A DNA stretch of 64,000 nucleotides from Salegentibacter sp. R32 (GTDB lineage Bacteria > Bacteroidota > Bacteroidia > Flavobacteriales > Flavobacteriaceae), in assembly GCF_008692195.1 (NCBI RefSeq), contig NZ_RXOM01000044.1:62001-126000 (forward strand). The letters run 5' to 3'. Shown piece by piece: positions 1 to 64,000 of this stretch. A program made the position numbers and the translations under genes. How positions within the stretch are numbered: position 1 is the stretch's first letter; the number at the start of each line of letters is the position of its first letter. A model generated the notes under the pieces. That model was not told the DNA's origin, did not search any database, and saw only the letters and a program-made list of their open reading frames with translations.

Positions 1-315
1 GTGGATGGTGAGTTGCAAGTAGATTTTGCTCTCAATAAAAATATGCATCAAAGTAAATTTCCGTTTTCAAAATTAGCAGGCAGAAAGGTGAACACCTTGG
101 TGTATCCAAATTTAGATTCTGCCAACGCTACTTATAAATTAATAAAAGAACTCAATCATACCGATTCTATCGGACCTATTATGATGGGATTAAAAAAACC
201 TGCACATATTTTACAGTTAGGGGCAAGTGTAGAAGAAATGGTGAATATGGCGGCGGTTGCGGTAGTAGATGCTCAAGAAAAAGAACGAAAAAAAATGATG
301 CCTGTAAAACTTTAA
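1..315 (+). CDS. maeB: NADP-dependent malic enzyme, C-terminal end (partial)
   Basis: The frame is open from the first base, so the gene begins outside the window; only the last 104 residues are present. They match the C-terminal phosphotransacetylase-like domain of large (about 750-residue) bacterial malic enzymes, which convert malate to pyruvate and CO2 with NADP reduction. Recognisable pieces are NTLVYPNLDSANATYKL near residues 31-45 and GPIMMGLKKPAHILQLGAS near 58-76. The catalytic malic domain is not visible, so a stand-alone phosphate acetyltransferase is possible, but the ending fits MaeB better. The GTG at base 1 is a coincidental in-frame codon, not the start. Confidence 0.8.
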   Translation: MDGELQVDFALNKNMHQSKFPFSKLAGRKVNTLVYPNLDSANATYKLIKELNHTDSIGPIMMGLKKPAHILQLGASVEEMVNMAAVAVVDAQEKERKKMMPVKL

Positions 316-349
316 TAAGGAAGCAGTTGTTAAACTGAACATCTCCATT

Positions 350-378
350 TTGGTATCTTAATAATTTTCCTACATTTG
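350..378 (+). promoter_or_regulatory. Bacteroidetes-type promoter for ruvA-sprA
   Basis: A -33 TTG (350-352), an 18-base spacer and a -7 TACATTTG (371-378) match the TTG-N17-23-TAnnTTTG consensus of the Bacteroidetes primary sigma factor. It lies 26 bases before the ruvA start, in the gap after the malic enzyme gene, and would drive ruvA together with sprA. Confidence 0.6.
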
Positions 379-404
379 AGGGATTTTTAACTTTTGCTTA
401 ACTA

Positions 405-989
405 ATGATTGCACACTTAAGGGGTAAACTAGTTGAAAAGAACCCAACCGATATTATTGTTGAATGTAATGGTGTTGGGTATTTCTTGAATATTTCGCTA
501 CATACATTTTCACAACTTCCTGCCGAGGAGAACATCTTTATTTACACTTATATGCAGGTGCGGGAAGATGCGCATACACTTTTTGGATTTATGCAAAAAT
601 CAGAAAGAGAAGTGTTTAAGAAGCTAATTTCTGTTTCCGGTATTGGGGCGAGTACTGCAAGAACTATGTTATCTTCTTTAACGCCACCTCAAGTTGTTGA
701 GGCCATCACCCACGAAGATGTAACTGTAATTAAAGGAGTAAAAGGAATTGGAGCTAAAACCGCTCAGCGTGTAATTATAGACTTAAAAGATAAATTAGGA
801 GAAGTTTCAGAAGATGTTAATGAAATTGTAACGTCTTCACGCAATACGTATAAAGATGAAGCGTTATCTGCTTTAGAAACCTTAGGATATACCAAAAAGC
901 AATCTGAAAAAGTAGTGAACAGAATTATGAAGAATGATGCCGAAGGTTCTGTAGAAACAATTATTAAGCTTGCTTTAAAAAACCTTTAG
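405..989 (+). CDS. ruvA: Holliday junction branch migration protein RuvA
   Basis: The 194-residue product has the usual RuvA length and architecture: an N-terminal OB-fold opening with MIAHLRGKLVEK, two helix-hairpin-helix motifs (SVSGIGASTAR around residues 76-86 and GVKGIGAKTAQR around 111-122), and a C-terminal UBA-like domain (from about 149) that regulates RuvB. RuvA tetramers bind four-way DNA junctions and load the RuvB motor. No ruvB or ruvC is adjacent. The ATG is preceded by a good promoter, and sprA begins four bases after the stop, so the two are probably co-transcribed, a pairing common in Flavobacteria. Confidence 0.96.
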   Translation: MIAHLRGKLVEKNPTDIIVECNGVGYFLNISLHTFSQLPAEENIFIYTYMQVREDAHTLFGFMQKSEREVFKKLISVSGIGASTARTMLSSLTPPQVVEAITHEDVTVIKGVKGIGAKTAQRVIIDLKDKLGEVSEDVNEIVTSSRNTYKDEALSALETLGYTKKQSEKVVNRIMKNDAEGSVETIIKLALKNL

Positions 990-993
990 TACC

Positions 994-3900
994 TTGAGAA
1001 AAAATAATTTCTTCAATTTTAATTTTTCTTTCTTTGCACTCACGTTCTTTTTAGCAACGATGGGTGCTTTTTCTCAAGAAGAAGAAAATGAAACTGAGCA
1101 AGACTCAACCAAAACCGGTTATAGGTTAGGGCAAATACAGTTGCAAAATCCCAATAGTATTATAGGGAAATATACGTACGACCCTGTTTTAGACCGCTAT
1201 TTATATACAGAAAAGATTGGCGATGTAGATGTTTCTTATCCTATCGTGCTCACCCGAGAAGAATACCGACAGCTCATTTTAGAAGAGCAAATGAAGGAAT
1301 ACTTTAAACAGAAATCTGATGCGGTTTCTGGAAGGGACGAAGATTCAGAAGAATTTCAAAAGAATCTTTTACCAATTTTTTATGTAGATAATGAGTTTTT
1401 CGAATCTATTTTCGGTGGAACTGAAATTGAAGTCATTCCACAAGGTTCGGTAGAAGTTGATTTAGGGGTTTTGTATTCCAAACAAGATAACCCTTCACTT
1501 TCCCCAAGGAACAGAAGTAGCATGACCTTTGATTTTGAACAGCGAATTAGTTTAAGCTTATTGGGAAAAGTAGGGGAGCGTTTACAAGTAAATGCCAATT
1601 ATGATACTGAATCTACTTTCGATTTTCAGAATCAGATTAAGTTAGAATATACGCCTGATGAAGATGATATTGTAAGAAAAATTGAAGTAGGTAACGTAAG
1701 TATGCCTATCAATAATTCACTTATTCAGGGTTCGCAGAGTTTATTCGGGGTAAAAACACAACTTCAGTTTGGTAGAACGACCATAACCGGAGTTTTTTCT
1801 GAACAAAATTCAGAACGACAAACCACCCAAGTACAAGGAGGTGGAGCTGTACAGGAATTTGAAAAATTCATCTTAGATTATGATGAAAACAAACATTTCT
1901 TCTTGTCTCATTACTTCAGGGATCATTATAACGATGCTTTAGAGAATTATCCATTTAGAAATAGTAACGTTCAGGTTACCAGAATCCAAATTTGGGTAAC
2001 CAACCGAACTAACAACGTACAATCCTTAACCAATGCCAGAAATATTGTGGCAATTCAGGATTTAGGGGAGTCTGATCCTGAAAATATCGGGGTTTTATTA
2101 GATGCTGAAGGAAACCCAAATAACGATCCTGCATTTACCAATTTCTTAAATTCAGCACCGGGAGCCTATCCAAGTAACGCCAATAACGATTTTAACCCCT
2201 TAGGAATTACAGGTCCGCAGCAATCAGTGTTAACACAGGCAATTAGGGATATATCGAGTGTTCAGCAGGGCTTCGGAGTCAATTCAGGCGATGTAAGCGA
2301 AGGTGTAGATTATGCCAAACTTGAAAATGCTAGACAGCTTCAAACCAATGAATATACCTTATATCCGCAGTTAGGATATATCTCTTTGAATCAAAGAATC
2401 ACCAATGATGAAGTTTTAGCGGTTGCTTATCAATATACCGTAAACGGTCAAGTTTATCAAGTTGGGGAATTTGCCAATGACGGAGTGCAAGCTACAAATC
2501 CTCAGCAGCAACAACCTAACAATGATCAGGATGTAGATGTTGCTGTAACGCAGAACTTGGTGGTGAAAATGCTGAAAAGTCCTATCACCAATGTGAATGA
2601 ACCAATTTGGGACTTGATGATGAAAAACATCTATAGTTTAGGGGCTTATCAGTTAGAAAAAGAAGATTTTAGATTCAATATTCTTTATACAGATCCGCAG
2701 CCATTAAACTATATTACTCCTGCAGGTTCAACACCTTTACCGGGGGATGTGGAAGATACCAATCTGTTGCGGGTATTCTATTTAGATAACCTGAATTTAA
2801 ACAATGACCCGATTGTTGGTGGTGATGGTTTTTTTGATTATGTCCCGAATACTACCATTGATACTGAAAATGGTAGAATCATCTTTACCAAGGTAGAGCC
2901 TTTTGGGGAATATTTATTCGAAAAACTGGATAACACTCCTAATGGTGGCTCGGAAGATTATAATAATCCTGTAACCTATAATGATAACCAACAGAAGTAC
3001 GTTTTCAGGTCTTTATATAACACCACCAAAACACAAGCCGAACAAGAACAAGCAGATAAAAATAAATTCCAATTAAAAGGAAGTTATAAATCATCGGGAC
3101 AAGATGGTATTCCTATCGGGGCGTTTAACGTTCCGCAAGGTTCTGTTACCGTTACTGCCGGAGGACGTGTACTTCAAGAAGGAGTAGATTATACCGTAGA
3201 TTATCAACTGGGAAGGGTGAAAATTTTAGATGAAGCATTATTGGCTTCAGATACACCAATTCAAGTTTCGACTGAAAATAATGCAATGTTCGGTCAGCAA
3301 ACCAAACGTTTTACAGGAATAGATGTTCAGCATCAATTCAATGAAAACTTCCTAATTGGGGGTACGTACGTAAACTTAAACGAGCGACCATTAACCCAAA
3401 AAGCAAACTACAGTTACGAGCCTATCAATAACTCGATGTATGGTTTCAACATTAATTACTCTACCGAAGTTCCTTTCTTTACCCGCTTAGTTAATAAGCT
3501 TCCTAATATTGATACCGATGTGGAGTCTAACCTTTCGGTGAGAGGGGAGTTTGCTTATTTACATCCTGGTTCTCCAAAAGGGGATAATTTTAATGGAGAA
3601 GTGACCAGTTATGTCGATGATTTTGAAGCTTCACAAACTTCTATTTCAATTCTATCACCACTTTCATGGAGCTTGTCCAGTGCGCCTGTTGGTTTTGGAG
3701 GAGAATTGGCTAATAACGACTTAGCGGTAAACTATAAACGGGCAAAATTAAACTGGTATAATATTGACCCTATTTTTTATAGCAATCAACGTCCGGGTGG
3801 AGTAAGCGATGAAGATCTTTCCAGCTATTCGACACGACGTGTTTTTATAGATGAAATTTATCCGAATACCGATATTGTTCAAGGACAGCCACAAGTAATT

Positions 3901-6900
3901 TATACGTTAGATTTAGCTTATTATCCTGATCAACGAGGGCAGTTCAACTTTAATCCAGCTGCATCAGGAAGTAATAATTTACCTAATCCTGAAGAGAATT
4001 TCGGGGGAATTATGCGTGAAATTACCACTACTAACTTTGAGCAATCAAATGTAGAATTTATTGAGGTTTGGGTGATGGATCCTTTCGTTTATGATGAAAA
4101 CAATGGAATTAATGAAGGTAAAATGACTTTTAACCTCGGAAGTATTTCTGAAGATGTTTTAAAAGACGGAAGAAAACAATACGAGAATGGCTTGCCTGAT
4201 GATGGTTCTACTGAAAATACCTTAGAAACGGAATATGGTAAAGTTCCTTCCAATCAGTCATTGGTTTATGCTTTCGACAGTGAAGGGCAACAAAGAACCA
4301 ATCAAGATATTGGTCTCGACGGATTAAGTGATGCTGAAGAACAAGCGAAATTTCCAAGTTTTGCCGGACTTGACGATCCTTCTAATGATAATTACGAATA
4401 CTATTTGGCCCGTGACGGTGGAATTTTGGAACGTTATTATAATTATAATGGAACTGAAGGAAACTCACCTACTGAAGTTGGTCAAAATAACCGGGGAAAT
4501 TCAACTGTGCCTTCTGTAGAAGATGTGAACCGTGATAATACCATGAATACTATTGATAGTTACTTTGAATACGAAGTGCCTATTTTTAGGGATATGAGTG
4601 TAGATAACAATACGAGTTCTATTGCCGGTGTAAATGAAGATTACATTACTGATGTAAAAGAGTTGAATACCACCATGCAAAACGGAGATCAAATTCCGGT
4701 ACGTTGGGTTCAGTTTAAAATCCCTTTAAGAACCGAGAGTGAGTACGCCGTAAATGGTATTGCAGATTTACGTTCAGTAAGGTTTATGAGAATGTTCCTA
4801 TCCGGTTTTCAAGATGATGTTGTAGTAAGATTAGGAGCTTTAAATTTAGTTAGAGGCGATTACAGAAGGTATAACCAAGCTATTGTTCCTAACGGAAGTG
4901 ACCCTGATAACACGCCGGGAACTACTTTAGAAGTGACAGCCGTAAGTGAAGAACAAACTTCAGACTATGTGACGCCTCCGGGGGTTGTACGGGAAGAATT
5001 GGTGAATAACAATCAAACCATTCGGGAAGATGAACAATCCTTGGCATTAACTGTAAAAGGCTTAGATCCTAATGATTCGCGTGGGGTTTATAAGAATTTT
5101 CAAGTAGATATGCGTCAGTATGAAAGCTTGAAAATGTTTTTACACGCTGAAAGTCTTCCGGCTCCGTCCCCAACATTACAAGATGGAGAGTTAACAGCAT
5201 TTCTAAGAATGGGAACCGATTTAACAGATAACTTTTATCAGATTGAAATTCCTTTAACCGTTAGCGATTTAAATTCAACTAATCCTAGAGATGTTTGGCC
5301 TGTGGAAAATGATATGGAACTTCCGCTATCATTATTACAGGAGGTCAAGTCGTTAATCATAGGAAATGATATTTATAATTCAGCTGAACTAAATTTCTTT
5401 ACTCCAAATTTAGAGCCTTCAGTAGGAAACACGTTAGGCGAAATGCGAGTTGGGATGAAAGGGAATCCGAGTTTTGGAAACATTCGTTTAATGATGCTTG
5501 GGGTGAAAAACACCGGAAATATAGATACTGCGGGAGAAGTTTGGTTTAACGAATTGAGATTAGCTGGTTTAAAAAATCAAGGTGGTTGGGCTGCTGTGGT
5601 GAATATGGATACCAACTTTGCAGATTTTGCAAATATTACCGCCACTGGAAGAAGAAGTACGGTAGGTTTTGGTTCTATAGAACAAGGTCCAAATCAACGA
5701 AGCCGTGAGGATCTGAAGCAATATGATATAGCTACCAATTTTAATATGGGGCAATTGCTACCAAAAACCTGGGGAATAAATGTTCCGTTAAGTTATAGTA
5801 GAGGAGAAGAATTAATCACCCCGCAATACGATCCTGAATATTTAGATCTTGAGTTGGAAACACTTTTGGATAATACTCAAGATGAAGATAGAAAGGACGA
5901 GTTGCGCGAAAGGGCAGAAGATTATACTAGAAGGCAAAGTGTGAGTGTTATTGGATTAAGAAAAGAAAGGGTGACCCAACCAGGAGAAGAAGCTCCTAAA
6001 CCGATGCCTTGGGATGTAGAGAATTTTGCATTTTCAGGTACTTATAATCAGGTAGATCATCGTGACTTTGAAATTGAAGAATCATTAGATCAAAGTGTGA
6101 ATGTTGGTGCGACTTATGATTATGGTTTTGAGCCTTTTAAAATTGAACCTTTCAAAAACATTAAGTATTTAGATAGTAGTGATTATTTTACAGCCATAAA
6201 AGATTTCAATCTAAATCTTTTACCAACAAGTCTATCGGCAAGTTCCAATATCACCCGTCAGTATAACGAACAAGTTTACCGTGAAATAAACTTACCGCCC
6301 GGTTCTTTAGGTTTACCAAAACTTTACCAAAGAAATTATTTATTCGATTGGCAATATACTGTCAATCATAATTTAACTGAATCATTAAGATTTACTTTTA
6401 ATTCTTCTAACAACAGGATTGTAAGAAACTATATCAATGATGAAAATGTACAGGATAATTCCATAGGTATTTGGGATGGCTTCTTTGATATAGGTCAACC
6501 CAACCAGCACTATCAAAGTTTGCAGCTTAATTATGATATTCCGTTTAATAAACTTCCCCCACTAGAGTTTTTAAGAGCGCAATATTCTTATACCGGAAAT
6601 TTTCAATGGCAAAAGGGTTCCGAAGTTTTACGAAGTTTAGAAGGAATTCCAGATTTAGGAAATACCATTCAAAACTCTAATACCCATCAAATAAATGCAA
6701 CTTTCGATATGGCCAAGTTGTATAATTTTGCAGGACTAAAAAAGAAAGGGGTAGCCAATAATCAAAGAAGAAGTAGGCTTAATTCACAAAGAGGAGGTAA
6801 TCGTTTAGGGTTTTCCAGAAGTCAAGAAGCCCAACAAGGTGAAGAGGCGAATAGTGATAATAAGCTTTCTGCAGGAGATAAAGCTGCTAATACCTTAATA

Positions 6901-8247
6901 GGTATTATTACCGGAGTTAAAAGAATTACCGCCAATTATCAAGAAACCAATGGTATTTATATGCCTGGTTATACTAATGATATTGGGTTTGCAGGTACAT
7001 TAAAACCAACTGCTGGATTTACTTTTGGTAGTCAAGCAGATATTCGGGAAATTGCAGCGAGAAATAGTTGGTTAACCATGTATCAGGAGTTTAATGAGCA
7101 GTATTCAGAAAATGAAATGAAAACGCTTACGCTTCAAGCCCAGTTAGACTTATTGCCCGATTTAACTATTGATTTGAATGCCAACCGAACCTATTCTGAA
7201 ACTTATACTGAGAACTATCGCGTAAACCAACAAGATTTACAATACCGTTCACTTACCCCTAATACTTTTGGTAATTTTAGTATTACCAATATTATGATTG
7301 GAACGGCCTTTAGTGAAAGTACACAAGAGTTTTCAGAAGCTTTTGAAACATTCCGTGAGAATAGACTTACTGTTGCTAACAGACTAGCGCAACAAGCAGG
7401 AATAGATACTAACAATCCAGATAATTTAGATGAAGAAGGTTACCCGACTGGATTTGGAAAAAATTCACAAGCAGTATTGCTTCCTGCATTTCTTTCGGCT
7501 TACACTACACAAAATGCAGAAGATGTTAATTTAGGGTTCAAAAAAAGTACACCACTTCCTAACTGGAATGTAAAATATACTGGATTAATGCGTTTAGATT
7601 GGTTTAAGAAAAGGTTTAGACGTTTTAGTTTGCAACATGGTTATTCTTCTATTTATAATGTAAATCAGTTTCAGACCAATTTAGATTACGATAGAAATAA
7701 CCCTTATGGAGATTTAAACCGTGATCAATCTGGGAATTTTAAAAATGAATATCTAATTTCTACGGTCAATTTGGTAGAACAGTTTTCTCCATTGGTGAAA
7801 GTAGATATGGAAATGAAAAATTCAGTGAAAATTCTTGCTGAAGTAAGAAAAGACAGGTCACTTTCTTTAAGTTTTGATAACAACCTTTTAACTGAAGTTC
7901 AAGGAAATGAGTATACTTTAGGGCTTGGTTATCGGGTGAAAGATATGAAAATTACTACTAAAATTGCCGGGCAACCCAGAGTATTAAGTAGTGATTTGAA
8001 TTTTAAAGCAGACGTTTCTTTTAGGAGAAATGAAACAATAATCCGATATTTGGACATTAATAATAGCCAGACCACAGCAGGACAAGATATTTGGACCATT
8101 AATTTCACGGCAGATTACGCGTTGTCCAAAAATTTAACGGCTATATTTTATTACGATCATACGTTTTCAGAATATGCTATATCAACGGCATTTCCGCAAA
8201 CAACAATCAGATCGGGTATTACATTAAGGTATAACTTTGGAAATTAA
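994..8247 (+). CDS. sprA: Cell-surface translocon protein SprA (type IX secretion)
   Basis: A 2417-residue protein, the size of SprA/Sov, which forms the very large outer-membrane beta-barrel through which type IX secretion substrates leave the cell; it is needed for gliding in Flavobacterium. A signal peptide covers about residues 1-28 (hydrophobic FFALTFFLATMGAFSQ). The remainder is rich in aromatic, Asn and Asp residues in alternating beta-strand patterns, and it ends in a C-terminal strand LRYNFGN. The start is the TTG at 994; the first in-frame ATG is codon 23, inside the signal peptide, so TTG is the only reasonable choice. It follows ruvA by four bases and precedes gcvH by 24. No frameshift or internal stop is present over 7.2 kb. 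Confidence 0.95.
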   Translation: MRKNNFFNFNFSFFALTFFLATMGAFSQEEENETEQDSTKTGYRLGQIQLQNPNSIIGKYTYDPVLDRYLYTEKIGDVDVSYPIVLTREEYRQLILEEQMKEYFKQKSDAVSGRDEDSEEFQKNLLPIFYVDNEFFESIFGGTEIEVIPQGSVEVDLGVLYSKQDNPSLSPRNRSSMTFDFEQRISLSLLGKVGERLQVNANYDTESTFDFQNQIKLEYTPDEDDIVRKIEVGNVSMPINNSLIQGSQSLFGVKTQLQFGRTTITGVFSEQNSERQTTQVQGGGAVQEFEKFILDYDENKHFFLSHYFRDHYNDALENYPFRNSNVQVTRIQIWVTNRTNNVQSLTNARNIVAIQDLGESDPENIGVLLDAEGNPNNDPAFTNFLNSAPGAYPSNANNDFNPLGITGPQQSVLTQAIRDISSVQQGFGVNSGDVSEGVDYAKLENARQLQTNEYTLYPQLGYISLNQRITNDEVLAVAYQYTVNGQVYQVGEFANDGVQATNPQQQQPNNDQDVDVAVTQNLVVKMLKSPITNVNEPIWDLMMKNIYSLGAYQLEKEDFRFNILYTDPQPLNYITPAGSTPLPGDVEDTNLLRVFYLDNLNLNNDPIVGGDGFFDYVPNTTIDTENGRIIFTKVEPFGEYLFEKLDNTPNGGSEDYNNPVTYNDNQQKYVFRSLYNTTKTQAEQEQADKNKFQLKGSYKSSGQDGIPIGAFNVPQGSVTVTAGGRVLQEGVDYTVDYQLGRVKILDEALLASDTPIQVSTENNAMFGQQTKRFTGIDVQHQFNENFLIGGTYVNLNERPLTQKANYSYEPINNSMYGFNINYSTEVPFFTRLVNKLPNIDTDVESNLSVRGEFAYLHPGSPKGDNFNGEVTSYVDDFEASQTSISILSPLSWSLSSAPVGFGGELANNDLAVNYKRAKLNWYNIDPIFYSNQRPGGVSDEDLSSYSTRRVFIDEIYPNTDIVQGQPQVIYTLDLAYYPDQRGQFNFNPAASGSNNLPNPEENFGGIMREITTTNFEQSNVEFIEVWVMDPFVYDENNGINEGKMTFNLGSISEDVLKDGRKQYENGLPDDGSTENTLETEYGKVPSNQSLVYAFDSEGQQRTNQDIGLDGLSDAEEQAKFPSFAGLDDPSNDNYEYYLARDGGILERYYNYNGTEGNSPTEVGQNNRGNSTVPSVEDVNRDNTMNTIDSYFEYEVPIFRDMSVDNNTSSIAGVNEDYITDVKELNTTMQNGDQIPVRWVQFKIPLRTESEYAVNGIADLRSVRFMRMFLSGFQDDVVVRLGALNLVRGDYRRYNQAIVPNGSDPDNTPGTTLEVTAVSEEQTSDYVTPPGVVREELVNNNQTIREDEQSLALTVKGLDPNDSRGVYKNFQVDMRQYESLKMFLHAESLPAPSPTLQDGELTAFLRMGTDLTDNFYQIEIPLTVSDLNSTNPRDVWPVENDMELPLSLLQEVKSLIIGNDIYNSAELNFFTPNLEPSVGNTLGEMRVGMKGNPSFGNIRLMMLGVKNTGNIDTAGEVWFNELRLAGLKNQGGWAAVVNMDTNFADFANITATGRRSTVGFGSIEQGPNQRSREDLKQYDIATNFNMGQLLPKTWGINVPLSYSRGEELITPQYDPEYLDLELETLLDNTQDEDRKDELRERAEDYTRRQSVSVIGLRKERVTQPGEEAPKPMPWDVENFAFSGTYNQVDHRDFEIEESLDQSVNVGATYDYGFEPFKIEPFKNIKYLDSSDYFTAIKDFNLNLLPTSLSASSNITRQYNEQVYREINLPPGSLGLPKLYQRNYLFDWQYTVNHNLTESLRFTFNSSNNRIVRNYINDENVQDNSIGIWDGFFDIGQPNQHYQSLQLNYDIPFNKLPPLEFLRAQYSYTGNFQWQKGSEVLRSLEGIPDLGNTIQNSNTHQINATFDMAKLYNFAGLKKKGVANNQRRSRLNSQRGGNRLGFSRSQEAQQGEEANSDNKLSAGDKAANTLIGIITGVKRITANYQETNGIYMPGYTNDIGFAGTLKPTAGFTFGSQADIREIAARNSWLTMYQEFNEQYSENEMKTLTLQAQLDLLPDLTIDLNANRTYSETYTENYRVNQQDLQYRSLTPNTFGNFSITNIMIGTAFSESTQEFSEAFETFRENRLTVANRLAQQAGIDTNNPDNLDEEGYPTGFGKNSQAVLLPAFLSAYTTQNAEDVNLGFKKSTPLPNWNVKYTGLMRLDWFKKRFRRFSLQHGYSSIYNVNQFQTNLDYDRNNPYGDLNRDQSGNFKNEYLISTVNLVEQFSPLVKVDMEMKNSVKILAEVRKDRSLSLSFDNNLLTEVQGNEYTLGLGYRVKDMKITTKIAGQPRVLSSDLNFKADVSFRRNETIIRYLDINNSQTTAGQDIWTINFTADYALSKNLTAIFYYDHTFSEYAISTAFPQTTIRSGITLRYNFGN

Positions 8248-8271
8248 TAACAACTAAAAAATTGATTATAT

Positions 8272-8652
8272 ATGGCAATTCCTAAAGACTTAAAATACAC
8301 CAAAGACCATGAGTGGGTAAAAATTGAAGGTGATGTTGCAACAGTTGGTATCACAGATTTTGCTCAAGGAGAATTGGGTGATATTGTTTATGTTGAAGTA
8401 GAAACAGTAGGCGAGACGCTAGATAAAGAAGAAGTTTTTGGTACGGTAGAAGCTGTTAAAACAGTATCGGATTTATACTTACCACTTTCTGGTGAGATTA
8501 TTGAATTTAATGAGTCTTTAGAAGATGAGCCTGAAAATGTAAATACAGATCCTTACGGCGATGGTTGGATGGTAAAAATCCAAATTTCTAATCCAGATGA
8601 GGTAGAAGATCTTTTAGATGAAAAAGCTTATCAAGAACTTATTGGAGCCTAA
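8272..8652 (+). CDS. gcvH: Glycine cleavage system H protein
   Basis: The 126-residue product is the lipoyl carrier of the glycine cleavage complex and shuttles the aminomethyl group from P-protein (GcvP) to T-protein (GcvT). The lipoylation motif is intact, with the modified lysine at Lys63 in [13 protein letters not shown]. Family landmarks KYTKDHEW (8-15), [17 protein letters not shown] (26-42) and the C-terminal GDGWMVKI are all present. The other glycine cleavage genes are not in the window. Its 3' end overlaps the next gene by up to 35 bases. Confidence 0.97.
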
Positions 8653-9034
8653 ATATACGTTGATTCTAGCAATTTTCTGTACGGTCGCTATTTTGGTATC
8701 TTCATTAATGAATCCCGAGAAGTTGCCTGTTAAAAATTTCAATCAGTCAGATAAGTTATTGCATTTTTCGGCCTATTTTATACTTACAATAATTTGGTAT
8801 CTTTATTATTTTAGCAGAAAAGAATGGAGTTGGGTGTTTCTAAGACCTATTATAATTATTTGCTTGCTAATAATTGGTTTTGGCATTTTTATTGAGGTTT
8901 TACAAGGAACATTAACTACTTACCGTACTATAGACAGCTTAGATGCTTTGGCAAATAGTATTGGTGTTACCGTTGCTTTTATACTTATTATTTCTTTTAA
9001 AAAGAAGTTGGAAAAAGTTAAAAGCCAATTATAG
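8618..9034 (+). CDS. VanZ-like family membrane protein
   Basis: A 138-residue integral membrane protein with four predicted hydrophobic helices (about residues 12-31, 49-65, 75-95, 110-126). It has the VanZ-family pattern [11 protein letters not shown] early on and [24 protein letters not shown] between helices 3 and 4. VanZ itself gives low-level teicoplanin resistance, but the family is broad and the function in Bacteroidota is unknown; resistance should not be inferred. The ATG at 8618 makes it overlap gcvH by 35 bases; an in-frame TTG at 8642 would shorten the overlap to 11 bases and is a fair alternative. Confidence 0.82.
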
Positions 9035-9084
9035 TTTAGATTTTTATAAAAAATAATTACTTTAGCAACACGTAAACAAGAATT

Positions 9085-9819
9085 ATGGAACCTAAGAAGA
9101 ATCCAAAAAAAGATATGCGAAAGTACAGTGTCCTGTATTTTCAAGTAGGTCTTATTTTGATGTTACTTTTCGTATGGCGAGCTATTGAATGGAAAACCTA
9201 CGAGAAAAAAGAAATAGAACAACAAGTCGTTCAGTTCGATCAGCTTGATGAGGAAGAACAGGTAATGGTGATGCCTCCCAATACACCGCCACCACCACCG
9301 CCACCGCCACCAGCTCCGGAACCAGATGTGATTGAAGTAGTAGAGGATGATGTTGAAATTGAAGAGCAGGTAATTGAATCTACAGAGGTAACTGAAGAAG
9401 TTCCAGAAGTAGTAGAAGTAAGTGAAGTAGCAGAAGCTCCTGAAGAAGAGCCAATTGCAGACGTGCCTTTTACCGCTATTGAAGATGTGCCTATCTTCCC
9501 TGGTTGCGAAAAGTTTAAAAGTAATGATAAGCGTAAGCAATGTATGAGCGACAAGATTAAAGACTTTGTAAACAGCAAATTTAATACAGATCTTGGTTCA
9601 GAATTAGGTTTGAGTGGTATTAACCGTGTTTACGTAAGGTTTAAAATTGATCATAAAGGTAATATTGTAGATGTACAAGCTCGTGCACCTCACCCAAGAC
9701 TTCAAAGAGAAGCAGAGCGTGTAGTGAAAATGTTGCCAAGTATGACGCCAGGTAAACAAAGAGGTAAAGCTGTTGGAGTTTTATATTCTTTACCTATTGT
9801 GTTCCAAGTTCAAGACTAA
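9085..9819 (+). CDS. TonB-family energy transducer (proline-rich)
   Basis: The 244-residue product has the TonB layout: a short cytoplasmic N-terminus, one membrane anchor (about residues 17-35), a proline-rich periplasmic segment (64-80, nine prolines in a row), a very acidic Glu/Val linker (81-135), and a C-terminal TonB domain (about 136-244). The domain opens with VPIFPGCEK and carries Cys141 and Cys153, characteristic of Bacteroidetes TonB proteins. It should couple ExbBD proton-motive energy to outer-membrane TonB-dependent transporters. No exbB or exbD is nearby. A strong hairpin terminator follows directly. Confidence 0.9.
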   Translation: MEPKKNPKKDMRKYSVLYFQVGLILMLLFVWRAIEWKTYEKKEIEQQVVQFDQLDEEEQVMVMPPNTPPPPPPPPPAPEPDVIEVVEDDVEIEEQVIESTEVTEEVPEVVEVSEVAEAPEEEPIADVPFTAIEDVPIFPGCEKFKSNDKRKQCMSDKIKDFVNSKFNTDLGSELGLSGINRVYVRFKIDHKGNIVDVQARAPHPRLQREAERVVKMLPSMTPGKQRGKAVGVLYSLPIVFQVQD

Positions 9820-9844
9820 ATTATCATCATATTTCATATGAAAT

Positions 9845-9880
9845 AAAAAATCCTTCAAGTATTTCTTGAAGGATTTTTTA
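9845..9880 (+). terminator. Rho-independent terminator after first tonB
   Basis: A 9-bp perfect stem, TCCTTCAAG (9851-9859) with CTTGAAGGA (9865-9873), has a five-base loop, an A-run on the 5' side and a run of six T on the 3' side. It separates the two tonB genes, so they are probably independent transcription units. Confidence 0.85.
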
Positions 9881-9940
9881 TTTTAAAGTTTGGCAACATC
9901 CTTGATATTCTTGTAAATATTAACTTAAAAATTTAATATT

Positions 9941-10684
9941 ATGAGAAAATTTAACGAAAAACCAAAAGTAAAAAGTAACAGGATTTACTTTCAGTTAGGG
10001 CTCATTATCGCTTTAGCTTCAGCATTATTCTTTATTGAACATACTACAAAGCAAGTGAGTTATAAAGCTGATAGAGTAGATTACGATGTTTTTAAAATGG
10101 AGAAAGCTTACAATGAGAAAATAGTAGTAGAAAAAGAGAAAAAAATCTCCAAAAAGCAATCAGATACAGAAACACCTAAAGAACCTACTGATGAATTTAA
10201 AAAAGTGGATAACTTTGATGATGTTTTTGAAAATACAAATTCTTCTAATGAAGATTTAGATCTCACTAGTCTTGAAAATCCAGAAGGTGAAGATATAGAA
10301 TTGCCTGTAACTGCTCCTGCAGATAATGGTCCGAGAAATTTGAATACTGTTTCTGAAGTTCCCATATTTCCCGGATGTGAAAAATATGCAACGAAGCAAG
10401 AGCGAATTGAATGTTTTTCAGATCAAGTAGCAAGATTGGTTCATAAGAAATTTGATGGAGGTTTAGGAGCGGAACTTGGTTTACAAGGTGAGCAGAAAAT
10501 TTATGTTCAATTTACTGTAAATAAAAAAGGAGAAATTGTAGATATAAAAGCTAATTCAAAATCTAAAGAATTGGCCAAAGAAGCAGAACGGGTAACTAGA
10601 CTTTTACCCTCTATGAGACCCGGTAAGCAAAACGGCCAACCGGTAAATGTAATTTATTCATTGCCTATAAAACTAAAACTATAG
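9941..10684 (+). CDS. TonB-family protein, paralogue without proline-rich region
   Basis: A 247-residue paralogue of the preceding gene. It has one membrane anchor (about residues 15-33) and a C-terminal TonB domain (about 139-247) with VPIFPGCEK and Cys146/Cys158, spaced 12 residues apart exactly as in its neighbour. The linker (about 50-135) is Lys/Glu then Asp/Glu/Asn-rich and lacks the polyproline spacer. The domain ends SLPIKLKL, like SLPIVFQVQD next door. It probably works in energy transduction to particular outer-membrane receptors; a role tied to the downstream RemB-like protein is only inferred. It lies between a terminator and the remB-like gene. Confidence 0.87.
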   Translation: MRKFNEKPKVKSNRIYFQLGLIIALASALFFIEHTTKQVSYKADRVDYDVFKMEKAYNEKIVVEKEKKISKKQSDTETPKEPTDEFKKVDNFDDVFENTNSSNEDLDLTSLENPEGEDIELPVTAPADNGPRNLNTVSEVPIFPGCEKYATKQERIECFSDQVARLVHKKFDGGLGAELGLQGEQKIYVQFTVNKKGEIVDIKANSKSKELAKEAERVTRLLPSMRPGKQNGQPVNVIYSLPIKLKL

Positions 10685-10767
10685 GATTTACAAAGGTTAG
10701 TAATCTGTTAAGGACATTCAAAATAACTTAATTTTTTACGTATATTTCCAGCGAAAAAATTATTTCT

Positions 10768-12912
10768 ATGAAATATTACGTGGTTGTTTTGAGTGTCTTT
10801 TTCAGTTTAAGTTTGCAGGCTCAGAACCCTCTCCCCGAAGACGAACGTTTTCCTGTGTTTCCTGATTGTAAAAATACCAGCTACGCAGAACAGGAAAGTT
10901 GTTTCAATACTCAAGTTAGGACTCAAGTAATAGACAATTTAACTATTCCTTCGATAGTGGCTGAAGACGATTACCAAGGAAAAATGACTATTCTTTTTGA
11001 AACCACGCCAGAAGGGGAATTCAGGTTAATATATGTAGACGCCTATTATGATGAATTGAAAACAGAAGTTGAAAAAGCTTTTGAAGAACTGCCAACTGTA
11101 AAACCGGCAACTTATAATGGGAATCCTATTTTTATGCAATTCAGAATGCCTATTTATATCCCGTTAGATAGAAATGAAAAATTAAATGGAACTAACAAAA
11201 TAGTAGAAAAGAACACTTCTTTTTCCAATTCAGCAGAAAATTATAATGGGAAGCAAAATTCTTTAGAAGAAAATCCACTTAAAAAGGAATACGATAGCGT
11301 AACTAAAGCACAAACCAAATATACCCATCAACAATATACAAGTGAATTAAATATTCCTTTTTCTCACGAAGTGTATAGTAGGTTTGATGATGAATTAAAT
11401 ATGGTCGGCACAAATACCCATACTGCATCTAAGCCTTTACTTTATAGCGATGTAAATCCTTATTACAATTTTAGGGAGAAAAACAAAGCGGTAGAATATA
11501 ATGTAGATTCTTGGTTTGGTAGGAAATTTTTTAATGAACATATGGTAAGGTTGCAGGGGGAAGATTATTGGTTTGTTGCCGATGTCGCTGCAGATTTACA
11601 AATAGGTAAAGATTTTGATGCCGACTTCAATACAACTTATAATAATACAAGAGCAGCAGTAATTCAGGGAGGCTTAGGTAAGAATTTAAATTTTTATGCT
11701 GCAGTTTATGAAAGCCAAGGGCGGTTTGCTCAGTATTTTAATCAATATGCAGAATCTATCAGGCCCGATGGAGGGAATCCAGCGATAATTCCGGCTCGTG
11801 GAATTGCTAAAAATTTTAATGGAGATTATGATTATCCGGTAGCAGAAGGCTATCTTTCCTATAGTCCAAGCAAGCATTTTAATGTTCAGTTTGGTCACGG
11901 GAAAAACTTTATTGGTGATGGTTACCGTTCTTTATTAATGAGTGATGTGGCGAGTCTCTACCCTTATTTCAAGTTAAATACAAAATTTTGGAAACTTAAA
12001 TATACCAATACCTGGATGGCTATGCGGGATGTTAGACCAGATGTAACAGAAAGCGGCACTTTCAGAACGAAGTATGTTGCCAATCATTATTTGAGTTATA
12101 ACGTGAGCAAACGTTTAAACATTGGATTTTTTGAGTCAGTTATTTGGGAAAATGACAATGGGCAAGGCTTTGATTTGAATTATTTGAATCCTGTGATTTT
12201 CTATCGTGCAGTAGAGTTTTCTACTGGAGGAAGAGGGGGGAATGCCCTGATAGGCTTAACGTATAAATTCAAATGGAGCGATCATTTTAATACTTACGGG
12301 CAGGTAATGATTGATGAATTTTCTTCAGCAAATATTTTTTCTACCAATGAAAGCTATAAAAACAAAATAGGACTTCAATTAGGGGCGAAATATTTCAATG
12401 CGTTTAATGTTGAAAATTTATACCTTCAGTTAGAATACAATAGAGTTCGTCCTTATACTTATTCGCATAACGAAATGGTGTTAAATTACGGTCACCAGAA
12501 CCAATCCTTAGCGCATTTGTGGGGGGCAAACTTCAGTGAATTAATTGCAATTGCACGCTACAAAAAAAATAGGTGGTACGGCCATCTTAAGCTGATCGCC
12601 GGGAAAAGAGGTTTTGAATTAGAAGAAGATTTAAACCCTTTCTATGGAAGTGATATCTACGGGAATGATGAAGAACGAATCTCAGATAATGGGAATGAAA
12701 TGTACCAAGGAAACGCCGCCGATTTTCTGTACGGTGAATTGGAGTTGGGCTATTTGGTAAATCCAGTTACTAACTTAAAAGTTTATGCCAATTTCATCAA
12801 TAGAAATATTAAACCGGAATTAGATAATACTTTCATTAACTTTCAAGAAAATACCACTTGGGTGAATTTTGGTTTCAGAACAGATTTATTTAATTGGTAC
12901 TACGACTTTTAG
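10768..12912 (+). CDS. remB: RemB-like outer-membrane protein with N-terminal TonB-C-like domain
   Basis: The 714-residue protein has a signal peptide (cleavage near residue 19, LQAQ). Residues about 27-132 resemble the C-terminal TonB domain of the two upstream genes: FPVFPDCKN, Cys34 and Cys45, then YQGKMTILFETTPEGEF and a closing FRMPIYIPL. A polar linker (about 133-190) leads to a beta-rich part (about 240-714) that I recognise as RemB-like, a gliding-associated outer-membrane protein of Flavobacterium; landmarks are VRLQGEDYWFVADVAADLQIG and NVQFGHGKNFIGDGYRSL. The start ATG gives a clean signal peptide. The RemB name rests on recalled family resemblance and is less certain than the domain layout. 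The combination with two tonB genes is discussed in the findings. Confidence 0.7.
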   Translation: MKYYVVVLSVFFSLSLQAQNPLPEDERFPVFPDCKNTSYAEQESCFNTQVRTQVIDNLTIPSIVAEDDYQGKMTILFETTPEGEFRLIYVDAYYDELKTEVEKAFEELPTVKPATYNGNPIFMQFRMPIYIPLDRNEKLNGTNKIVEKNTSFSNSAENYNGKQNSLEENPLKKEYDSVTKAQTKYTHQQYTSELNIPFSHEVYSRFDDELNMVGTNTHTASKPLLYSDVNPYYNFREKNKAVEYNVDSWFGRKFFNEHMVRLQGEDYWFVADVAADLQIGKDFDADFNTTYNNTRAAVIQGGLGKNLNFYAAVYESQGRFAQYFNQYAESIRPDGGNPAIIPARGIAKNFNGDYDYPVAEGYLSYSPSKHFNVQFGHGKNFIGDGYRSLLMSDVASLYPYFKLNTKFWKLKYTNTWMAMRDVRPDVTESGTFRTKYVANHYLSYNVSKRLNIGFFESVIWENDNGQGFDLNYLNPVIFYRAVEFSTGGRGGNALIGLTYKFKWSDHFNTYGQVMIDEFSSANIFSTNESYKNKIGLQLGAKYFNAFNVENLYLQLEYNRVRPYTYSHNEMVLNYGHQNQSLAHLWGANFSELIAIARYKKNRWYGHLKLIAGKRGFELEEDLNPFYGSDIYGNDEERISDNGNEMYQGNAADFLYGELELGYLVNPVTNLKVYANFINRNIKPELDNTFINFQENTTWVNFGFRTDLFNWYYDF

Positions 12913-12952
12913 TCCTTAGAAAGTTAAAACCAAAATAAGCTTCTTTTCTCTC

Positions 12953-12982
12953 TTGTGAAACGGGTTTTTAAGAGTATCTTTG
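12953..12982 (+). promoter_or_regulatory. Bacteroidetes-type promoter for the oxidase block
   Basis: TTG (12953-12955), a 19-base spacer and TATCTTTG (12975-12982) form an excellent match to the -33/-7 consensus. It lies just upstream of the heme O synthase gene. The -7 box overlaps the TTG at 12980, so that codon would precede the transcription start and cannot be the translation start if this promoter is used. Confidence 0.72.
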
Positions 12983-13015
12983 CAGGCGCAAATTAAATAT
13001 CTCTTAAGCAAGGTT

Positions 13016-13906
13016 TTGGCAGTTACCACTAGCGTCAACATAACTTCAGATTTTAAAGAAATCACCAAAATGCGATTAGCGGTAAGCGTCGTATTCTCTT
13101 CAGTGGCTGGTTATTTTCTTGGAGCAAACGTAATTGATTTTGTCACCGTTTTACTACTGGCAATTGGAGGCTATTTAATGGTTGGTGCTTCCAATGCTTA
13201 TAATCAAGTAATCGAAAGAGATCTTGATGCATTGATGAATAGAACAAAAAACCGACCTATTCCTTCAGGAAGAATGTCGATAACGCGCGCTCTCATCATT
13301 GCAAGCATTTTTACCATTTTGGGTGTTGCCGTATTATATTTCATAAATCCTGTAACAGCTATGTTTGGGGCAATTTCCATTGTGTTGTACGTAGCAGTTT
13401 ACACCCCGTTAAAAACCAAGACGCCCCTTTCGGTTTTTGTGGGAGCGTTTCCGGGGGCAATTCCTTTTATGTTAGGTTGGGTTGCTGCCACCAACGATTT
13501 TAGCATAGAACCGGGGACATTATTTATGATTCAGTTTTTTTGGCAATTTCCCCATTTCTGGGCATTGGGTTGGTGGCTGTATGACGATTATAAAAGAGGT
13601 GGTTTTTTTATGTTGCCCACCGGAAAACGAGATACGGGAACAGCAGTTCAAATTGTACTTTATACTATTTGGACCATTATTATTTCTTTAGTTCCGGTAA
13701 CTGGGCAAACAGGGAGCCTTTATTTAACACCTGTTTCAGGGGTCTTGATTTTTTTATTGGGAATGTTGATGCTAAGATATGCCATTTTACTTTACAAAAA
13801 AAGAGATGAAAAAACCGCACGGCAATTAATGTTTGCCAGCGTAACCTATATAACTTTATTACAGATTATTTACGTATTAGATAAATTTATAAGAGCATGG
13901 ATTTAA
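13016..13906 (+). CDS. cyoE: Protoheme IX farnesyltransferase (heme O synthase)
   Basis: This UbiA-family membrane enzyme attaches a farnesyl group to heme B to make heme O, the precursor of heme A for the cytochrome oxidase encoded downstream. The prenyl-diphosphate motif NAYNQVIERDLDALMNRTKNRP is intact, and DDYKRGGFFMLP forms the second conserved loop. About eight to nine hydrophobic helices follow. The frame is open back to a TTG at 12980, but that codon sits inside the -7 box of a strong promoter, so I place the start at the in-frame TTG 13016 (product about 296 residues). The 3' end overlaps the next gene by 10 bases. Confidence 0.92.
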   Translation: MAVTTSVNITSDFKEITKMRLAVSVVFSSVAGYFLGANVIDFVTVLLLAIGGYLMVGASNAYNQVIERDLDALMNRTKNRPIPSGRMSITRALIIASIFTILGVAVLYFINPVTAMFGAISIVLYVAVYTPLKTKTPLSVFVGAFPGAIPFMLGWVAATNDFSIEPGTLFMIQFFWQFPHFWALGWWLYDDYKRGGFFMLPTGKRDTGTAVQIVLYTIWTIIISLVPVTGQTGSLYLTPVSGVLIFLLGMLMLRYAILLYKKRDEKTARQLMFASVTYITLLQIIYVLDKFIRAWI

Positions 13907-14478
13907 CACAAGGTACCGAAGAAGAAAAAAGGGCACGCTCTAAGAAAATGATGTTGTGGTTTGCGATTATTAGCATGGCTATGATGTTTGCGGGGCTTAC
14001 AAGTGCTTATGTCGTGAGTAAAACAAGGCCCGATTGGTTGAGTGAGTTTGAACTACCTTCAGCTTTTATCTGGAGCACCCTAATAATCGTAGTGAGTAGT
14101 TTTACACTTCATTTTGCAAAAGAATTAATTTCAAAGAATAAGAGAGACCAAGCTTCTTATTTGATGTGGATTACGCTACTTTTAGGAGTTGCATTTGTAT
14201 TTTTACAATTTGTGGGATTTGAACAAATTCTATCAGAAGGTTTTTATTTTACCGGAAGTGCGAGTAGTATTACAACTACATTTGTATATTTGATTGTAAT
14301 TGCGCATTTGGCGCATATTTTTGCAGGAATTATCGTTCTTTTGGTTGTAATTTATAATCATTATAAACAACGATACAAAGCAGGGCAAATGCTTGGTATA
14401 GAACTGGGTGCAACCTTTTGGCACTTTGTTGATGTACTCTGGATTTTCTTGTTTTTGTTTTTATATTTCTATAGATAA
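13897..14478 (+). CDS. Cytochrome c oxidase subunit III, short paralogue
   Basis: A 193-residue, five-helix heme-copper oxidase subunit III. Diagnostic features are HLAHIFAGIIVLL in helix 4 and the closing WHFVDVLWIFLFLFLYF. It starts within the last codons of cyoE (10-base overlap), so translation is probably coupled. Subunit III stabilises the catalytic subunit I. A second, longer subunit III follows. Subunits I and II are not in the window; in Bacteroidota they usually sit in the alternative complex III locus, which suggests this block supplies the extra membrane subunits of a caa3-type enzyme. That partner assignment is inferred. Confidence 0.9.
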   Translation: MDLTQGTEEEKRARSKKMMLWFAIISMAMMFAGLTSAYVVSKTRPDWLSEFELPSAFIWSTLIIVVSSFTLHFAKELISKNKRDQASYLMWITLLLGVAFVFLQFVGFEQILSEGFYFTGSASSITTTFVYLIVIAHLAHIFAGIIVLLVVIYNHYKQRYKAGQMLGIELGATFWHFVDVLWIFLFLFLYFYR

Positions 14479-14488
14479 GATTTTTAAC

Positions 14489-14496
14489 TATTTTTG
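14489..14496 (+). promoter_or_regulatory. Possible -7 box before the long subunit III gene
   Basis: TATTTTTG matches the -7 TAnnTTTG consensus and lies 28 bases before the ATG at 14525. No TTG is found at the expected -33 position, so this may be a weak internal promoter or chance. Confidence 0.35.
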
Positions 14497-14524
14497 CGTA
14501 ATATTTTAACAATAATTTCTCTTT

Positions 14525-15517
14525 ATGGATGCTACTGTTGCAAGAACAGGAACCGAGGGTAAAACTTGGGGAGGTGGTTCTAGGTCTCCGTTAAAAGCTA
14601 GTTATGGTAAGATGATGATGTGGTACTTTATCACATCAGATGCTTTGACGTTCTCTGCGTTTCTTGCCGCCTATGGTTTTTCAAGATTTAAATTTTTAGA
14701 TGAATGGCCAATTGCCGATGAAGTTTTTAATCACTTTCCGTTTTTGCACGGCGTAGATGCACCAATGTACTACGTAGCATTAATGACTTTCATTCTTATT
14801 TTTTCTTCGGTAACTATGGTTTTGGCAGTAGATGCAGGGCATCAGCTAAAGAAAGGAAAGGTTACTACTTATCTTTTCTTAACCATTATTGGAGGTTTAA
14901 TCTTCGTGGGCTCACAAGCTTGGGAGTGGAAAAACTTTATTAGTGGAGAATATGGAGCAGTAGAAACTGCCAACGGTCATATCTTACATTTTGTAGATGG
15001 AGAAGGTGAACGTGTAGGCTTAGAAAAAATTGCCACACCTATTGAAGGTGCACGTACAGAACATGCAGGTAATAATGGATTATGGTTTGTAGACGAACCT
15101 TCAACGATGCCTAGCTACTCTCTAGAAGAAGTGAAGAAAGGCTTTAAAGCCAATGAAGATATCTTAGTAAGAACTCATGTCTTAAATGAAGATAATTCTA
15201 AAACAAGAAAAATCTTATCAAGAGAAGAATCTTTAGAAATAATAAACAATAATGCAGTAGGAGTTGTGGAAGGTGCCAACCTAACACATAACGAATACGG
15301 TCCGCCTTTATTTGCAGATTTCTTTTTCTTCATAACAGGTTTTCACGGTTTTCACGTATTTACCGGAGTGTTAATTAACATTATCATTTTTATCAATGTG
15401 GTGTTAGGAACTTATGAAAAAAGAAAAAGCTACGAAATGGTAGAAAAAGTTGGTCTTTACTGGCACTTCGTAGATTTAGTTTGGGTATTTGTATTCACAT
15501 TCTTCTATTTAGTATAA
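14525..15517 (+). CDS. Cytochrome c oxidase subunit III with large soluble insert
   Basis: A 330-residue subunit III. The N-terminal helices (about residues 30-52, 81-103, 114-135) and the C-terminal part (262-330, with FHGFHVFTG and YWHFVDLVWVFVF) are typical. Between them, residues about 139-258 form a polar, probably folded insert that ordinary subunit III lacks; it accounts for the extra length over the usual 190-210 residues. The insert might contact cytochrome c domains of alternative complex III, but the sequence alone does not show this or even which side of the membrane it faces. Subunit IV follows 22 bases later. Confidence 0.9.
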   Translation: MDATVARTGTEGKTWGGGSRSPLKASYGKMMMWYFITSDALTFSAFLAAYGFSRFKFLDEWPIADEVFNHFPFLHGVDAPMYYVALMTFILIFSSVTMVLAVDAGHQLKKGKVTTYLFLTIIGGLIFVGSQAWEWKNFISGEYGAVETANGHILHFVDGEGERVGLEKIATPIEGARTEHAGNNGLWFVDEPSTMPSYSLEEVKKGFKANEDILVRTHVLNEDNSKTRKILSREESLEIINNNAVGVVEGANLTHNEYGPPLFADFFFFITGFHGFHVFTGVLINIIIFINVVLGTYEKRKSYEMVEKVGLYWHFVDLVWVFVFTFFYLV

Positions 15518-15539
15518 TTTCAATAAAAAGAGTATTAAA

Positions 15540-15902
15540 ATGGCACACGAAGCTACTCACGAACATAAATCAGCTAGTAAAAGAATTTGGACGGTATTCG
15601 GGATACTTTCCGTAGTAACCATTGCTGAAGTTATCTTAGGTATTTTTAGACCAGAATGGTTAACTGAAACTACTTTGCTTTACATGAGTTTGTTGAATTG
15701 GATTTTTATTCTTCTTACTATTTACAAAGCATACTATATTACTTGGGCTTTCATGCACATGGAACACGAAACCAAAGGTTTGAGAAGATCGGTAGTTTGG
15801 ACGGTTATCTTTTTGATAGCTTATTTGGTTTTTATTTTACTAACCGAAGGAGACTATATTTACGAAGTTTATAAAAACGGACATATAGCTTGGGATTTTT
15901 AA
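15540..15902 (+). CDS. Cytochrome c oxidase subunit IV family protein
   Basis: A 120-residue protein with three hydrophobic helices (about residues 17-34, 46-68, 84-104). It has the helix-end pattern AYYITWAFMHMEHETKGLR found in prokaryotic subunit IV (CtaF/CyoD-like) proteins. It is a small accessory subunit of the oxidase, not a catalytic one. A strong terminator 28 bases after the stop ends the oxidase structural block before the assembly-factor genes. Confidence 0.88.
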   Translation: MAHEATHEHKSASKRIWTVFGILSVVTIAEVILGIFRPEWLTETTLLYMSLLNWIFILLTIYKAYYITWAFMHMEHETKGLRRSVVWTVIFLIAYLVFILLTEGDYIYEVYKNGHIAWDF

Positions 15903-15930
15903 TCATTCCATAGAAAATTAAAGTAATAAA

Positions 15931-15960
15931 AAGACGGCCTAATTAAGCCGTCTTTTTTAT
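15931..15960 (+). terminator. Rho-independent terminator after oxidase subunit genes
   Basis: An 8-bp perfect stem, AAGACGGC (15931-15938) with GCCGTCTT (15947-15954), has an eight-base loop and is followed by a T-run. It lies between oxidase subunit IV and the SCO-like gene. Confidence 0.88.
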
Positions 15961-15985
15961 TTTTGTATCAACTGAAAGTTAGGTA

Positions 15986-16633
15986 ATGAAAAAGTTTTTT
16001 GTACTAGGCGTTTTATTTGTTCTCCCTTTGGTTGCCTATCTGTTTTTTTCTTCTGGGGTAAACAATTTTGCGAAGCTTCCCATCTTAACCAGAGATGTAG
16101 ATAATTTATCAAATTTTCAATCACTAAATGGAGAGAAAGTCATTTTGAATGATAAAATCACCATTCTATCCATTTATGGGAGCGATATTGAAAAAAGGGA
16201 AGGGAATGCTTTTAATTTAAATGAAAAAATTTACGATAAGAACTATCAATTTAACGATTTTCAATTTGTTGTTTTAGCGGAAAAAGGTACACAAGCACAA
16301 GCCAAGGAATTATTGAAAGAATTATCGACGACTATTGATACCAAAAAGTGGAATTTCCTTTTCGGAACTAAAGAAGATATTAAAAAGTTCTACCAAAGTT
16401 TAAGTACAGATATTCCTTTAGATAAAAACGCAAGTACTTCTCACACTTTTATTATCGATAAAGCTAGAAACTTACGAGGAAGGCCAAAAGAAAAGGATGA
16501 ACCTGTTAAATATGGTTACGATACTTCTTCCGTAGCAGAGTTGAGTAATGTGATGACCGACGATGTAAAAGTGATTTTAGCCGAATATCGATTAGAGTTG
16601 AAAAAATATAACAAAAAAGAAGGTTTACAGTGA
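15986..16633 (+). CDS. Membrane-anchored SCO-like protein without cysteines
   Basis: A 215-residue protein with an N-terminal membrane anchor (about residues 3-22) and a soluble domain. It aligns by eye to the SCO protein encoded next: WNFLFGTKEDIKKFY (122-136) against WHFLTGEREKIFEL, and SHTFIIDKARNLRGR (152-166) against HSGYFALVDQEGYLRSR, keeping the histidine (His153). The copper-binding CxxxC is gone: the place of FFTTCPTICP is taken by YGSDIEKREG, and the protein has no cysteine at all. It overlaps the SCO gene by four bases, so the two are translationally coupled. I infer a degenerate SCO paralogue or assembly partner; the function is unknown. Confidence 0.68.
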   Translation: MKKFFVLGVLFVLPLVAYLFFSSGVNNFAKLPILTRDVDNLSNFQSLNGEKVILNDKITILSIYGSDIEKREGNAFNLNEKIYDKNYQFNDFQFVVLAEKGTQAQAKELLKELSTTIDTKKWNFLFGTKEDIKKFYQSLSTDIPLDKNASTSHTFIIDKARNLRGRPKEKDEPVKYGYDTSSVAELSNVMTDDVKVILAEYRLELKKYNKKEGLQ

Positions 16634-17322
16634 AGCGTAAATATTCATACATAGGATTAGCGGTAATTATTTTAATTTTTGGAGTCATTGTAATTCCCAA
16701 AATAGTAGAAAGAACTGCAGATAATGAAGTTTTGGAAAATGACCGGTTGAACAATAATCCCAACGTCAACCAAGAAGAGTTAGCTTTTATTACTTTAAAT
16801 GGCGAAAAAGCTAAAGTTCCTCAGTTTGAGTTTATCAATCAAACTGGAGATTCCATTTCCAACAAAGATTTACGGGGTAAAGTTTATGTAGTCGATTTCT
16901 TTTTTACCACTTGCCCGACCATTTGTCCAAAAATGACCGCCAACTTAAAAGATGTAGAAAAGAATTTTAGGGCGAATCCTAACTTTGCTATTGCTTCCTT
17001 CAGTATTAATCCTGAAAATGATTCAATAAAAGTATTAAAAGAATATGCTGATGAATATGGAATTAAAAACCCGAATTGGCATTTTTTAACCGGAGAAAGA
17101 GAAAAGATTTTTGAATTGGCCAATAAAGGTTTCAACTTATATGTAGCAGAAAATCCTGAAGTTGCCGGTAACTTTCAACATTCTGGTTATTTCGCTTTGG
17201 TAGATCAAGAAGGCTATTTAAGGTCCCGATTAGATAAATATGGCAATCCCATCATTGCTTATAACGGCCTCGAAAAAGACGATTTAAAAATGTTGAGAGA
17301 AGATATTAATAAATTATTATAA
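16630..17322 (+). CDS. SCO family copper chaperone for cytochrome oxidase
   Basis: A 230-residue SCO1/SenC-type protein. A single N-terminal anchor (about residues 7-24) holds a thioredoxin-fold domain with the copper-binding CPTIC motif (Cys95, Cys99) and the third ligand His184 in NFQHSGYF. SCO proteins deliver copper to, or reduce, the CuA site of cytochrome oxidase subunit II, which fits the oxidase genes upstream. The GTG at 16630 overlaps the previous stop (GTGA), and the DUF420 gene follows three bases after its stop, so this is a tight operon. Confidence 0.93.
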   Translation: MKRKYSYIGLAVIILIFGVIVIPKIVERTADNEVLENDRLNNNPNVNQEELAFITLNGEKAKVPQFEFINQTGDSISNKDLRGKVYVVDFFFTTCPTICPKMTANLKDVEKNFRANPNFAIASFSINPENDSIKVLKEYADEYGIKNPNWHFLTGEREKIFELANKGFNLYVAENPEVAGNFQHSGYFALVDQEGYLRSRLDKYGNPIIAYNGLEKDDLKMLREDINKLL

Positions 17323-17325
17323 CCC

Positions 17326-17859
17326 ATGGTTGTTGCAAAAAAAGATAAAGTCGCTATTCCGGTAATTATTATTTTATCGGTATTGGTTCCGTTAATTGTT
17401 TTGGTGTTAATGAATTTGCCGGATAGGTATAATTTTCTTGGTGTTGAAGTAGGTGCCTTTCCGCTTTTTCATGCCATAATAAATGGACTTACGGCGGTTT
17501 TATTAATGTCGGGTTATTTCTTTATCAGGGCAGGGAATATGAAAATGCATAGAAATGTAATGATTTCAGCATTTATACTTTCTTGTATATTTTTGGTGAG
17601 TTACGTAATTTCTAAAATAAGTAACGACCCCATTTCTTTTGAAGGAACCGGATATTTACGTCCTATCTATTTTTTCATTCTTATAAGTCACATTGTGCTT
17701 TCAGCAATAATAGTTCCTTTGGTACTGTTCACGATGTATCGAGGTTTGACCAAAGAATATGAAAAGCACCGTAAAATCGCCCGTTGGACGTTTCCTATTT
17801 GGTTATACGTGGCCATCACCGGAGTTTTAGTATATTTATTTATGATTCCTTACTACTAA
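17326..17859 (+). CDS. DUF420 family membrane protein
   Basis: A 177-residue integral membrane protein with five hydrophobic helices. Conserved histidines sit at helix ends: FHAIINGL, MHRNVMISAF, ISHIVLSAI and EKHRKIARWTFP. DUF420 proteins (CtaM-like in Firmicutes) are commonly encoded beside SCO and oxidase genes and are implicated in aa3/caa3 oxidase maturation; the location three bases after the SCO gene agrees. The exact role, perhaps heme or copper handling, is not visible in the sequence. Confidence 0.85.
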   Translation: MVVAKKDKVAIPVIIILSVLVPLIVLVLMNLPDRYNFLGVEVGAFPLFHAIINGLTAVLLMSGYFFIRAGNMKMHRNVMISAFILSCIFLVSYVISKISNDPISFEGTGYLRPIYFFILISHIVLSAIIVPLVLFTMYRGLTKEYEKHRKIARWTFPIWLYVAITGVLVYLFMIPYY

Positions 17860-17861
17860 TA

Positions 17862-18092
17862 ATGATGAATTTCCTAAAGAAAATATTAATCTTCACTTTA
17901 CTAGTTGCACTACCAAAAATTACAAGTGCTCAATGTGCAATGTGTAGAGCTGTATTAGAAAGTGATGCCGATGGTGGCGCAGCAGAAGGCATTAACGATG
18001 GAATTATGTACCTCATGATTTGGCCTTACTTATTGATTGGCGGAGTTGGGTTCCTTATTTACCGAATGCTTCGTAAATCTGCTAATAACTAA
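17862..18092 (+). CDS. Small CxxC membrane protein of the oxidase assembly operon
   Basis: The frame is open from 17784, but the first 26 codons overlap the DUF420 gene and look like read-through. The tandem ATGs at 17862 and 17865, two to five bases after the DUF420 stop, give a clean 76-residue protein with a signal peptide ending near SAQ. The mature N-terminus is CAMCRAVLES (Cys25, Cys28), followed by an acidic stretch and a membrane helix (about 49-69). I do not recognise a named family. The exported CxxC next to a SCO and a DUF420 gene suggests metal or thiol chemistry in oxidase assembly, which is inference. Confidence 0.75.
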   Translation: MMNFLKKILIFTLLVALPKITSAQCAMCRAVLESDADGGAAEGINDGIMYLMIWPYLLIGGVGFLIYRMLRKSANN

Positions 18093-18094
18093 AG

Positions 18095-18114
18095 AAATGT
18101 TAATTTTAACATTT
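18095..18114. repeat. Inverted repeat between oxidase and efflux operons
   Basis: AAATGTTA (18095-18102) and TAACATTT (18107-18114) form a perfect 8-bp inverted repeat with a four-base ATTT loop, directly after the CxxC gene. No T-run follows, so it is a poor intrinsic terminator; it could be an operator half-site pair for the efflux operon starting at 18197. Confidence 0.35.
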
Positions 18115-18196
18115 AAGTAACACTTCTTGATGTAACGATTCTGCTTTTTAACAGTCATATGGATGAATCCTTTCTCGCGGAAGAAATTTACAGTTT

Positions 18197-18898
18197 ATGA
18201 TTGAAATAAAAGACCTCCATAAATCTTACCGAACAGGAGCAACCTCCTTACACGTTTTAAAAGGAATTAACTTTAGCGTACAAGAAGGCGAGTTGGTTTC
18301 TATAATGGGTTCTTCTGGTTCAGGAAAATCTACGCTGCTCAATATTCTCGGAATGTTAGATGAAGCTGATGAAGGCTCTTACACACTCGATGGTGTTCCT
18401 ATTAAAAATTTAAATGAACGCATTGCTGCCAAATACCGAAATAAATTTTTGGGTTTCATCTTTCAATCATTCAACTTAATTAATTATAAGTCAGCCTTAG
18501 ATAATGTGGCACTCCCCCTTTATTATCAAGGGATTTCCCGTAAAGAACGTTTGGATAAATCGTATGCTTATCTTGAAAAAGTAGGTTTGGCAGATTGGGC
18601 TAAACATTTACCTAATGAACTTTCCGGAGGACAAAAACAAAGAGTGGCAATTGCCCGAGCACTTGCTAGCGACCCTAAAGTTTTATTGGCAGATGAACCT
18701 ACCGGAGCGTTAGACACCAAAACTTCTTATGAAGTGATGGATTTAATACAAGGCATCAACGATGAAGGAAAAACCATTTTGGTGGTTACCCACGAAGATG
18801 ATATCGCCCATATGACCAAGCGGATTGTAAACCTAAAAGACGGAATTATTTTAGACGATTCCCGTGTCGAACAAGTTAGAGCCATAGAAAATGTTTAG
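18197..18898 (+). CDS. ABC transporter ATP-binding protein, MacB/LolD type
   Basis: A 233-residue ATPase with Walker A GSSGSGKST (38-46), signature LSGGQKQR (142-149), and Walker B VLLADEPTGALD. The sequence class is that of MacB/LolD/FtsE ATPases, which drive mechanotransmission-type permeases rather than conventional import. It begins a six-gene efflux operon, overlapping the first permease by eight bases. Since both following permeases lack an ATPase domain, this single protein probably powers either a heterodimer of the two or each in turn. Confidence 0.94.
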   Translation: MIEIKDLHKSYRTGATSLHVLKGINFSVQEGELVSIMGSSGSGKSTLLNILGMLDEADEGSYTLDGVPIKNLNERIAAKYRNKFLGFIFQSFNLINYKSALDNVALPLYYQGISRKERLDKSYAYLEKVGLADWAKHLPNELSGGQKQRVAIARALASDPKVLLADEPTGALDTKTSYEVMDLIQGINDEGKTILVVTHEDDIAHMTKRIVNLKDGIILDDSRVEQVRAIENV

Positions 18899-20138
18899 TC
18901 TAGAACGCTGGGAAGAAATATTTGAAACCATTAGTAAAAATAAACTACGTACTTTTTTAACGGGAGTTTCAGTGGCTTCGGGTATTTTTATTTTGGTTAT
19001 TTTATTGGGAGTAAGTACAGGAATGCAAAATGGAGTTCAGCAGCAATTTCAAAGAGATGCTGCCAATAGAATTTCAGTTTGGACTGGAATTACTTCCGTA
19101 GAATATAAAGGCTTAAATCCCGGTAGGAGAATTCAACTAAAAAATAGGGATTATGCTTTGGCCGATAGGAAATATCAAGATCAATTAGAATATAAATCAG
19201 CTTTATATAGAATTTGGGGCGGCTTAGTTAATTATAAAAACGAGTCAGGAAGCTATCGTGTAGAAGGTGTTCTGCCCGATTATCAATTTTTGGAAAGTGA
19301 AGATTTAACCGAAGGAAGATACATTAACTATTCAGATAACGATCAATATCGAAAAGTAGCTGTTATCGGTAATAAAGTGTACAACGACCTTTTTAAAGAC
19401 AAAAAACCGGCAGTTAACAGACAAATAGAAATTAGAGGAGTGCTTTTTAAAGTAATAGGCGTCTATACAGATCCGGGTGGAGAAAGAGAAGAAGCACGGG
19501 TATTTGTTCCGCTAAAAACAGCTCAAAAGGTTTTTGGAGCTGGAGACGATTTGGGAGGATTGGCTTTTACTTTACCACAAGAAGAAAATTTTGAAGAAGC
19601 CGTAAAAACCTCACAAGCATTCACGGCAAAACTCTCCAAACAGCTAAAAGAATCGCATACCGTAGCTCCGGAAGATGAAAGTGCTATTTATATTAGTAAT
19701 TCATTAGAAAACATGAAGAATATTTACGATATGATGCGAAACATTCGTTTGTTCTTTTGGTTTGTGGGGATTGCAACCATTCTTGCGGGAATAGTGGGGG
19801 TGAGTAATATTATGCTCATTATCGTGAAAGAACGTACCAAAGAAATAGGAATTAGAAAAGCATTGGGCGCACAACCATTTTCAGTAATAGGAATGATTTT
19901 ACACGAATCAGTTTTTGTAACAGCAATAGCAGGTTTTGTAGGGCTCTTATTAGGAATGGTCTTGTTGGAGTTCGTAGGTCCGTTGGTAGAAACAGATTTT
20001 ATTGCCAATCCTTCCGTGAACTTTCAAGTAGCTATAAGTACAGTAATTATTTTAATTATTGCAGGGGCCATTGCAGGTTTTTTCCCCGCATGGCGAGCAG
20101 CTAGAATCAAACCAATTGTTGCATTAAGAGACGAATAG
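18891..20138 (+). CDS. MacB-type ABC permease, first copy
   Basis: A 415-residue permease with the MacB/FtsX layout: one N-terminal helix (about residues 19-43), a large periplasmic MacB-PCD domain (about 44-280), and three C-terminal helices. The family motif NIMLIIVKERTKEIGIRKALGA lies after the second helix, and the C-terminus is AGFFPAWRAARIKPIVALRDE. It ends one base before its paralogue. Such permeases use ATP hydrolysis to push periplasmic substrates into a TolC-type channel through an adaptor. The substrate cannot be told from sequence. Confidence 0.92.
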   Translation: MFSLERWEEIFETISKNKLRTFLTGVSVASGIFILVILLGVSTGMQNGVQQQFQRDAANRISVWTGITSVEYKGLNPGRRIQLKNRDYALADRKYQDQLEYKSALYRIWGGLVNYKNESGSYRVEGVLPDYQFLESEDLTEGRYINYSDNDQYRKVAVIGNKVYNDLFKDKKPAVNRQIEIRGVLFKVIGVYTDPGGEREEARVFVPLKTAQKVFGAGDDLGGLAFTLPQEENFEEAVKTSQAFTAKLSKQLKESHTVAPEDESAIYISNSLENMKNIYDMMRNIRLFFWFVGIATILAGIVGVSNIMLIIVKERTKEIGIRKALGAQPFSVIGMILHESVFVTAIAGFVGLLLGMVLLEFVGPLVETDFIANPSVNFQVAISTVIILIIAGAIAGFFPAWRAARIKPIVALRDE

Positions 20139-20139
20139 T

Positions 20140-21408
20140 ATGTTTAGCAGAGATAAATGGGAAGAAATTATAGAATCGCTAAGTGCCAATTGGTTCAGAA
20201 CTTTTATGACTGCATTTGGGGTTTTATGGGGAATATTTATTCTCGTTATCCTTCTGGCAGCAGGTAAAGGTTTGGAAAATGGTATTAAACAAGGGTTTAG
20301 TGGTATGGCCACCAACTCTATGTTTATGTGGACGCAGAACACTTCTAAATCTTATAAAGGAATGCCAAAAGGAAGGCATTATAATTTTAAAATAGGAGAT
20401 GTTCAAGCGATTAAAGATAATGTAAACGGATTGCGTTTTGTTTCCCCTAGAAATCAATTAGGTGGTTTTGGTGGAAGTAACAATGTAGTTCGTGGCCTAA
20501 AATCTGGAGCATTTAATGTCTATGGTGATTATCCCGAAATTATTAAGCAACAACCCATGGATGTTACTTCAGGACGGTTTTTAAATTATAACGATATAAA
20601 AGAAAAAAGAAAAGTAGCCATTATTGGAGAAGGAGTTAGAAATTCATTATATGATTACGATGAAAATGCTCTGGGAACCTACATCAAAATTAACGGAGTA
20701 AACTTTCAGGTTATTGGTACATACCGTAAAAAAAGCAGTGGTGGTGGCGGAAATTCAGAAGAAGATCAAAAAGAAATATATGTTCCTTTTACCTCATTTT
20801 CCCAAGCTTTTAATATGGGAGAAGTGGTGGGCTGGATGGCAATTACGGCAAAAGACGATTATTCCATTACCAGCTTAAAGTCAGATGTTTTTGAAGTGGT
20901 TAAAAAACGACATGATATTCACCCGGAAGACGATCGGGCCGTGGGAAATTTCGACTTATATCAAGAATTTAATAAAATTACAGGTTTATTTACCGCTCTC
21001 AACTTTGTAGCTTATTTTGTGGGAATTTTAGTTTTAGTTTCGGGAATTATCGGAATTAGTAACATCATGCTCATTATTGTAAAAGAACGTACCAATGAAA
21101 TTGGGGTTCGGCGAGCTTTGGGGGCAAGTCCCAATTCCATTCGAGGTCAGGTTTTAATGGAATCAATTGTATTGACTATAATTTCAGGAATGGCAGGAAT
21201 AGCTTTAGCTACCGGGGTTTTATGGGGAATAAATGCCATGTTAGACTCGATGGACTCCTCAGAAATGATGTTTTTAAACCCAAGCGTTAATTTAGGAGTG
21301 GTCGTTATTGCTTTGTTAATCTTGGTGGTTTCAGGATTATTGGCTGGGTTAATCCCTGCACAAAATGCTATAAAAATCAAACCTGTAGACGCATTAAGAA
21401 CAGAATAG
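20140..21408 (+). CDS. MacB-type ABC permease, second copy
   Basis: A 422-residue paralogue of the previous gene, also opening with RDKWEEIIESLSANWFRTFMTAFGV against LERWEEIFETISKNKLRTFLTGVSV. It has the N-terminal helix, a MacB-PCD periplasmic domain, three C-terminal helices, the motif NIMLIIVKERTNEIGVRRALGA and the ending KIKPVDALRTE. The periplasmic domains differ strongly, with a Gly/Ser-rich loop SSGGGGNSEEDQ here. One base separates the two genes. This favours a heterodimeric permease pair served by one ATPase. Confidence 0.92.
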   Translation: MFSRDKWEEIIESLSANWFRTFMTAFGVLWGIFILVILLAAGKGLENGIKQGFSGMATNSMFMWTQNTSKSYKGMPKGRHYNFKIGDVQAIKDNVNGLRFVSPRNQLGGFGGSNNVVRGLKSGAFNVYGDYPEIIKQQPMDVTSGRFLNYNDIKEKRKVAIIGEGVRNSLYDYDENALGTYIKINGVNFQVIGTYRKKSSGGGGNSEEDQKEIYVPFTSFSQAFNMGEVVGWMAITAKDDYSITSLKSDVFEVVKKRHDIHPEDDRAVGNFDLYQEFNKITGLFTALNFVAYFVGILVLVSGIIGISNIMLIIVKERTNEIGVRRALGASPNSIRGQVLMESIVLTIISGMAGIALATGVLWGINAMLDSMDSSEMMFLNPSVNLGVVVIALLILVVSGLLAGLIPAQNAIKIKPVDALRTE

Positions 21409-21436
21409 AAATAAAAATAAATCAATCAAAATAGAA

Positions 21437-22552
21437 ATGAAAAGAGTTTTTACCGTCATCATTTTAATACTTATCGTGGTAGTTTTTGGAGGTGCATTAT
21501 ATTATTTGTACCAAAAAAATCAAGAAAGCCCGGTGGTTTACGAAACCGAAACCCCTTCAACACAAACCATCGTAAAACAAACGGTGGCTACGGGAAGTAT
21601 TGTCCCTAAAGAAGAAATTTTAATCAAGCCGAATATCTCAGGGATTATCGATAAAATATACATTGAAGCCGGAGATCAAGTAAAAGTGAACGATTTAATC
21701 GCTCAGTTAAAAGTGGTGCCCAATGTTTCCAACTTAGCAAGCAGTAAAAACCAGATTACTTCAGCAAAAATTGCTTTAGACAATCAAACGAAAGTATATA
21801 ACCGGCAAAAAGAATTGTTTGACAAAGGAGTAATTTCAGCAAATGATTTTGATCAAGCTGAAGTTGCCTATAAACAAGCTCAACAAACTTACGACGCCGC
21901 TAAGCAAACCTATGAAATTATTAAAACCGGAACCGCTAGTGGTGTAGGAACCGCAGCAAATACTCAAATTAGAGCAACAATATCTGGGATGGTATTAGAC
22001 GTTCCCGTAAAAGAAGGAAACCAGGTAATTGAAGCCAATAATTTTAATGAAGGAACCACCATCGCTACTTTGGCAAATACCGATAAAATGATTTTCGAGG
22101 GAAAAGTAGATGAATCTGAAGTAGGTAAAATCAAAGAAGATTTACCTTTAGAAATCACTATCGGAGCTATTGAAGATAAAAAGTTTGATGCCGTATTAGA
22201 TTATATCGCGCCCAAAGGAATCGATGAAAATGGAGCCATTCAATTTGAAATTGAAGGAACTTTAAAAAATCGGGATAGTACCTTTATTCGTTCAGGTTTA
22301 AGTGCGAATGCTTCTATTATTTTAGATAAGGTAGAAGACGTATTGGCCATTAAAGAATCTTTACTTCAATTTGATCCTAAAACCCAAGACCCATTTGTAC
22401 AAGTTAAAACCGGAGAACAAGAGTTTGAAAAACGGGAAGTAACCCTTGGGTTAAGCGACGGTATTTATGTTGAAATAAAAGAAGGTCTCGCTAAAGACGA
22501 TGAAATAAAAATCTGGAATCAGGTAAAACCTTCACAGAGTTTTGGTAGGTAA
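21437..22552 (+). CDS. Periplasmic adaptor (membrane fusion protein), MacA type
   Basis: A 371-residue adaptor with an N-terminal membrane anchor (about residues 4-22), a split lipoyl/barrel-sandwich domain (IKPNISGIIDKIYIEAGDQVK near 61-81, its partner near 180-215), an alpha-helical hairpin (about 95-165, repeated Gln/Ala/Lys heptads), a beta-barrel and a membrane-proximal domain. Adaptors of this kind bridge the MacB permease and TolC. It lies 28 bases after the second permease and 62 before the TolC gene. A second adaptor is encoded two genes later, so the operon has one adaptor on each side of TolC. Confidence 0.9.
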   Translation: MKRVFTVIILILIVVVFGGALYYLYQKNQESPVVYETETPSTQTIVKQTVATGSIVPKEEILIKPNISGIIDKIYIEAGDQVKVNDLIAQLKVVPNVSNLASSKNQITSAKIALDNQTKVYNRQKELFDKGVISANDFDQAEVAYKQAQQTYDAAKQTYEIIKTGTASGVGTAANTQIRATISGMVLDVPVKEGNQVIEANNFNEGTTIATLANTDKMIFEGKVDESEVGKIKEDLPLEITIGAIEDKKFDAVLDYIAPKGIDENGAIQFEIEGTLKNRDSTFIRSGLSANASIILDKVEDVLAIKESLLQFDPKTQDPFVQVKTGEQEFEKREVTLGLSDGIYVEIKEGLAKDDEIKIWNQVKPSQSFGR

Positions 22553-22614
22553 TCATCACTATCTGTAACAAAATCAATTAGAATAGACTTACTAATTAGA
22601 AATCATCAATCGGA

Positions 22615-23949
22615 ATGAAAAAATTAACCCTCATAGCAGCATTAGTTGGTGTGTTTTTTACCGCACAAGCGCAAGAAGATAAAAAATGGACTTTAAGAGA
22701 ATGTGTGACCTATGCATTAGAAAATAATATCTCTGTAAAACAATCAGAATTAGATATAGAAGCAGCAGAGTTAAATAGAATGGACGCGATAGGAAATTTA
22801 ATTCCTTCTTTAAATGGTTCGGCTTCCTATAGTACAAATACAGGGTCCAGTATTAATCCAACTACTAACCAGTTCGAAAATGAAACTTTTTCCTCTTTCA
22901 CAACTGGGGTTAGTTCTAATTTAACTTTGTTTGATGGATTACAAAATGTTAGGCAATTGCAAAGAGCCAAATTATCAGAACTGGCCAGTAGATATCAATT
23001 GGAAAAAATGGAAAGTGATATTGCTTTGGCCGTGGCAAATTCATATTTGCAAGTACTTTTAAATAAAGCAAATTTGCAAGCAATTAAGTCTCAAAATGAA
23101 GTTACTCAACAGCAACTTCAAAGAACCCAAGATCTAGTAGATGCGGGTACCTTGCCGCAGGGAGATATGTTAGAAATAAAAGCAACTAATGCAAGTGAAA
23201 GACAGCAAATTGAAGTGGCAGGAAACAATATAAAAATCTCTCTTATTAGTTTAGCGCAATTATTGCTTATAGAAGATTATGAAAATTTTCAAATTGTAGA
23301 TGAGGGTTATGAATTGATTTCTACTGAAATAGCCGATTTATCACCCTATGAAATTATAGAAAAAGCAAAAGAAACCCGGCCGGAAGTTCAAATTGCTGAA
23401 AAAAATGTAGAACTTGCTAAAAAAGATGTCCAATTAGCTAGAGGTAGTTATTATCCTACTTTGTCAGCTTTTTTTAACTACAACACTAGATATGCCGATA
23501 ATGACTTTTTAAATAGGGATTTCACAAACCAATTATGGCAAAATGATGGATTGAGTTATGGTTTACAATTAAATGTACCGATATTCAATGGTCTATCTGC
23601 TAGAACTAATGTAAAAAGAAATAAAATTAATTTGCAGCGTTCAGAATATCAATTAGAGCAAGCACAATTAGATTTAGAATCTAATGTTTATCAAGCCTAT
23701 GTTGATGCAAAAGGGGCCGCTGAAGCTTATGAGGCTGCATTATCTGCATTAGAGTCTCAAGAATTGGCTTTTGAATATGCCACAGAAAGATACGAAGTAG
23801 GCTTAACAAATGCATTCGATTTCAGCCAGTCTAAGCAAAGATTTGATAATGCCAAAGTAAATGTGAATCAAGCCAAATACGATTATATTTTTAAATTAAA
23901 GGTGTTAGAATTATACTTTGGAGTTGACCCTGAAGATATTAAACTATAA
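22615..23949 (+). CDS. TolC family outer-membrane efflux protein
   Basis: A 444-residue TolC-family channel. The signal peptide ends near AQAQ (residues 18-21); the mature protein begins EDKKWTLRECVTYALENNISVKQ, the usual outer-membrane factor opening. Two repeats of long alpha-helical coiled coil with beta-strand segments follow, including the landmarks PQGDMLEIKATNASERQQ and RYEVGLTNAFDFSQSKQR. It forms the trimeric exit duct for the efflux pump. It sits between the two adaptor genes, three bases before the second. Confidence 0.93.
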   Translation: MKKLTLIAALVGVFFTAQAQEDKKWTLRECVTYALENNISVKQSELDIEAAELNRMDAIGNLIPSLNGSASYSTNTGSSINPTTNQFENETFSSFTTGVSSNLTLFDGLQNVRQLQRAKLSELASRYQLEKMESDIALAVANSYLQVLLNKANLQAIKSQNEVTQQQLQRTQDLVDAGTLPQGDMLEIKATNASERQQIEVAGNNIKISLISLAQLLLIEDYENFQIVDEGYELISTEIADLSPYEIIEKAKETRPEVQIAEKNVELAKKDVQLARGSYYPTLSAFFNYNTRYADNDFLNRDFTNQLWQNDGLSYGLQLNVPIFNGLSARTNVKRNKINLQRSEYQLEQAQLDLESNVYQAYVDAKGAAEAYEAALSALESQELAFEYATERYEVGLTNAFDFSQSKQRFDNAKVNVNQAKYDYIFKLKVLELYFGVDPEDIKL

Positions 23950-23952
23950 GCC

Positions 23953-25215
23953 ATGAAAAAGAAAACACTTCTTATTATCCTTGTTGTCGTGGTCGTGTTG
24001 ATTGTTGCCCTTGTAGTGGGTAAGAAATCAGGACTGTTCGGGAAAACCGGTAATTTTAAACAGGTGGAAACCACTATTGTTGAGAAAATGAATATAACCG
24101 AAACGGTTTCAGCAACGGGGAAAATTCAGCCGGAAGTAGAAGTGAAGCTTTCCTCAGAAGTGTCCGGGGAAATTATAGAACTTCCCATTGCTGAAGGACA
24201 AGAAGTGAAAAAAGGGGATTTATTAGTGAAAATAAATCCAGACCTTTACCAAAGTAGTTTACAGCGTTCGCAGGCAAGCTATCAAAATATAAAAGCCAAT
24301 TTGGCACAAACCGAAGCTTCGTTAAAGCAAGCAAAAGCCAATTACGAGCGAAATAAAACCCTTTACGATAAAGGCGTAATTTCAAAATCTGAATGGGATA
24401 ATATTGTTTCTCAATATGAAGTTGCCCAAGCTAACAAACAATCGGCCTATTATAATGTGCAAAGTGCTGCGGCCAGTGTTAATGAAGCCCAAGATAATTT
24501 AAGCCGAACTACTATTTACGCTCCTATGAGCGGAACTATCTCTAAACTTGATGCTGAATTGGGAGAACGCGTTGTAGGAACCCAGCAAATGGCCGGAACC
24601 GAAATTTTAAGAGTCGCAAATCTAGGCGAAATGGAAGTAGAGGTAGAAGTAAACGAAAATGATATTGTAAAAGTTTCAGTGGGTGATTCAGCTATTGTTG
24701 AAGTAGATGCTTATTTAGGAAAAGAATTTAAAGGAATTGTTACAGAAATTTCCAATTCTGCCGCAGACGATTTAACTGCTGACCAAGTCACCAATTTTGA
24801 TGTGAAAGTGCGGATTTTAGAAGAATCTTATCAAGATTTACTCGAAGGGAAACCGGAAGATTTCTATCCATTTAGACCGGGGATGACGGCTACTGTCGAT
24901 ATTATTACCAATAAAGTAAGAGATATCATTGCTGTACCAATTAGTTCTATTGTTATTAAAAACGACACTACTTCAACCAAAATGGGAAAAGCTCCTAAAA
25001 ATACTAGTGAAGAAACGTTTGAATGCGTATTTTTGAAAAAAGGAGAAGAAGCAAAACTCCAGGTCGTGAAAACAGGTATTCAGGATGATAGTAATATTCA
25101 GGTAATTTCCGGGTTGGAAGATGGAGATGAAGTAATTACCGGTCCATACAATATGGTTACCAAAGTTTTAGAATCTGGAGATAAAGTTGAAGTACAATCT
25201 GCTAATAAAAAATAA
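23953..25215 (+). CDS. Periplasmic adaptor (membrane fusion protein), second copy
   Basis: A 420-residue HlyD/MacA-type adaptor with an N-terminal anchor (about residues 4-22), barrel-sandwich halves (KLSSEVSGEIIELPIAEGQEVKKGD near 63-87; TIYAPMSGTISKLDAELGERV near 190-210), a longer coiled-coil hairpin than the first adaptor (about 100-185) and a C-terminal VISGLEDGDEVITGPY motif. It is clearly related to, but not a recent duplicate of, the adaptor upstream of TolC. It ends the efflux operon; tsaB starts six bases later and may be co-transcribed. Confidence 0.91.
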   Translation: MKKKTLLIILVVVVVLIVALVVGKKSGLFGKTGNFKQVETTIVEKMNITETVSATGKIQPEVEVKLSSEVSGEIIELPIAEGQEVKKGDLLVKINPDLYQSSLQRSQASYQNIKANLAQTEASLKQAKANYERNKTLYDKGVISKSEWDNIVSQYEVAQANKQSAYYNVQSAAASVNEAQDNLSRTTIYAPMSGTISKLDAELGERVVGTQQMAGTEILRVANLGEMEVEVEVNENDIVKVSVGDSAIVEVDAYLGKEFKGIVTEISNSAADDLTADQVTNFDVKVRILEESYQDLLEGKPEDFYPFRPGMTATVDIITNKVRDIIAVPISSIVIKNDTTSTKMGKAPKNTSEETFECVFLKKGEEAKLQVVKTGIQDDSNIQVISGLEDGDEVITGPYNMVTKVLESGDKVEVQSANKK

Positions 25216-25221
25216 AACTTT

Positions 25222-25893
25222 TTGGCTACGATTTTAAATTTAGAAACTTCTACCACTAATTGTTCGGTAGCAATTGGGATTAATGGAGAAGTTGCCGTTT
25301 TAAAAGAAGACAAAGAAAAAGGCTATTCCCACGCAGAAAAACTACACCTGTTTATTGAGGAAGCTCTAAAAGAAGTAAATTTAGATTATAAAGATTTAGA
25401 TGCCGTTGCGGTAAGTAAAGGACCGGGTTCTTATACCGGTTTGCGTATTGGTGTCTCCGCAGCCAAAGGGCTATGTTTTAGTCTGGATATCCCGCTTATT
25501 TCAGTTTCTACCTTAACCGTGTTGGCAAAACAAATTTCAGCAAAGCAGGAAGAAGTAATTGTCCCGATGTTGGATGCCCGTCGTATGGAAGTTTATACAG
25601 CGGTTTATTCTCATCAGCATATCTTGATTTCTCCCGTGGAAGCTAAAATTTTAAAAGAAGATTCTTTTGAAAATTATTTTAGCGAGTTTAATCCGGTGCA
25701 TTTTGTAGGAAACGGTGTAAAGAAGTTTGAAGAAATTTCTAATGCTAAGAATGCATTTTTTATTGATGCGCTTCCTTCTGCCAAAGAAATGGTAAAGCTC
25801 TCCGAGGAGAAATACAAAAAAAGCGACACCGAAGATGTCGCTTATTTTGAGCCTTATTATTTAAAGGATTTTAAGGTAAATAAGAAAAATTAA
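25222..25893 (+). CDS. tsaB: tRNA threonylcarbamoyladenosine biosynthesis protein TsaB
   Basis: A 223-residue TsaB, the inactive ASKHA-fold partner that supports TsaD in making the t6A modification at position 37 of ANN-decoding tRNAs. Landmarks are ILNLETSTTNCSVAIG (4-19) and KGPGSYTGLRIGVSAAKGL (65-83). The start is TTG, six bases after the efflux adaptor stop; no in-frame ATG lies early enough to keep the conserved N-terminal strand. It ends in a four-base convergent overlap with the mscS gene (stops share TTAA). Confidence 0.93.
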   Translation: MATILNLETSTTNCSVAIGINGEVAVLKEDKEKGYSHAEKLHLFIEEALKEVNLDYKDLDAVAVSKGPGSYTGLRIGVSAAKGLCFSLDIPLISVSTLTVLAKQISAKQEEVIVPMLDARRMEVYTAVYSHQHILISPVEAKILKEDSFENYFSEFNPVHFVGNGVKKFEEISNAKNAFFIDALPSAKEMVKLSEEKYKKSDTEDVAYFEPYYLKDFKVNKKN

Positions 25894-26759
25894 GCATCTT
25901 TCTTGGTTTCCTTTTCCTCTGTTCCGTTCATTTTGGTTTGATCGTATAGATAAACGTCTCTTTGAGGATAAGGAATGGTCATACCTGCTTTTTCCAATCT
26001 AATTTTTCCTTCTTCAATCATATACCAGTGAATGTCCCAAAACTTATCATTGGGCGCAAAATACCTTATCGAAAAGTTTACTGAGTTATCTCCTAATTCC
26101 GCTACCAATACTTGTGGAGCCGGGTCTTCTAGAATGCCATCTTGCTCACTAATTAATTGATGTAAAACTTCTTTGGCTTTCTTAATGTCATCATCATAAG
26201 AAATACCAAAACTTAAGTTTTCACGACGTTTACCATTAACGGTGTAATTTACAATGTTGTCGTTGGCTAGGCTTCCGTTAGGAATTACTGCTTCTTGATT
26301 ACCAAACGTGTCAATTTTAGTGTAAAATAAATTTACTTCTTTTACACTACCGGAAACACCTTGCGCTTCAATCCAATCCCCAATTCTGAAAGGTTTTAGT
26401 ATAATGATTAAAACACCACCGGCAAAATTGGCTAACGAGCCTTGTAGAGCCAGGCCGATTGCTAAACCAGCAGCACCAAGTACGGCTACCAGTGAAGTAG
26501 TTTCAATTCCTACTTGAGAAATGGCTACGATAATGACCAATATTTTTAAAGCCCAGCTTACTAAAGTGGTCAAAAAACCTTCCAAAGCGGGGTCGTAATC
26601 TTTCCGTTGGAGGGCTTTTTTCATATATTTTACCAATCGCTTCGCAATCCAAAATCCTACGATAAGGATTAAAATGGCGGCGATTAAATCGGGTAAAAAA
26701 TCTATAAATTTTTCGGCGTATTCTTTAGCTAGTTTAGAAAAATCGTTGAGTTTCTCCAT
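25890..26759 (-). CDS. Small-conductance mechanosensitive channel, MscS family
   Basis: A 289-residue MscS-type channel: three transmembrane helices (about residues 18-40, 65-85, 88-115), with the glycine/alanine-rich pore helix AVLGAAGLAIGLALQGSLANFAGGVLI. The cytoplasmic beta domain follows, with PFRIGDWIEAQGVSGSVKEV and VIPNGSLANDNIVNY, then an alpha/beta domain. The length is that of E. coli MscS. It releases osmolytes on hypo-osmotic shock. The gene converges with tsaB. The 80 bases before the next minus-strand gene show no clear promoter. Confidence 0.93.
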   Translation of the reverse strand: MEKLNDFSKLAKEYAEKFIDFLPDLIAAILILIVGFWIAKRLVKYMKKALQRKDYDPALEGFLTTLVSWALKILVIIVAISQVGIETTSLVAVLGAAGLAIGLALQGSLANFAGGVLIIILKPFRIGDWIEAQGVSGSVKEVNLFYTKIDTFGNQEAVIPNGSLANDNIVNYTVNGKRRENLSFGISYDDDIKKAKEVLHQLISEQDGILEDPAPQVLVAELGDNSVNFSIRYFAPNDKFWDIHWYMIEEGKIRLEKAGMTIPYPQRDVYLYDQTKMNGTEEKETKKDA

Positions 26760-26839
26760 AATTAATTTTTAGGTTTGATTTTTAGAATTTCCAATTTAAA
26801 TGAATTTTTCTCTTTTTCCTCGTTTAATTTTTGTTAAAC

Positions 26840-28855
26840 TTAAGAGAACATTTCATCTAAAAGCTTTTCGATACTTTTCTGCGGAGCTTCACAAGCACTT
26901 TCCCTGCATAAAAAGTAAAGTTCTTCTTGGCTTTCTTTTCCGTGAGTTAATGGGAATTCTTCATCCTGTACACAACAAATGAGTTGAGGTAAATAGTATT
27001 TCTGAATTTTTTTAATAGCTGAATCATTCTTAACAGAACAAACCAATTCATAATATTCTTCTGTATAATTTAAATATAAGGAAAGCCAATTGCTGTAGCC
27101 CGAAAAATAATCACTGATTTGTGGAGAGATTTTTTTCAGCATTATTTCAGCTACTTTTTGCCAATCTGTATTCAGATAAAATTTTGAAAGTTTAAAGAGG
27201 TTGTGAGCCATAACAGAATTGGAGGCCGGCATCACATTGTCCTGCGTTTCTATACTTCGTTGAATGAGTTGAACATCTTTGGAGGTGAAAAAGAAAAAAT
27301 CACTTTCTGCATCATAAAAATCTTCAAAAACCTTTTCGGTGAGCTTCTTGGCGAGTTTTAAGTAAGAAGTTTTAAAAGTAGTTTGGTATAATTCAATTGA
27401 AGAATCAATCAACAATGCGTAATCTTCCAAATTTGCCGGAATACTTTTTTGATTTTTATAATTCCTGAAAAGCTGAAAATCTTCCAGTAAATTTTCAGTA
27501 ATAAAATGCATTGCTTTTTCTGCTGAATTCAAATAGCTTTCTTCTTGAAAAACCTGATAAGCTTTAGCATAGGCTTTAATCATCATCGCATTCCAAGATG
27601 TAAGTCCTTTGTCGTCTAAAGCGGGACGTTCCCTTTCTTTTCTTTTGTTGAAGAGGACTTTTTTGCAATTCTCAATTTTCTGTTGAAGTTCTTTTAAGGT
27701 TAAAGAAAATTTATCGGCAATTTCTTTTTTGGTTTTCGTATTGATGAAAACGTAATTGTTGTTTTCCCAATAACCGTAAGGATTAACGTTGTGATATTCT
27801 GCAAATACTTCAAAATCGTTTTTTAATAATTGCTGAAGCTCTTCTTTTTTCCAACTATAAAAAGCACCTTCTTCTTTTTTATTATTTTCATCTAAGCTAT
27901 CGGCATCCAGCGCAGCATAAAAATAACCTTGTGGCGCAGTAAGTTCCCGTTCAATAAATTGTAAACTTTCTTCCACTACATTTTTGAAAGTTTCATTTTG
28001 ATAGACGGAATAAGCTTCTGCATACAATTCAATCAATTGGGCGTTGTCGTAAAGCATTTTCTCAAAATGCGGAATGTGCCAGCGTTCATCTACACTATAG
28101 CGGGAAAATCCGCCGCCGAGGGTATCGTAAATTCCGCCTTTAGCCATTTTTTCTAAGCTGAATTCAACAAAATCTAACACTTCTTTGTTTTTCAGCTGAA
28201 ATCCGTAGCGTAATAAAAATGAAAGGTTGTTGGGCATCATAAATTTTGGAGCGCCTTTAAAACCACCATTCTCTACATCAAACCTTGGTGACCATTTCTG
28301 AACGATGTTTTTCAGAAAAGAAGAAGTAAATTCTTGCTCTTCTACTTCTTCAGCAACAATACGGTTGAGTTGCTTCATTCCGCTAGCCAATTTTTCGGCA
28401 TATTCTTCCATATGCTCTGGTGATTGCTGAAATAAATCTTTTAACTGATGTAGCGTTCCTATCCATTTTTGTTTAGGAAGATAAGTAGCTCCCCAAACCG
28501 GTCGGCCATCTGGAAGCGCAACAATATTTAATGGCCAGCCACCTTGCCCCGTCATAATTTGTAAAGCATTCATATAAATTTGGTCAACATCGGGCCGTTC
28601 TTCGCGGTCAACTTTAATATTAATGAAGTTTTTATTCATTACTTGAGCGACTTCCTCATCTTCAAAACATTCATGTTCCATCACGTGGCACCAATGGCAA
28701 GCAGAATAGCCAATACTTATTAATAAAAGTTTATTGTTATCTTTGGCAAGTTTTAAAACTTTATCGTCCCAAGCTTGCCATGCGACGGGGTTTTTTGCGT
28801 GCTGTAATAAATAAGGACTGGATTCTTTAGAAAGTATATTTTTTAGTTCTTGCAT
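26840..28855 (-). CDS. Thioredoxin domain-containing protein, DUF255/YyaL (spermatogenesis-associated 20) family
   Basis: A 671-residue protein of the DUF255 family. The N-terminal thioredoxin-like domain opens NILSKESSPYLLQHAKNPVAW and carries CHWCHVM (Cys53, Cys56), then the family signature KVDREERPDVDQIYM and GWPLNIV. The rest (about 190-650) is an alpha/alpha toroid like that of N-acyl-glucosamine epimerases, with GGGFSRYSVDERWHIPHFEKMLYDNAQL. Homologues occur from bacteria to mammals; the enzymatic role is not established. The ATG gives the standard N-terminus. It is divergent from the phosphate transporter gene across 147 bases. Confidence 0.92.
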   Translation of the reverse strand: MQELKNILSKESSPYLLQHAKNPVAWQAWDDKVLKLAKDNNKLLLISIGYSACHWCHVMEHECFEDEEVAQVMNKNFINIKVDREERPDVDQIYMNALQIMTGQGGWPLNIVALPDGRPVWGATYLPKQKWIGTLHQLKDLFQQSPEHMEEYAEKLASGMKQLNRIVAEEVEEQEFTSSFLKNIVQKWSPRFDVENGGFKGAPKFMMPNNLSFLLRYGFQLKNKEVLDFVEFSLEKMAKGGIYDTLGGGFSRYSVDERWHIPHFEKMLYDNAQLIELYAEAYSVYQNETFKNVVEESLQFIERELTAPQGYFYAALDADSLDENNKKEEGAFYSWKKEELQQLLKNDFEVFAEYHNVNPYGYWENNNYVFINTKTKKEIADKFSLTLKELQQKIENCKKVLFNKRKERERPALDDKGLTSWNAMMIKAYAKAYQVFQEESYLNSAEKAMHFITENLLEDFQLFRNYKNQKSIPANLEDYALLIDSSIELYQTTFKTSYLKLAKKLTEKVFEDFYDAESDFFFFTSKDVQLIQRSIETQDNVMPASNSVMAHNLFKLSKFYLNTDWQKVAEIMLKKISPQISDYFSGYSNWLSLYLNYTEEYYELVCSVKNDSAIKKIQKYYLPQLICCVQDEEFPLTHGKESQEELYFLCRESACEAPQKSIEKLLDEMFS

Positions 28856-29002
28856 AATTGAGTAATATTGGCATCAAAATGATAAAGTTACAAGCTTTGT
28901 CTCTAATAAGAATAGGCTTTTGATTTAATGTTTTGATAACAATAGAAGCTGAAAAATATTAAATTATTAGAGCACTTTTGCAGATTGTAAATAAAGCTAT
29001 TT

Positions 29003-31267
29003 ATGGAGAATATTTATATTGTAATGCTAGTGGTACTTTTTGCCCTAGCGATTACAGACTTAATAGTAGGAGTAAGTAACGACGCTGTTAACTTTTTAAA
29101 TTCTGCTATAGGCTCTAAGGCTGTTTCTCTAAGGACAATTATGATTGTCGCGAGTTTAGGGGTGGCTGTTGGAGCTATTTTTTCCAGCGGATTGATGGAA
29201 GTGGCTAGAAAGGGTATTTTTATGCCCAGCCAGTTTTATTTTGATGAAATCATGATTATTTTTATGGCAGTGATGATTACTGATGTACTGCTGCTTGACT
29301 TCTTTAATTCGCTAGGTTTACCGACTTCCACGACGGTTTCTATTGTTTTTGAATTATTAGGAGCTGCGGTTTCTATAGCTGTGATTAAACTTCATACCCA
29401 GGAAGAGTCTCTTTCTCTACTTTCAGAATATATAAATACGGCTAAAGCTACTGAAATTGTATTGGGTATTTTGCTCTCGGTTGTAGTGGCATTTACCATA
29501 GGTGCGGTCGTGCAATATATTTCCAGATTGGTATTTACCTTTCAATATGAAAAGAAATTAAAGTATTTCGGAGCTTTTTTCGGAGGTGCTTCATTGGCAG
29601 CAATTACTTATTTCATCTTTATTAAAGGGATGAAAAGTATTAGTTTTTTATCTTCAGATATTAAAGATTACGTAAACGAACATACTTGGTTAATTATCCT
29701 AATAAGCTTCGTTTTTTGGTCATTGATTTCTCAATTATTAATGTCGGCTTTTAAAACCAATATTTTAAAAGCGATTATTGTGGTAGGAACTTTCGCCTTG
29801 GCCTTAGCATTTGCAGGAAACGATTTGGTGAACTTTATTGGGGTGCCAATTGCTGCGTGGCAATCGTTTGGATTATGGCAAACTGCTTATGAATCTACTG
29901 GAGTTTTACCTTCAGAATTCGCGATGAACGGACTCGCGGGAAGTGTGCAAACTCCTGAATTTTTATTAATTATTGCCGGTGGTGTGATGGTGCTTACGCT
30001 TTGGTTATCTAGCAAAGCTAGAGCGGTGGTAGATACCGGAGTGAATTTATCTAGACAAGGAGATGGAGCGGAAAGGTTTGAGCCTAATTCTTTAGCACGA
30101 ATTTTAGTGAGGTATTCTGTGGTGGCAAGTAATGCCGTGACAAGTGTACTTCCCGGAAGAGTGAAAAATAAAATTGAAGCGAAGTTTGAAAAACCCAATT
30201 CTGCATTAGCCGACAGAAGGGTTGATGCTCCCGCCTTTGATACGGTGAGAGCTTCTGTAAACTTAGTTGTAGCAAGTATATTGATTTCAATAGGTACGAA
30301 CTTAAAATTACCTTTATCTACAACTTATGTGACTTTTATGGTGGCGATGGGTACGTCTTTGGCAGACCGTGCTTGGGATAGGGAAAGTGCTGTGTATCGT
30401 GTGGCTGGAGTAGTAAATGTAGTTGGTGGTTGGTTTGTAACTGCCGGAGTTGCCTTTTTGGCTGCTGCTATTTTTGCGGCCATTATTTGGTACGGCGGAA
30501 CTATTGCTTTAGTAGTTTTAGTTGTGCTAGCAGCAGTTTTAATTATAAGAAGTGCTATTCTCCATTCTAAAAAAGTAAAAGAAGAAAAGAGCAAGAAGCG
30601 TTTTAACCGTCATGATATTATTACGATTAATGAAATTACGATTGAGACTTCTCAGAATATTTCTAGTGTAATTAGTGGTATTAACAAGCGCTACAGCAAA
30701 ACAGTAGACCATCTTGGATACCATGATTTAAGCAAACTTAGAAAAGATACCAAGAAGCTGAATAACCTAGAGGATGAAGTAGATGAGTTAAAAGACAATG
30801 TATTCTACTTTATAAAATCTTTGGAAGATAACTCTGTAGGAGCAAGTAAGTTTTACATTTTGTTTTTGGATATTCTTCAAGATATGGTTCAATCAATTGG
30901 GCAGATTACACGTTCAAGTTATCGCCATGTGAATAATAATCATAAGAACTTAAAGTTTAATCAGATTAGGGATTTAAAGAGTATTGATAGGGAAATGCAA
31001 GTACTTTTTGATGAAATTATTGAAACCTTTGATAATCATTCTTTCTCTAGAATCGATCAGATTTTAAATGATAAACAAGCGCTGGTAGATAAAGTTTCAG
31101 GATTAATTCAAAAGCAAATTGAACGTATTAGAACTTCAGAAACCAGTCCTAAAAATACCAAATTATACTTTGGTCTTCTTTTAGAAACAAAGGATTTGGT
31201 AACCTCTACAATGAGCCTTCTTCAGTTATTTAAAGAGTATTATGAAGATGCGAAACGGGAGTTTTAA
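29003..31267 (+). CDS. Inorganic phosphate transporter (PiT) with PhoU/DUF47-like tail
   Basis: A 754-residue PiT permease. Both PiT signature repeats are present: VGVSNDAVNFLNSAIGSKAVS (about 23-43) and LAFAGNDLVNFIGVPIAAW (about 269-287), plus GLPTSTTVSIVFEL and LKLPLSTTYVTFMVAMGTSLAD in the paired cores. About eleven helices occupy residues 1-525. The C-terminal 220 residues are soluble, helical and charged, and resemble the DUF47/PhoU-like regulators usually encoded as a separate gene beside PiT. The transporter probably moves phosphate with H+ or Na+. It is followed by a strong bidirectional terminator. Confidence 0.9.
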   Translation: MENIYIVMLVVLFALAITDLIVGVSNDAVNFLNSAIGSKAVSLRTIMIVASLGVAVGAIFSSGLMEVARKGIFMPSQFYFDEIMIIFMAVMITDVLLLDFFNSLGLPTSTTVSIVFELLGAAVSIAVIKLHTQEESLSLLSEYINTAKATEIVLGILLSVVVAFTIGAVVQYISRLVFTFQYEKKLKYFGAFFGGASLAAITYFIFIKGMKSISFLSSDIKDYVNEHTWLIILISFVFWSLISQLLMSAFKTNILKAIIVVGTFALALAFAGNDLVNFIGVPIAAWQSFGLWQTAYESTGVLPSEFAMNGLAGSVQTPEFLLIIAGGVMVLTLWLSSKARAVVDTGVNLSRQGDGAERFEPNSLARILVRYSVVASNAVTSVLPGRVKNKIEAKFEKPNSALADRRVDAPAFDTVRASVNLVVASILISIGTNLKLPLSTTYVTFMVAMGTSLADRAWDRESAVYRVAGVVNVVGGWFVTAGVAFLAAAIFAAIIWYGGTIALVVLVVLAAVLIIRSAILHSKKVKEEKSKKRFNRHDIITINEITIETSQNISSVISGINKRYSKTVDHLGYHDLSKLRKDTKKLNNLEDEVDELKDNVFYFIKSLEDNSVGASKFYILFLDILQDMVQSIGQITRSSYRHVNNNHKNLKFNQIRDLKSIDREMQVLFDEIIETFDNHSFSRIDQILNDKQALVDKVSGLIQKQIERIRTSETSPKNTKLYFGLLLETKDLVTSTMSLLQLFKEYYEDAKREF

Positions 31268-31293
31268 AAAATAAACTAAAGCACTTAATAATA

Positions 31294-31330
31294 AAAAAGG
31301 AGAATCAAATTTGATTCTCCTTTTTGTTTT
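31294..31330. terminator. Bidirectional terminator between phosphate transporter and NifU genes
   Basis: A perfect 16-bp inverted repeat, AAAAAGGAGAATCAAA (31294-31309) with TTTGATTCTCCTTTTT (31310-31325), lies between convergent genes. A-runs and T-runs on either side allow termination in both directions. Confidence 0.9.
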
Positions 31331-31344
31331 CTGACAATTATAGT

Positions 31345-32253
31345 TTACCCATTAATTGCTTCCACACTATTTACTTTTCCGTGGAGCATTTCTTTCAGCA
31401 TAGTTTCAATTCCGTTTTTTAAGGTAATTGTAGAAGAAGGACATCCGCTACAAGCTCCCTGCAATACTACACTCACATTTTTAGTGTCGGGATTATAAGA
31501 ATTGAACATGATATTTCCGCCATCACTTGCTACGGCCGGTTTAATATATTCGTCTAAAATTGCGACAATCTGTTTAGAGGTATCATCTAAATTTTCAAGG
31601 GAAGCTTGTTGGTTGGTGTTTTCTGTTGTTGCTGAAGTAGAAGTTCCTTCTTTAGTATCGTCTAGTAATACATCATTTCCTTCTTGTAAAAAGTTTCTGA
31701 TGAATTCCCTTAGTTCCATGGTGATTTCTTCCCATTCAGCAATGTCATATTTATTAATGGAAACATAATTTTCATCAAAAAACACTTCTTTTACAAAAGG
31801 AAAGTGAAATAATTTTTGAGCTAAGGGCGAATTTTTAGCATCATCAATATTTTTAAATTCTACCGATTGTAAAACCAATTTCTTATTAGCTACAAACTTC
31901 ATCACTTTTGGATTGGGAGTACTTTCGGCATAAACCGTAATCGGAATATTTTGTTTGGTTTCTTTTACGATTTCCTGACCAGAATTTAAGTAATTTTCAA
32001 TCTGTTCAGCAATCTCATTTTCAACATCTTTCCATTCTACAATATTATATTTTTCAATGGCCACAAAATTTTGTGCCAAATAAACCGTTTTAATAAAAGG
32101 AAGATGAAATAATTGCTGAGCAAGAGGAGAATTTTGGGCTTCATCAATATTTTTAAACTCAAAGCCTTCTCCCTTAATTAGGAATGAATTAGCTTCAAAT
32201 TTAACAATAGAAGTATTGTTGGTGGGTTTTATTTCTATAGAATACTTACTCAT
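31345..32253 (-). CDS. NifU/Nfu-type iron-sulfur scaffold with duplicated N-terminal domain
   Basis: A 302-residue protein ending in a NifU C-terminal domain whose CSGC motif (Cys268, Cys271) binds or transfers an iron-sulfur cluster. Two Nfu N-terminal domains precede it in tandem (about residues 4-95 and 104-195): NSPLAQQLFHLPFIK at 41 and NSPLAQKLFHFPFVK at 141 lie exactly 100 residues apart. The second copy keeps the family STPNPKVMKF; the first reads TNNTSIVKF. A linker rich in Ser, Thr and Asn (about 198-222) joins them to the scaffold domain. The frame is open to a TTG at 32271, but that codon lies in the -7 box, so the ATG at 32253 is used. Confidence 0.91.
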   Translation of the reverse strand: MSKYSIEIKPTNNTSIVKFEANSFLIKGEGFEFKNIDEAQNSPLAQQLFHLPFIKTVYLAQNFVAIEKYNIVEWKDVENEIAEQIENYLNSGQEIVKETKQNIPITVYAESTPNPKVMKFVANKKLVLQSVEFKNIDDAKNSPLAQKLFHFPFVKEVFFDENYVSINKYDIAEWEEITMELREFIRNFLQEGNDVLLDDTKEGTSTSATTENTNQQASLENLDDTSKQIVAILDEYIKPAVASDGGNIMFNSYNPDTKNVSVVLQGACSGCPSSTITLKNGIETMLKEMLHGKVNSVEAING

Positions 32254-32268
32254 AACATAAATTTTCGA

Positions 32269-32300
32269 CAAAAATACTAAAAGAAATACAATGAAATCAA
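32269..32300 (-). promoter_or_regulatory. Bacteroidetes-type promoter for the NifU-like gene
   Basis: Read on the minus strand, TTG (32300-32298), a 21-base spacer and TATTTTTG (32276-32269) match the -33/-7 consensus. Transcription would start roughly 10 bases before the ATG at 32253, leaving a very short leader. Confidence 0.55.
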
Positions 32301-32381
32301 TATATTTACGGGCAATATTTTATAAACAATTTTATCTAATTCCTTAACTTATCTTATTTTAGGTGGTTTAATTAGAATTAA

Positions 32382-32389
32382 TATATTTG
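32382..32389 (+). promoter_or_regulatory. Possible -7 box for the porP-like gene
   Basis: TATATTTG is a full match to TAnnTTTG and lies 93 bases before the ATG at 32482. The -33 region has TTT rather than TTG at 21 bases upstream, so the promoter is incomplete. The 210-base gap 32272-32481 holds this and the divergent NifU-gene promoter and nothing else that I can see. Confidence 0.42.
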
Positions 32390-32481
32390 CCGATAGGTAT
32401 AAGACTTTAACAAATTTGCAGCAAATTTTGCAAAAGTTGTATTAAAGTTTATTTTAGTGAAGAAATAACCCTTTTTTACCC

Positions 32482-33498
32482 ATGAAAAAACTTAACCCTT
32501 TATTAATACTTCTACTCTTTATTGGTTTATTTAGTGTGCAGGCGCAAGAGCGAGGGATCCCGGTCTATTCAGATTATTTAACAGATAATCTTTATTTGGT
32601 ACATCCTTCGATGGCAGGAGCTGCCTCTCAAACCAAACTAAGGTTAACCGGAAGACGACAATGGTTTGATGTGGATGATGCCCCCACACTTGAAACCGCT
32701 AGTTTAAATGGTAGAGTAGGAGAAAATGTAGGTCTGGGTGCCATTTTATATAATGATAGTAATGGTAGGTTTTCGCAACAAGGTGTGTATGCTACTTTTG
32801 CTTATCATTTACTTTTATCTAGAAACCGAATTGATTTAAATCAGCTTTCGTTTGGTTTAAATGTAGGTGTTTTGCAAGAAAAGTTAGATGAAAGTGATTT
32901 AATTGGAGGACCTAATCCTAATGATCCTATTATTTCTGGAGCACAGCAAAGGGATTCTTTCTTCAATGTAGATTTTGGAATGTCTTATTATCTTTTTGAA
33001 TTCTATGCTCACTTTACCGTGAACAATTTAATTCCACAGCAAAGGGATATCTTTTCTCAAGAATTTGAAACCGATAACCAAAGGCAATATTTATTTTCAG
33101 CAGGTTATATAATAGATCCTTATAGTACAGAATGGGCTTTTGAACCTTCTGTTATGTTTAAGGTGAAAGAAGAAACTTCAGAGGCATCTATTGATGTCAA
33201 CTTTAAAGCTTATCACGATTTTGATTTTGGTAAACTATGGGGAGGTTTATCGTATAGAAGAAATTTTGATGGAGCAGAATACACTACAAATGGGACTTCA
33301 GTAGATAGCCAAAAATTACAATACGTTTCTCCTTTCATAGGGATAAACTATAATAATTTTATGTTTGCTTACACTTATACTTATCAGGCAAACTCTGTAG
33401 TTTTGTCTAATGCTGGTTTCCATCAAATCACGCTAGGTTATAACTTTGGTGAAGATTCTGCACCTTACGAGTGTAATTGTCCGGCAATTAATTACTAA
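32482..33498 (+). CDS. PorP/SprF family type IX secretion outer-membrane protein
   Basis: A 338-residue outer-membrane beta-barrel with a signal peptide ending near VQAQ (residues 19-22). The PorP/SprF opening YSDYLTDNLYLVHPSMAGAA and the RRQWFDVDDAP segment are clear; glycine and aromatic strands follow. The C-terminus is a cysteine-rich YECNCPAINY. Family members either belong to the core type IX secretion machine (PorP) or anchor particular secreted adhesins (SprF). No adhesin or CTD-bearing substrate gene adjoins it, which slightly favours a core role, but I cannot decide. It converges with murI with a three-base stop overlap. Confidence 0.88.
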   Translation: MKKLNPLLILLLFIGLFSVQAQERGIPVYSDYLTDNLYLVHPSMAGAASQTKLRLTGRRQWFDVDDAPTLETASLNGRVGENVGLGAILYNDSNGRFSQQGVYATFAYHLLLSRNRIDLNQLSFGLNVGVLQEKLDESDLIGGPNPNDPIISGAQQRDSFFNVDFGMSYYLFEFYAHFTVNNLIPQQRDIFSQEFETDNQRQYLFSAGYIIDPYSTEWAFEPSVMFKVKEETSEASIDVNFKAYHDFDFGKLWGGLSYRRNFDGAEYTTNGTSVDSQKLQYVSPFIGINYNNFMFAYTYTYQANSVVLSNAGFHQITLGYNFGEDSAPYECNCPAINY

Positions 33499-34274
33499 AA
33501 ATCTAAATATTGTACCGGATGATTAGGTACAAAATGTTTTAATATTTCAGGGCTTTTATTGGTGTAAAAACTAATAGAAGTTTTTTTTTGAGCTTCATTT
33601 AAAAGTCCGAGGCTATTGAGGATAAACTTGGTTTGTCGAGCTACAGCCTCTCCAGAATCAATAATAATGATATCTTTTAGAAGAATTTCTTTTAAGATTG
33701 GGATGAGGTATGGATAATGGCTACAGCCTAAAACCAGGTAATCTATATTTTTCGCTAACATAGGCTGAAGTAATACTTCCAATAACTTTTTTGTTGAAGC
33801 AGAATTTTCTTTTCCGGCTTCAATTGCTTCAACCAAACCAGAACCAATTACCTCAATTACTTCAATGTCTTTCGCAAACAATCCTGAGGTTTTATGGAAT
33901 AATTCACTGGAAAGTGTTCCTTTTGTAGCTAAAATCCCTATTGCCTTTCGTTTGGTTTTTAATGCGGCGGGTTTAATGGCAGGTTCTATGCCAATAATAG
34001 GTACATTGTAATTGTTTCTTAGGAAACCTATAGCGTTTGTTGTGGCAGTATTACAAGCTACAACAATTATTTTACAACCATTTTTTAATAATAGCTCGGT
34101 GTTTTTTTTACTCAAGGCTATAATCTTTTCCCTAGATTTTATTCCATAGGGAGCATTAATGCTATCAGCTAAATAAATAATATCTTCTAAAGGTAATAGC
34201 GCATGAATTTCCTTAAATATGGAAGTTCCTCCAATGCCAGAATCAAATATGCCTATAGGTTGAGTTTTCTTCAT
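33495..34274 (-). CDS. murI: Glutamate racemase
   Basis: A 259-residue MurI that interconverts L- and D-glutamate for peptidoglycan. Both catalytic cysteines are present, Cys74 in VVACNTATTNA and Cys184 in LGCSHYPYL, with IGIFDSGIGGTSI at the N-terminus. The ORF extends to a TTG at 34292, but this lies in the loop edge of a terminator-like hairpin; the ATG at 34274 directly precedes the conserved KKTQPIGIFDSG, so it is the start. It is the last gene of the minus-strand envelope cluster, after the second ompH gene. Confidence 0.95.
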   Translation of the reverse strand: MKKTQPIGIFDSGIGGTSIFKEIHALLPLEDIIYLADSINAPYGIKSREKIIALSKKNTELLLKNGCKIIVVACNTATTNAIGFLRNNYNVPIIGIEPAIKPAALKTKRKAIGILATKGTLSSELFHKTSGLFAKDIEVIEVIGSGLVEAIEAGKENSASTKKLLEVLLQPMLAKNIDYLVLGCSHYPYLIPILKEILLKDIIIIDSGEAVARQTKFILNSLGLLNEAQKKTSISFYTNKSPEILKHFVPNHPVQYLDF

Positions 34275-34275
34275 A

Positions 34276-34309
34276 ATAAAAAGCACTTTCAAAATTAATG
34301 AAAGTGCTT
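34276..34309 (-). terminator. Hairpin terminator or attenuator between ompH and murI
   Basis: On the minus strand an 11-bp perfect stem (AAGCACTTTCA, 34309-34299, with TGAAAGTGCTT, 34291-34281) has a seven-base loop and is followed by a short U-rich tract. The tract runs straight into the murI ATG at 34274. It probably terminates the bamA-ompH transcript, and read-through RNA would have the murI start next to the stem. Confidence 0.78.
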
Positions 34310-34332
34310 AGAATATACGTTTATTTTTTCTT

Positions 34333-34848
34333 TTAGATGCCTAAGTCTGATTTAACGTCAGCCATTAAATTGTATCCATCTGCTAAGATTACTCCTCCAG
34401 CTCCGGTAGTAGAATCTAGTACATAATCATATCCTTTTTCTCTTGCTACTTTTTGGATAGAAGTACGAGCTTTTTCGTAAACTGGTCTTAGCAATTCATT
34501 TTCTTTCTTTTGAAGCTCTTTTTGAGCGTTTTGTTGGAACTGCATGATTTTCTGTTGATCTTCTTGTAGCTCTTGTGCTCTTTTAGCATTTTCGTCTTCT
34601 GTTTGGTTAACGGCTTCTTGCTGATATCTTTGATTTTTGCTTTGAGCTTCTTTTAATAAATCATCGATATCTGCCTTGTAGGTGCTTTCTAGTTTTTGTA
34701 ATTGAGACATGGCATCTTTGTACGCCGGCATAGACTCGATTAATTCTTGAGTATTAATGTGAGCGATTTTAGAATCTTGTGCGTTTGTTAACGCAACTGC
34801 TCCAAAAACAAAAGATAATGCTATTAATAATGTTCTAAACTGTTTCAT
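34333..34848 (-). CDS. OmpH/Skp family periplasmic chaperone, short
   Basis: A 171-residue Skp-type chaperone with a signal peptide (cleavage near TNAQ, residues 21-24). SKIAHINTQELIESMPAYKDAMSQL follows, then a long coiled coil (about 45-120, rich in Gln/Glu/Lys/Ala) that forms the tentacles of the Skp trimer, and a C-terminal KVAREKGYDYVLDS. Skp holds unfolded outer-membrane proteins on the way to BamA. The gene follows a longer OmpH paralogue and bamA, the expected arrangement. Confidence 0.93.
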   Translation of the reverse strand: MKQFRTLLIALSFVFGAVALTNAQDSKIAHINTQELIESMPAYKDAMSQLQKLESTYKADIDDLLKEAQSKNQRYQQEAVNQTEDENAKRAQELQEDQQKIMQFQQNAQKELQKKENELLRPVYEKARTSIQKVAREKGYDYVLDSTTGAGGVILADGYNLMADVKSDLGI

Positions 34849-34898
34849 TGCTATAAAATTAAGGTAATTAGATTTAATTTAATTGATTATTTAAACTT

Positions 34899-35744
34899 TT
34901 ATTTGCCTGGTGGCGTGGTATTATTTTGTTGTTGATTTCTTAGGTTCTCTAAAGAATCTCTTCTTTTTTCTCGTGCTTCTAATAACTTTGCTCTTCTTTC
35001 TTCAAATTCTTTTTGCCTTGCAGCTCTAATAGAATCTCTTCTTTGTTGCCTTTCATTCAGCATTTCCTGTCTTTCATCTTGTTTTGCTTGACGTATAGCT
35101 TCTCTTTCTGCGGCTTCTTCTTTATCTTCTGCGGCTTGTTCAACAGATTTGTAAGGCTCATCAGTTTTGTTGGTTTCTTCCTCTTCTTTCTGTTGTCTTC
35201 GATCTTCTAAATCTAATTTTCTGGAAGAACGTTGAATTATATTTAAAACTTGGTCGCTAATATCGTGCCTTTTTGCAGAAAAAAGCAAAAGTGCATCGGC
35301 AGAATTTTCAAAAATAAAGTCATATTGTCTTTTTTCTCCAATTTCTTGCACGGCATTAAAAATTTGATCTTGTACCGGTTGAACTAATTGTCTTTTTTGA
35401 ACGATAAAAGCTCCTTGTGGACCAAATTTTTCTTCTTGATAATCTAAGATTGCTTGTTCTTCATAGGCAATTTCTTCTTCTCGTTCTTCGATTAACTCTT
35501 TTGTTAAAAGGGCTCTTTCATTGCTCAGGTCTTGCTTCATGTCTTCGACATTCTGCATTTTTTTCTGAATTTCAGATCTCCATTTTTGTACTCTTCCTTC
35601 CAATTGCTGACTGGCTTCTTGATATTCCGGTACATTTTTTAAAATATAATCCATATCAATATAAGCCACTTTAATTCCTCTCTGAGCAGTTATCGCTAGA
35701 GAGCTAAGAAGAAGCAAGCATACAAATAAAAATCTTTTTTTCAT
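34899..35744 (-). CDS. OmpH/Skp family protein with long charged C-terminal extension
   Basis: A 281-residue OmpH-family protein. The signal peptide ends near ITAQ; VAYIDMDYILKNVPEYQEASQQL starts the Skp domain, which runs to about residue 175. The last 100 residues are an extra segment rich in Arg, Glu, Gln and Lys with repeated REKRRDS/RQQRRDSIR-like units, predicted to be a continuous charged helix, ending in NNTTPPGK. Ordinary Skp proteins lack this tail. It lies between bamA (35 bases upstream) and the short ompH (50 bases downstream), so the two probably assist BamA together with different reach or partners. Confidence 0.9.
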   Translation of the reverse strand: MKKRFLFVCLLLLSSLAITAQRGIKVAYIDMDYILKNVPEYQEASQQLEGRVQKWRSEIQKKMQNVEDMKQDLSNERALLTKELIEEREEEIAYEEQAILDYQEEKFGPQGAFIVQKRQLVQPVQDQIFNAVQEIGEKRQYDFIFENSADALLLFSAKRHDISDQVLNIIQRSSRKLDLEDRRQQKEEEETNKTDEPYKSVEQAAEDKEEAAEREAIRQAKQDERQEMLNERQQRRDSIRAARQKEFEERRAKLLEAREKRRDSLENLRNQQQNNTTPPGK

Positions 35745-35779
35745 AATTTTCTTGTTTATAGAAAATATCGTGCCAAAGC

Positions 35780-38374
35780 TTAAAACTGTTGACCGATAAT
35801 AAAATGCGTTTCCCAGCCATTAGGACCAGCGTTAGGAGTTGCAGGAATAGGGTCGAAACCGTATCCAAAATCAATACCTAATAAACCAAATGCGGGCATA
35901 AATATACGAACTCCAAAGCCAGCAGATCTATTTAATTCAAAAGGATTAAAATCTTTAAACCCATCATATGATGCTCCTCCTTCTGCAAAGGTTAAAGCAA
36001 AAATAGATGCTGATGGTTTTAAGGTAATTGGATATCTTAACTCTAAACTATATTTATTATAAATTGTTGCTCCGTCGTTTCTGGTTGCTCCTGTTGTTGC
36101 CGTATAATTCCTGTCGATAGGTGTTAACGATTGGTTTGGATAACCTCTTAAACGAACGGTTTCCCTTCCGTCAAGGCTATAACCTCCTAGACCATCACCC
36201 CCAACATAGAATCTTTCAAAAGGCGGAATTCCGCGGTCATTATTATAAGCGCCTAAGAAACCATATTCGACATTTGTTCTTAAAACAAACTTATCGAATA
36301 AATTATTGTACCAATCTCCGTTAAATTTAATTTTATAGTATTCTAGCCAATTAAATTTTTGTTGATCAATTTTCGCTAAATCAGGATCGCCGTTTTCATC
36401 TTGATATTCTGGTTGATTCTGTAAATCGCCATAATCTATCCCGTTCCAAAGGGAATAAGGAGGTGTTAATTTAGCAGTAATGCTGAATTTAGAACCACCC
36501 ATTGGGTAAATAGGATTGGTGTAAGTATTATCCCGGCTTAGTCCCACCGTAATTGCAAAGTTATTGGAATGTCCGTCAGGGAAATTAAACAGTCCTACAT
36601 TATAATTTTTTAGGTTGAAATGCTGAAAACTTAATGCTGTTGAAAGTGTGAAATAATCATCAGGAACAGTTAATCTTTTGGCAAGACCAACAGATCCTCC
36701 TGTAATTAAAAACCTTCTGTCAGAATTTCTGTCTCTATTATAAAAATCATAATAATACTGAATAGTATGAGAAAACGAAGTAGTGAGCCTAATAGGTTTT
36801 TTTCCACCCAACCAAGGTTCTGAAAAAGATAAACTATAGGTTTGATAGTAACTTGCTGCTTGCGCCCTTAAAGAAAGAGTTTGGCCGTCTCCCATTGGTA
36901 AAGGTTTGTATGCATCTTTGTCAAAAATTCCTTTTAAAGAGAAGTTGTTGAAAGATAAACCAAGCGTACCTACAAAGCCACCGCCACCGTAACCTCCTTG
37001 AAGTTCAATTTGACTGGCTCCGCTTTCTACAACATTATATTCTAAGTCTAATGTACCGTCGTTAGGATTTACGTTTTTAAACTCTGGACTTAATTGTTCG
37101 GCATCAAAAAAGCCTAATTGTCCTAACTCACGAACGGTTCTTACTACGTCTTGTTTGCTGTATTTTTGTCCTGGACGTGTTCTTAGGTTTCTATAGATAA
37201 CGTGATCGTTGGTTTTGTCGTTTCCTTTTACCACCACATTATCAAAATAAGCTTCTTTACCTTCAACGATTCTTATTTCAAAATCAATAGTGTCATTATA
37301 GACTCTTGTTTCAACCGGATTAATTTGGGAGAATAAATAACCGTTGTTCTGGTAAAGGTTGGTTAAATCGTCGGCATCTGGTTTTTCGGTGTCAGCGATT
37401 TTTTTCTTTAAAAGGACTCCGTTATAAACATCGCCTTTTTGAATTCCTAAAACTTGCTTTAGTTGTTCGTCTGAATAAACACTATTTCCTAGAAAAGAAA
37501 TATTTCCAAAATAATATTTATCACCTTCCTCTATTTGTAAGCTAATGGCAATATCATCTTCATCTATTCGGGTAATAGAGTCTGAAACAATTCTAGCATC
37601 ACGATAACCTTGAGATTTGTATTTTTTTACAATTTTCTCTTTGTCTTCCTCGTATTGTTCTTCAATAAATTTAGAGCGTTTCCAGAAACGTAAAAAGTTT
37701 TTACGCTTGGTTTTCATCTGCCTTCTTATTTTCCAATTACTGAAAACTTCATTCCCAGAAATATTAACCGATTTGATTTTTACTTTGTCACCTTGTTCAA
37801 CATTCACAATCATATCAACTTTACTGTTGGATTGTTGGGTGTCCGCGGTATCATTTACTTCACGGGTAACAATTTTAACATCGGTGTTTAAGTAACCTTC
37901 ACTAGTGTATTTTTCTTTAATGTTAGCTCTGGTAGTGGCAATAAGGTTTTCAGTAACTTTTGCACCGGCTTTAAGTTTATTGTTTTTAACAATTTCTTCG
38001 CGGTGTTTTTTCTTTTTTAAACTGTTTATCTTTACATTTCTAAGTTCGGGAACCTCTTGAATTTCTAATTCTAAGTAAACTTCGTTTCCTTCAACTCTAT
38101 CTATGTAAAAATTAATATCACTAAAAAGGCCTAAATCCCAAAGCTTTTTAATAACATTACTCATTCGGTCTCCCGGAATGTATATTTTTTCTCCTACGCG
38201 TAAACCGGTAAACGTAATTACAGTACTTTCACTATAATTAGAACTTCCGGTTACTTTAATATCTGCAATGGTATATTCTTTACCATTTGCAATAGGAATA
38301 TCTTCTTGGGCTATACTTTTAAAACCAAATGTAATGGTGCAAATTATAAGTAGTAAAAGTTGTTTGTTCATCAT
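35780..38374 (-). CDS. bamA: Outer membrane protein assembly factor BamA
   Basis: An 864-residue Omp85 protein: a signal peptide (NKQLLLLIICTITFGFKSIAQ), five POTRA domains (about residues 30-430), and a C-terminal 16-strand barrel. Barrel landmarks are GGYGGGGFVGTLGLSFNNFSL and the lid-loop VRLRGYP (VRGF-like) motif; the C-terminus ends THFIIGQQF, with the terminal aromatic required for barrel insertion. It folds and inserts outer-membrane proteins. The open frame extends 11 codons further (to 38407) into uppS, but the ATG pair at 38374/38371, five bases after the uppS stop, gives a proper signal peptide. Confidence 0.95.
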   Translation of the reverse strand: MMNKQLLLLIICTITFGFKSIAQEDIPIANGKEYTIADIKVTGSSNYSESTVITFTGLRVGEKIYIPGDRMSNVIKKLWDLGLFSDINFYIDRVEGNEVYLELEIQEVPELRNVKINSLKKKKHREEIVKNNKLKAGAKVTENLIATTRANIKEKYTSEGYLNTDVKIVTREVNDTADTQQSNSKVDMIVNVEQGDKVKIKSVNISGNEVFSNWKIRRQMKTKRKNFLRFWKRSKFIEEQYEEDKEKIVKKYKSQGYRDARIVSDSITRIDEDDIAISLQIEEGDKYYFGNISFLGNSVYSDEQLKQVLGIQKGDVYNGVLLKKKIADTEKPDADDLTNLYQNNGYLFSQINPVETRVYNDTIDFEIRIVEGKEAYFDNVVVKGNDKTNDHVIYRNLRTRPGQKYSKQDVVRTVRELGQLGFFDAEQLSPEFKNVNPNDGTLDLEYNVVESGASQIELQGGYGGGGFVGTLGLSFNNFSLKGIFDKDAYKPLPMGDGQTLSLRAQAASYYQTYSLSFSEPWLGGKKPIRLTTSFSHTIQYYYDFYNRDRNSDRRFLITGGSVGLAKRLTVPDDYFTLSTALSFQHFNLKNYNVGLFNFPDGHSNNFAITVGLSRDNTYTNPIYPMGGSKFSITAKLTPPYSLWNGIDYGDLQNQPEYQDENGDPDLAKIDQQKFNWLEYYKIKFNGDWYNNLFDKFVLRTNVEYGFLGAYNNDRGIPPFERFYVGGDGLGGYSLDGRETVRLRGYPNQSLTPIDRNYTATTGATRNDGATIYNKYSLELRYPITLKPSASIFALTFAEGGASYDGFKDFNPFELNRSAGFGVRIFMPAFGLLGIDFGYGFDPIPATPNAGPNGWETHFIIGQQF

Positions 38375-38378
38375 TACA

Positions 38379-39119
38379 TTAACTAAGTTGCTCACTCGTT
38401 TTTCCAAATCTTCGCTCTCTATTTTGATAGTTTAATACGGCCTCTAACAAATTCTCTCTTCTAAAGTCTGGCCATAATGTTGGGGTAAAATACAATTCGG
38501 CATAAGCAATTTGCCATAATAAGAAATTACTAATGCGTTGTTCCCCGCTTGTTCTTATAAGTAAATCTACATCGGGTAGATTATGGGTATATAAGTTTTG
38601 TTGAATAATATTGTCGTTAATTTCTTCTACTGAAATTTCTCCTTCTTCAACTTTTTTTGCAATAGCTTTTACGGTACTTACCAATTCTTCGCGAGAACCA
38701 TAACTAAGTGCCAAGGTTAAAGTCATCATAGAATTGTTGGAAGTTTTCTGAATGACTTCCTCTAATTCTTTTTTAGCTTTAGAAGGTAAATTATCAATGC
38801 AACCAATGGCTTTTAGTTTGATATTATTGTCCATTAAGGTTGAGATTTCTTTTTTTAAGGAAGAAACTAATAAATTCATGAGTGTTTTCACTTCTAGCTT
38901 GGGACGGTTCCAATTTTCAGTAGAAAAAGCAAAAAGAGTTAGGTTTTTAATACCAATTTCTGCACAAATTTCTACGGTTTCCCTTACCGCCTTGGTTCCA
39001 GTTTCGTGCCCTTTTGCTCTTAACAGACCTTGCCTTTTTGCCCATCTACCATTACCATCCATGATAACAGCGACATGCTTGGGTAATTTTTCTCTATTTA
39101 TTTGTTCTTTTAAATTCAT
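38379..39119 (-). CDS. uppS: Isoprenyl transferase (undecaprenyl diphosphate synthase)
   Basis: A 246-residue cis-prenyltransferase that makes the C55 lipid carrier for peptidoglycan and surface polysaccharides. The catalytic motif HVAVIMDGNGRWAKRQG holds the essential Asp21. Also present are FAFSTENWNRP, LALSYGSREE and the diphosphate-binding RTSGEQRISNFLLWQIAYAELYF. It lies directly between porG (adjacent, no gap) and bamA (five bases), in the conserved Bacteroidetes order. Confidence 0.96.
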   Translation of the reverse strand: MNLKEQINREKLPKHVAVIMDGNGRWAKRQGLLRAKGHETGTKAVRETVEICAEIGIKNLTLFAFSTENWNRPKLEVKTLMNLLVSSLKKEISTLMDNNIKLKAIGCIDNLPSKAKKELEEVIQKTSNNSMMTLTLALSYGSREELVSTVKAIAKKVEEGEISVEEINDNIIQQNLYTHNLPDVDLLIRTSGEQRISNFLLWQIAYAELYFTPTLWPDFRRENLLEAVLNYQNRERRFGKTSEQLS

Positions 39120-39815
39120 TTAAAAATTACAATAACAAGGTTTTCTTCCAAAGGTATAGGCTATGGTAAATCCTGTAAACATATACCAGTCGTTTGTATT
39201 TTGGTTGCCAAAGGAAGGCAAATTTTCGCCTCCATCAAACTCTTCAGGCGAACTTCCGTCTAAATTATCGGTAAAAGTGTAGCGTGCACCTACCTCAAAA
39301 GCAAAAACGAAATTAGTGTCAAACGTCCATTTAAAACCTAATACCATAGGAATGGCGAAATCTATTTTTCTTTTTCTTACAGAAATTTCATTATTGCCAG
39401 CAACTACTTCCATATCGTGACTTGCAAAACCAGTAATTCCTGTATATAAATATGGAACGAATTGAGGTTTGTAATTATGTAAATTCCATTCCCAAAACGT
39501 ATATTCTAAGCCTAAAGAGCCTTCCAGTAAAGAATTTTCAAATTCATAACCTCGTTGGTTTCTTCTGCTGTCATCTGCATCCGCATCATCTGCGGCTAAA
39601 GTAGTATAAAGTAAACTTGCCCTAAACGAGTGGCGGTTACTTCTATTCCATTTAGCAATCGCTCCAAAAGCAAATTTATTAGGTGAGATATAGGTAGTAC
39701 TCCCTACATCGCCAATATAATTGACGCCGCCAGCCATGATGCCTATTTCATAGGTTTGTGAATATGATGTAGAGCTAAATAATACCATTATTATCAGTGC
39801 TGTTATATACCTCAT
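39120..39815 (-). CDS. porG: PorG-like (DUF6089) outer-membrane protein
   Basis: A 231-residue protein with a signal peptide ending near SYSQ, then QTYEIGIMAGGVNYIGDVGSTTYISPNKFAFGAIAKWNRS, matching the DUF6089/PorG family, and an eight-stranded-barrel-like pattern to the C-terminus TIAYTFGRKPCYCNF. PorG is an outer-membrane component tied to the PorK/PorN ring of the type IX secretion system. The start ATG is preceded by a matching promoter box at 39833-39840. The symbol is given on family resemblance and on location next to uppS and bamA. Confidence 0.77.
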   Translation of the reverse strand: MRYITALIIMVLFSSTSYSQTYEIGIMAGGVNYIGDVGSTTYISPNKFAFGAIAKWNRSNRHSFRASLLYTTLAADDADADDSRRNQRGYEFENSLLEGSLGLEYTFWEWNLHNYKPQFVPYLYTGITGFASHDMEVVAGNNEISVRKRKIDFAIPMVLGFKWTFDTNFVFAFEVGARYTFTDNLDGSSPEEFDGGENLPSFGNQNTNDWYMFTGFTIAYTFGRKPCYCNF

Positions 39816-39832
39816 AAATTTCTAAAAGTTTG

Positions 39833-39840
39833 CAAATATA
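39833..39840 (-). promoter_or_regulatory. -7 promoter box before porG
   Basis: Read on the minus strand this is TATATTTG, a full match to TAnnTTTG, 18 bases before the porG ATG. No TTG is seen at the -33 distance. The 102-base gap 39816-39917 between nadK and porG carries only this. It suggests porG-uppS-bamA-ompH has its own promoter. Confidence 0.5.
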
Positions 39841-39917
39841 TAAATTAAGTTCTCACTCACTTAATTATATAGGTGTCTATTTGGTATAAAAACACTTTTC
39901 AGTAAAAATTATTGTTT

Positions 39918-40802
39918 TTAATTACGTTTATCTTCTCCCCATAATAGTTTCTGCCGAAGAGTCTTGATAAAACTATCTTCGTGCAACGAAACCAATCCAA
40001 TAGTAAATGGGGCTTTTTTTATAGTAATTGTAGTGTTATTGGTTAAAGTAGTTAATCTAGAATCTAAAGAAACTAGGTACTCTTCTTCCCGTCCTGAAAC
40101 TTCTAATTTAATCTCCGTTTTTTTAGGGACTACTAGCGGACGGGCATTTAAGTTATGTGGAGCAATAGGAGTTAATGCAAACGCCTCTGTTTCTGGGGTA
40201 ATTACCGGCCCGCCACAGCTTAAGGAATATCCTGTAGAGCCTGTGGGAGTAGTAATTATTAAACCATCTGCCCAGTAAGCGGTTAGGTATTTATCGTCTA
40301 ACCAGGTTTTAATTGTAATCATAGATGTCGTATTTTTTCGGCTTATCGCTATTTCGTTTAAGGCGAAGTTGACATCAGAGAGACTTTCGTTTTCGGGTGA
40401 TGTTGCAATACTTAACAATTCCCGTTGCGAAATATTATATTTTTTTTGAAGTATGGAAGCAATGGTTTGTTCAATTTCTTCTTTTTGAATAGTTGCCAAA
40501 AAACCTAACCTTCCGGTGTTTATCCCTACAATTGGTATTTTTAGGTCTTTTACATAATTTATGCTTTTTAAAATAGTGCCATCGCCACCTATGCTGAAAA
40601 ATAAATCGTAGCTGTTATCTAATTCAGTAAAGGTTTTGAATTTTTGATAGTCTTTTTTAATGACTTCATTTTCCCGAATAATCCGAAGAAAATTCTCTTC
40701 AATATGTACCCCAATATTTCTTTCTTCCAAGGCATCCAACAATTGCTGTACGTACTTTTCTGAATTCTGATGATAAAACTGTCCGTAAATGGCTACTTTC
40801 AT
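39918..40802 (-). CDS. nadK: NAD kinase
   Basis: A 294-residue NAD kinase that phosphorylates NAD+ to NADP+. The catalytic GGDGT is at residues 72-76 (SIGGDGTILKSI), the second motif is TPTGSTGYSLSCGGP, and NTGRLGFLATI and ALTPIAPHNLNARPLVVP are intact. It starts four bases after the CBS-ACT gene stop, so the two are co-transcribed; a regulatory link is plausible but not shown. Confidence 0.96.
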   Translation of the reverse strand: MKVAIYGQFYHQNSEKYVQQLLDALEERNIGVHIEENFLRIIRENEVIKKDYQKFKTFTELDNSYDLFFSIGGDGTILKSINYVKDLKIPIVGINTGRLGFLATIQKEEIEQTIASILQKKYNISQRELLSIATSPENESLSDVNFALNEIAISRKNTTSMITIKTWLDDKYLTAYWADGLIITTPTGSTGYSLSCGGPVITPETEAFALTPIAPHNLNARPLVVPKKTEIKLEVSGREEEYLVSLDSRLTTLTNNTTITIKKAPFTIGLVSLHEDSFIKTLRQKLLWGEDKRN

Positions 40803-40806
40803 AGGT

Positions 40807-41466
40807 TTATATATTGAGGTATTTATCGAGGTAATCTGAACGTTCCTTTAAGTTTTTAAGAAAAACATCTTCTTGGTGGGCACTTACAATTTTATAGCTA
40901 TACCTTCTAAAGGTTTGGATAATTTCATTTAAACCTAGCAAACCAACTTTTATAGTAATTTCTGCTACGTCATTATTAATCTTGCTTACAAAAGCACCAA
41001 GCATCCTTCCGTCGTTAGATTCTATAATTTGACTTATTTCACTAAAAGAATAATCCTTTAAGCCGCGTTCGATCACAACAATAGCGCCGGGAGAATCCAT
41101 AAAAGGTGTTTCTCCCAAATACATCAAAATGTCGCCTAATTCAATATAACCTAAATAGTTGTTTTCTTCTTCGGAAAGTACGGGCATTAGGTTCGTATTG
41201 TTTTCAGCAAAACTTTCAAGAATATCTAACCAATTGTTGGTTTCCCGAACAGAAAAATGCTCTAAAGAATATTGATAATCTTCCAGATTTTTCTCGTTAT
41301 CAAAACAGCGTACATCATTTTCTGAGATGCAACCTATAAATTCTCCGTTCTTTTCAACAGGAATATGAGAATAAGTCAACTCATCAAAGAGCTTTTTTAA
41401 TTCTTTTATTGGTTGGCCAACCGATTGTATTTCCAGATCATTTATAATGTAATCGTTAATATTCAT
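40807..41466 (-). CDS. CBS domain protein with C-terminal ACT-like domain (AcuB-like)
   Basis: A 219-residue protein. Residues about 1-125 hold a pair of CBS domains (YSHIPVEKNGEFIGCISENDV and NLMPVLSEEENNYLGYIELGDIL), which usually bind adenine nucleotides. Residues about 128-205 look like an ACT domain (SPGAIVVIERGLKDYSFSEISQIIESNDGRML), a fold that binds small ligands. The layout is like AcuB. It precedes nadK by four bases. No catalytic domain is present, so a sensor or regulator is likely, with target unknown. Confidence 0.85.
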   Translation of the reverse strand: MNINDYIINDLEIQSVGQPIKELKKLFDELTYSHIPVEKNGEFIGCISENDVRCFDNEKNLEDYQYSLEHFSVRETNNWLDILESFAENNTNLMPVLSEEENNYLGYIELGDILMYLGETPFMDSPGAIVVIERGLKDYSFSEISQIIESNDGRMLGAFVSKINNDVAEITIKVGLLGLNEIIQTFRRYSYKIVSAHQEDVFLKNLKERSDYLDKYLNI

Positions 41467-41522
41467 AGCGGCTTTTTGTGCAAATTAAGGAAATTATAGC
41501 ACAAGAAAGCTTTTCTACTTTG

Positions 41523-41530
41523 TATTTTTG
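41523..41530 (+). promoter_or_regulatory. Possible -7 box for pdxJ
   Basis: TATTTTTG matches TAnnTTTG and lies 18 bases before the pdxJ ATG. The -33 TTG is missing at the expected distance. The 82-base gap to the divergent CBS gene contains no other signal I can support. Confidence 0.42.
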
Positions 41531-41548
41531 TGATCTAAAAAGATTGAA

Positions 41549-42262
41549 ATGACAAAATTAAGCGTAAATATTAATAAAATAGCTACACTTCGTAATTCCC
41601 GTGGAGGTAATGTGCCCAATGTTTTACAAGCAGCTAAGGATATTGAAGGCTTTGGGGCAGAAGGCATCACCGTGCACCCGCGACCCGATGAGCGCCATAT
41701 CCGTTACCAAGATGTGCGGGAATTGGCTCCGGCAGTAACTACCGAATTTAATATTGAAGGAAATCCAATTCCGCAATTTATCGATTTAGTGCTTCAGAAT
41801 AAACCAACGCAAGTAACCTTAGTTCCTGATGCTGAAGATGCAATTACCTCGAATGCCGGTTGGGATACAGTAAAACATAAAGATTTTTTAGTAGAAGTGA
41901 TTCAAGAATTTAAGCAAAACGGAATTAGAACCTCTATTTTCGTAGATCCTAATCCTCAACTGGTAGAAGCTGCGCAATATACCGGAACCGATAGAGTGGA
42001 ATTATATACGGAAGCTTATGCTGAAAAATATGCTCAAGGTAATAAAAACGGAATTTTACCTTATGTGGAATGTGCAAAAGTAGCTCAAGATATCGGGATA
42101 GGTCTAAATGCCGGTCATGATTTATCGCTTGAAAACATTCAATTTTTTAAAGAAAATATCCCAGGCTTAATGGAAGTTTCCATAGGTCACGCCCTTATAG
42201 CAGAATCACTTTATCAGGGATTGGAAACAGTAATTCAAAAATATCTTCAACTTTTAAAATAA
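41549..42262 (+). CDS. pdxJ: Pyridoxine 5'-phosphate synthase
   Basis: A 237-residue TIM-barrel enzyme that condenses deoxyxylulose 5-phosphate with 3-amino-2-oxopropyl phosphate to pyridoxine 5'-phosphate. Family motifs are SVNINKIATLRNSRGG, GAEGITVHPRPDERHIRYQD (with the catalytic histidine), FNIEGNPIPQFIDLVL, VTLVPDAEDAITSNAGWD and GLNAGHDLSLENI. No other vitamin B6 gene is close. The hydrolase gene begins five bases after its stop. Confidence 0.96.
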   Translation: MTKLSVNINKIATLRNSRGGNVPNVLQAAKDIEGFGAEGITVHPRPDERHIRYQDVRELAPAVTTEFNIEGNPIPQFIDLVLQNKPTQVTLVPDAEDAITSNAGWDTVKHKDFLVEVIQEFKQNGIRTSIFVDPNPQLVEAAQYTGTDRVELYTEAYAEKYAQGNKNGILPYVECAKVAQDIGIGLNAGHDLSLENIQFFKENIPGLMEVSIGHALIAESLYQGLETVIQKYLQLLK

Positions 42263-42267
42263 TTTAG

Positions 42268-43038
42268 ATGAAATTATACGCCAATGTTTTAAAAGAAGGA
42301 AAACCTTTTATAATTCTTCATGGTTTTTTAGGGATGAGCGATAACTGGAAAACTTTGGGCAAACGTTTTGCCGATGAAGGCTTTCAGGTTCATTTAATAG
42401 ACCAACGAAATCACGGAAGAAGTCCGCACACCGAAGAATTTAGCTATGAGCTAATGGCGCAGGATATTCAAGAATATTGTGAAAAGAATAATTTAAAGGA
42501 TATCACTTTATTGGGACATTCCATGGGAGGGAAAACCGCCATGAAAGCCGCTTGCGAATATCCTGATTTAGTTGAAAAATTAATCGTCGCAGATATTGCT
42601 CCAAAATATTACGCACCACATCATCAAACTATTTTAGAAGGGCTTACCATGTTGAGCAATTCTGAATTAACCAGCAGGGGCGAAGCCGATGAAAAACTGG
42701 AGGAATATATTAAAGAGTGGGGCGTACGTCAATTTCTTCTGAAAAACCTGTATTGGAAAGAAAAAGGAAAGCTTGCCTTACGAATGAATTTGGAAGTTCT
42801 CAAAGAAAAAGTAAATGAAATTGGTCAAGCTTTGACTTCTGAAGATACCTATGAAGGAAAAACACTTTTTTTAAATGGTGGAAAATCCAATTACATCAAA
42901 AAAGAAGATAAATCTTTAATAAAAGAGCATTTTCCTGCTGCTGTGCTGGTTACAATTAAAGATGCAGGGCATTGGTTACACGCTGAAAAAGCAGATGAAT
43001 TTTATCAGTCAGTTATGAATTTTATTAAGAATTCATAA
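42268..43038 (+). CDS. Alpha/beta hydrolase, YbfF-like esterase
   Basis: A 256-residue alpha/beta hydrolase with the nucleophile elbow GHSMGG (Ser85), oxyanion-hole HGFLGMSDNW (18-27), LIDQRNHGRSPHT after strand 4, and the catalytic histidine in DAGHWLHAEKADEF near residue 233. It resembles YbfF-type esterases/thioesterases acting on acyl-CoA-like or small esters. It follows pdxJ by five bases and is probably co-transcribed; no functional link is evident. Confidence 0.88.
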   Translation: MKLYANVLKEGKPFIILHGFLGMSDNWKTLGKRFADEGFQVHLIDQRNHGRSPHTEEFSYELMAQDIQEYCEKNNLKDITLLGHSMGGKTAMKAACEYPDLVEKLIVADIAPKYYAPHHQTILEGLTMLSNSELTSRGEADEKLEEYIKEWGVRQFLLKNLYWKEKGKLALRMNLEVLKEKVNEIGQALTSEDTYEGKTLFLNGGKSNYIKKEDKSLIKEHFPAAVLVTIKDAGHWLHAEKADEFYQSVMNFIKNS

Positions 43039-43076
43039 AAAAATTACTGTGCTTGCATAATATTTCGTAATTTTAG

Positions 43077-43106
43077 TTGCATAAAATTTTTATTCTACTA
43101 AATTTG
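43077..43106 (+). promoter_or_regulatory. Bacteroidetes-type promoter for the FadL-like gene
   Basis: TTG (43077-43079), a 19-base spacer and TAAATTTG (43099-43106) match the consensus in full. The ATG is 38 bases downstream. It should drive the FadL-like gene and the GDSL lipoprotein. Confidence 0.68.
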
Positions 43107-43144
43107 AGCAACGAATTTTTAGAAAAATATAATCAGCTTTAATT

Positions 43145-44398
43145 ATGAAGAAACTTTCTTTAGTGATGGTTTTCCTGTTATTTGCAGCAGCAACTTATGC
43201 AGGAGGATATCGTGTGAGTACGCAAGGCCAGCGTGCCTTAGCTATGGGGCATTCCGGAGTTGCGGTGGTAAATTCTGCAGAACTTGCCTTTTTTAATCCT
43301 GCCGGCTTGGTTTTTTTAGAAAACAAATTAAACATATCTGCAGGAGTGACGGGAGTTATTTCCAATGTGAAATATCAAAATGAAATGAGGGGGGCTTTTG
43401 CTGAAACAGACAGTAGCTTAGGGACGCCATTTTATTTATACGCATCTTATAGTATTTCAGAAAAACTAGCATTAGGTTTAAGTATTTATACTCCTTATGG
43501 TAGTAGTGTAGAATGGCCTACTGACTGGTCGGGTTCTCATTTAATAAATAATATAGATTTACAAGCTATTTACATTCAGCCTTTAGTATCTTATAAAATC
43601 ACAGATAATTTAAGTGTGGGTGGTGGACCAATATTTGTTACAGGTTCTGTAAACTTCAATAGAAATATTAACAGAACACTTACTAACGAAGAAGGAGATA
43701 GGTCTAACGTAGAAATAGATGCTTCAGGGGTAACTAGTTTTGGTTGGTCTGCTAGCGCTATGTTTTCGCCTATCGATAGTTTAAGAATTGGCGTGCATTA
43801 TAGATCTGAAATTATCCTAGAAGCAGAAGATGGTGATGCGACATTTAGTAATGTTCCCAATTCACCTTTAGCTCCGGTCTCCAATGGTACCGTTGCTTTT
43901 GACGCAGAATTGCCAATGCCGGCAGAACTAACTATTGGTGCATCCTATGAATTTGATAAATGGCTTTTTGCCTTTGATTATAACCGTACTTTTTGGGGTG
44001 TTTATGATTCTTTGGATATTGATTTTGCACCAGATGAAATTCCCGATTCTATTAACCCAAGAAATTATAAAGACTCCTCTACTTACCGATTTGGGGTACA
44101 ATACAAAGCTCTAGATAAATTGGCGTTACGTTTGGGCTATTACTATGATGAATCTCCAGTGCAATCAGGGTATTTTGCTCCCGAGACTCCGCGTAACGAT
44201 TCACAAGGATATACAGGAGGTTTTTCGTTTGATATCACGCCTAAAATCGCTATCGATGCTTCCTTTGTTTACTTAAGATTTGAAGAAGTAAAAGAGTCTT
44301 ACGATCACTATCAAGAAAATGGTCAGGAAGTTTCCTTTGGCGGTACCTATAAAAGTAACGCGTTCTTACCGGGATTAGGAGTTACATTTAAATTATAA
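43145..44398 (+). CDS. OmpP1/FadL family outer-membrane transport protein
   Basis: A 417-residue FadL-type channel. The signal peptide ends near TYAGG; the mature N-terminus GGYRVSTQGQRALAMGHSGVAVVNSAELAFFNPAGLVFLENK corresponds to the hatch region, with the family NPAG motif. A 14-strand barrel pattern follows to the C-terminal FLPGLGVTFKL. FadL proteins pass fatty acids and other hydrophobic molecules across the outer membrane. The next gene, 12 bases later, encodes an outer-membrane lipid hydrolase candidate. Confidence 0.92.
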   Translation: MKKLSLVMVFLLFAAATYAGGYRVSTQGQRALAMGHSGVAVVNSAELAFFNPAGLVFLENKLNISAGVTGVISNVKYQNEMRGAFAETDSSLGTPFYLYASYSISEKLALGLSIYTPYGSSVEWPTDWSGSHLINNIDLQAIYIQPLVSYKITDNLSVGGGPIFVTGSVNFNRNINRTLTNEEGDRSNVEIDASGVTSFGWSASAMFSPIDSLRIGVHYRSEIILEAEDGDATFSNVPNSPLAPVSNGTVAFDAELPMPAELTIGASYEFDKWLFAFDYNRTFWGVYDSLDIDFAPDEIPDSINPRNYKDSSTYRFGVQYKALDKLALRLGYYYDESPVQSGYFAPETPRNDSQGYTGGFSFDITPKIAIDASFVYLRFEEVKESYDHYQENGQEVSFGGTYKSNAFLPGLGVTFKL

Positions 44399-44410
44399 TA
44401 AAAGAATACA

Positions 44411-45982
44411 ATGATGAAGAATTATATAAAATATATGGCAGTACTGGCTTTAGGGCTGGTAGCCTGCGAACCCGAATTTGACAATTCTGTAGAAGATAAT
44501 GAAGGTTTTTATGATAATGGAGAAGCAGATTTTGGTAATTACGTAGCGTTGGGAAATTCACTAACTGCGGGTTATGCCGATGGAGCGCTTTTTATTCAAG
44601 GACAAGAAAATTCTTATCCTAATATTTTGGCTCAACAGTTTTCACACGTTGGGGGAGGCGATTTTAGACAACCTTTAATGAATGATAATTTAGGAGGTTT
44701 TTTAGTAAATGGAACCCAGCAAGCTAGCACTCGACTTATTCTAGAGGTTGGCTCAAGTGGATCTCCGGCACCAACACCAATTCCCGGAACCCCAACTACC
44801 GAGATAGGTAACACCTTAAGCGGCTCTTTTAATAATATGGGAGTGCCGGGAGCTAAAAGTTTCCATTTAGGCTTTCAAGGATACGGAAATATTGCTGGAT
44901 TACAAAATGGGGCTGCAAATCCTTACTTTGTGCGTTTCCGATCCTCAGAACAAGCAAGTGTCATAGGAGATGCTGTTGCGCAAAACCCTACTTTCTTTTC
45001 TTTGTGGATAGGTAATAACGATGTTTTGAGTTATGCAGTTTCGGGAGGAACTGGAGTCAACCAGACAGGAAACCCTAATCCGTTAACCTACGGAAGTAAT
45101 GATATCACCGATCCTCAAGTGTTTGCCCAGACTTATTCAACAATGGTTCAAGCATTAACTTCAGAAGGTGCTAATGGTGTACTTATTAATATTCCTAGTG
45201 TAACCAGTACTCCTTATTTTAATACTGTGCCTAATAACGCATTGGAACTTGATGCTTCTCAAGCGGCGAACTTAACTGCTTATTTTGGAGCTGTTTCCCA
45301 AGTACTTACAGGTGTATTAATTTCACAAGGTGTCCCTCAGCAGCAAGCAGCTGCTTTAGCTTCACAATATGCAATTACTTTTAATGAAGGGACTAATCGA
45401 TTTATTATTGATGTTCCTGTAACGGAAACTAACCCGTTAGGGTTTAGGCAAATGACAGAAAACGAGCTTATTCAATTGCAGATAGATCAATCTGCTTTGC
45501 TTAATGGTTATGGCTCTGTAGTTATAACTCCTGAAGTTGAACAGGTTTTAGCAACACTAATGCAAGGAGGAACCCCAACTCCTGAAGAGGTGGGTATTCT
45601 TTTTAGTGCAGTAAGTGGTTTAGATGATGTAGATGTTTTGGATAACACGGAAATTTCAGAGATTGAAACTGCCACAACAGCTTTCAATACAACCATTCAA
45701 AATGTTGCCGAAGCAAATGGTTTGGCTATGGTAGATGCCAATGCTATTTTAAATCAAGTAGCTAACGGTGGAATCTCCTATGATGGCGGGGTCATTACTG
45801 CTGAATTTGCTACAGGTGGAGCTTTTTCTCTAGATGGAATTCATTTAACACCTAGAGGAAATGCTGTAATTGCTAATGAAATTATCAAGCAGCTTAATGA
45901 AACATATAACGCCACAATTCCAGTAGTGAATATTGGAGATTACAATGGAAGCCCTTCGATAGGAAGCGGTTCTGCACAGTAA
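44411..45982 (+). CDS. Lipoprotein of the SGNH/GDSL hydrolase superfamily
   Basis: A 523-residue lipoprotein: signal peptide with lipobox ending LVACE (Cys19), then an acidic stretch. The SGNH motifs are GNSLTAG (nucleophile Ser50), a block-III WIGNNDVL, and a C-terminal DGIHLTPRGNAV holding the Asp-x-x-His of the triad. It is longer than typical GDSL enzymes because of an insert of about 200 residues (about 230-440). It probably cleaves esters at the outer membrane, and pairing with the FadL-like channel suggests lipid breakdown and uptake. The terminator 28 bases after the stop ends the unit. Confidence 0.87.
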   Translation: MMKNYIKYMAVLALGLVACEPEFDNSVEDNEGFYDNGEADFGNYVALGNSLTAGYADGALFIQGQENSYPNILAQQFSHVGGGDFRQPLMNDNLGGFLVNGTQQASTRLILEVGSSGSPAPTPIPGTPTTEIGNTLSGSFNNMGVPGAKSFHLGFQGYGNIAGLQNGAANPYFVRFRSSEQASVIGDAVAQNPTFFSLWIGNNDVLSYAVSGGTGVNQTGNPNPLTYGSNDITDPQVFAQTYSTMVQALTSEGANGVLINIPSVTSTPYFNTVPNNALELDASQAANLTAYFGAVSQVLTGVLISQGVPQQQAAALASQYAITFNEGTNRFIIDVPVTETNPLGFRQMTENELIQLQIDQSALLNGYGSVVITPEVEQVLATLMQGGTPTPEEVGILFSAVSGLDDVDVLDNTEISEIETATTAFNTTIQNVAEANGLAMVDANAILNQVANGGISYDGGVITAEFATGGAFSLDGIHLTPRGNAVIANEIIKQLNETYNATIPVVNIGDYNGSPSIGSGSAQ

Positions 45983-46009
45983 GAGTTATAGAAGTTTTAA
46001 AAAATGATT

Positions 46010-46042
46010 AAAAGTGTTTACAATACGTAGGCACTTTTTTAA
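46010..46042 (+). terminator. Terminator after the GDSL lipoprotein gene
   Basis: AAAAGTGTTTAC (46010-46021) pairs with GTAGGCACTTTT (46027-46038) through 10 Watson-Crick and two G-U pairs, with a five-base loop and a following T-run. Confidence 0.78.
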
Positions 46043-46061
46043 TTTTATAGCATAAAGTTTT

Positions 46062-46412
46062 ATGATGAAAACAATACTTAAAATATTAATTACGGCATTT
46101 ATTGTAGTCGCACTGGCTAATTTACTTCCCGGTGTGGCAATTCAAAATTACTTTACCGGTATTTTGGTGGCAGCCGTTTTGGGCTTAATGAATTTAATTG
46201 TGAGACCAATAATCGTGTTATTTACTTTACCGGTAACTATCGTTACGTTAGGACTCTTTCTCTTGGTCATTAATGCTTTTATCGTGCTTATGGTCGATGG
46301 TTTGATAGGTGGTTTTGTAGTCGATGGTTTTTGGTGGGCGCTATTCTTTAGCATTTTGCTTTCCTTTTTTCAAGCCGTCTTATTTTCGGTTTTTAAAGAA
46401 AAGAAATCCTAA
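46062..46412 (+). CDS. Small four-helix membrane protein, PF04020 (YvlD) family
   Basis: A 116-residue protein with four hydrophobic helices and the PF04020 pattern GVAIQNYFTGILVAAVLGLMNLIVRPIIVLFTLPVTIVTLGLFLLVINAFIVLMVDGLIGGF (residues about 25-86). These proteins are sometimes labelled phage holin family, but nothing phage-like surrounds it; the function is unknown. It lies alone between a terminator and the trigger factor promoter. Confidence 0.88.
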   Translation: MMKTILKILITAFIVVALANLLPGVAIQNYFTGILVAAVLGLMNLIVRPIIVLFTLPVTIVTLGLFLLVINAFIVLMVDGLIGGFVVDGFWWALFFSILLSFFQAVLFSVFKEKKS

Positions 46413-46423
46413 GGATTAAAAAC

Positions 46424-46454
46424 TTGGTTGGCAGGTAAATAAATTGTAATTTTG
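46424..46454 (+). promoter_or_regulatory. Bacteroidetes-type promoter for tig
   Basis: TTG (46424-46426), a 20-base spacer and TAATTTTG (46447-46454) match the -33/-7 consensus, 27 bases before the tig ATG. Confidence 0.7.
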
Positions 46455-46481
46455 CACACCAATTTTTTAGAAGAATAAAGA

Positions 46482-47804
46482 ATGAACATCACAAGAGAAA
46501 ATATCGACGAGCTTAATGCTGTAGTGAAAGTTGAAATCGAAAAAGACGATTACAACCCCAAAGTTGAAAAAGTTTTAAAAGATTACCGTAAAAACGCCAA
46601 TATTCCAGGTTTTAGAAAAGGCCATGTACCTATGGGCTTAATTAAAAAGCAGTACGGTCAAGCGGTACTTGTAGATGAGGTGAACAAACTTCTTCAAGAA
46701 AACTTAAACAAATACCTAACTGAAGAAAAACTGGACGTATTAGGAAATCCACTTCCAAAAGAACAAGAAGATTTCGATTGGAATAAAGATGACTATTCTT
46801 TTGAATTTGAATTAGGACTTTCCCCACAGTTTGAGGTGGATGTGAAAACCAAAGAACCTATTACACATTACCAGATTGTTGCCGATGAGGAGATGGTAGA
46901 AAACCAAATTAAAACCATTCAAAAGCAATACGGGAAATTAGTTTCTAAAGACGAAGCAGAAGAAGGTGATTTAGTGGCCGGAACTTTCAAAAATGAAGAA
47001 GAAGGGATAGAAAATACCAGTACACTTCCGCTAGAAAAAATAAAAGGAAAACGTAACCTAAATAAATTTGTTGGTGCTAAGGTTGGAGATGTTTTAGAAT
47101 TAAAAACAAAAGGCCTTTTTGAAGACGATCACGATTTAATCGAATTCTTAAAAGTTGAACATGATAAAGCGCACGATTTAGATATTGAAATAACTTTTGA
47201 GATTACTGAAATCAACAAACAAGAACCTGCAGAATTAGATCAGGAATTGTTTGATAAATTATTCGGAAAAGATAACGTGAAAACGGTTACCGAATTAAAA
47301 GAAAAAATCAAGGAAGACGCAGAAAATCAATTCAAGCAACAAAGCGATCAACAGTTATTGAATGATGTAACAGAAGCTTTAATTGAAAAAACCAATTTTG
47401 AACTTCCGGCAGAATTTCTTCAGCGTTGGATCATGGTGAGCGGAGAAAAACAACTTACCGAAGACGAAGCAAAAGAAGAATACGAAAAAAGTGAAAAAGG
47501 ATTACGCTTTCAGTTAATTGAAGGAAAGTTAATTCAGGAGAATGAACTTCAGGTTCAATTAGATGAAATCAAAGACCTAACTAAAGATCGTATCAAAATG
47601 CAGATGGCTCAGTTTGGCCAGATGGATCCTTCAGATAAAGATTTAGAAGATATTACCGCAAGAGTACTTTCTAACCAAGATGAGGTGAAGAAAATATCTG
47701 AGCAGGTAATGAATCAAAAGTTACTGGATTTCTATAAAGAGAACGCTAACTTAGAGCAAAAAGAAGTTACTTACGAAAATTTTGTTAAGGAAGTTTATAA
47801 GTAA
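46482..47804 (+). CDS. tig: Trigger factor (ribosome-associated chaperone)
   Basis: A 440-residue trigger factor. The N-terminal ribosome-binding domain has the docking loop NIPGFRKGHVPMGLIKKQYG (about residues 34-53, with the GFRxGxxP core). The middle FKBP-type segment (about 150-235) is degenerate, as in other Bacteroidetes trigger factors, and the C-terminal helical chaperone arms (about 240-440) end in KEVTYENFVKEVYK. It shields nascent chains at the exit tunnel. Proximity to clpP and clpX is conserved in many bacteria, though here a terminator separates tig from clpP. Confidence 0.95.
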   Translation: MNITRENIDELNAVVKVEIEKDDYNPKVEKVLKDYRKNANIPGFRKGHVPMGLIKKQYGQAVLVDEVNKLLQENLNKYLTEEKLDVLGNPLPKEQEDFDWNKDDYSFEFELGLSPQFEVDVKTKEPITHYQIVADEEMVENQIKTIQKQYGKLVSKDEAEEGDLVAGTFKNEEEGIENTSTLPLEKIKGKRNLNKFVGAKVGDVLELKTKGLFEDDHDLIEFLKVEHDKAHDLDIEITFEITEINKQEPAELDQELFDKLFGKDNVKTVTELKEKIKEDAENQFKQQSDQQLLNDVTEALIEKTNFELPAEFLQRWIMVSGEKQLTEDEAKEEYEKSEKGLRFQLIEGKLIQENELQVQLDEIKDLTKDRIKMQMAQFGQMDPSDKDLEDITARVLSNQDEVKKISEQVMNQKLLDFYKENANLEQKEVTYENFVKEVYK

Positions 47805-47831
47805 TTTTTTTGATAATTTATAACTATATTT

Positions 47832-47866
47832 AAGGCGTTAAACCAGTAAGGAATAACGCCTTTTTT
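47832..47866 (+). terminator. Terminator after tig
   Basis: AAGGCGTTA (47832-47840) pairs perfectly with TAACGCCTT (47854-47862); the 13-base loop is followed by a T-run. Confidence 0.82.
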
Positions 47867-47876
47867 AGTCAAAATA

Positions 47877-47891
47877 CACGGATTTCCCGTG
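47877..47891 (+). promoter_or_regulatory. Short hairpin in the clpP leader
   Basis: CACGG (47877-47881) pairs with CCGTG (47887-47891) around a five-base loop, 26 bases before the clpP ATG. It may be a protein-binding inverted repeat or chance. No -7 box is seen in this leader. Confidence 0.25.
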
Positions 47892-47916
47892 CAAAAACCG
47901 AAAGGAATATATAACT

Positions 47917-48597
47917 ATGGATTTTGGAAAAGAATTTGAAAAATTTGCTGTAAAAGATCAAGGAATTAACAGCAATTACTACAATAAAATTGTAAGCAGT
48001 ATGATGCCGCAAGGCATGACACCAAACATTATCGAAGAACGCCAGATGAACGCAGTAGCGATGGACGTTTTTTCGCGTTTAATGATGGATCGTATTATTT
48101 TTATGGGAACTGCTATTAATGATCAAGTGGCGAATATCATTCAGGCACAATTGCTTTTTTTAGAAAGTACCGATGCCAATAAAGACATTCAAATATACAT
48201 CAACTCGCCGGGAGGTAGCGTTTATGCCGGTTTAGGTATTTATGATACCATGCAGTTTATCAAACCCGATGTGGCAACCATCTGTACTGGGATGGCGGCT
48301 TCTATGGGAGCTGTTTTACTTTGTGCCGGAGAAGCAGGAAAACGTAGCGGATTGCCACATTCAAGAGTGATGATTCACCAACCTCTTGGTGGAGCTCAAG
48401 GACAAGCGAGTGATATTGAAATTACAGCGAGAGAGATTTTAACCTTAAAGGAAGAGCTTTATAAGATTATAGCTAAGCATAGTGGTCAATCTTACGATAA
48501 AGTTCATGAAGATAGTGATCGTGATTACTGGATGAAGGCAGATAAAGCCAAAGAATACGGTATGATCGACGAAATTTTAGTTAGAGAGAAAGAATAA
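47917..48597 (+). CDS. clpP: ATP-dependent Clp protease proteolytic subunit
   Basis: A 226-residue ClpP serine protease with a complete triad: Ser129 in TGMAASMGAVL, His154 in MIHQPLGGAQGQ and Asp203 in DSDRDYWM. The strand motif INSPGGSVYAGLGIYD is intact. The N-terminal 25-30 residues before the conserved core probably include a propeptide. ClpP tetradecamers degrade proteins fed by ClpX, encoded three bases downstream. Confidence 0.97.
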   Translation: MDFGKEFEKFAVKDQGINSNYYNKIVSSMMPQGMTPNIIEERQMNAVAMDVFSRLMMDRIIFMGTAINDQVANIIQAQLLFLESTDANKDIQIYINSPGGSVYAGLGIYDTMQFIKPDVATICTGMAASMGAVLLCAGEAGKRSGLPHSRVMIHQPLGGAQGQASDIEITAREILTLKEELYKIIAKHSGQSYDKVHEDSDRDYWMKADKAKEYGMIDEILVREKE

Positions 48598-48600
48598 TTT

Positions 48601-49833
48601 ATGGCGAAAGAAGAATTAGAATGTTCCTTCTGCGGAAGAAAAAAACCGGAAACCAATTTACTTATTGCCGGACTCGATGCTCATATCTGTGATCGTTGTA
48701 TCGAGCAGGCGCACGGTATTGTGGTGGAAGAATCCAAGCAAGAAGGAGCAAAAGAACTTACTTCAGAATTAATGCTTCGTAAACCGAAGGCAATTCATAC
48801 TTTTTTAGAAGATTACGTAATCGGTCAAGATTACACTAAAAAAGTACTTTCCGTAGCGGTTTACAACCACTATAAACGTTTATTGCAACCTCAGGATGAA
48901 GATGATATTGAAATCCAAAAAAGTAATATCATTATGGTGGGGCAAACGGGTACCGGTAAAACCTTAATGGCAAAAACCATTGCAAAGATGCTCAATGTAC
49001 CTTTAGCAATTGTTGATGCTACCGTACTCACTGAGGCAGGTTATGTAGGAGAAGATGTAGAAAGTATTTTAACCCGTTTACTGCAAGCAGCAGATTACAA
49101 CCTGGAAAAAGCACAGCAGGGAATCGTTTTTATTGATGAAATTGACAAGATTGCCCGTAAAAGTGATAATCCTTCCATTACTCGTGATGTAAGCGGGGAA
49201 GGAGTACAACAAGCTTTATTGAAGTTGCTAGAAGGTACTACTGTAAACGTTCCGCCAAAAGGAGGAAGAAAGCATCCCGATCAAAAATTTATTGAAGTAG
49301 ATACTAGCAATATTTTATTTATTGCCGGTGGAGCTTTTGATGGTATTGAGCGAAACATTTCTAAGCGTTTAAATATTCAAGCCGTAGGTTATTCAGCTTC
49401 CAGAAGTGAAGACCAAATTGAAAAGGAAAACCTATTGAAATATATTATTCCGAAAGATTTAAAAGACTTCGGTTTAATTCCTGAAATTATTGGTCGTTTA
49501 CCGGTATTAACCTATATGAACCCGCTAGATGCCGAAACACTTCGAGCGATTCTTACCGAGCCTAAAAACGCATTGGTGAAACAATATAAAAAGCTATTCG
49601 CGATGGATGATATCGAATTTGATATTACCGATGGCGCCTTAGATTATATTGTTGAAAAAGCCATTGAATATAAGCTTGGAGCAAGAGGTTTACGTTCCCT
49701 TTGTGAAGCTATCTTAACCGATGCGATGTTTGATTTACCCGAAAGCGAGGAAACCGAATTTAAGGTAACAAAAGCCTATGCAGAAAAAGCTTTACAGAAA
49801 TCAACCATCAAGAAATTGAAGGCGGTTTCATAA
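48601..49833 (+). CDS. clpX: ATP-dependent Clp protease ATP-binding subunit ClpX
   Basis: A 410-residue ClpX. The N-terminal zinc-binding domain has four cysteines (Cys8, Cys11, Cys30, Cys33). The AAA+ module carries Walker A GQTGTGKT (114-121), Walker [12 protein letters not shown], the pore-loop [11 protein letters not shown] and the ClpP-contacting IGF-type loop region, with sensor-2 GARGLRS near the C-terminus. It unfolds substrates and passes them to ClpP. Transcribed with clpP and ended by a strong terminator. Confidence 0.97.
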
Positions 49834-49856
49834 AGAAGCGATATAATTAATATTTT

Positions 49857-49888
49857 AAAAGCCCACTCATTTTGAGTGGGCTTTTTAG
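49857..49888 (+). terminator. Terminator after clpX
   Basis: A 13-bp perfect stem, AAAAGCCCACTCA (49857-49869) with TGAGTGGGCTTTT (49873-49885), has a three-base loop and flanking A- and T-runs. Confidence 0.92.
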
Positions 49889-49934
49889 TTATGTTGGTTT
49901 TTCTTTTAATTCAATAATTGTCGTTAGATTTTTC

Positions 49935-49994
49935 GTCATTCCTGACTTGATTCTGAAGAGAATTACGTGTCACTTCGAGCGGAGTCGAGAAGTG
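49935..49994. repeat. Interspersed intergenic repeat with CACTTCGAG...GAAGTG core
   Basis: After the clpX terminator lies a stretch GTCATTCCTGACTTGATTC... (49935 on) ending in an imperfect palindrome CACTTCGAGCGGAGTCGAGAAGTG (49971-49994) whose outer arms CACTTC and GAAGTG pair. Similar short palindromes recur between genes in many Flavobacteriaceae genomes. Together with the terminator and 19 further bases it fills the 180-base gap between clpX and the convergent ABC1 kinase gene. It has one copy in this window. Confidence 0.55.
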
Positions 49995-50013
49995 ATTTTT
50001 TTCTCAATACTTA

Positions 50014-51660
50014 CTATCTGTCCTTAAAAATAATATTGAACATTAATATAACTCCACCAAGAGCAGCTAATAAAAATAAGATAATCGCTAAACCGGGATA
50101 ACCAAAAATCGTGAAGCTGGTAGGAACTTGCATTAACATGGCTGCCCCGATAATTAAGGAAGCTAAAATTAAACCCAGTGTGATTCTGTTGGCTACTTTT
50201 TGAAGTCCTTGGGTAAGCTGTTCTTCATCTAAAACTTCAAGATTCAATTTCAGGTCGTTATTTGCTAACAAACCCGATACTTTGTTTAATCTGCGTGGAG
50301 CTTGTTCGATTAACTTTTTTAAGTCAATTAGTACATGGAAAAAATTTTCTGGCTTTAATTCTTCCCACATTTTCTTCTGCATTAATTTTTTAAGATGATG
50401 ACGAATAGCAGGTTGCAATTCAAATTCTGGATCTAATTCAGCAATAATCTGATCCATGTTCATCAACACTTTTCCAAGGATATTGATTTCTACGGGAATA
50501 TGAATTCCGTTTTGTGCCGCGACCTGATTAATCTGAATAAGCAATCGTCCGGTTTTTAAATCTTTGGCCTTGCTGTTTTCGCTTTCAAAAAGTAACCGAT
50601 TTAAAATATGTTTAAAATGTTCAATATCGGCATCTTTATCAATTTCACTTATTTGTTGTAAAAGTTCAGCTGTTTTATCGCCATCGGTTTTACTTACTGC
50701 CATTAAAAGCTGAAGAATGTTTTCTCTTAAGGTGGAAGAAAACCGAGCCGTCATTCCTGCATCAAGCAAGACCAACTCACAATCTTTGGTAAGATGAATG
50801 TTTCCCGGGTGTGGATCTGCATGTACAAAACCGTCTTCTAAAATTTGCTGCAAATAGGCTTTTACCAATTCTTCCACAAGTGGCGTGTAATTTTCTTCAA
50901 TTTTTTTGAAAGGAGAAATTGAAGTCACTTTTACGCCCTCCATATATTCCATCGTCAAGACTCGTTTCGTGGAATAATCTTGAATAGGCTTAGGAATCCT
51001 GATTTTTTTAAATTGCTGAAGGTTTTTGCTTAAGGTAGTTAAATTTCGGGCTTCTTTTTCATAATCTAATTCCTGTAAAAGAATGTACCGAAGCTCTTCC
51101 AGTACGTCATTAAAAGCATATTGCTTAGCAGTTTTGGAATGTTTAACTGAAAAGTCTGCAATTTCTGAAAGTGTATCTAAATCCTTTAAAAAATCTTCTT
51201 GAATATTAGGACGCTGAATTTTAACAACCACTTTTTTACCTGATCGTAAACGGGCCATATGCACTTGACCAATGGAAGCACTAGCTAAAGGTTTTTCTTC
51301 GAATTCTTCAAATGCTTTAGAAATTCGTGTGCCTAGTTCTTCTTCAACAATTTCGTGTATTTTTTCATAAGGGATGGTTGGCGCATCGTCTTGTAGGCAA
51401 GCTAATTCATTTAAATAAGGCTCTGGTAGCAAATCGGGTCGGGTAGAGAGTAGTTGACCTAATTTAATGTAGGTTGGCCCCATTTGCTTTAAATCTTCTG
51501 CTAATTCTTCAGGGGAATGTTCAAAGTGGAAATCTTCCCGACTTTGGGTTTCTTCCATCGCATGGGAAGAAGTATATTTTAGAAGTTCACTATTCCAATA
51601 CTTCAGCATAAAGCTGAAAAATTTTTGATAGTGTTGAAATTTTTCAGAAAAGTTGGTCAT
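50014..51660 (-). CDS. ABC1/UbiB/AarF family atypical kinase
   Basis: A 548-residue ABC1-family protein. The diagnostic KxGQ motif is in GPTYIKLGQLLSTRPDLLP (about residues 44-62), the Ala-rich loop is ASASIGQVHMARL, and the catalytic loop reads VHADPHPGNIHL with VLLDAGMTAR as the metal-binding aspartate motif. Two helices at the C-terminus (about 486-508, 517-545) anchor it in the membrane. UbiB supports quinone biosynthesis; in a menaquinone-using Bacteroidete the analogous role is likely but unproven. It follows groEL on the same strand, separated by a terminator. Confidence 0.92.
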   Translation of the reverse strand: MTNFSEKFQHYQKFFSFMLKYWNSELLKYTSSHAMEETQSREDFHFEHSPEELAEDLKQMGPTYIKLGQLLSTRPDLLPEPYLNELACLQDDAPTIPYEKIHEIVEEELGTRISKAFEEFEEKPLASASIGQVHMARLRSGKKVVVKIQRPNIQEDFLKDLDTLSEIADFSVKHSKTAKQYAFNDVLEELRYILLQELDYEKEARNLTTLSKNLQQFKKIRIPKPIQDYSTKRVLTMEYMEGVKVTSISPFKKIEENYTPLVEELVKAYLQQILEDGFVHADPHPGNIHLTKDCELVLLDAGMTARFSSTLRENILQLLMAVSKTDGDKTAELLQQISEIDKDADIEHFKHILNRLLFESENSKAKDLKTGRLLIQINQVAAQNGIHIPVEINILGKVLMNMDQIIAELDPEFELQPAIRHHLKKLMQKKMWEELKPENFFHVLIDLKKLIEQAPRRLNKVSGLLANNDLKLNLEVLDEEQLTQGLQKVANRITLGLILASLIIGAAMLMQVPTSFTIFGYPGLAIILFLLAALGGVILMFNIIFKDR

Positions 51661-51729
51661 TTCCCAGTTTTTTCTAAAAGTAATTATTTAAAAACTAGGC
51701 TTGCTGCTTGTAAACTATATTTTAACAAA

Positions 51730-51761
51730 AGAAAAACCCTGCTGAAAATTCAACAGGGTTT
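51730..51761 (-). terminator. Terminator after groEL
   Basis: Read on the minus strand, AAACCCTGTTG (51761-51751) pairs with CAGCAGGGTTT-like 51744-51734 with one mismatch and an A/T loop; a run of T follows. It lies 23 bases past the groEL stop. Confidence 0.82.
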
Positions 51762-51783
51762 ATTAATTAAAGATGCTTTAATC

Positions 51784-53445
<1,662 letters not shown>

Positions 53446-53481
53446 TTAATTCTTACTTGAATTTTTGTGAATTGAGATTAA

Positions 53482-53757
53482 TTAAAGAATACCTAAGATT
53501 TCACTTTCTTTCATAATCAGGTAATCTTTACCTTCTAATTTAAGCTCGCTACCAGAAAATTTACCGTAAAGAACTTGATCTCCTTCTTTTACGGTCATAT
53601 CGTAATCTTTAGTACCATTACCAACGGCTACTACTTTACCGTGTTGAGGTTTTTCTTTTGCAGAATCCGGAATGTAAATACCAGAAGCGGTTTTGGTTTC
53701 TGCCTCTACCGGCTCTACTACAACTCTATCGGCTAGAGGTTTAAATTTTAATCCCAT
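53482..53757 (-). CDS. groS: 10 kDa co-chaperonin GroES
   Basis: A 91-residue GroES with the N-terminal [27 protein letters not shown] (the mobile loop is about 16-33) and the closing [14 protein letters not shown]. It caps GroEL. The 151-base gap to secG contains the secG terminator and an AT-rich stretch (53758-53850) that should carry the groESL promoter, although no TAnnTTTG box is obvious there. Confidence 0.98.
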
Positions 53758-53850
53758 ATTTTTAAATATTTTAGTTAATATATTTTGATTGTTTGGCTTT
53801 AGATTATTCGAAAATTATGCCAATAGAAGTTTGCTGCCAGAAGGCAAAAA

Positions 53851-53886
53851 AAAATGCCAACTTGTCATTGACAGTTGGCATTTTTT
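53851..53886 (-). terminator. Terminator between secG and groES
   Basis: ATGCCAACT (53854-53862) pairs perfectly with AGTTGGCAT (53873-53881). Runs of A and T on both sides allow function on the minus strand, ending the miaB-to-secG transcript before groES. Confidence 0.85.
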
Positions 53887-53908
53887 ATGAAATTGAAAAT
53901 TTACTTTC

Positions 53909-54271
53909 TTAATTGTCTGAGTCGTTTTCAGTTTGTGGAGTTGCCGGAGCTTGCTCTGTAGCAGGAATTTCTGTGGCAGGTTGTGCTGCCGGAGTTTCAT
54001 CTCCACCAATAATTCTAGAACCGCTAGCGCCGCTGGTATCCATAATAGCAACGTTGGATAATAAGATAAGTACCAAAAGAACGGTAGCTAAGGTCCAAGT
54101 ACTTTTGTCTAAAAAGTCGGTGGTTTTCTTTACACCTCCCATTTGCTGAGAACCGCCTCCTCCAAAAGAAGAAGATAAACCGCCTCCTTTAGGGTTTTGA
54201 ACCATAATAACAACTACTAGCAAAAATGCTACGATAACGATTAAAGCTAAAAATATTGTAAACGTACTCAT
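53909..54271 (-). CDS. secG: Preprotein translocase subunit SecG
   Basis: A 120-residue SecG with two membrane helices (about 3-21 and 56-76) linked by MVQNPKGGGLSSSFGGGGSQQMGGVKKTTDFLDKSTW, the conserved cytosolic loop. The C-terminal tail (about 84-120) is Ala/Pro/Thr-rich, an extension often seen in Bacteroidetes. It belongs to the SecYEG channel. Its ATG overlaps the stop of the TPR gene (ATGA), so the two are coupled. Confidence 0.95.
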   Translation of the reverse strand: MSTFTIFLALIVIVAFLLVVVIMVQNPKGGGLSSSFGGGGSQQMGGVKKTTDFLDKSTWTLATVLLVLILLSNVAIMDTSGASGSRIIGGDETPAAQPATEIPATEQAPATPQTENDSDN

Positions 54272-55089
54272 TGTGTTTTATTTTCTTGTAATTTTTTAAT
54301 CTCCTCAATTCGGTCTGCAAATAAACCACTTTTTTCGGGATTTTTCAAAATTAAAATTTTATATGCTTGAATTGCTTTGGAATAGTTTTTCTGTTCAAGG
54401 TAAACACGCGCCAAAGTTTCTGTCATTAATTGATTGCTAGGGCCTTTGTCTGCTAGCTTTACCTCTTTAGAACTATTTTCTTTCTTCGGAACAATTTTAG
54501 GGTTATTGGCTATAAAATTATCTATTAATTCAAATTTTTTAGAAACTTCTTGGTCTTGATTTTGAGATGAATTTTCTTCTTTTCGATCTATTTTTTTCGC
54601 GCTGGTGAGTTTTAACCATTCTGAAAACGAATGGGATTCTTTTTTATTGAACTCCAGCGGTTGACCAATTTCCAGTTTGTCTGCTTTTTCTTCTTCGTTT
54701 TCTTGAATTTTTTTCTTTTCTGAAGCTTTAAAAAGCTCAGGATCTAGCACCCGATTGGCTTCAGAAATATTCATCTTGACCGCTTCATCAAAAGTTTCGT
54801 GTTCTTCTTCAGCATTTCTGTTTTTTATAGCTGCTGAAATTTGATGCTGATTGAAATGCTCGGAAGTGATAAAGTCGAATAAAATTCTCCTATCAGTGGT
54901 GTAAGCCGCGGCTTTTCTTAATTCAGCATTATAAGAGAAATGATGGTTTTGTTTGAGCCCTTTTAAATGAATTGCTCTTGCCGCTTGAAAATACGGGTAT
55001 TCTTCAACAACATCAGCCAATTGATGTGTCTGCGATTGGGTTAGCGCAGTTTCTTCTTCTAATATTTCTAAAAATTCAGTTGAAGTCAT
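54268..55089 (-). CDS. Tetratricopeptide-repeat protein of the lptE-secG operon
   Basis: A 273-residue, highly charged protein without a signal peptide or membrane helix. The N-terminus TSTEFLEILEEETALTQSQTHQLADVVEEYPYFQAARAIHLKGL is helical; the middle (about 100-210) is Lys/Glu-rich and likely unstructured; the end (about 222-270) has one clear TPR-type helix pair, ARVYLEQKNYSKAIQAYKILILKNPEKS. It is conserved in position in Flavobacteria but I know no assigned function. The ATG at 55089 overlaps the lptE stop by one base (TAATG). Confidence 0.82.
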   Translation of the reverse strand: MTSTEFLEILEEETALTQSQTHQLADVVEEYPYFQAARAIHLKGLKQNHHFSYNAELRKAAAYTTDRRILFDFITSEHFNQHQISAAIKNRNAEEEHETFDEAVKMNISEANRVLDPELFKASEKKKIQENEEEKADKLEIGQPLEFNKKESHSFSEWLKLTSAKKIDRKEENSSQNQDQEVSKKFELIDNFIANNPKIVPKKENSSKEVKLADKGPSNQLMTETLARVYLEQKNYSKAIQAYKILILKNPEKSGLFADRIEEIKKLQENKTQ

Positions 55090-55610
55090 TACCAATCGGT
55101 TAGTGATTCATTGAAAATATCCTGTGTGATTCTTGTGAAAATTTCGTCTAGGGCTGTTTCTAATTGAGGGCCGGTAAGTTGTTGTCCTGCCGGATAATCG
55201 TAATAGAAAGAGAATTGCTTTTCAAAATCTTTTTCTGGGTCTAAGTTATTGTAAAATCTCACGTTTACAGCAATAGTTAAACGGTTTTGTGCGGCCCGGT
55301 TATCGCTGGTTGCCGTCATGGGAGAAACATAATACTGCGTAATTTCGCCTTCGTAAATTAAATCTCCACTAGAATTAACCAAGCTTAAACTGGTTTGATT
55401 CTGAATTAAATCTTGCAGCTGAAAAGTAAATGTCCTGTCAATTCCCGGTTCTACCAAATCGGCATTATTTTGAAAAAAGTTAACCTGAAAAGTTTCCGCG
55501 TTGCCAATGTCTGCTCCCGTAAATGAATAGATGCCGCAACTTTGCAGAGTTGCCACGATAAAGATAAGCGCAAAAAGAGCTTTGAGTTGAAAAGATAGGC
55601 TTCGCTTCAT
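55089..55610 (-). CDS. lptE: LptE family lipoprotein (LPS transport)
   Basis: A 173-residue lipoprotein with a signal peptide and lipobox ATLQSCG (Cys25), then IYSFTGADIGNAETFQVNFFQNNADLVEPGI, the Bacteroidetes LptE pattern. LptE plugs the LptD barrel during lipopolysaccharide insertion in the outer leaflet. lptD is not in the window. It starts right after the sigma-54 regulator stop and overlaps the TPR gene by one base. Confidence 0.88.
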   Translation of the reverse strand: MKRSLSFQLKALFALIFIVATLQSCGIYSFTGADIGNAETFQVNFFQNNADLVEPGIDRTFTFQLQDLIQNQTSLSLVNSSGDLIYEGEITQYYVSPMTATSDNRAAQNRLTIAVNVRFYNNLDPEKDFEKQFSFYYDYPAGQQLTGPQLETALDEIFTRITQDIFNESLTDW

Positions 55611-56882
55611 TTATAAATCGTATTGTTTAATTTTTCGGTAAAGTGTTCGTTCACTAATTCCTAATTCTTCGGCAGCAGCTTTTCGCTTTCCGTTGTGTCG
55701 CTCCAACGATTTTTTAATAAGTTCTATTTCTTTATCCTGAAGTGATAAGGTTTCTTCTTCTTCAATTTCTTCAGCAAAAGAATATTTATCTTCCTGCGGC
55801 GGTTGGGCAACAGAAGCTTTTTGACTTTTCTCCGGTATTTGAAGCACTTGCATTTGTTCTTCTAAATCTTCCTCGTATTGCGCTTGTTCTTCGTCGTTTC
55901 CGTAAATTTTCTGAATCAATCCCTCGTTGTCGCTCTTTACTTCTTCGCTATTGCCATTTTGCATGAGTTCCATCGTAAGTTTTTTGAGGTCATTGAGGTC
56001 ACTTTTCATATCAAAAAGTACTTTGTAAAGAATCTCTCTTTCATTACTAAAGTCACTCTTGCTTTTTTTCTCCTCGACCAACGCCGGAAGATTATCACCT
56101 ACATTGGGTAAATACGATCGTAACGTATCTGCGCCAATACTTCTTTCTTGTTCTAAAACTGAAATTTGCTCGGCAATATTGCGTAATTGCCTGATATTAC
56201 CGCTCCAACGATATTTTTGAAGTACTTGAACGGCGTTTTCATCTAACCGAATGGAAGGCATTTTATATTTCAATGCGAAATCTGAAGCAAATTTTCTGAA
56301 CAATAAATGAATATCTTCATCACGTTCACGCAAAGGCGGAAGATGAATTTCTACGGTACTTAACCGATAGTATAAATCTTCCCGGAATTTTTCTTTTTTA
56401 ATGGCCTCAAACATATTTACGTTGGTCGCCGCCACTATACGAACATTGGTTTTTTGCACTTTTGAAGAACCCACTTTTATAAACTCTCCGTTTTCTAACA
56501 CACGTAGTAAACGTACTTGTGTAGTGAGTGGCAATTCGCCTACTTCATCTAAAAAAATGGTTCCGCCATCGGCTTCTTCAAAATAACCACTTCGAGTTTG
56601 AGTAGCGCCGGTAAATGCGCCTTTTTCGTGTCCGAAAAGTTCACTGTCGATGGTTCCTTCAGGAATGGCTCCGCAGTTCACCGCAATATATTTACCGTGT
56701 TTACGGTGTGATAACGAATGAATGATCTTTGGTACACTTTCTTTACCAACTCCACTTTCTCCGGTAACTAATACCGAAATATCGGTGGGCGCTACTTGTA
56801 TGGCTTTTTCAATCGCTCGGTTAAGGCCTTTATCGTTACCAATAATGCCAAAGCGTTGTTTTGTTGCTTGAACTGATTCCAT
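55611..56882 (-). CDS. Sigma-54-dependent transcriptional regulator without receiver domain
   Basis: A 423-residue AAA+ enhancer-binding protein. Walker A is GESGVGKE (41-48), the sigma-54 contact loop GAFTGA is at 88-93 (GHEKGAFTGATQ), Walker B is GGTIFLDEVGELP, and a Fis-type helix-turn-helix is at the C-terminus (about 388-423, AAAEELGISERTLYRKIKQ). The N-terminal receiver or sensor domain of NtrC-type proteins is absent. A charged linker of about 110 residues (270-385) lies before the HTH. It activates sigma-54 promoters. It runs directly into lptE. Confidence 0.93.
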   Translation of the reverse strand: MESVQATKQRFGIIGNDKGLNRAIEKAIQVAPTDISVLVTGESGVGKESVPKIIHSLSHRKHGKYIAVNCGAIPEGTIDSELFGHEKGAFTGATQTRSGYFEEADGGTIFLDEVGELPLTTQVRLLRVLENGEFIKVGSSKVQKTNVRIVAATNVNMFEAIKKEKFREDLYYRLSTVEIHLPPLRERDEDIHLLFRKFASDFALKYKMPSIRLDENAVQVLQKYRWSGNIRQLRNIAEQISVLEQERSIGADTLRSYLPNVGDNLPALVEEKKSKSDFSNEREILYKVLFDMKSDLNDLKKLTMELMQNGNSEEVKSDNEGLIQKIYGNDEEQAQYEEDLEEQMQVLQIPEKSQKASVAQPPQEDKYSFAEEIEEEETLSLQDKEIELIKKSLERHNGKRKAAAEELGISERTLYRKIKQYDL

Positions 56883-57008
56883 AGCCCCCTAGCCCCCCAA
56901 GGGGGTATTTAAAATTCCGAATTGCCGAAAAGGGAATTGGGAATAGTTGAACATTTTATTTTTTATCATTTTCATTTAATACTTTTTGTTCCCTTCCTTT
57001 GGAAGGGG
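56883..57008. repeat. Two GC-rich intergenic hairpin repeats between miaB and the sigma-54 regulator
   Basis: The 138-base gap holds AGCCCCCTAGCCCCCCAAGGGGG (56883-56905), in which CCCCC pairs with GGGGG around AA, and CCCTTCCTTTGGAAGGG (56991-57007), a perfect 7-bp stem with a three-base loop. Both are GC-rich blocks in an otherwise AT-rich gap and look like short interspersed repeats of the kind scattered in Flavobacteriaceae genomes. The first abuts the regulator ATG at 56882. Confidence 0.6.
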
Positions 57009-57020
57009 TAGGGTAGGCTT

Positions 57021-58466
57021 TTAATTATTATCTGAATAACCTACAGGTTCACCAATAAGGGTTGCGGTTGTGCAGTCAAGAATTTTTACGTTTACAAAAT
57101 CACCTACTTTGTAATTTTCTTTTGGGAAAACCACCATGGTGTTTTGTGTGTTTCTACCGCTCCAATGCAAATCAGATTTTTTAGATTCTTTTTCAATGAG
57201 TACTTCTTCTACCTTTCCTAAGTGTTGTTGAGTACGGTAGTGTGAATGTTTTTGCTGAAGATCAATCACTTCTTGTAAACGTCTTTTCTTTACTTTTTCC
57301 GGAATATCATCTTCAAATTTTCTTCCTGCCATTGTTCCGGGTCTTTCAGAATACGCAAACATAAATCCGAAATCATATTTTACATATTCCATTAACGAAA
57401 GTGTGTCTTGATGATCTTCTTCTGTTTCTGTAGGGAAACCGGTGATCATATCTTGAGAGATCGCGCAGTCTGGAATAATTTTTCTGATATTATCGATTAA
57501 TTCAAAATATTCTTCACGCGTATGTAAACGATTCATTTTCTTTAAAATACGGTCGCTACCACTTTGTACCGGTAAATGAATGTATTTACAGATGTTTTTG
57601 TGTTTGGCCATCGCTTCAATTACATCCAAGGTCATATCCTGCGGATTAGACGTAGAGAAACGAATACGCATTTTTGGTTGTGCCTTTGCTACTAAATCTA
57701 ACAAACCGGCAAAGTTGACTGCGGTTGCTTTTTGTATTTCAGAAGCTTTGCTGAAATCTTTTTTGAGTCCGCCGCCATACCATAAATAACTATCTACGTT
57801 TTGCCCTAACAATGTGATTTCCTTAAAACCTTTTTCAGCTAAATCATTTACTTCTTCTAAAATACTTTGTGGGTCACGGCTACGTTCTCTTCCGCGGGTA
57901 AAAGGCACGACGCAAAAGGTACACATATTATCGCAACCTCTGGTGATCGATACAAAAGCGGAAACTCCGTTGGTTTGCAAACGCACTGGTGAAACATCGC
58001 CATAGGTTTCTTCTTTAGATAGAATTACATTGACTGCGTTTCTACCCTCTTCAACTTCGTCGATTAAGTTAGGTAGATCTTTATAGGCATCGGGACCCAC
58101 GACGAGATCTACGATTTTTTCTTCTTCAAGAAACTTTTCTTTTAAACGTTCTGCCATACAACCTAAAACGCCCACTTTCATTTTTGGGTTTTTACGTTTT
58201 ACAGCATTATATTTTTCTAGACGTTTTCTAACGGTTTGTTCTGCTTTTTCACGAATCGAACAAGTGTTCACCAAAACCAAATCTGCATCTTCTAATTGGT
58301 TGGTGGTATTAAAACCTTCTTTGGCTAAAATGGAAGCTACAATTTCACTATCACTAAAATTCATTTGGCAACCATAACTTTCGATAAAAAGTTTACGGCT
58401 GTTTTCTTTCTTTGGCTCCATCACCAAAGTACTTCCTTGTTTTTTTTCGTCAATTACCTTCTCCAT
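57021..58466 (-). CDS. miaB: tRNA-2-methylthio-N6-dimethylallyladenosine synthase MiaB
   Basis: A 481-residue radical-SAM methylthiotransferase that converts i6A37 to ms2i6A37 in tRNA. The N-terminal UPF0004 domain has its cluster cysteines Cys33, Cys69 and Cys103; the radical-SAM CxxxCxxC is Cys178, Cys182, Cys185 in [22 protein letters not shown]-terminal TRAM domain (about 405-475) contains [12 protein letters not shown] and VGDFVNVKI. It has its own strong promoter upstream. Confidence 0.97.
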
Positions 58467-58496
58467 AAATCAAGGTTCTTATTAAAAGTTGAGCGG

Positions 58497-58527
58497 CAAA
58501 GATACAGTTAAATACAAATTCTGACAA
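58497..58527 (-). promoter_or_regulatory. Bacteroidetes-type promoter for miaB
   Basis: On the minus strand, TTG (58527-58525), a 20-base spacer and TATCTTTG (58504-58497) match the consensus in full, 30 bases before the miaB ATG. It may drive the whole miaB to secG run. Confidence 0.72.
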
Positions 58528-58621
58528 ACTGACAGCTTTAAGATTTTTGAATTTTTCTTACGCAACCTTTTTAGGATGTAAACATCTACAAAATGTAGCT
58601 AATCAATTAATTATAACAATA

Positions 58622-59842
58622 ATGAAAAAAATACTTCTGCTTTTTGTTCTCGCCGGACTTTGTGTTGGTTGTGATGATGTTAATTCAAATTTAGAGCGAG
58701 TGCAAGTGGCCGTTCCGTTAACGATGTCTTTAGATGAATTTAGGTCTTCGGTTAGTGTGGAAAATGCGCAAAATATTGAAGAATCGGGTAAAATTTACAC
58801 CTATCACAACTTGATTTTTATTAATGATAATTTAAAAGGAGTTCACGTAATAGATAATAGTGATCCTTCTCATCCGGTTCAAAAGAATTTTTTGAAAATT
58901 CCACAAAATACTGATGTTGCGGTTAAAGATAACAAGTTGTATGCAAACAGTGGTCCCGATTTAGTAGTGTTTGATATTAGCAATGTTAATAATATTGAAT
59001 ATGAAACACGAATTGAAAATGTTTTTCCTAACTATTATCCGCCCGTTACAGAAGAAGCTGATTATATAGATTATCCTGAAATTGATTTTGCATCTGAAAT
59101 CATTATAGGTTATGAAGTAAAGGCAGAATTTAGAGAGCCTCAAAATGATATGGTATTGTTTACGAATGATGCTGTTGAAGTCGCTGGCGCAAGTGGAACC
59201 GGAGGTTCTATGGCTAGATTTAAAATTGTAAAAGATTACCTTTATACCGTTACGGAAAGCCAAATACATATCTTCGATATTAATTCCCCTGAAAATCCTG
59301 TGTCCATAAATTCAGAATACGTGGGATGGCAAATTGAAACCATTTTTTATCAAGATGATTATTTGTATTTAGGAAGTTCTAGTGGAATGTACATTTATGA
59401 TATTGCAAATGCTACTTCGCCTACATACGTTTCAGAAATTAGCCATGTGATGGGTTGCGATCCGGTGGTGGTCCAAGGAGATTTAGCATACGTGACGATT
59501 CGTGGTGGAAATATTTGCGGACAAGATTTTAGTCAGTTGGAAGTGATTGATGTTTCAGATAAAACACTCCCCGAACGTATAGCGGTTTATGAAATGAAAG
59601 AACCTTACGGGCTGGGGATAAAAGATAATAACTTATTTGTATGTGATGGAAGTGCAGGTTTAAAGGTTTATGACGCTTCAGCTTCACCGGAACTTACGTT
59701 AATCGATCAGTTTGAAGATATTGAAACTTTTGATGTAATTCCGCTAGAAAATGTGTTGTTGATGGTAGGAGGAGAAACACTTTACCAATATCGCTATACT
59801 TCAGAAGGTATTCAGCTTTTAAGTACGTTTAGTTTAAATTAA
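58622..59842 (+). CDS. Lipoprotein with LVIVD repeats
   Basis: A 406-residue lipoprotein with lipobox LCVGCD (Cys17). It carries several LVIVD-type repeats of about 40 residues, such as NDNLKGVHVIDNSDPSHPVQ, DNKLYANSGPDLVVFDISN, QDDYLYLGSSSGMYIYDIANATSPTYV and GDLAYVTIRGGNIC, a beta-propeller-like arrangement. Such proteins sit on the cell surface or in the periplasm, and their ligands are unknown. The frame is open from 58547, but the ATG at 58622 begins a proper lipoprotein signal. A terminator follows. Confidence 0.87.
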   Translation: MKKILLLFVLAGLCVGCDDVNSNLERVQVAVPLTMSLDEFRSSVSVENAQNIEESGKIYTYHNLIFINDNLKGVHVIDNSDPSHPVQKNFLKIPQNTDVAVKDNKLYANSGPDLVVFDISNVNNIEYETRIENVFPNYYPPVTEEADYIDYPEIDFASEIIIGYEVKAEFREPQNDMVLFTNDAVEVAGASGTGGSMARFKIVKDYLYTVTESQIHIFDINSPENPVSINSEYVGWQIETIFYQDDYLYLGSSSGMYIYDIANATSPTYVSEISHVMGCDPVVVQGDLAYVTIRGGNICGQDFSQLEVIDVSDKTLPERIAVYEMKEPYGLGIKDNNLFVCDGSAGLKVYDASASPELTLIDQFEDIETFDVIPLENVLLMVGGETLYQYRYTSEGIQLLSTFSLN

Positions 59843-59869
59843 GTTGGTTCAATTGCTATGAAAAAAATG

Positions 59870-59899
59870 GCTCTCTATTCTTTATAGAGAGCTTTTTTG
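59870..59899 (+). terminator. Terminator after the LVIVD lipoprotein gene
   Basis: GCTCTCTAT (59870-59878) pairs perfectly with ATAGAGAGC (59884-59892) around a five-base loop, followed by six T. The rest of the 282-base gap to topA (59900-60095) holds no feature I can support. Confidence 0.9.
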
Positions 59900-60095
59900 T
59901 TTTAAATGGGTAAAAAATGTTTCTGTCTTAATTAGTTAATATCTAGGAAAACCATTGATTTTGAAGAAAATTCAATAGGAAAAACTGCTGAAAATGATGC
60001 CGATGAAAACCTGTTTTTGAAATAAATTTTGCCTGAATAAATCGAAGTAATTTCAGGATTTTAACACGAAAAAATTTCAAATAAAAAAAATCAAC

Positions 60096-60103
60096 TACTT
60101 TTG
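60096..60103 (+). promoter_or_regulatory. -7 promoter box before topA
   Basis: TACTTTTG matches TAnnTTTG, 21 bases before the topA ATG. The -33 region has TTT instead of TTG at an 18-base distance, so it is a plausible but imperfect promoter. Confidence 0.5.
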
Positions 60104-60124
60104 CATCCAATAAATTATTGATCT

Positions 60125-62638
60125 ATGGCGAAGAATTTAGTGATTGTAGAGTCACCGGCAAAAGCAAAAACCATTGAAAAATTTCTAGGAAAAGACTATA
60201 AAGTAGAGTCGAGTTTTGGGCATATTGCCGACTTGCCTACCAAAGAGTTAGGTGTCGATGTAGACGGGAATTTTAAGCCAAAATATGTTGTTAGTAAAGA
60301 CAAGAAAGATGTTGTTCGAAAATTAAAAAATCTAGCTAAAAAATCTGAAATGGTTTGGCTGGCAAGTGATGAAGACCGCGAAGGAGAAGCGATTGCTTGG
60401 CACTTAGCAGAAGAGCTAAAGCTGGATAAAAATAAAACAAAACGAATTGTTTTTCACGAAATCACTAAAAATGCCATTTTAAAAGCCATAGAAAATCCAC
60501 GAGGGATCAATTATGACTTGGTAAACGCGCAACAAGCCAGAAGGGTTTTAGACCGATTGGTAGGTTATGAACTTTCACCGGTATTGTGGAGAAAAGTAAA
60601 AGGCGGACTTTCAGCCGGACGTGTACAATCGGTTTCTGTTCGATTAATTGTAGAGCGCGAGCGGGAAATTCAAGATTTTGAAACCACTGCCAGTTATCGA
60701 ATTGATGCCGAATTTTCTACCGTCGAAGGAAAATCATTTAAGGCAAAAATTCCAAAGAATTTTGATACGAGAGAAGAGGCGGAAGAGTTTCTTCAGCAAA
60801 ATATAGGTGCTAATTTTAAAGTAGCAGATTTAACAAAAAAACCTGCTAAGAAAACCCCGGCACCACCATTTACTACTTCTACGCTTCAACAGGAAGCTGC
60901 CAGAAAGTTATATTTCTCGGTAAGTAAAACCATGACGATGGCGCAACGTCTTTATGAAGCCGGTCATATTACTTATATGAGAACCGACAGCGTAAATCTT
61001 TCAGATGAAGCAAAGAAAGGAGCAGCAGGCGAAATTTCTTCAGCTTACGGAGAGAAATACCTGAAGCCAAGAAATTATAAAGGAAAATCTAAAGGAGCGC
61101 AAGAAGCGCACGAAGCAATTAGACCTACCCATTTTGAAAACCATACTGTAAATGTAGACCGCGATCAGCAGCGTTTATATGAATTAATTTGGAAACGTGC
61201 GATTGCTTCACAAATGAGTGACGCGCAATTAGAGCGTACTAATGTGAAAATTGAAGCTGATAAGCACGATAAACAATTCACGGCCAACGGAGAAATTTTA
61301 AAATTTGATGGTTTCTTAAAAGTTTACCTTGAAGGAACCGATGACGAAGAAGAAGAACAAGCAGGCTTATTGCCGGCGATGAAGGTAAACGATTCGCTTA
61401 AAAATAAATACATCACCGCAACGGAGCGTTTTACAAGACCTCCTTCCCGATATACGGAAGCTTCACTGGTGAAAAAGCTAGAAGAATTGGGGATTGGGAG
61501 ACCTTCCACTTATGCGCCGACTATTTCCACTATTCAGAATAGAAAATATATCGAGAAAGGTTCCATTGATGGTCAAGAACGTAACTACTCAAAATTTACC
61601 TTGAAGAACGATAAAGTTTCAGAAAAAACATTAACTGAAATGGTTGGTTCAGATAAAGGAAAGTTGATACCGACCGATGTGGGAATGGTAGTGAACGATT
61701 TCTTGGTTCAGCATTTTAAAAATATCTTGGATTATAATTTTACTGCCAAGGTAGAGCAGGATTTTGATGATATTGCTGAAGGAAACGAAAAATGGACCGA
61801 AATGATGAACGAGTTTTATAACGAGTTTCATCCTACGGTACAAGATGTAGCTGAAAATGCCGAGCGTGAAGTAGGTGAGCGTGTATTGGGTAAAGATCCT
61901 AAAACCGGGAAACCTGTAAGTGCGCGTCTGGGTAAATTTGGCCCAATGGTGCAAATTGGTTCTGTAGAAGATGATGAAAAACCTCAATTTGCTAGCCTAG
62001 GTCCAGATCAAACCTTAAATTCCATCACTTTTGAAGAAGCTTTAGATTTGTTTCAGCTTCCAAAAGAATTGGGAGAATATAAAGGAGAAAAGGTTGAGGT
62101 GAATAATGGTCGTTATGGTCCTTATGTAAAATTCGGAAAAAAATATGTTTCCTTAGAAAAAGGAGAAGACCCATTAGATGTTTCCTTTGATCGCGCAATG
62201 GAGTTAATTAAAGAGAAAGAAAAAGCAGACGCTCCTATTTATAATTACGAAGATAAAGATGTGCAAAAAGGCGTGGGTAGATTTGGTCCTTATTTAAAGT
62301 GGGATGGAATGTTTATTAACGTTAATAAGAAATATGATTTCGATAATCTTTCTGAAGATGATATTGTTGAATTGATCGAAGACAAGAAGAAGAAAGAAAG
62401 AGAAAAGTTGATTCATCACTGGGAAGATGAAGGTATTAAGGTAGAAAAAGCGCGTTGGGGCAGAAGTAAAATCACCAAAGGGAGAACAAAAATAGAATTG
62501 CCAAAAACGGTAGATGCTACTAAGCTTACGTTAGAAGAGGTAAAAGATCTTATCGCGAAAAAAGCTCCGAAAAAGAAAACTGCTAAAAAAAGCACCAAGA
62601 AGAAAACAACAGCAAAAAAGAAAACTACCAAAAAGTAA
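60125..62638 (+). CDS. topA: DNA topoisomerase I
   Basis: An 837-residue type IA topoisomerase that relaxes negative supercoils. The Toprim domain has Glu9 and the DEDRE acidic motif (82-86, WLASDEDREGEAIAWHL). The active-site tyrosine is Tyr284 in GHITYMRTDSVNLS. The C-terminal region (about 590-790) has topoisomerase C-terminal repeats (RLGKFGPMVQIG, NGRYGPYVKFG, VGRFGPYLKWD) instead of Cys4 zinc fingers, and ends in a Lys/Thr tail (about 800-837). The arginase-fold gene starts six bases after its stop. Confidence 0.97.
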   Translation: MAKNLVIVESPAKAKTIEKFLGKDYKVESSFGHIADLPTKELGVDVDGNFKPKYVVSKDKKDVVRKLKNLAKKSEMVWLASDEDREGEAIAWHLAEELKLDKNKTKRIVFHEITKNAILKAIENPRGINYDLVNAQQARRVLDRLVGYELSPVLWRKVKGGLSAGRVQSVSVRLIVEREREIQDFETTASYRIDAEFSTVEGKSFKAKIPKNFDTREEAEEFLQQNIGANFKVADLTKKPAKKTPAPPFTTSTLQQEAARKLYFSVSKTMTMAQRLYEAGHITYMRTDSVNLSDEAKKGAAGEISSAYGEKYLKPRNYKGKSKGAQEAHEAIRPTHFENHTVNVDRDQQRLYELIWKRAIASQMSDAQLERTNVKIEADKHDKQFTANGEILKFDGFLKVYLEGTDDEEEEQAGLLPAMKVNDSLKNKYITATERFTRPPSRYTEASLVKKLEELGIGRPSTYAPTISTIQNRKYIEKGSIDGQERNYSKFTLKNDKVSEKTLTEMVGSDKGKLIPTDVGMVVNDFLVQHFKNILDYNFTAKVEQDFDDIAEGNEKWTEMMNEFYNEFHPTVQDVAENAEREVGERVLGKDPKTGKPVSARLGKFGPMVQIGSVEDDEKPQFASLGPDQTLNSITFEEALDLFQLPKELGEYKGEKVEVNNGRYGPYVKFGKKYVSLEKGEDPLDVSFDRAMELIKEKEKADAPIYNYEDKDVQKGVGRFGPYLKWDGMFINVNKKYDFDNLSEDDIVELIEDKKKKEREKLIHHWEDEGIKVEKARWGRSKITKGRTKIELPKTVDATKLTLEEVKDLIAKKAPKKKTAKKSTKKKTTAKKKTTKK

Positions 62639-62644
62639 TTGTGC

Positions 62645-63799
62645 ATGAGTTTTGAGTTTCTTCGTCCTGTAGATAGCAATTTGGTTGAAAAAGCCGCATC
62701 GCTTCATAAATCTACGCTGGGAAATCAAATTTTATTTCATTCTGCAGAAGGAATGCCAGATTTATCTAATGTAAAGGTGGCAATTGTGGGAGTAATTGAA
62801 GATAGAAGGAGTAAGCAGCCACAGGATATTCCTTTTCATTACAATCAAGTTCGGGAAGAGTTTTATCAACTTTATTCTGGTAATTGGAACGAGAAAATTG
62901 CCGATTTAGGAGATATTTATCCGGGAGAAACCGTAGATGATACTTATTTTTTGCTGAAGTCTGTTACCGAAGATTTACTCAATAGAAGTATAGTCCCTAT
63001 TATTTTAGGAGGAAGTCAAGATTTAGCTTATGCTCAGTATCGTGCTTACGATGATTACGGTCAAATGGTGAATTTGGTAAATGTAGATGCCAAATTTGAT
63101 TTGGGCGATACCGAGCAAAAACTCTGTAATAAATCTTATGTAGGTAAAATGGTGGTCAATGAGCCTTACAATTTGTTTAATTATGCAAATATTGGCTATC
63201 AAACCTATTTTAATCCACAGGAAGAAATAAATTTAATTGAAAAACTTTTTTTTGAAGCCTATCGTTTAGGAGATATTTCTTCAGACATTACGCTTTCAGA
63301 ACCTGTGATGCGAGATGCTAATTTAGTGACAATTGATGTTTCTTCTGGAGCGATGCCCGGAGTTAATCCCGCAATGCCCAACGGCTTTAATGGGAAAGAA
63401 ATATGTGCACTGGCTCGCTATGCTGGTATAAGTGATAAAGTAAGTTCTTTTGGAGTATATGAAATTCAGGACTTGCATATTTCTAAAAATAGTGCTATGT
63501 TGGTGTCCCAAATTTTATGGTACTTTATTGAAGGCGTAAATTTTCGTAAAAAAGAATACAATAATTCATTCTTAAAAGAGTTTACAAAGTTTACGGTTCC
63601 ATTGGAAGACGAGGAACTTATTTTTTATAGAAGTGAATTGTCTGGAAGATGGTGGGTAGAAATACCGAATTCAAAAAGTTTTAACAATAAACTAAACAAA
63701 CAATCGTTATTGCCATGTAGCCATCAGGATTATTTAGATGCTTGCAATCAATTAATTCCAGAACGATGGTACAAGGCTTACAGGAAAAATGAAATTTAA
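62645..63799 (+). CDS. Arginase/formimidoylglutamase-fold protein with degenerate metal site
   Basis: A 384-residue protein of the ureohydrolase (arginase) superfamily, of the kind annotated as formimidoylglutamase in Flavobacteria. The three metal motifs are altered: LGGSQD at 121-126 has Gln125 where the GGxH histidine belongs; VDAKFD at 147-152 keeps Asp148 and Asp152 but has Lys150 for histidine; TIDVSSG at 229-235 keeps Asp231 but has Ser233 for the second aspartate. Half of the usual Mn ligands are lost, so hydrolase activity is doubtful. The ATG at 62645 is chosen over an upstream TTG at 62639. It sits between topA and gldK; 116 bases separate it from gldK. Confidence 0.85.
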   Translation: MSFEFLRPVDSNLVEKAASLHKSTLGNQILFHSAEGMPDLSNVKVAIVGVIEDRRSKQPQDIPFHYNQVREEFYQLYSGNWNEKIADLGDIYPGETVDDTYFLLKSVTEDLLNRSIVPIILGGSQDLAYAQYRAYDDYGQMVNLVNVDAKFDLGDTEQKLCNKSYVGKMVVNEPYNLFNYANIGYQTYFNPQEEINLIEKLFFEAYRLGDISSDITLSEPVMRDANLVTIDVSSGAMPGVNPAMPNGFNGKEICALARYAGISDKVSSFGVYEIQDLHISKNSAMLVSQILWYFIEGVNFRKKEYNNSFLKEFTKFTVPLEDEELIFYRSELSGRWWVEIPNSKSFNNKLNKQSLLPCSHQDYLDACNQLIPERWYKAYRKNEI

Positions 63800-63915
63800 T
63801 TTTGTGATTTTATTAAGTCTGTTTTTTAAATAATTTTCTTAAAAAATTGTTTTTTAGGAAATAAATAAATAGGTTTACGCCCTTAAAATTAAGATCACCC
63901 TTAACCTGAAATGTT

Positions 63916-64000
63916 ATGAAGAAAGTATTTTTAATTATTGCAGTAGCTTCTTTTTTGGCTAGTTGTAATAGTGGTAATCAAGGTCAGCTTGTAGGCGCCC
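63916..64000 (+). CDS. gldK: Gliding motility lipoprotein GldK, N-terminus (partial)
   Basis: The window ends after 28 codons. They give a lipoprotein signal with lipobox FLASC (Cys17), then NSGNQGQLVGA, the start expected of GldK, the outer-membrane ring lipoprotein of the type IX secretion and gliding machinery (PorK homologue). The topA, arginase-fold and gldK order is the usual one in Flavobacteria, where gldL, gldM and gldN follow. An ATG at 63911 is out of frame and closes at once. The assignment rests on the short N-terminus and the context. Confidence 0.78.
   Translation, partial: MKKVFLIIAVASFLASCNSGNQGQLVGA

Follow-up and report, generated by a model that had tools for sequence, protein, structure and literature searches.

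A conserved arginase-fold protein with a degenerate metal site, often encoded before gldK in one class of Bacteroidota

Introduction

Ureohydrolases combine the arginase fold with six ligands that hold two metals. Histone deacetylases are arginase-fold relatives with one metal, for which they retain the B-type site. The ligands of metal A in E. coli agmatinase are His126, Asp149, Asp153 and Asp230; those of metal B are Asp149, His151, Asp230 and Asp232 (PMC8125230, accessible part of the report). Metal-free members of the family have also been described. MetCb is an arginase-family pseudoenzyme without metal that binds its active cognate, and neither MetCa nor MetCb is active without the other (PMC11271267, accessible part). 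The same text cites the arginase-like protein of T. brucei and a fusobacterial ornithine decarboxylase/arginase domain as having no binuclear metal centre and as being 'functionally elusive'.

The window analysed here is a stretch of 64,000 nucleotides from Salegentibacter sp. R32 (contig NZ_RXOM01000044.1). Between topA and gldK it encodes an arginase-fold protein with a degenerate metal site, called the degenerate arginase below. Its best match in the PDB by profile search is the formimidoylglutamase HutG (B. subtilis 3m1r, 2.9e-15), which has the same fold; compared with HutG, three of the six ligands are replaced and a C-terminal domain is added. A paralogue with six ligands sits elsewhere in the genome, beside a presumed hutI. 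Against histone deacetylases the choice is the opposite one: the A-type set is kept and site B is lost. MetCb/MfmB, the metal-free subunit of metformin hydrolase, is the top phmmer match, and metformin hydrolase tops the Foldseek results; MetCb appears to be the same kind of object, an arginase-fold pseudoenzyme. MetCb works only with a co-encoded catalytic partner (PMC11271267, accessible part), whereas in 3 of 43 chosen genomes the degenerate arginase is alone in matching PF00491. Unlike in the trypanosomal and fusobacterial homologues cited in that report, the loss of ligands spans a bacterial class and accompanies a further domain. A literature search, which for most matches covered the listing, found no title or abstract on this protein, and the main text of PMC12635249 contained none of the six terms sought.

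Results

The open reading frame is intact and runs on the forward strand from an ATG at 62645 to a TAA at 63797-63799 (62645..63799, 384 residues). The protein matches Pfam Arginase (PF00491) with 50.4 bits (cut-off 22). The best-scoring NCBIfam model is formimidoylglutamase (TIGR01227), which at 59 bits does not reach its cut-off of 229.15. Using phmmer, the best match in the PDB was subunit B of metformin hydrolase, narrowly (8.2e-6, with agmatinase 3pzl at 9.5e-6). With a profile of the whole family, the nearest solved structures were formimidoylglutamase and agmatinase, and MetCb/MfmB was found at 1.1e-7. The arginase fold is retained: an AlphaFold2 model of the full-length protein (pLDDT 80.7, pTM 0.85) had its best Foldseek matches in the arginase-fold structures 8x3g, 3pzl and 3m1r (E 1.0e-13 to 2.4e-13). 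The protein thus has the fold of a ureohydrolase and lacks the six ligands for two metals. No signal peptide was seen when the sequence was inspected by eye, and the protein is probably cytosolic. Its closest relatives among the best 80 of 568 named matches are four Mesonia records with 77-83% identity.

Where ureohydrolases have their six ligands, the protein has Q125, D148, K150, D152, D231 and S233. Gln125 (63017..63019) replaces the metal-A His of the GGxH motif, which here is GGSQ. In the DAKFD motif, Asp148 (63086..63088) is retained at a bridging position, Lys150 (63092..63094) replaces the His that binds only metal B, and Asp152 (63098..63100) is retained at a metal-A position. In the DVS motif, the bridging Asp231 (63335..63337) is retained and Ser233 (63341..63343) replaces the Asp that binds only metal B; all six codons lie on the forward strand. 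Aligned with the agmatinase ligand sets (PMC8125230, accessible part), Lys150 and Ser233 would stand for the two metal-B-only ligands and Gln125 for a metal-A ligand. The motif readout agrees exactly with the first-pass annotation, which had listed the same three changes and the same three kept Asp residues.

The genome encodes two further PF00491 proteins on other contigs, and both read H-D-H-D-D-D in the same alignment columns. The alignment register is therefore sound, and the organism has ordinary arginase-fold proteins elsewhere. The open reading frame neighbouring one of these paralogues is presumably an arginine decarboxylase, and that neighbouring the other is taken to be an imidazolonepropionase (hutI). 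The earlier suggestion that the degenerate arginase does not serve histidine or arginine breakdown is supported by these locations.

Orthologues were collected from 234 loci: 80 named ones, which were the top 80 out of 568 confirmed matches, and others from further genomes. Removal of the two paralogue loci and of two repeats of the window gene left 230 distinct orthologues. They come from 57 GTDB families, most of which, Flavobacteriaceae (f1) aside, contribute one or two loci. All named loci were grouped with Flavobacteriaceae by title and sequence kinship, including L047, which is titled Cytophagaceae.

None of the 230 orthologues has all six ligands, compared with both of the paralogues from the window's own genome. 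Ligands were thus not restored in relatives, and the proposal of a pseudoenzyme or a changed chemistry stands. Both metal-B-only ligands are gone in 216 of the 230 sequences, and no sequence has both. Position 150 is Lys or Arg in 151/230 and His in 6. Position 233 is Asp in 8/230, with the caveat that seven of these are divergent f2 sequences in which the register at this position is doubtful. Among the metal-A positions, 125 is Gln in 177, His in 29 and Asn in 12 of 230 sequences, and Asp is found at 148 in 213/230, at 152 in 204/230 and at 231 in 214/230. All three Asp residues occur together in 198/230, and position 125 in these is Gln (166), His (27) or Asn (5). Compared with the ligand sets that the accessible part of PMC8125230 gives for agmatinase, the family has therefore lost the two B-only ligands and kept the metal-A set. 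Gln125 alone is no proof of metal loss, since the arginase of Zymomonas carries a Cys at the equivalent position and is active (PMC6988801, accessible part). Sequencing error, a pseudogene and chance are ruled out as sources of the altered motifs by the intact reading frame and the absence of all six ligands from every orthologue.

Glu273, which shares a column with the Glu of the agmatinase-like paralogue, is kept in 153/230 sequences. In the column of the presumed catalytic His of paralogue L001 (His163 of E. coli agmatinase) the family mostly has Gly, Ser, Thr or Asn; the alignment is gappy there, and the catalytic His is likely, not certainly, gone as well. Four residues, Q186, E219, R223 and W292, are unchanged in 230/230 orthologues, and two of them (E219 and W292) are absent from both of the genome's paralogues. 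The conservation of W336 and C358 rounds to 100%. At the extreme end of the series stand the f2 orthologues L164-L170, which read N-S-I/V-S-N-D at the six positions and have lost the whole metal-A Asp triad; they retain Q186, E219, R223 and W292 despite this.

Residues 300-384 (about 85 aa; 63542..63796, forward strand) form a C-terminal domain with the pattern RWW..C..DY..ERW. In a sample of 247 genomes from the phylum, its profile found 54, each with a single match and all belonging to the class. Seven class genomes had no match, three of them from f2. The listed misses are ordered by kinship, and judging from this order the domain appears to be absent from all 186 sampled genomes outside the class. 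No PDB chain covering it was found with the whole-family profile. In the phylum sample and the PDB, the domain was seen solely in this arginase-like family. Modelled separately it gave a weak model (pLDDT 72.7, pTM 0.62), for which Foldseek returned nothing at a threshold of 0.001, and it is possibly a new small fold.

The location of the gene was confirmed as first described. The upstream neighbour, topA (60125..62638, forward strand), ends 6 bases before the ATG of the degenerate arginase. Downstream, gldK starts at 63916 on the same strand (63916..64000 in the window, a window position being the L114 position plus 57999), and gldK, gldL, gldM and gldN continue past the window end. The scan, of a kind that is weak, found no terminator-like site between topA and gldK, and topA and the degenerate arginase are probably co-transcribed. 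The conserved neighbourhood also includes a gene at 57021..58466 on the reverse strand, which is presumably of the miaB type. A 431-aa reading frame lies between miaB and topA (58547-59842, forward strand); it has no NCBIfam match at 1e-10 and is taken to encode a lipoprotein with propeller-like repeats. The same window carries sprA (TIGR04189, 2807.6 bits) at 994-8247 on the forward strand, about 56 kb upstream of gldK.

An old gene order runs topA, degenerate arginase and gldKLMN, and at many loci a porP-like gene precedes gldK. In 31 of 57 families, gldK follows on the same strand at a distance of up to 3.5 kb; in 24 it does not, and two families could not be judged. The linkage holds in all 122 Flavobacteriaceae loci and in 30 further families. 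Two of four f5 loci have gldK on the opposite strand, at a distance of 1.3 kb. In f2, topA is within 3.7 kb upstream in 6/7 loci, and no gldK was seen within the 13 kb examined. A PorP/SprF-like gene recurs near the degenerate arginase (42 reading frames in 32 families, median distance 147 bases downstream, three on the opposite strand); a representative was identified as TIGR03519. The wider block, with miaB and a sigma-54 activator, is conserved too. Five loci (L175, L186, L193, L196 and L209) have two gldN-like genes in tandem downstream of gldM.

A quickly built tree with 124 rows, 44 of whose 121 inner branches were well supported, required 6 changes for gldK linkage and 10 for topA linkage. 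With only 6 changes, the linkage to gldK is mostly one old inherited arrangement. The place between topA and gldK is an old operon position and not proof of a function in secretion. Position 125 is Gln in 122 of the 126 gldK-linked loci with enough sequence, but the tree offers too few independent pairs to link Gln125 to gldK on this count. Among the loci outside the gldK-linked clade, 17 from 8 families have a divergent NAD-epimerase gene nearby. It was the only recurrent neighbour there, and no common pathway emerged among the neighbours of these loci.

Within the class, profile A2 detected the degenerate arginase in 244 of 256 genomes at 1e-10, leaving 12 genomes without it. A few of the matches are weak and may be fragments or divergent copies (G462, 5e-20; G064, 6e-37; G037, 1e-41). 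In the draw across the phylum, 46 Flavobacteriaceae genomes matched, and no genome of this family is among the misses listed. GldN (TIGR03523) was present in 249 of the same 256 class genomes, several of which have two or more GldN matches. Both proteins occurred together in 241/256 genomes. The degenerate arginase was found without GldN in G346, G436 and G593, GldN without the degenerate arginase in eight of the 249 (G406, G438, G337, G373, G528, G544, G190 and G249), and neither in G230, G238, G340 and G574. The co-occurrence is above expectation (odds ratio 40, Fisher p = 9e-5), with the caveat that shared descent is ignored.

SprA (TIGR04189) was sought in these 15 discordant or empty genomes. 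It is present in the eight GldN-only genomes, in pieces in G593, and missing from G346, G436, G230, G238, G340 and G574. GldN is also missing from 7 of 151 f3 genomes and from 49 of 294 genomes of the window's order, many of the latter being f124 genomes of about 0.6 Mb. Nineteen genomes were tested further: the seven f3 genomes without GldN, four other f3 genomes, and eight of the 49 from the order (G836, three of f119 and four of f124). Eight f3 genomes lack SprA (G346, G849, G923, G938, G951, G957, G864 and G948). Six of them also lack GldN; in G864 and G948 it is matched at about 1e-30. The degenerate arginase is matched over its full length in all eight, at 2.2e-153 or better, and in the seven that were read (all except G948) the D-D-D triad and the RWW motif are kept. 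Together with G436, nine SprA-less genomes keep the degenerate arginase, seven of them also having no GldN match. Eight other tested genomes lack both SprA and the degenerate arginase, namely G230, G238, G340, G574 and the four f124 genomes (0.3-0.6 Mb). Further combinations were found: G836, G648 and G944 have SprA and the degenerate arginase and no GldN match, and G631 and G640 have SprA but neither a GldN match nor a copy of the degenerate arginase. The gene was thus not consistently lost with the secretion system, nine SprA-less genomes keeping it and eight lacking it.

Covariation of evolutionary rates was analysed on a fixed tree (32 loci, 61 branches) for 21 pairs of proteins in eight variants. 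The residual rate of the degenerate arginase correlated with that of TopA (rho 0.40, p 0.0013). The values for the other neighbours were 0.16 (GldK), 0.16 (GldN), -0.30 (GldL), 0.24 (GldM) and 0.16 (MiaB), and the Gld proteins covaried among themselves with a mean of 0.31. The TopA signal holds in six of eight variants and is lost when terminal branches are used (0.25-0.26, p 0.16-0.17). For GldM, p was below 0.05 in three of eight variants, and rho ranged from 0.24 to 0.35 in four of them, those that used all branches or left out f59. For GldK and GldN, p was 0.05 or more in all eight variants, and the GldL correlations were negative. The correlation with MiaB, another housekeeping gene, was not significant. 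The rate of the degenerate arginase tracks TopA best and GldM weakly, a result that is suggestive only.

Discussion

The window protein appears to belong to an old family of pseudo-ureohydrolases with two domains, passed on for the most part by vertical descent within one class of Bacteroidota. That its chemistry has changed is well supported by the ligand alignment. On a balance tipped somewhat in its favour, the best explanation is that the protein is a pseudo-ureohydrolase, conserved and probably located in the cytosol, that has a general role in the cell and a metal-free, or at most one-metal, pocket, perhaps for a ligand or partner. Such a protein would not hydrolyse guanidino compounds. 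Lys or Arg at position 150 would place a positive charge at the former metal B site and bridge the remaining Asp cluster, so that the old active site would become a metal-free or at most one-metal pocket. The protein may then serve a general cell process in which it binds either a small ligand or another protein. Several findings count against this explanation: the co-occurrence with GldN, the 12 class genomes and the eight SprA-less genomes without the gene, the lack of a significant rate correlation with MiaB, the kept Asp triad, with His125 in 27 of its 198 sequences, and the frequent retention of Glu273. A dead site would not need to conserve the triad and His125 to this degree, and their retention fits a one-metal site.

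A one-metal enzyme is the main rival to the pseudo-ureohydrolase, although a doubtful one. Site A (position 125, Asp148, Asp152 and Asp231) would hold a single Mn, Fe, Ni or Zn and serve a different reaction. The kept residues are the site A set of E. coli agmatinase, the Zymomonas enzyme tolerates a different residue at position 125, and Glu273 persists in most sequences. The same agmatinase binds metal with low affinity at site A and with high affinity at site B (PMC8125230, accessible part), the Lys or Arg at 150 would crowd and repel a metal, and the seven f2 sequences persist without any Asp of the triad. A related proposal, rather unlikely, is a nearly class-universal housekeeping protein in which site B was stripped from an ancestral ureohydrolase, site A was kept as a single-metal or charge-relay centre, and a new C-terminal domain was added, giving an unrecognised chemistry or a sensor. 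MetCb suggests yet another function, that of an inactive subunit activating a catalytic arginase-family paralogue, as with MetCa. Metformin hydrolase does head the phmmer (narrowly) and Foldseek results, and its two subunits are each inactive alone; the profile search places formimidoylglutamase and agmatinase nearer, the paralogues of the window genome lie on other contigs, and the degenerate arginase is the only PF00491 match in G099, G261 and G346 (3 of 43 chosen genomes). There is thus no general dependence on a ureohydrolase partner. These three genomes rule the partnership out as the general role, and as an explanation of the window protein it is highly improbable.

The first-pass annotation had also proposed a role in type IX secretion or gliding, and this survives only in part. 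The adjacency to gldK is real and old, and a cytosolic accessory factor of the machinery would agree with the same-strand gldK in 31/57 families, the nearby gldK of opposite strand in f5, the common PorP/SprF-like neighbour, the co-occurrence with GldN in 241/256 genomes (descent ignored) and the GldM correlation. The 24 families without an adjacent gldK, the single inheritance behind most of the linkage and the conservation also of the wider block with miaB and the sigma-54 activator weaken the positional argument, and the correlations with GldK, GldN and GldL do not support such a factor. The distribution counts against it as well: full-length copies persist in nine SprA-less genomes, seven also without a GldN match, and the gene is absent from eight of 249 genomes with GldN and from G631 and G640, which have SprA. 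A dedicated role is unlikely and was mostly rejected on the nine SprA-less genomes that keep the gene and the eight GldN genomes that lack it; an accessory factor of this kind is improbable.

For the pseudo-ureohydrolase favoured here, some practical consequences follow. Naming the protein by similarity would lead to wrong predictions of histidine degradation, because the best NCBIfam model is formimidoylglutamase, far below its cut-off. Mutant and expression work on the gldK region should account for the degenerate arginase, since the gene often lies directly before core type IX secretion genes. The degenerate arginase is a constrained, nearly class-universal protein, and its family shows many natural stages in the degeneration of a ureohydrolase, from sequences having His125 with an intact A site to those in which the whole Asp triad is lost.
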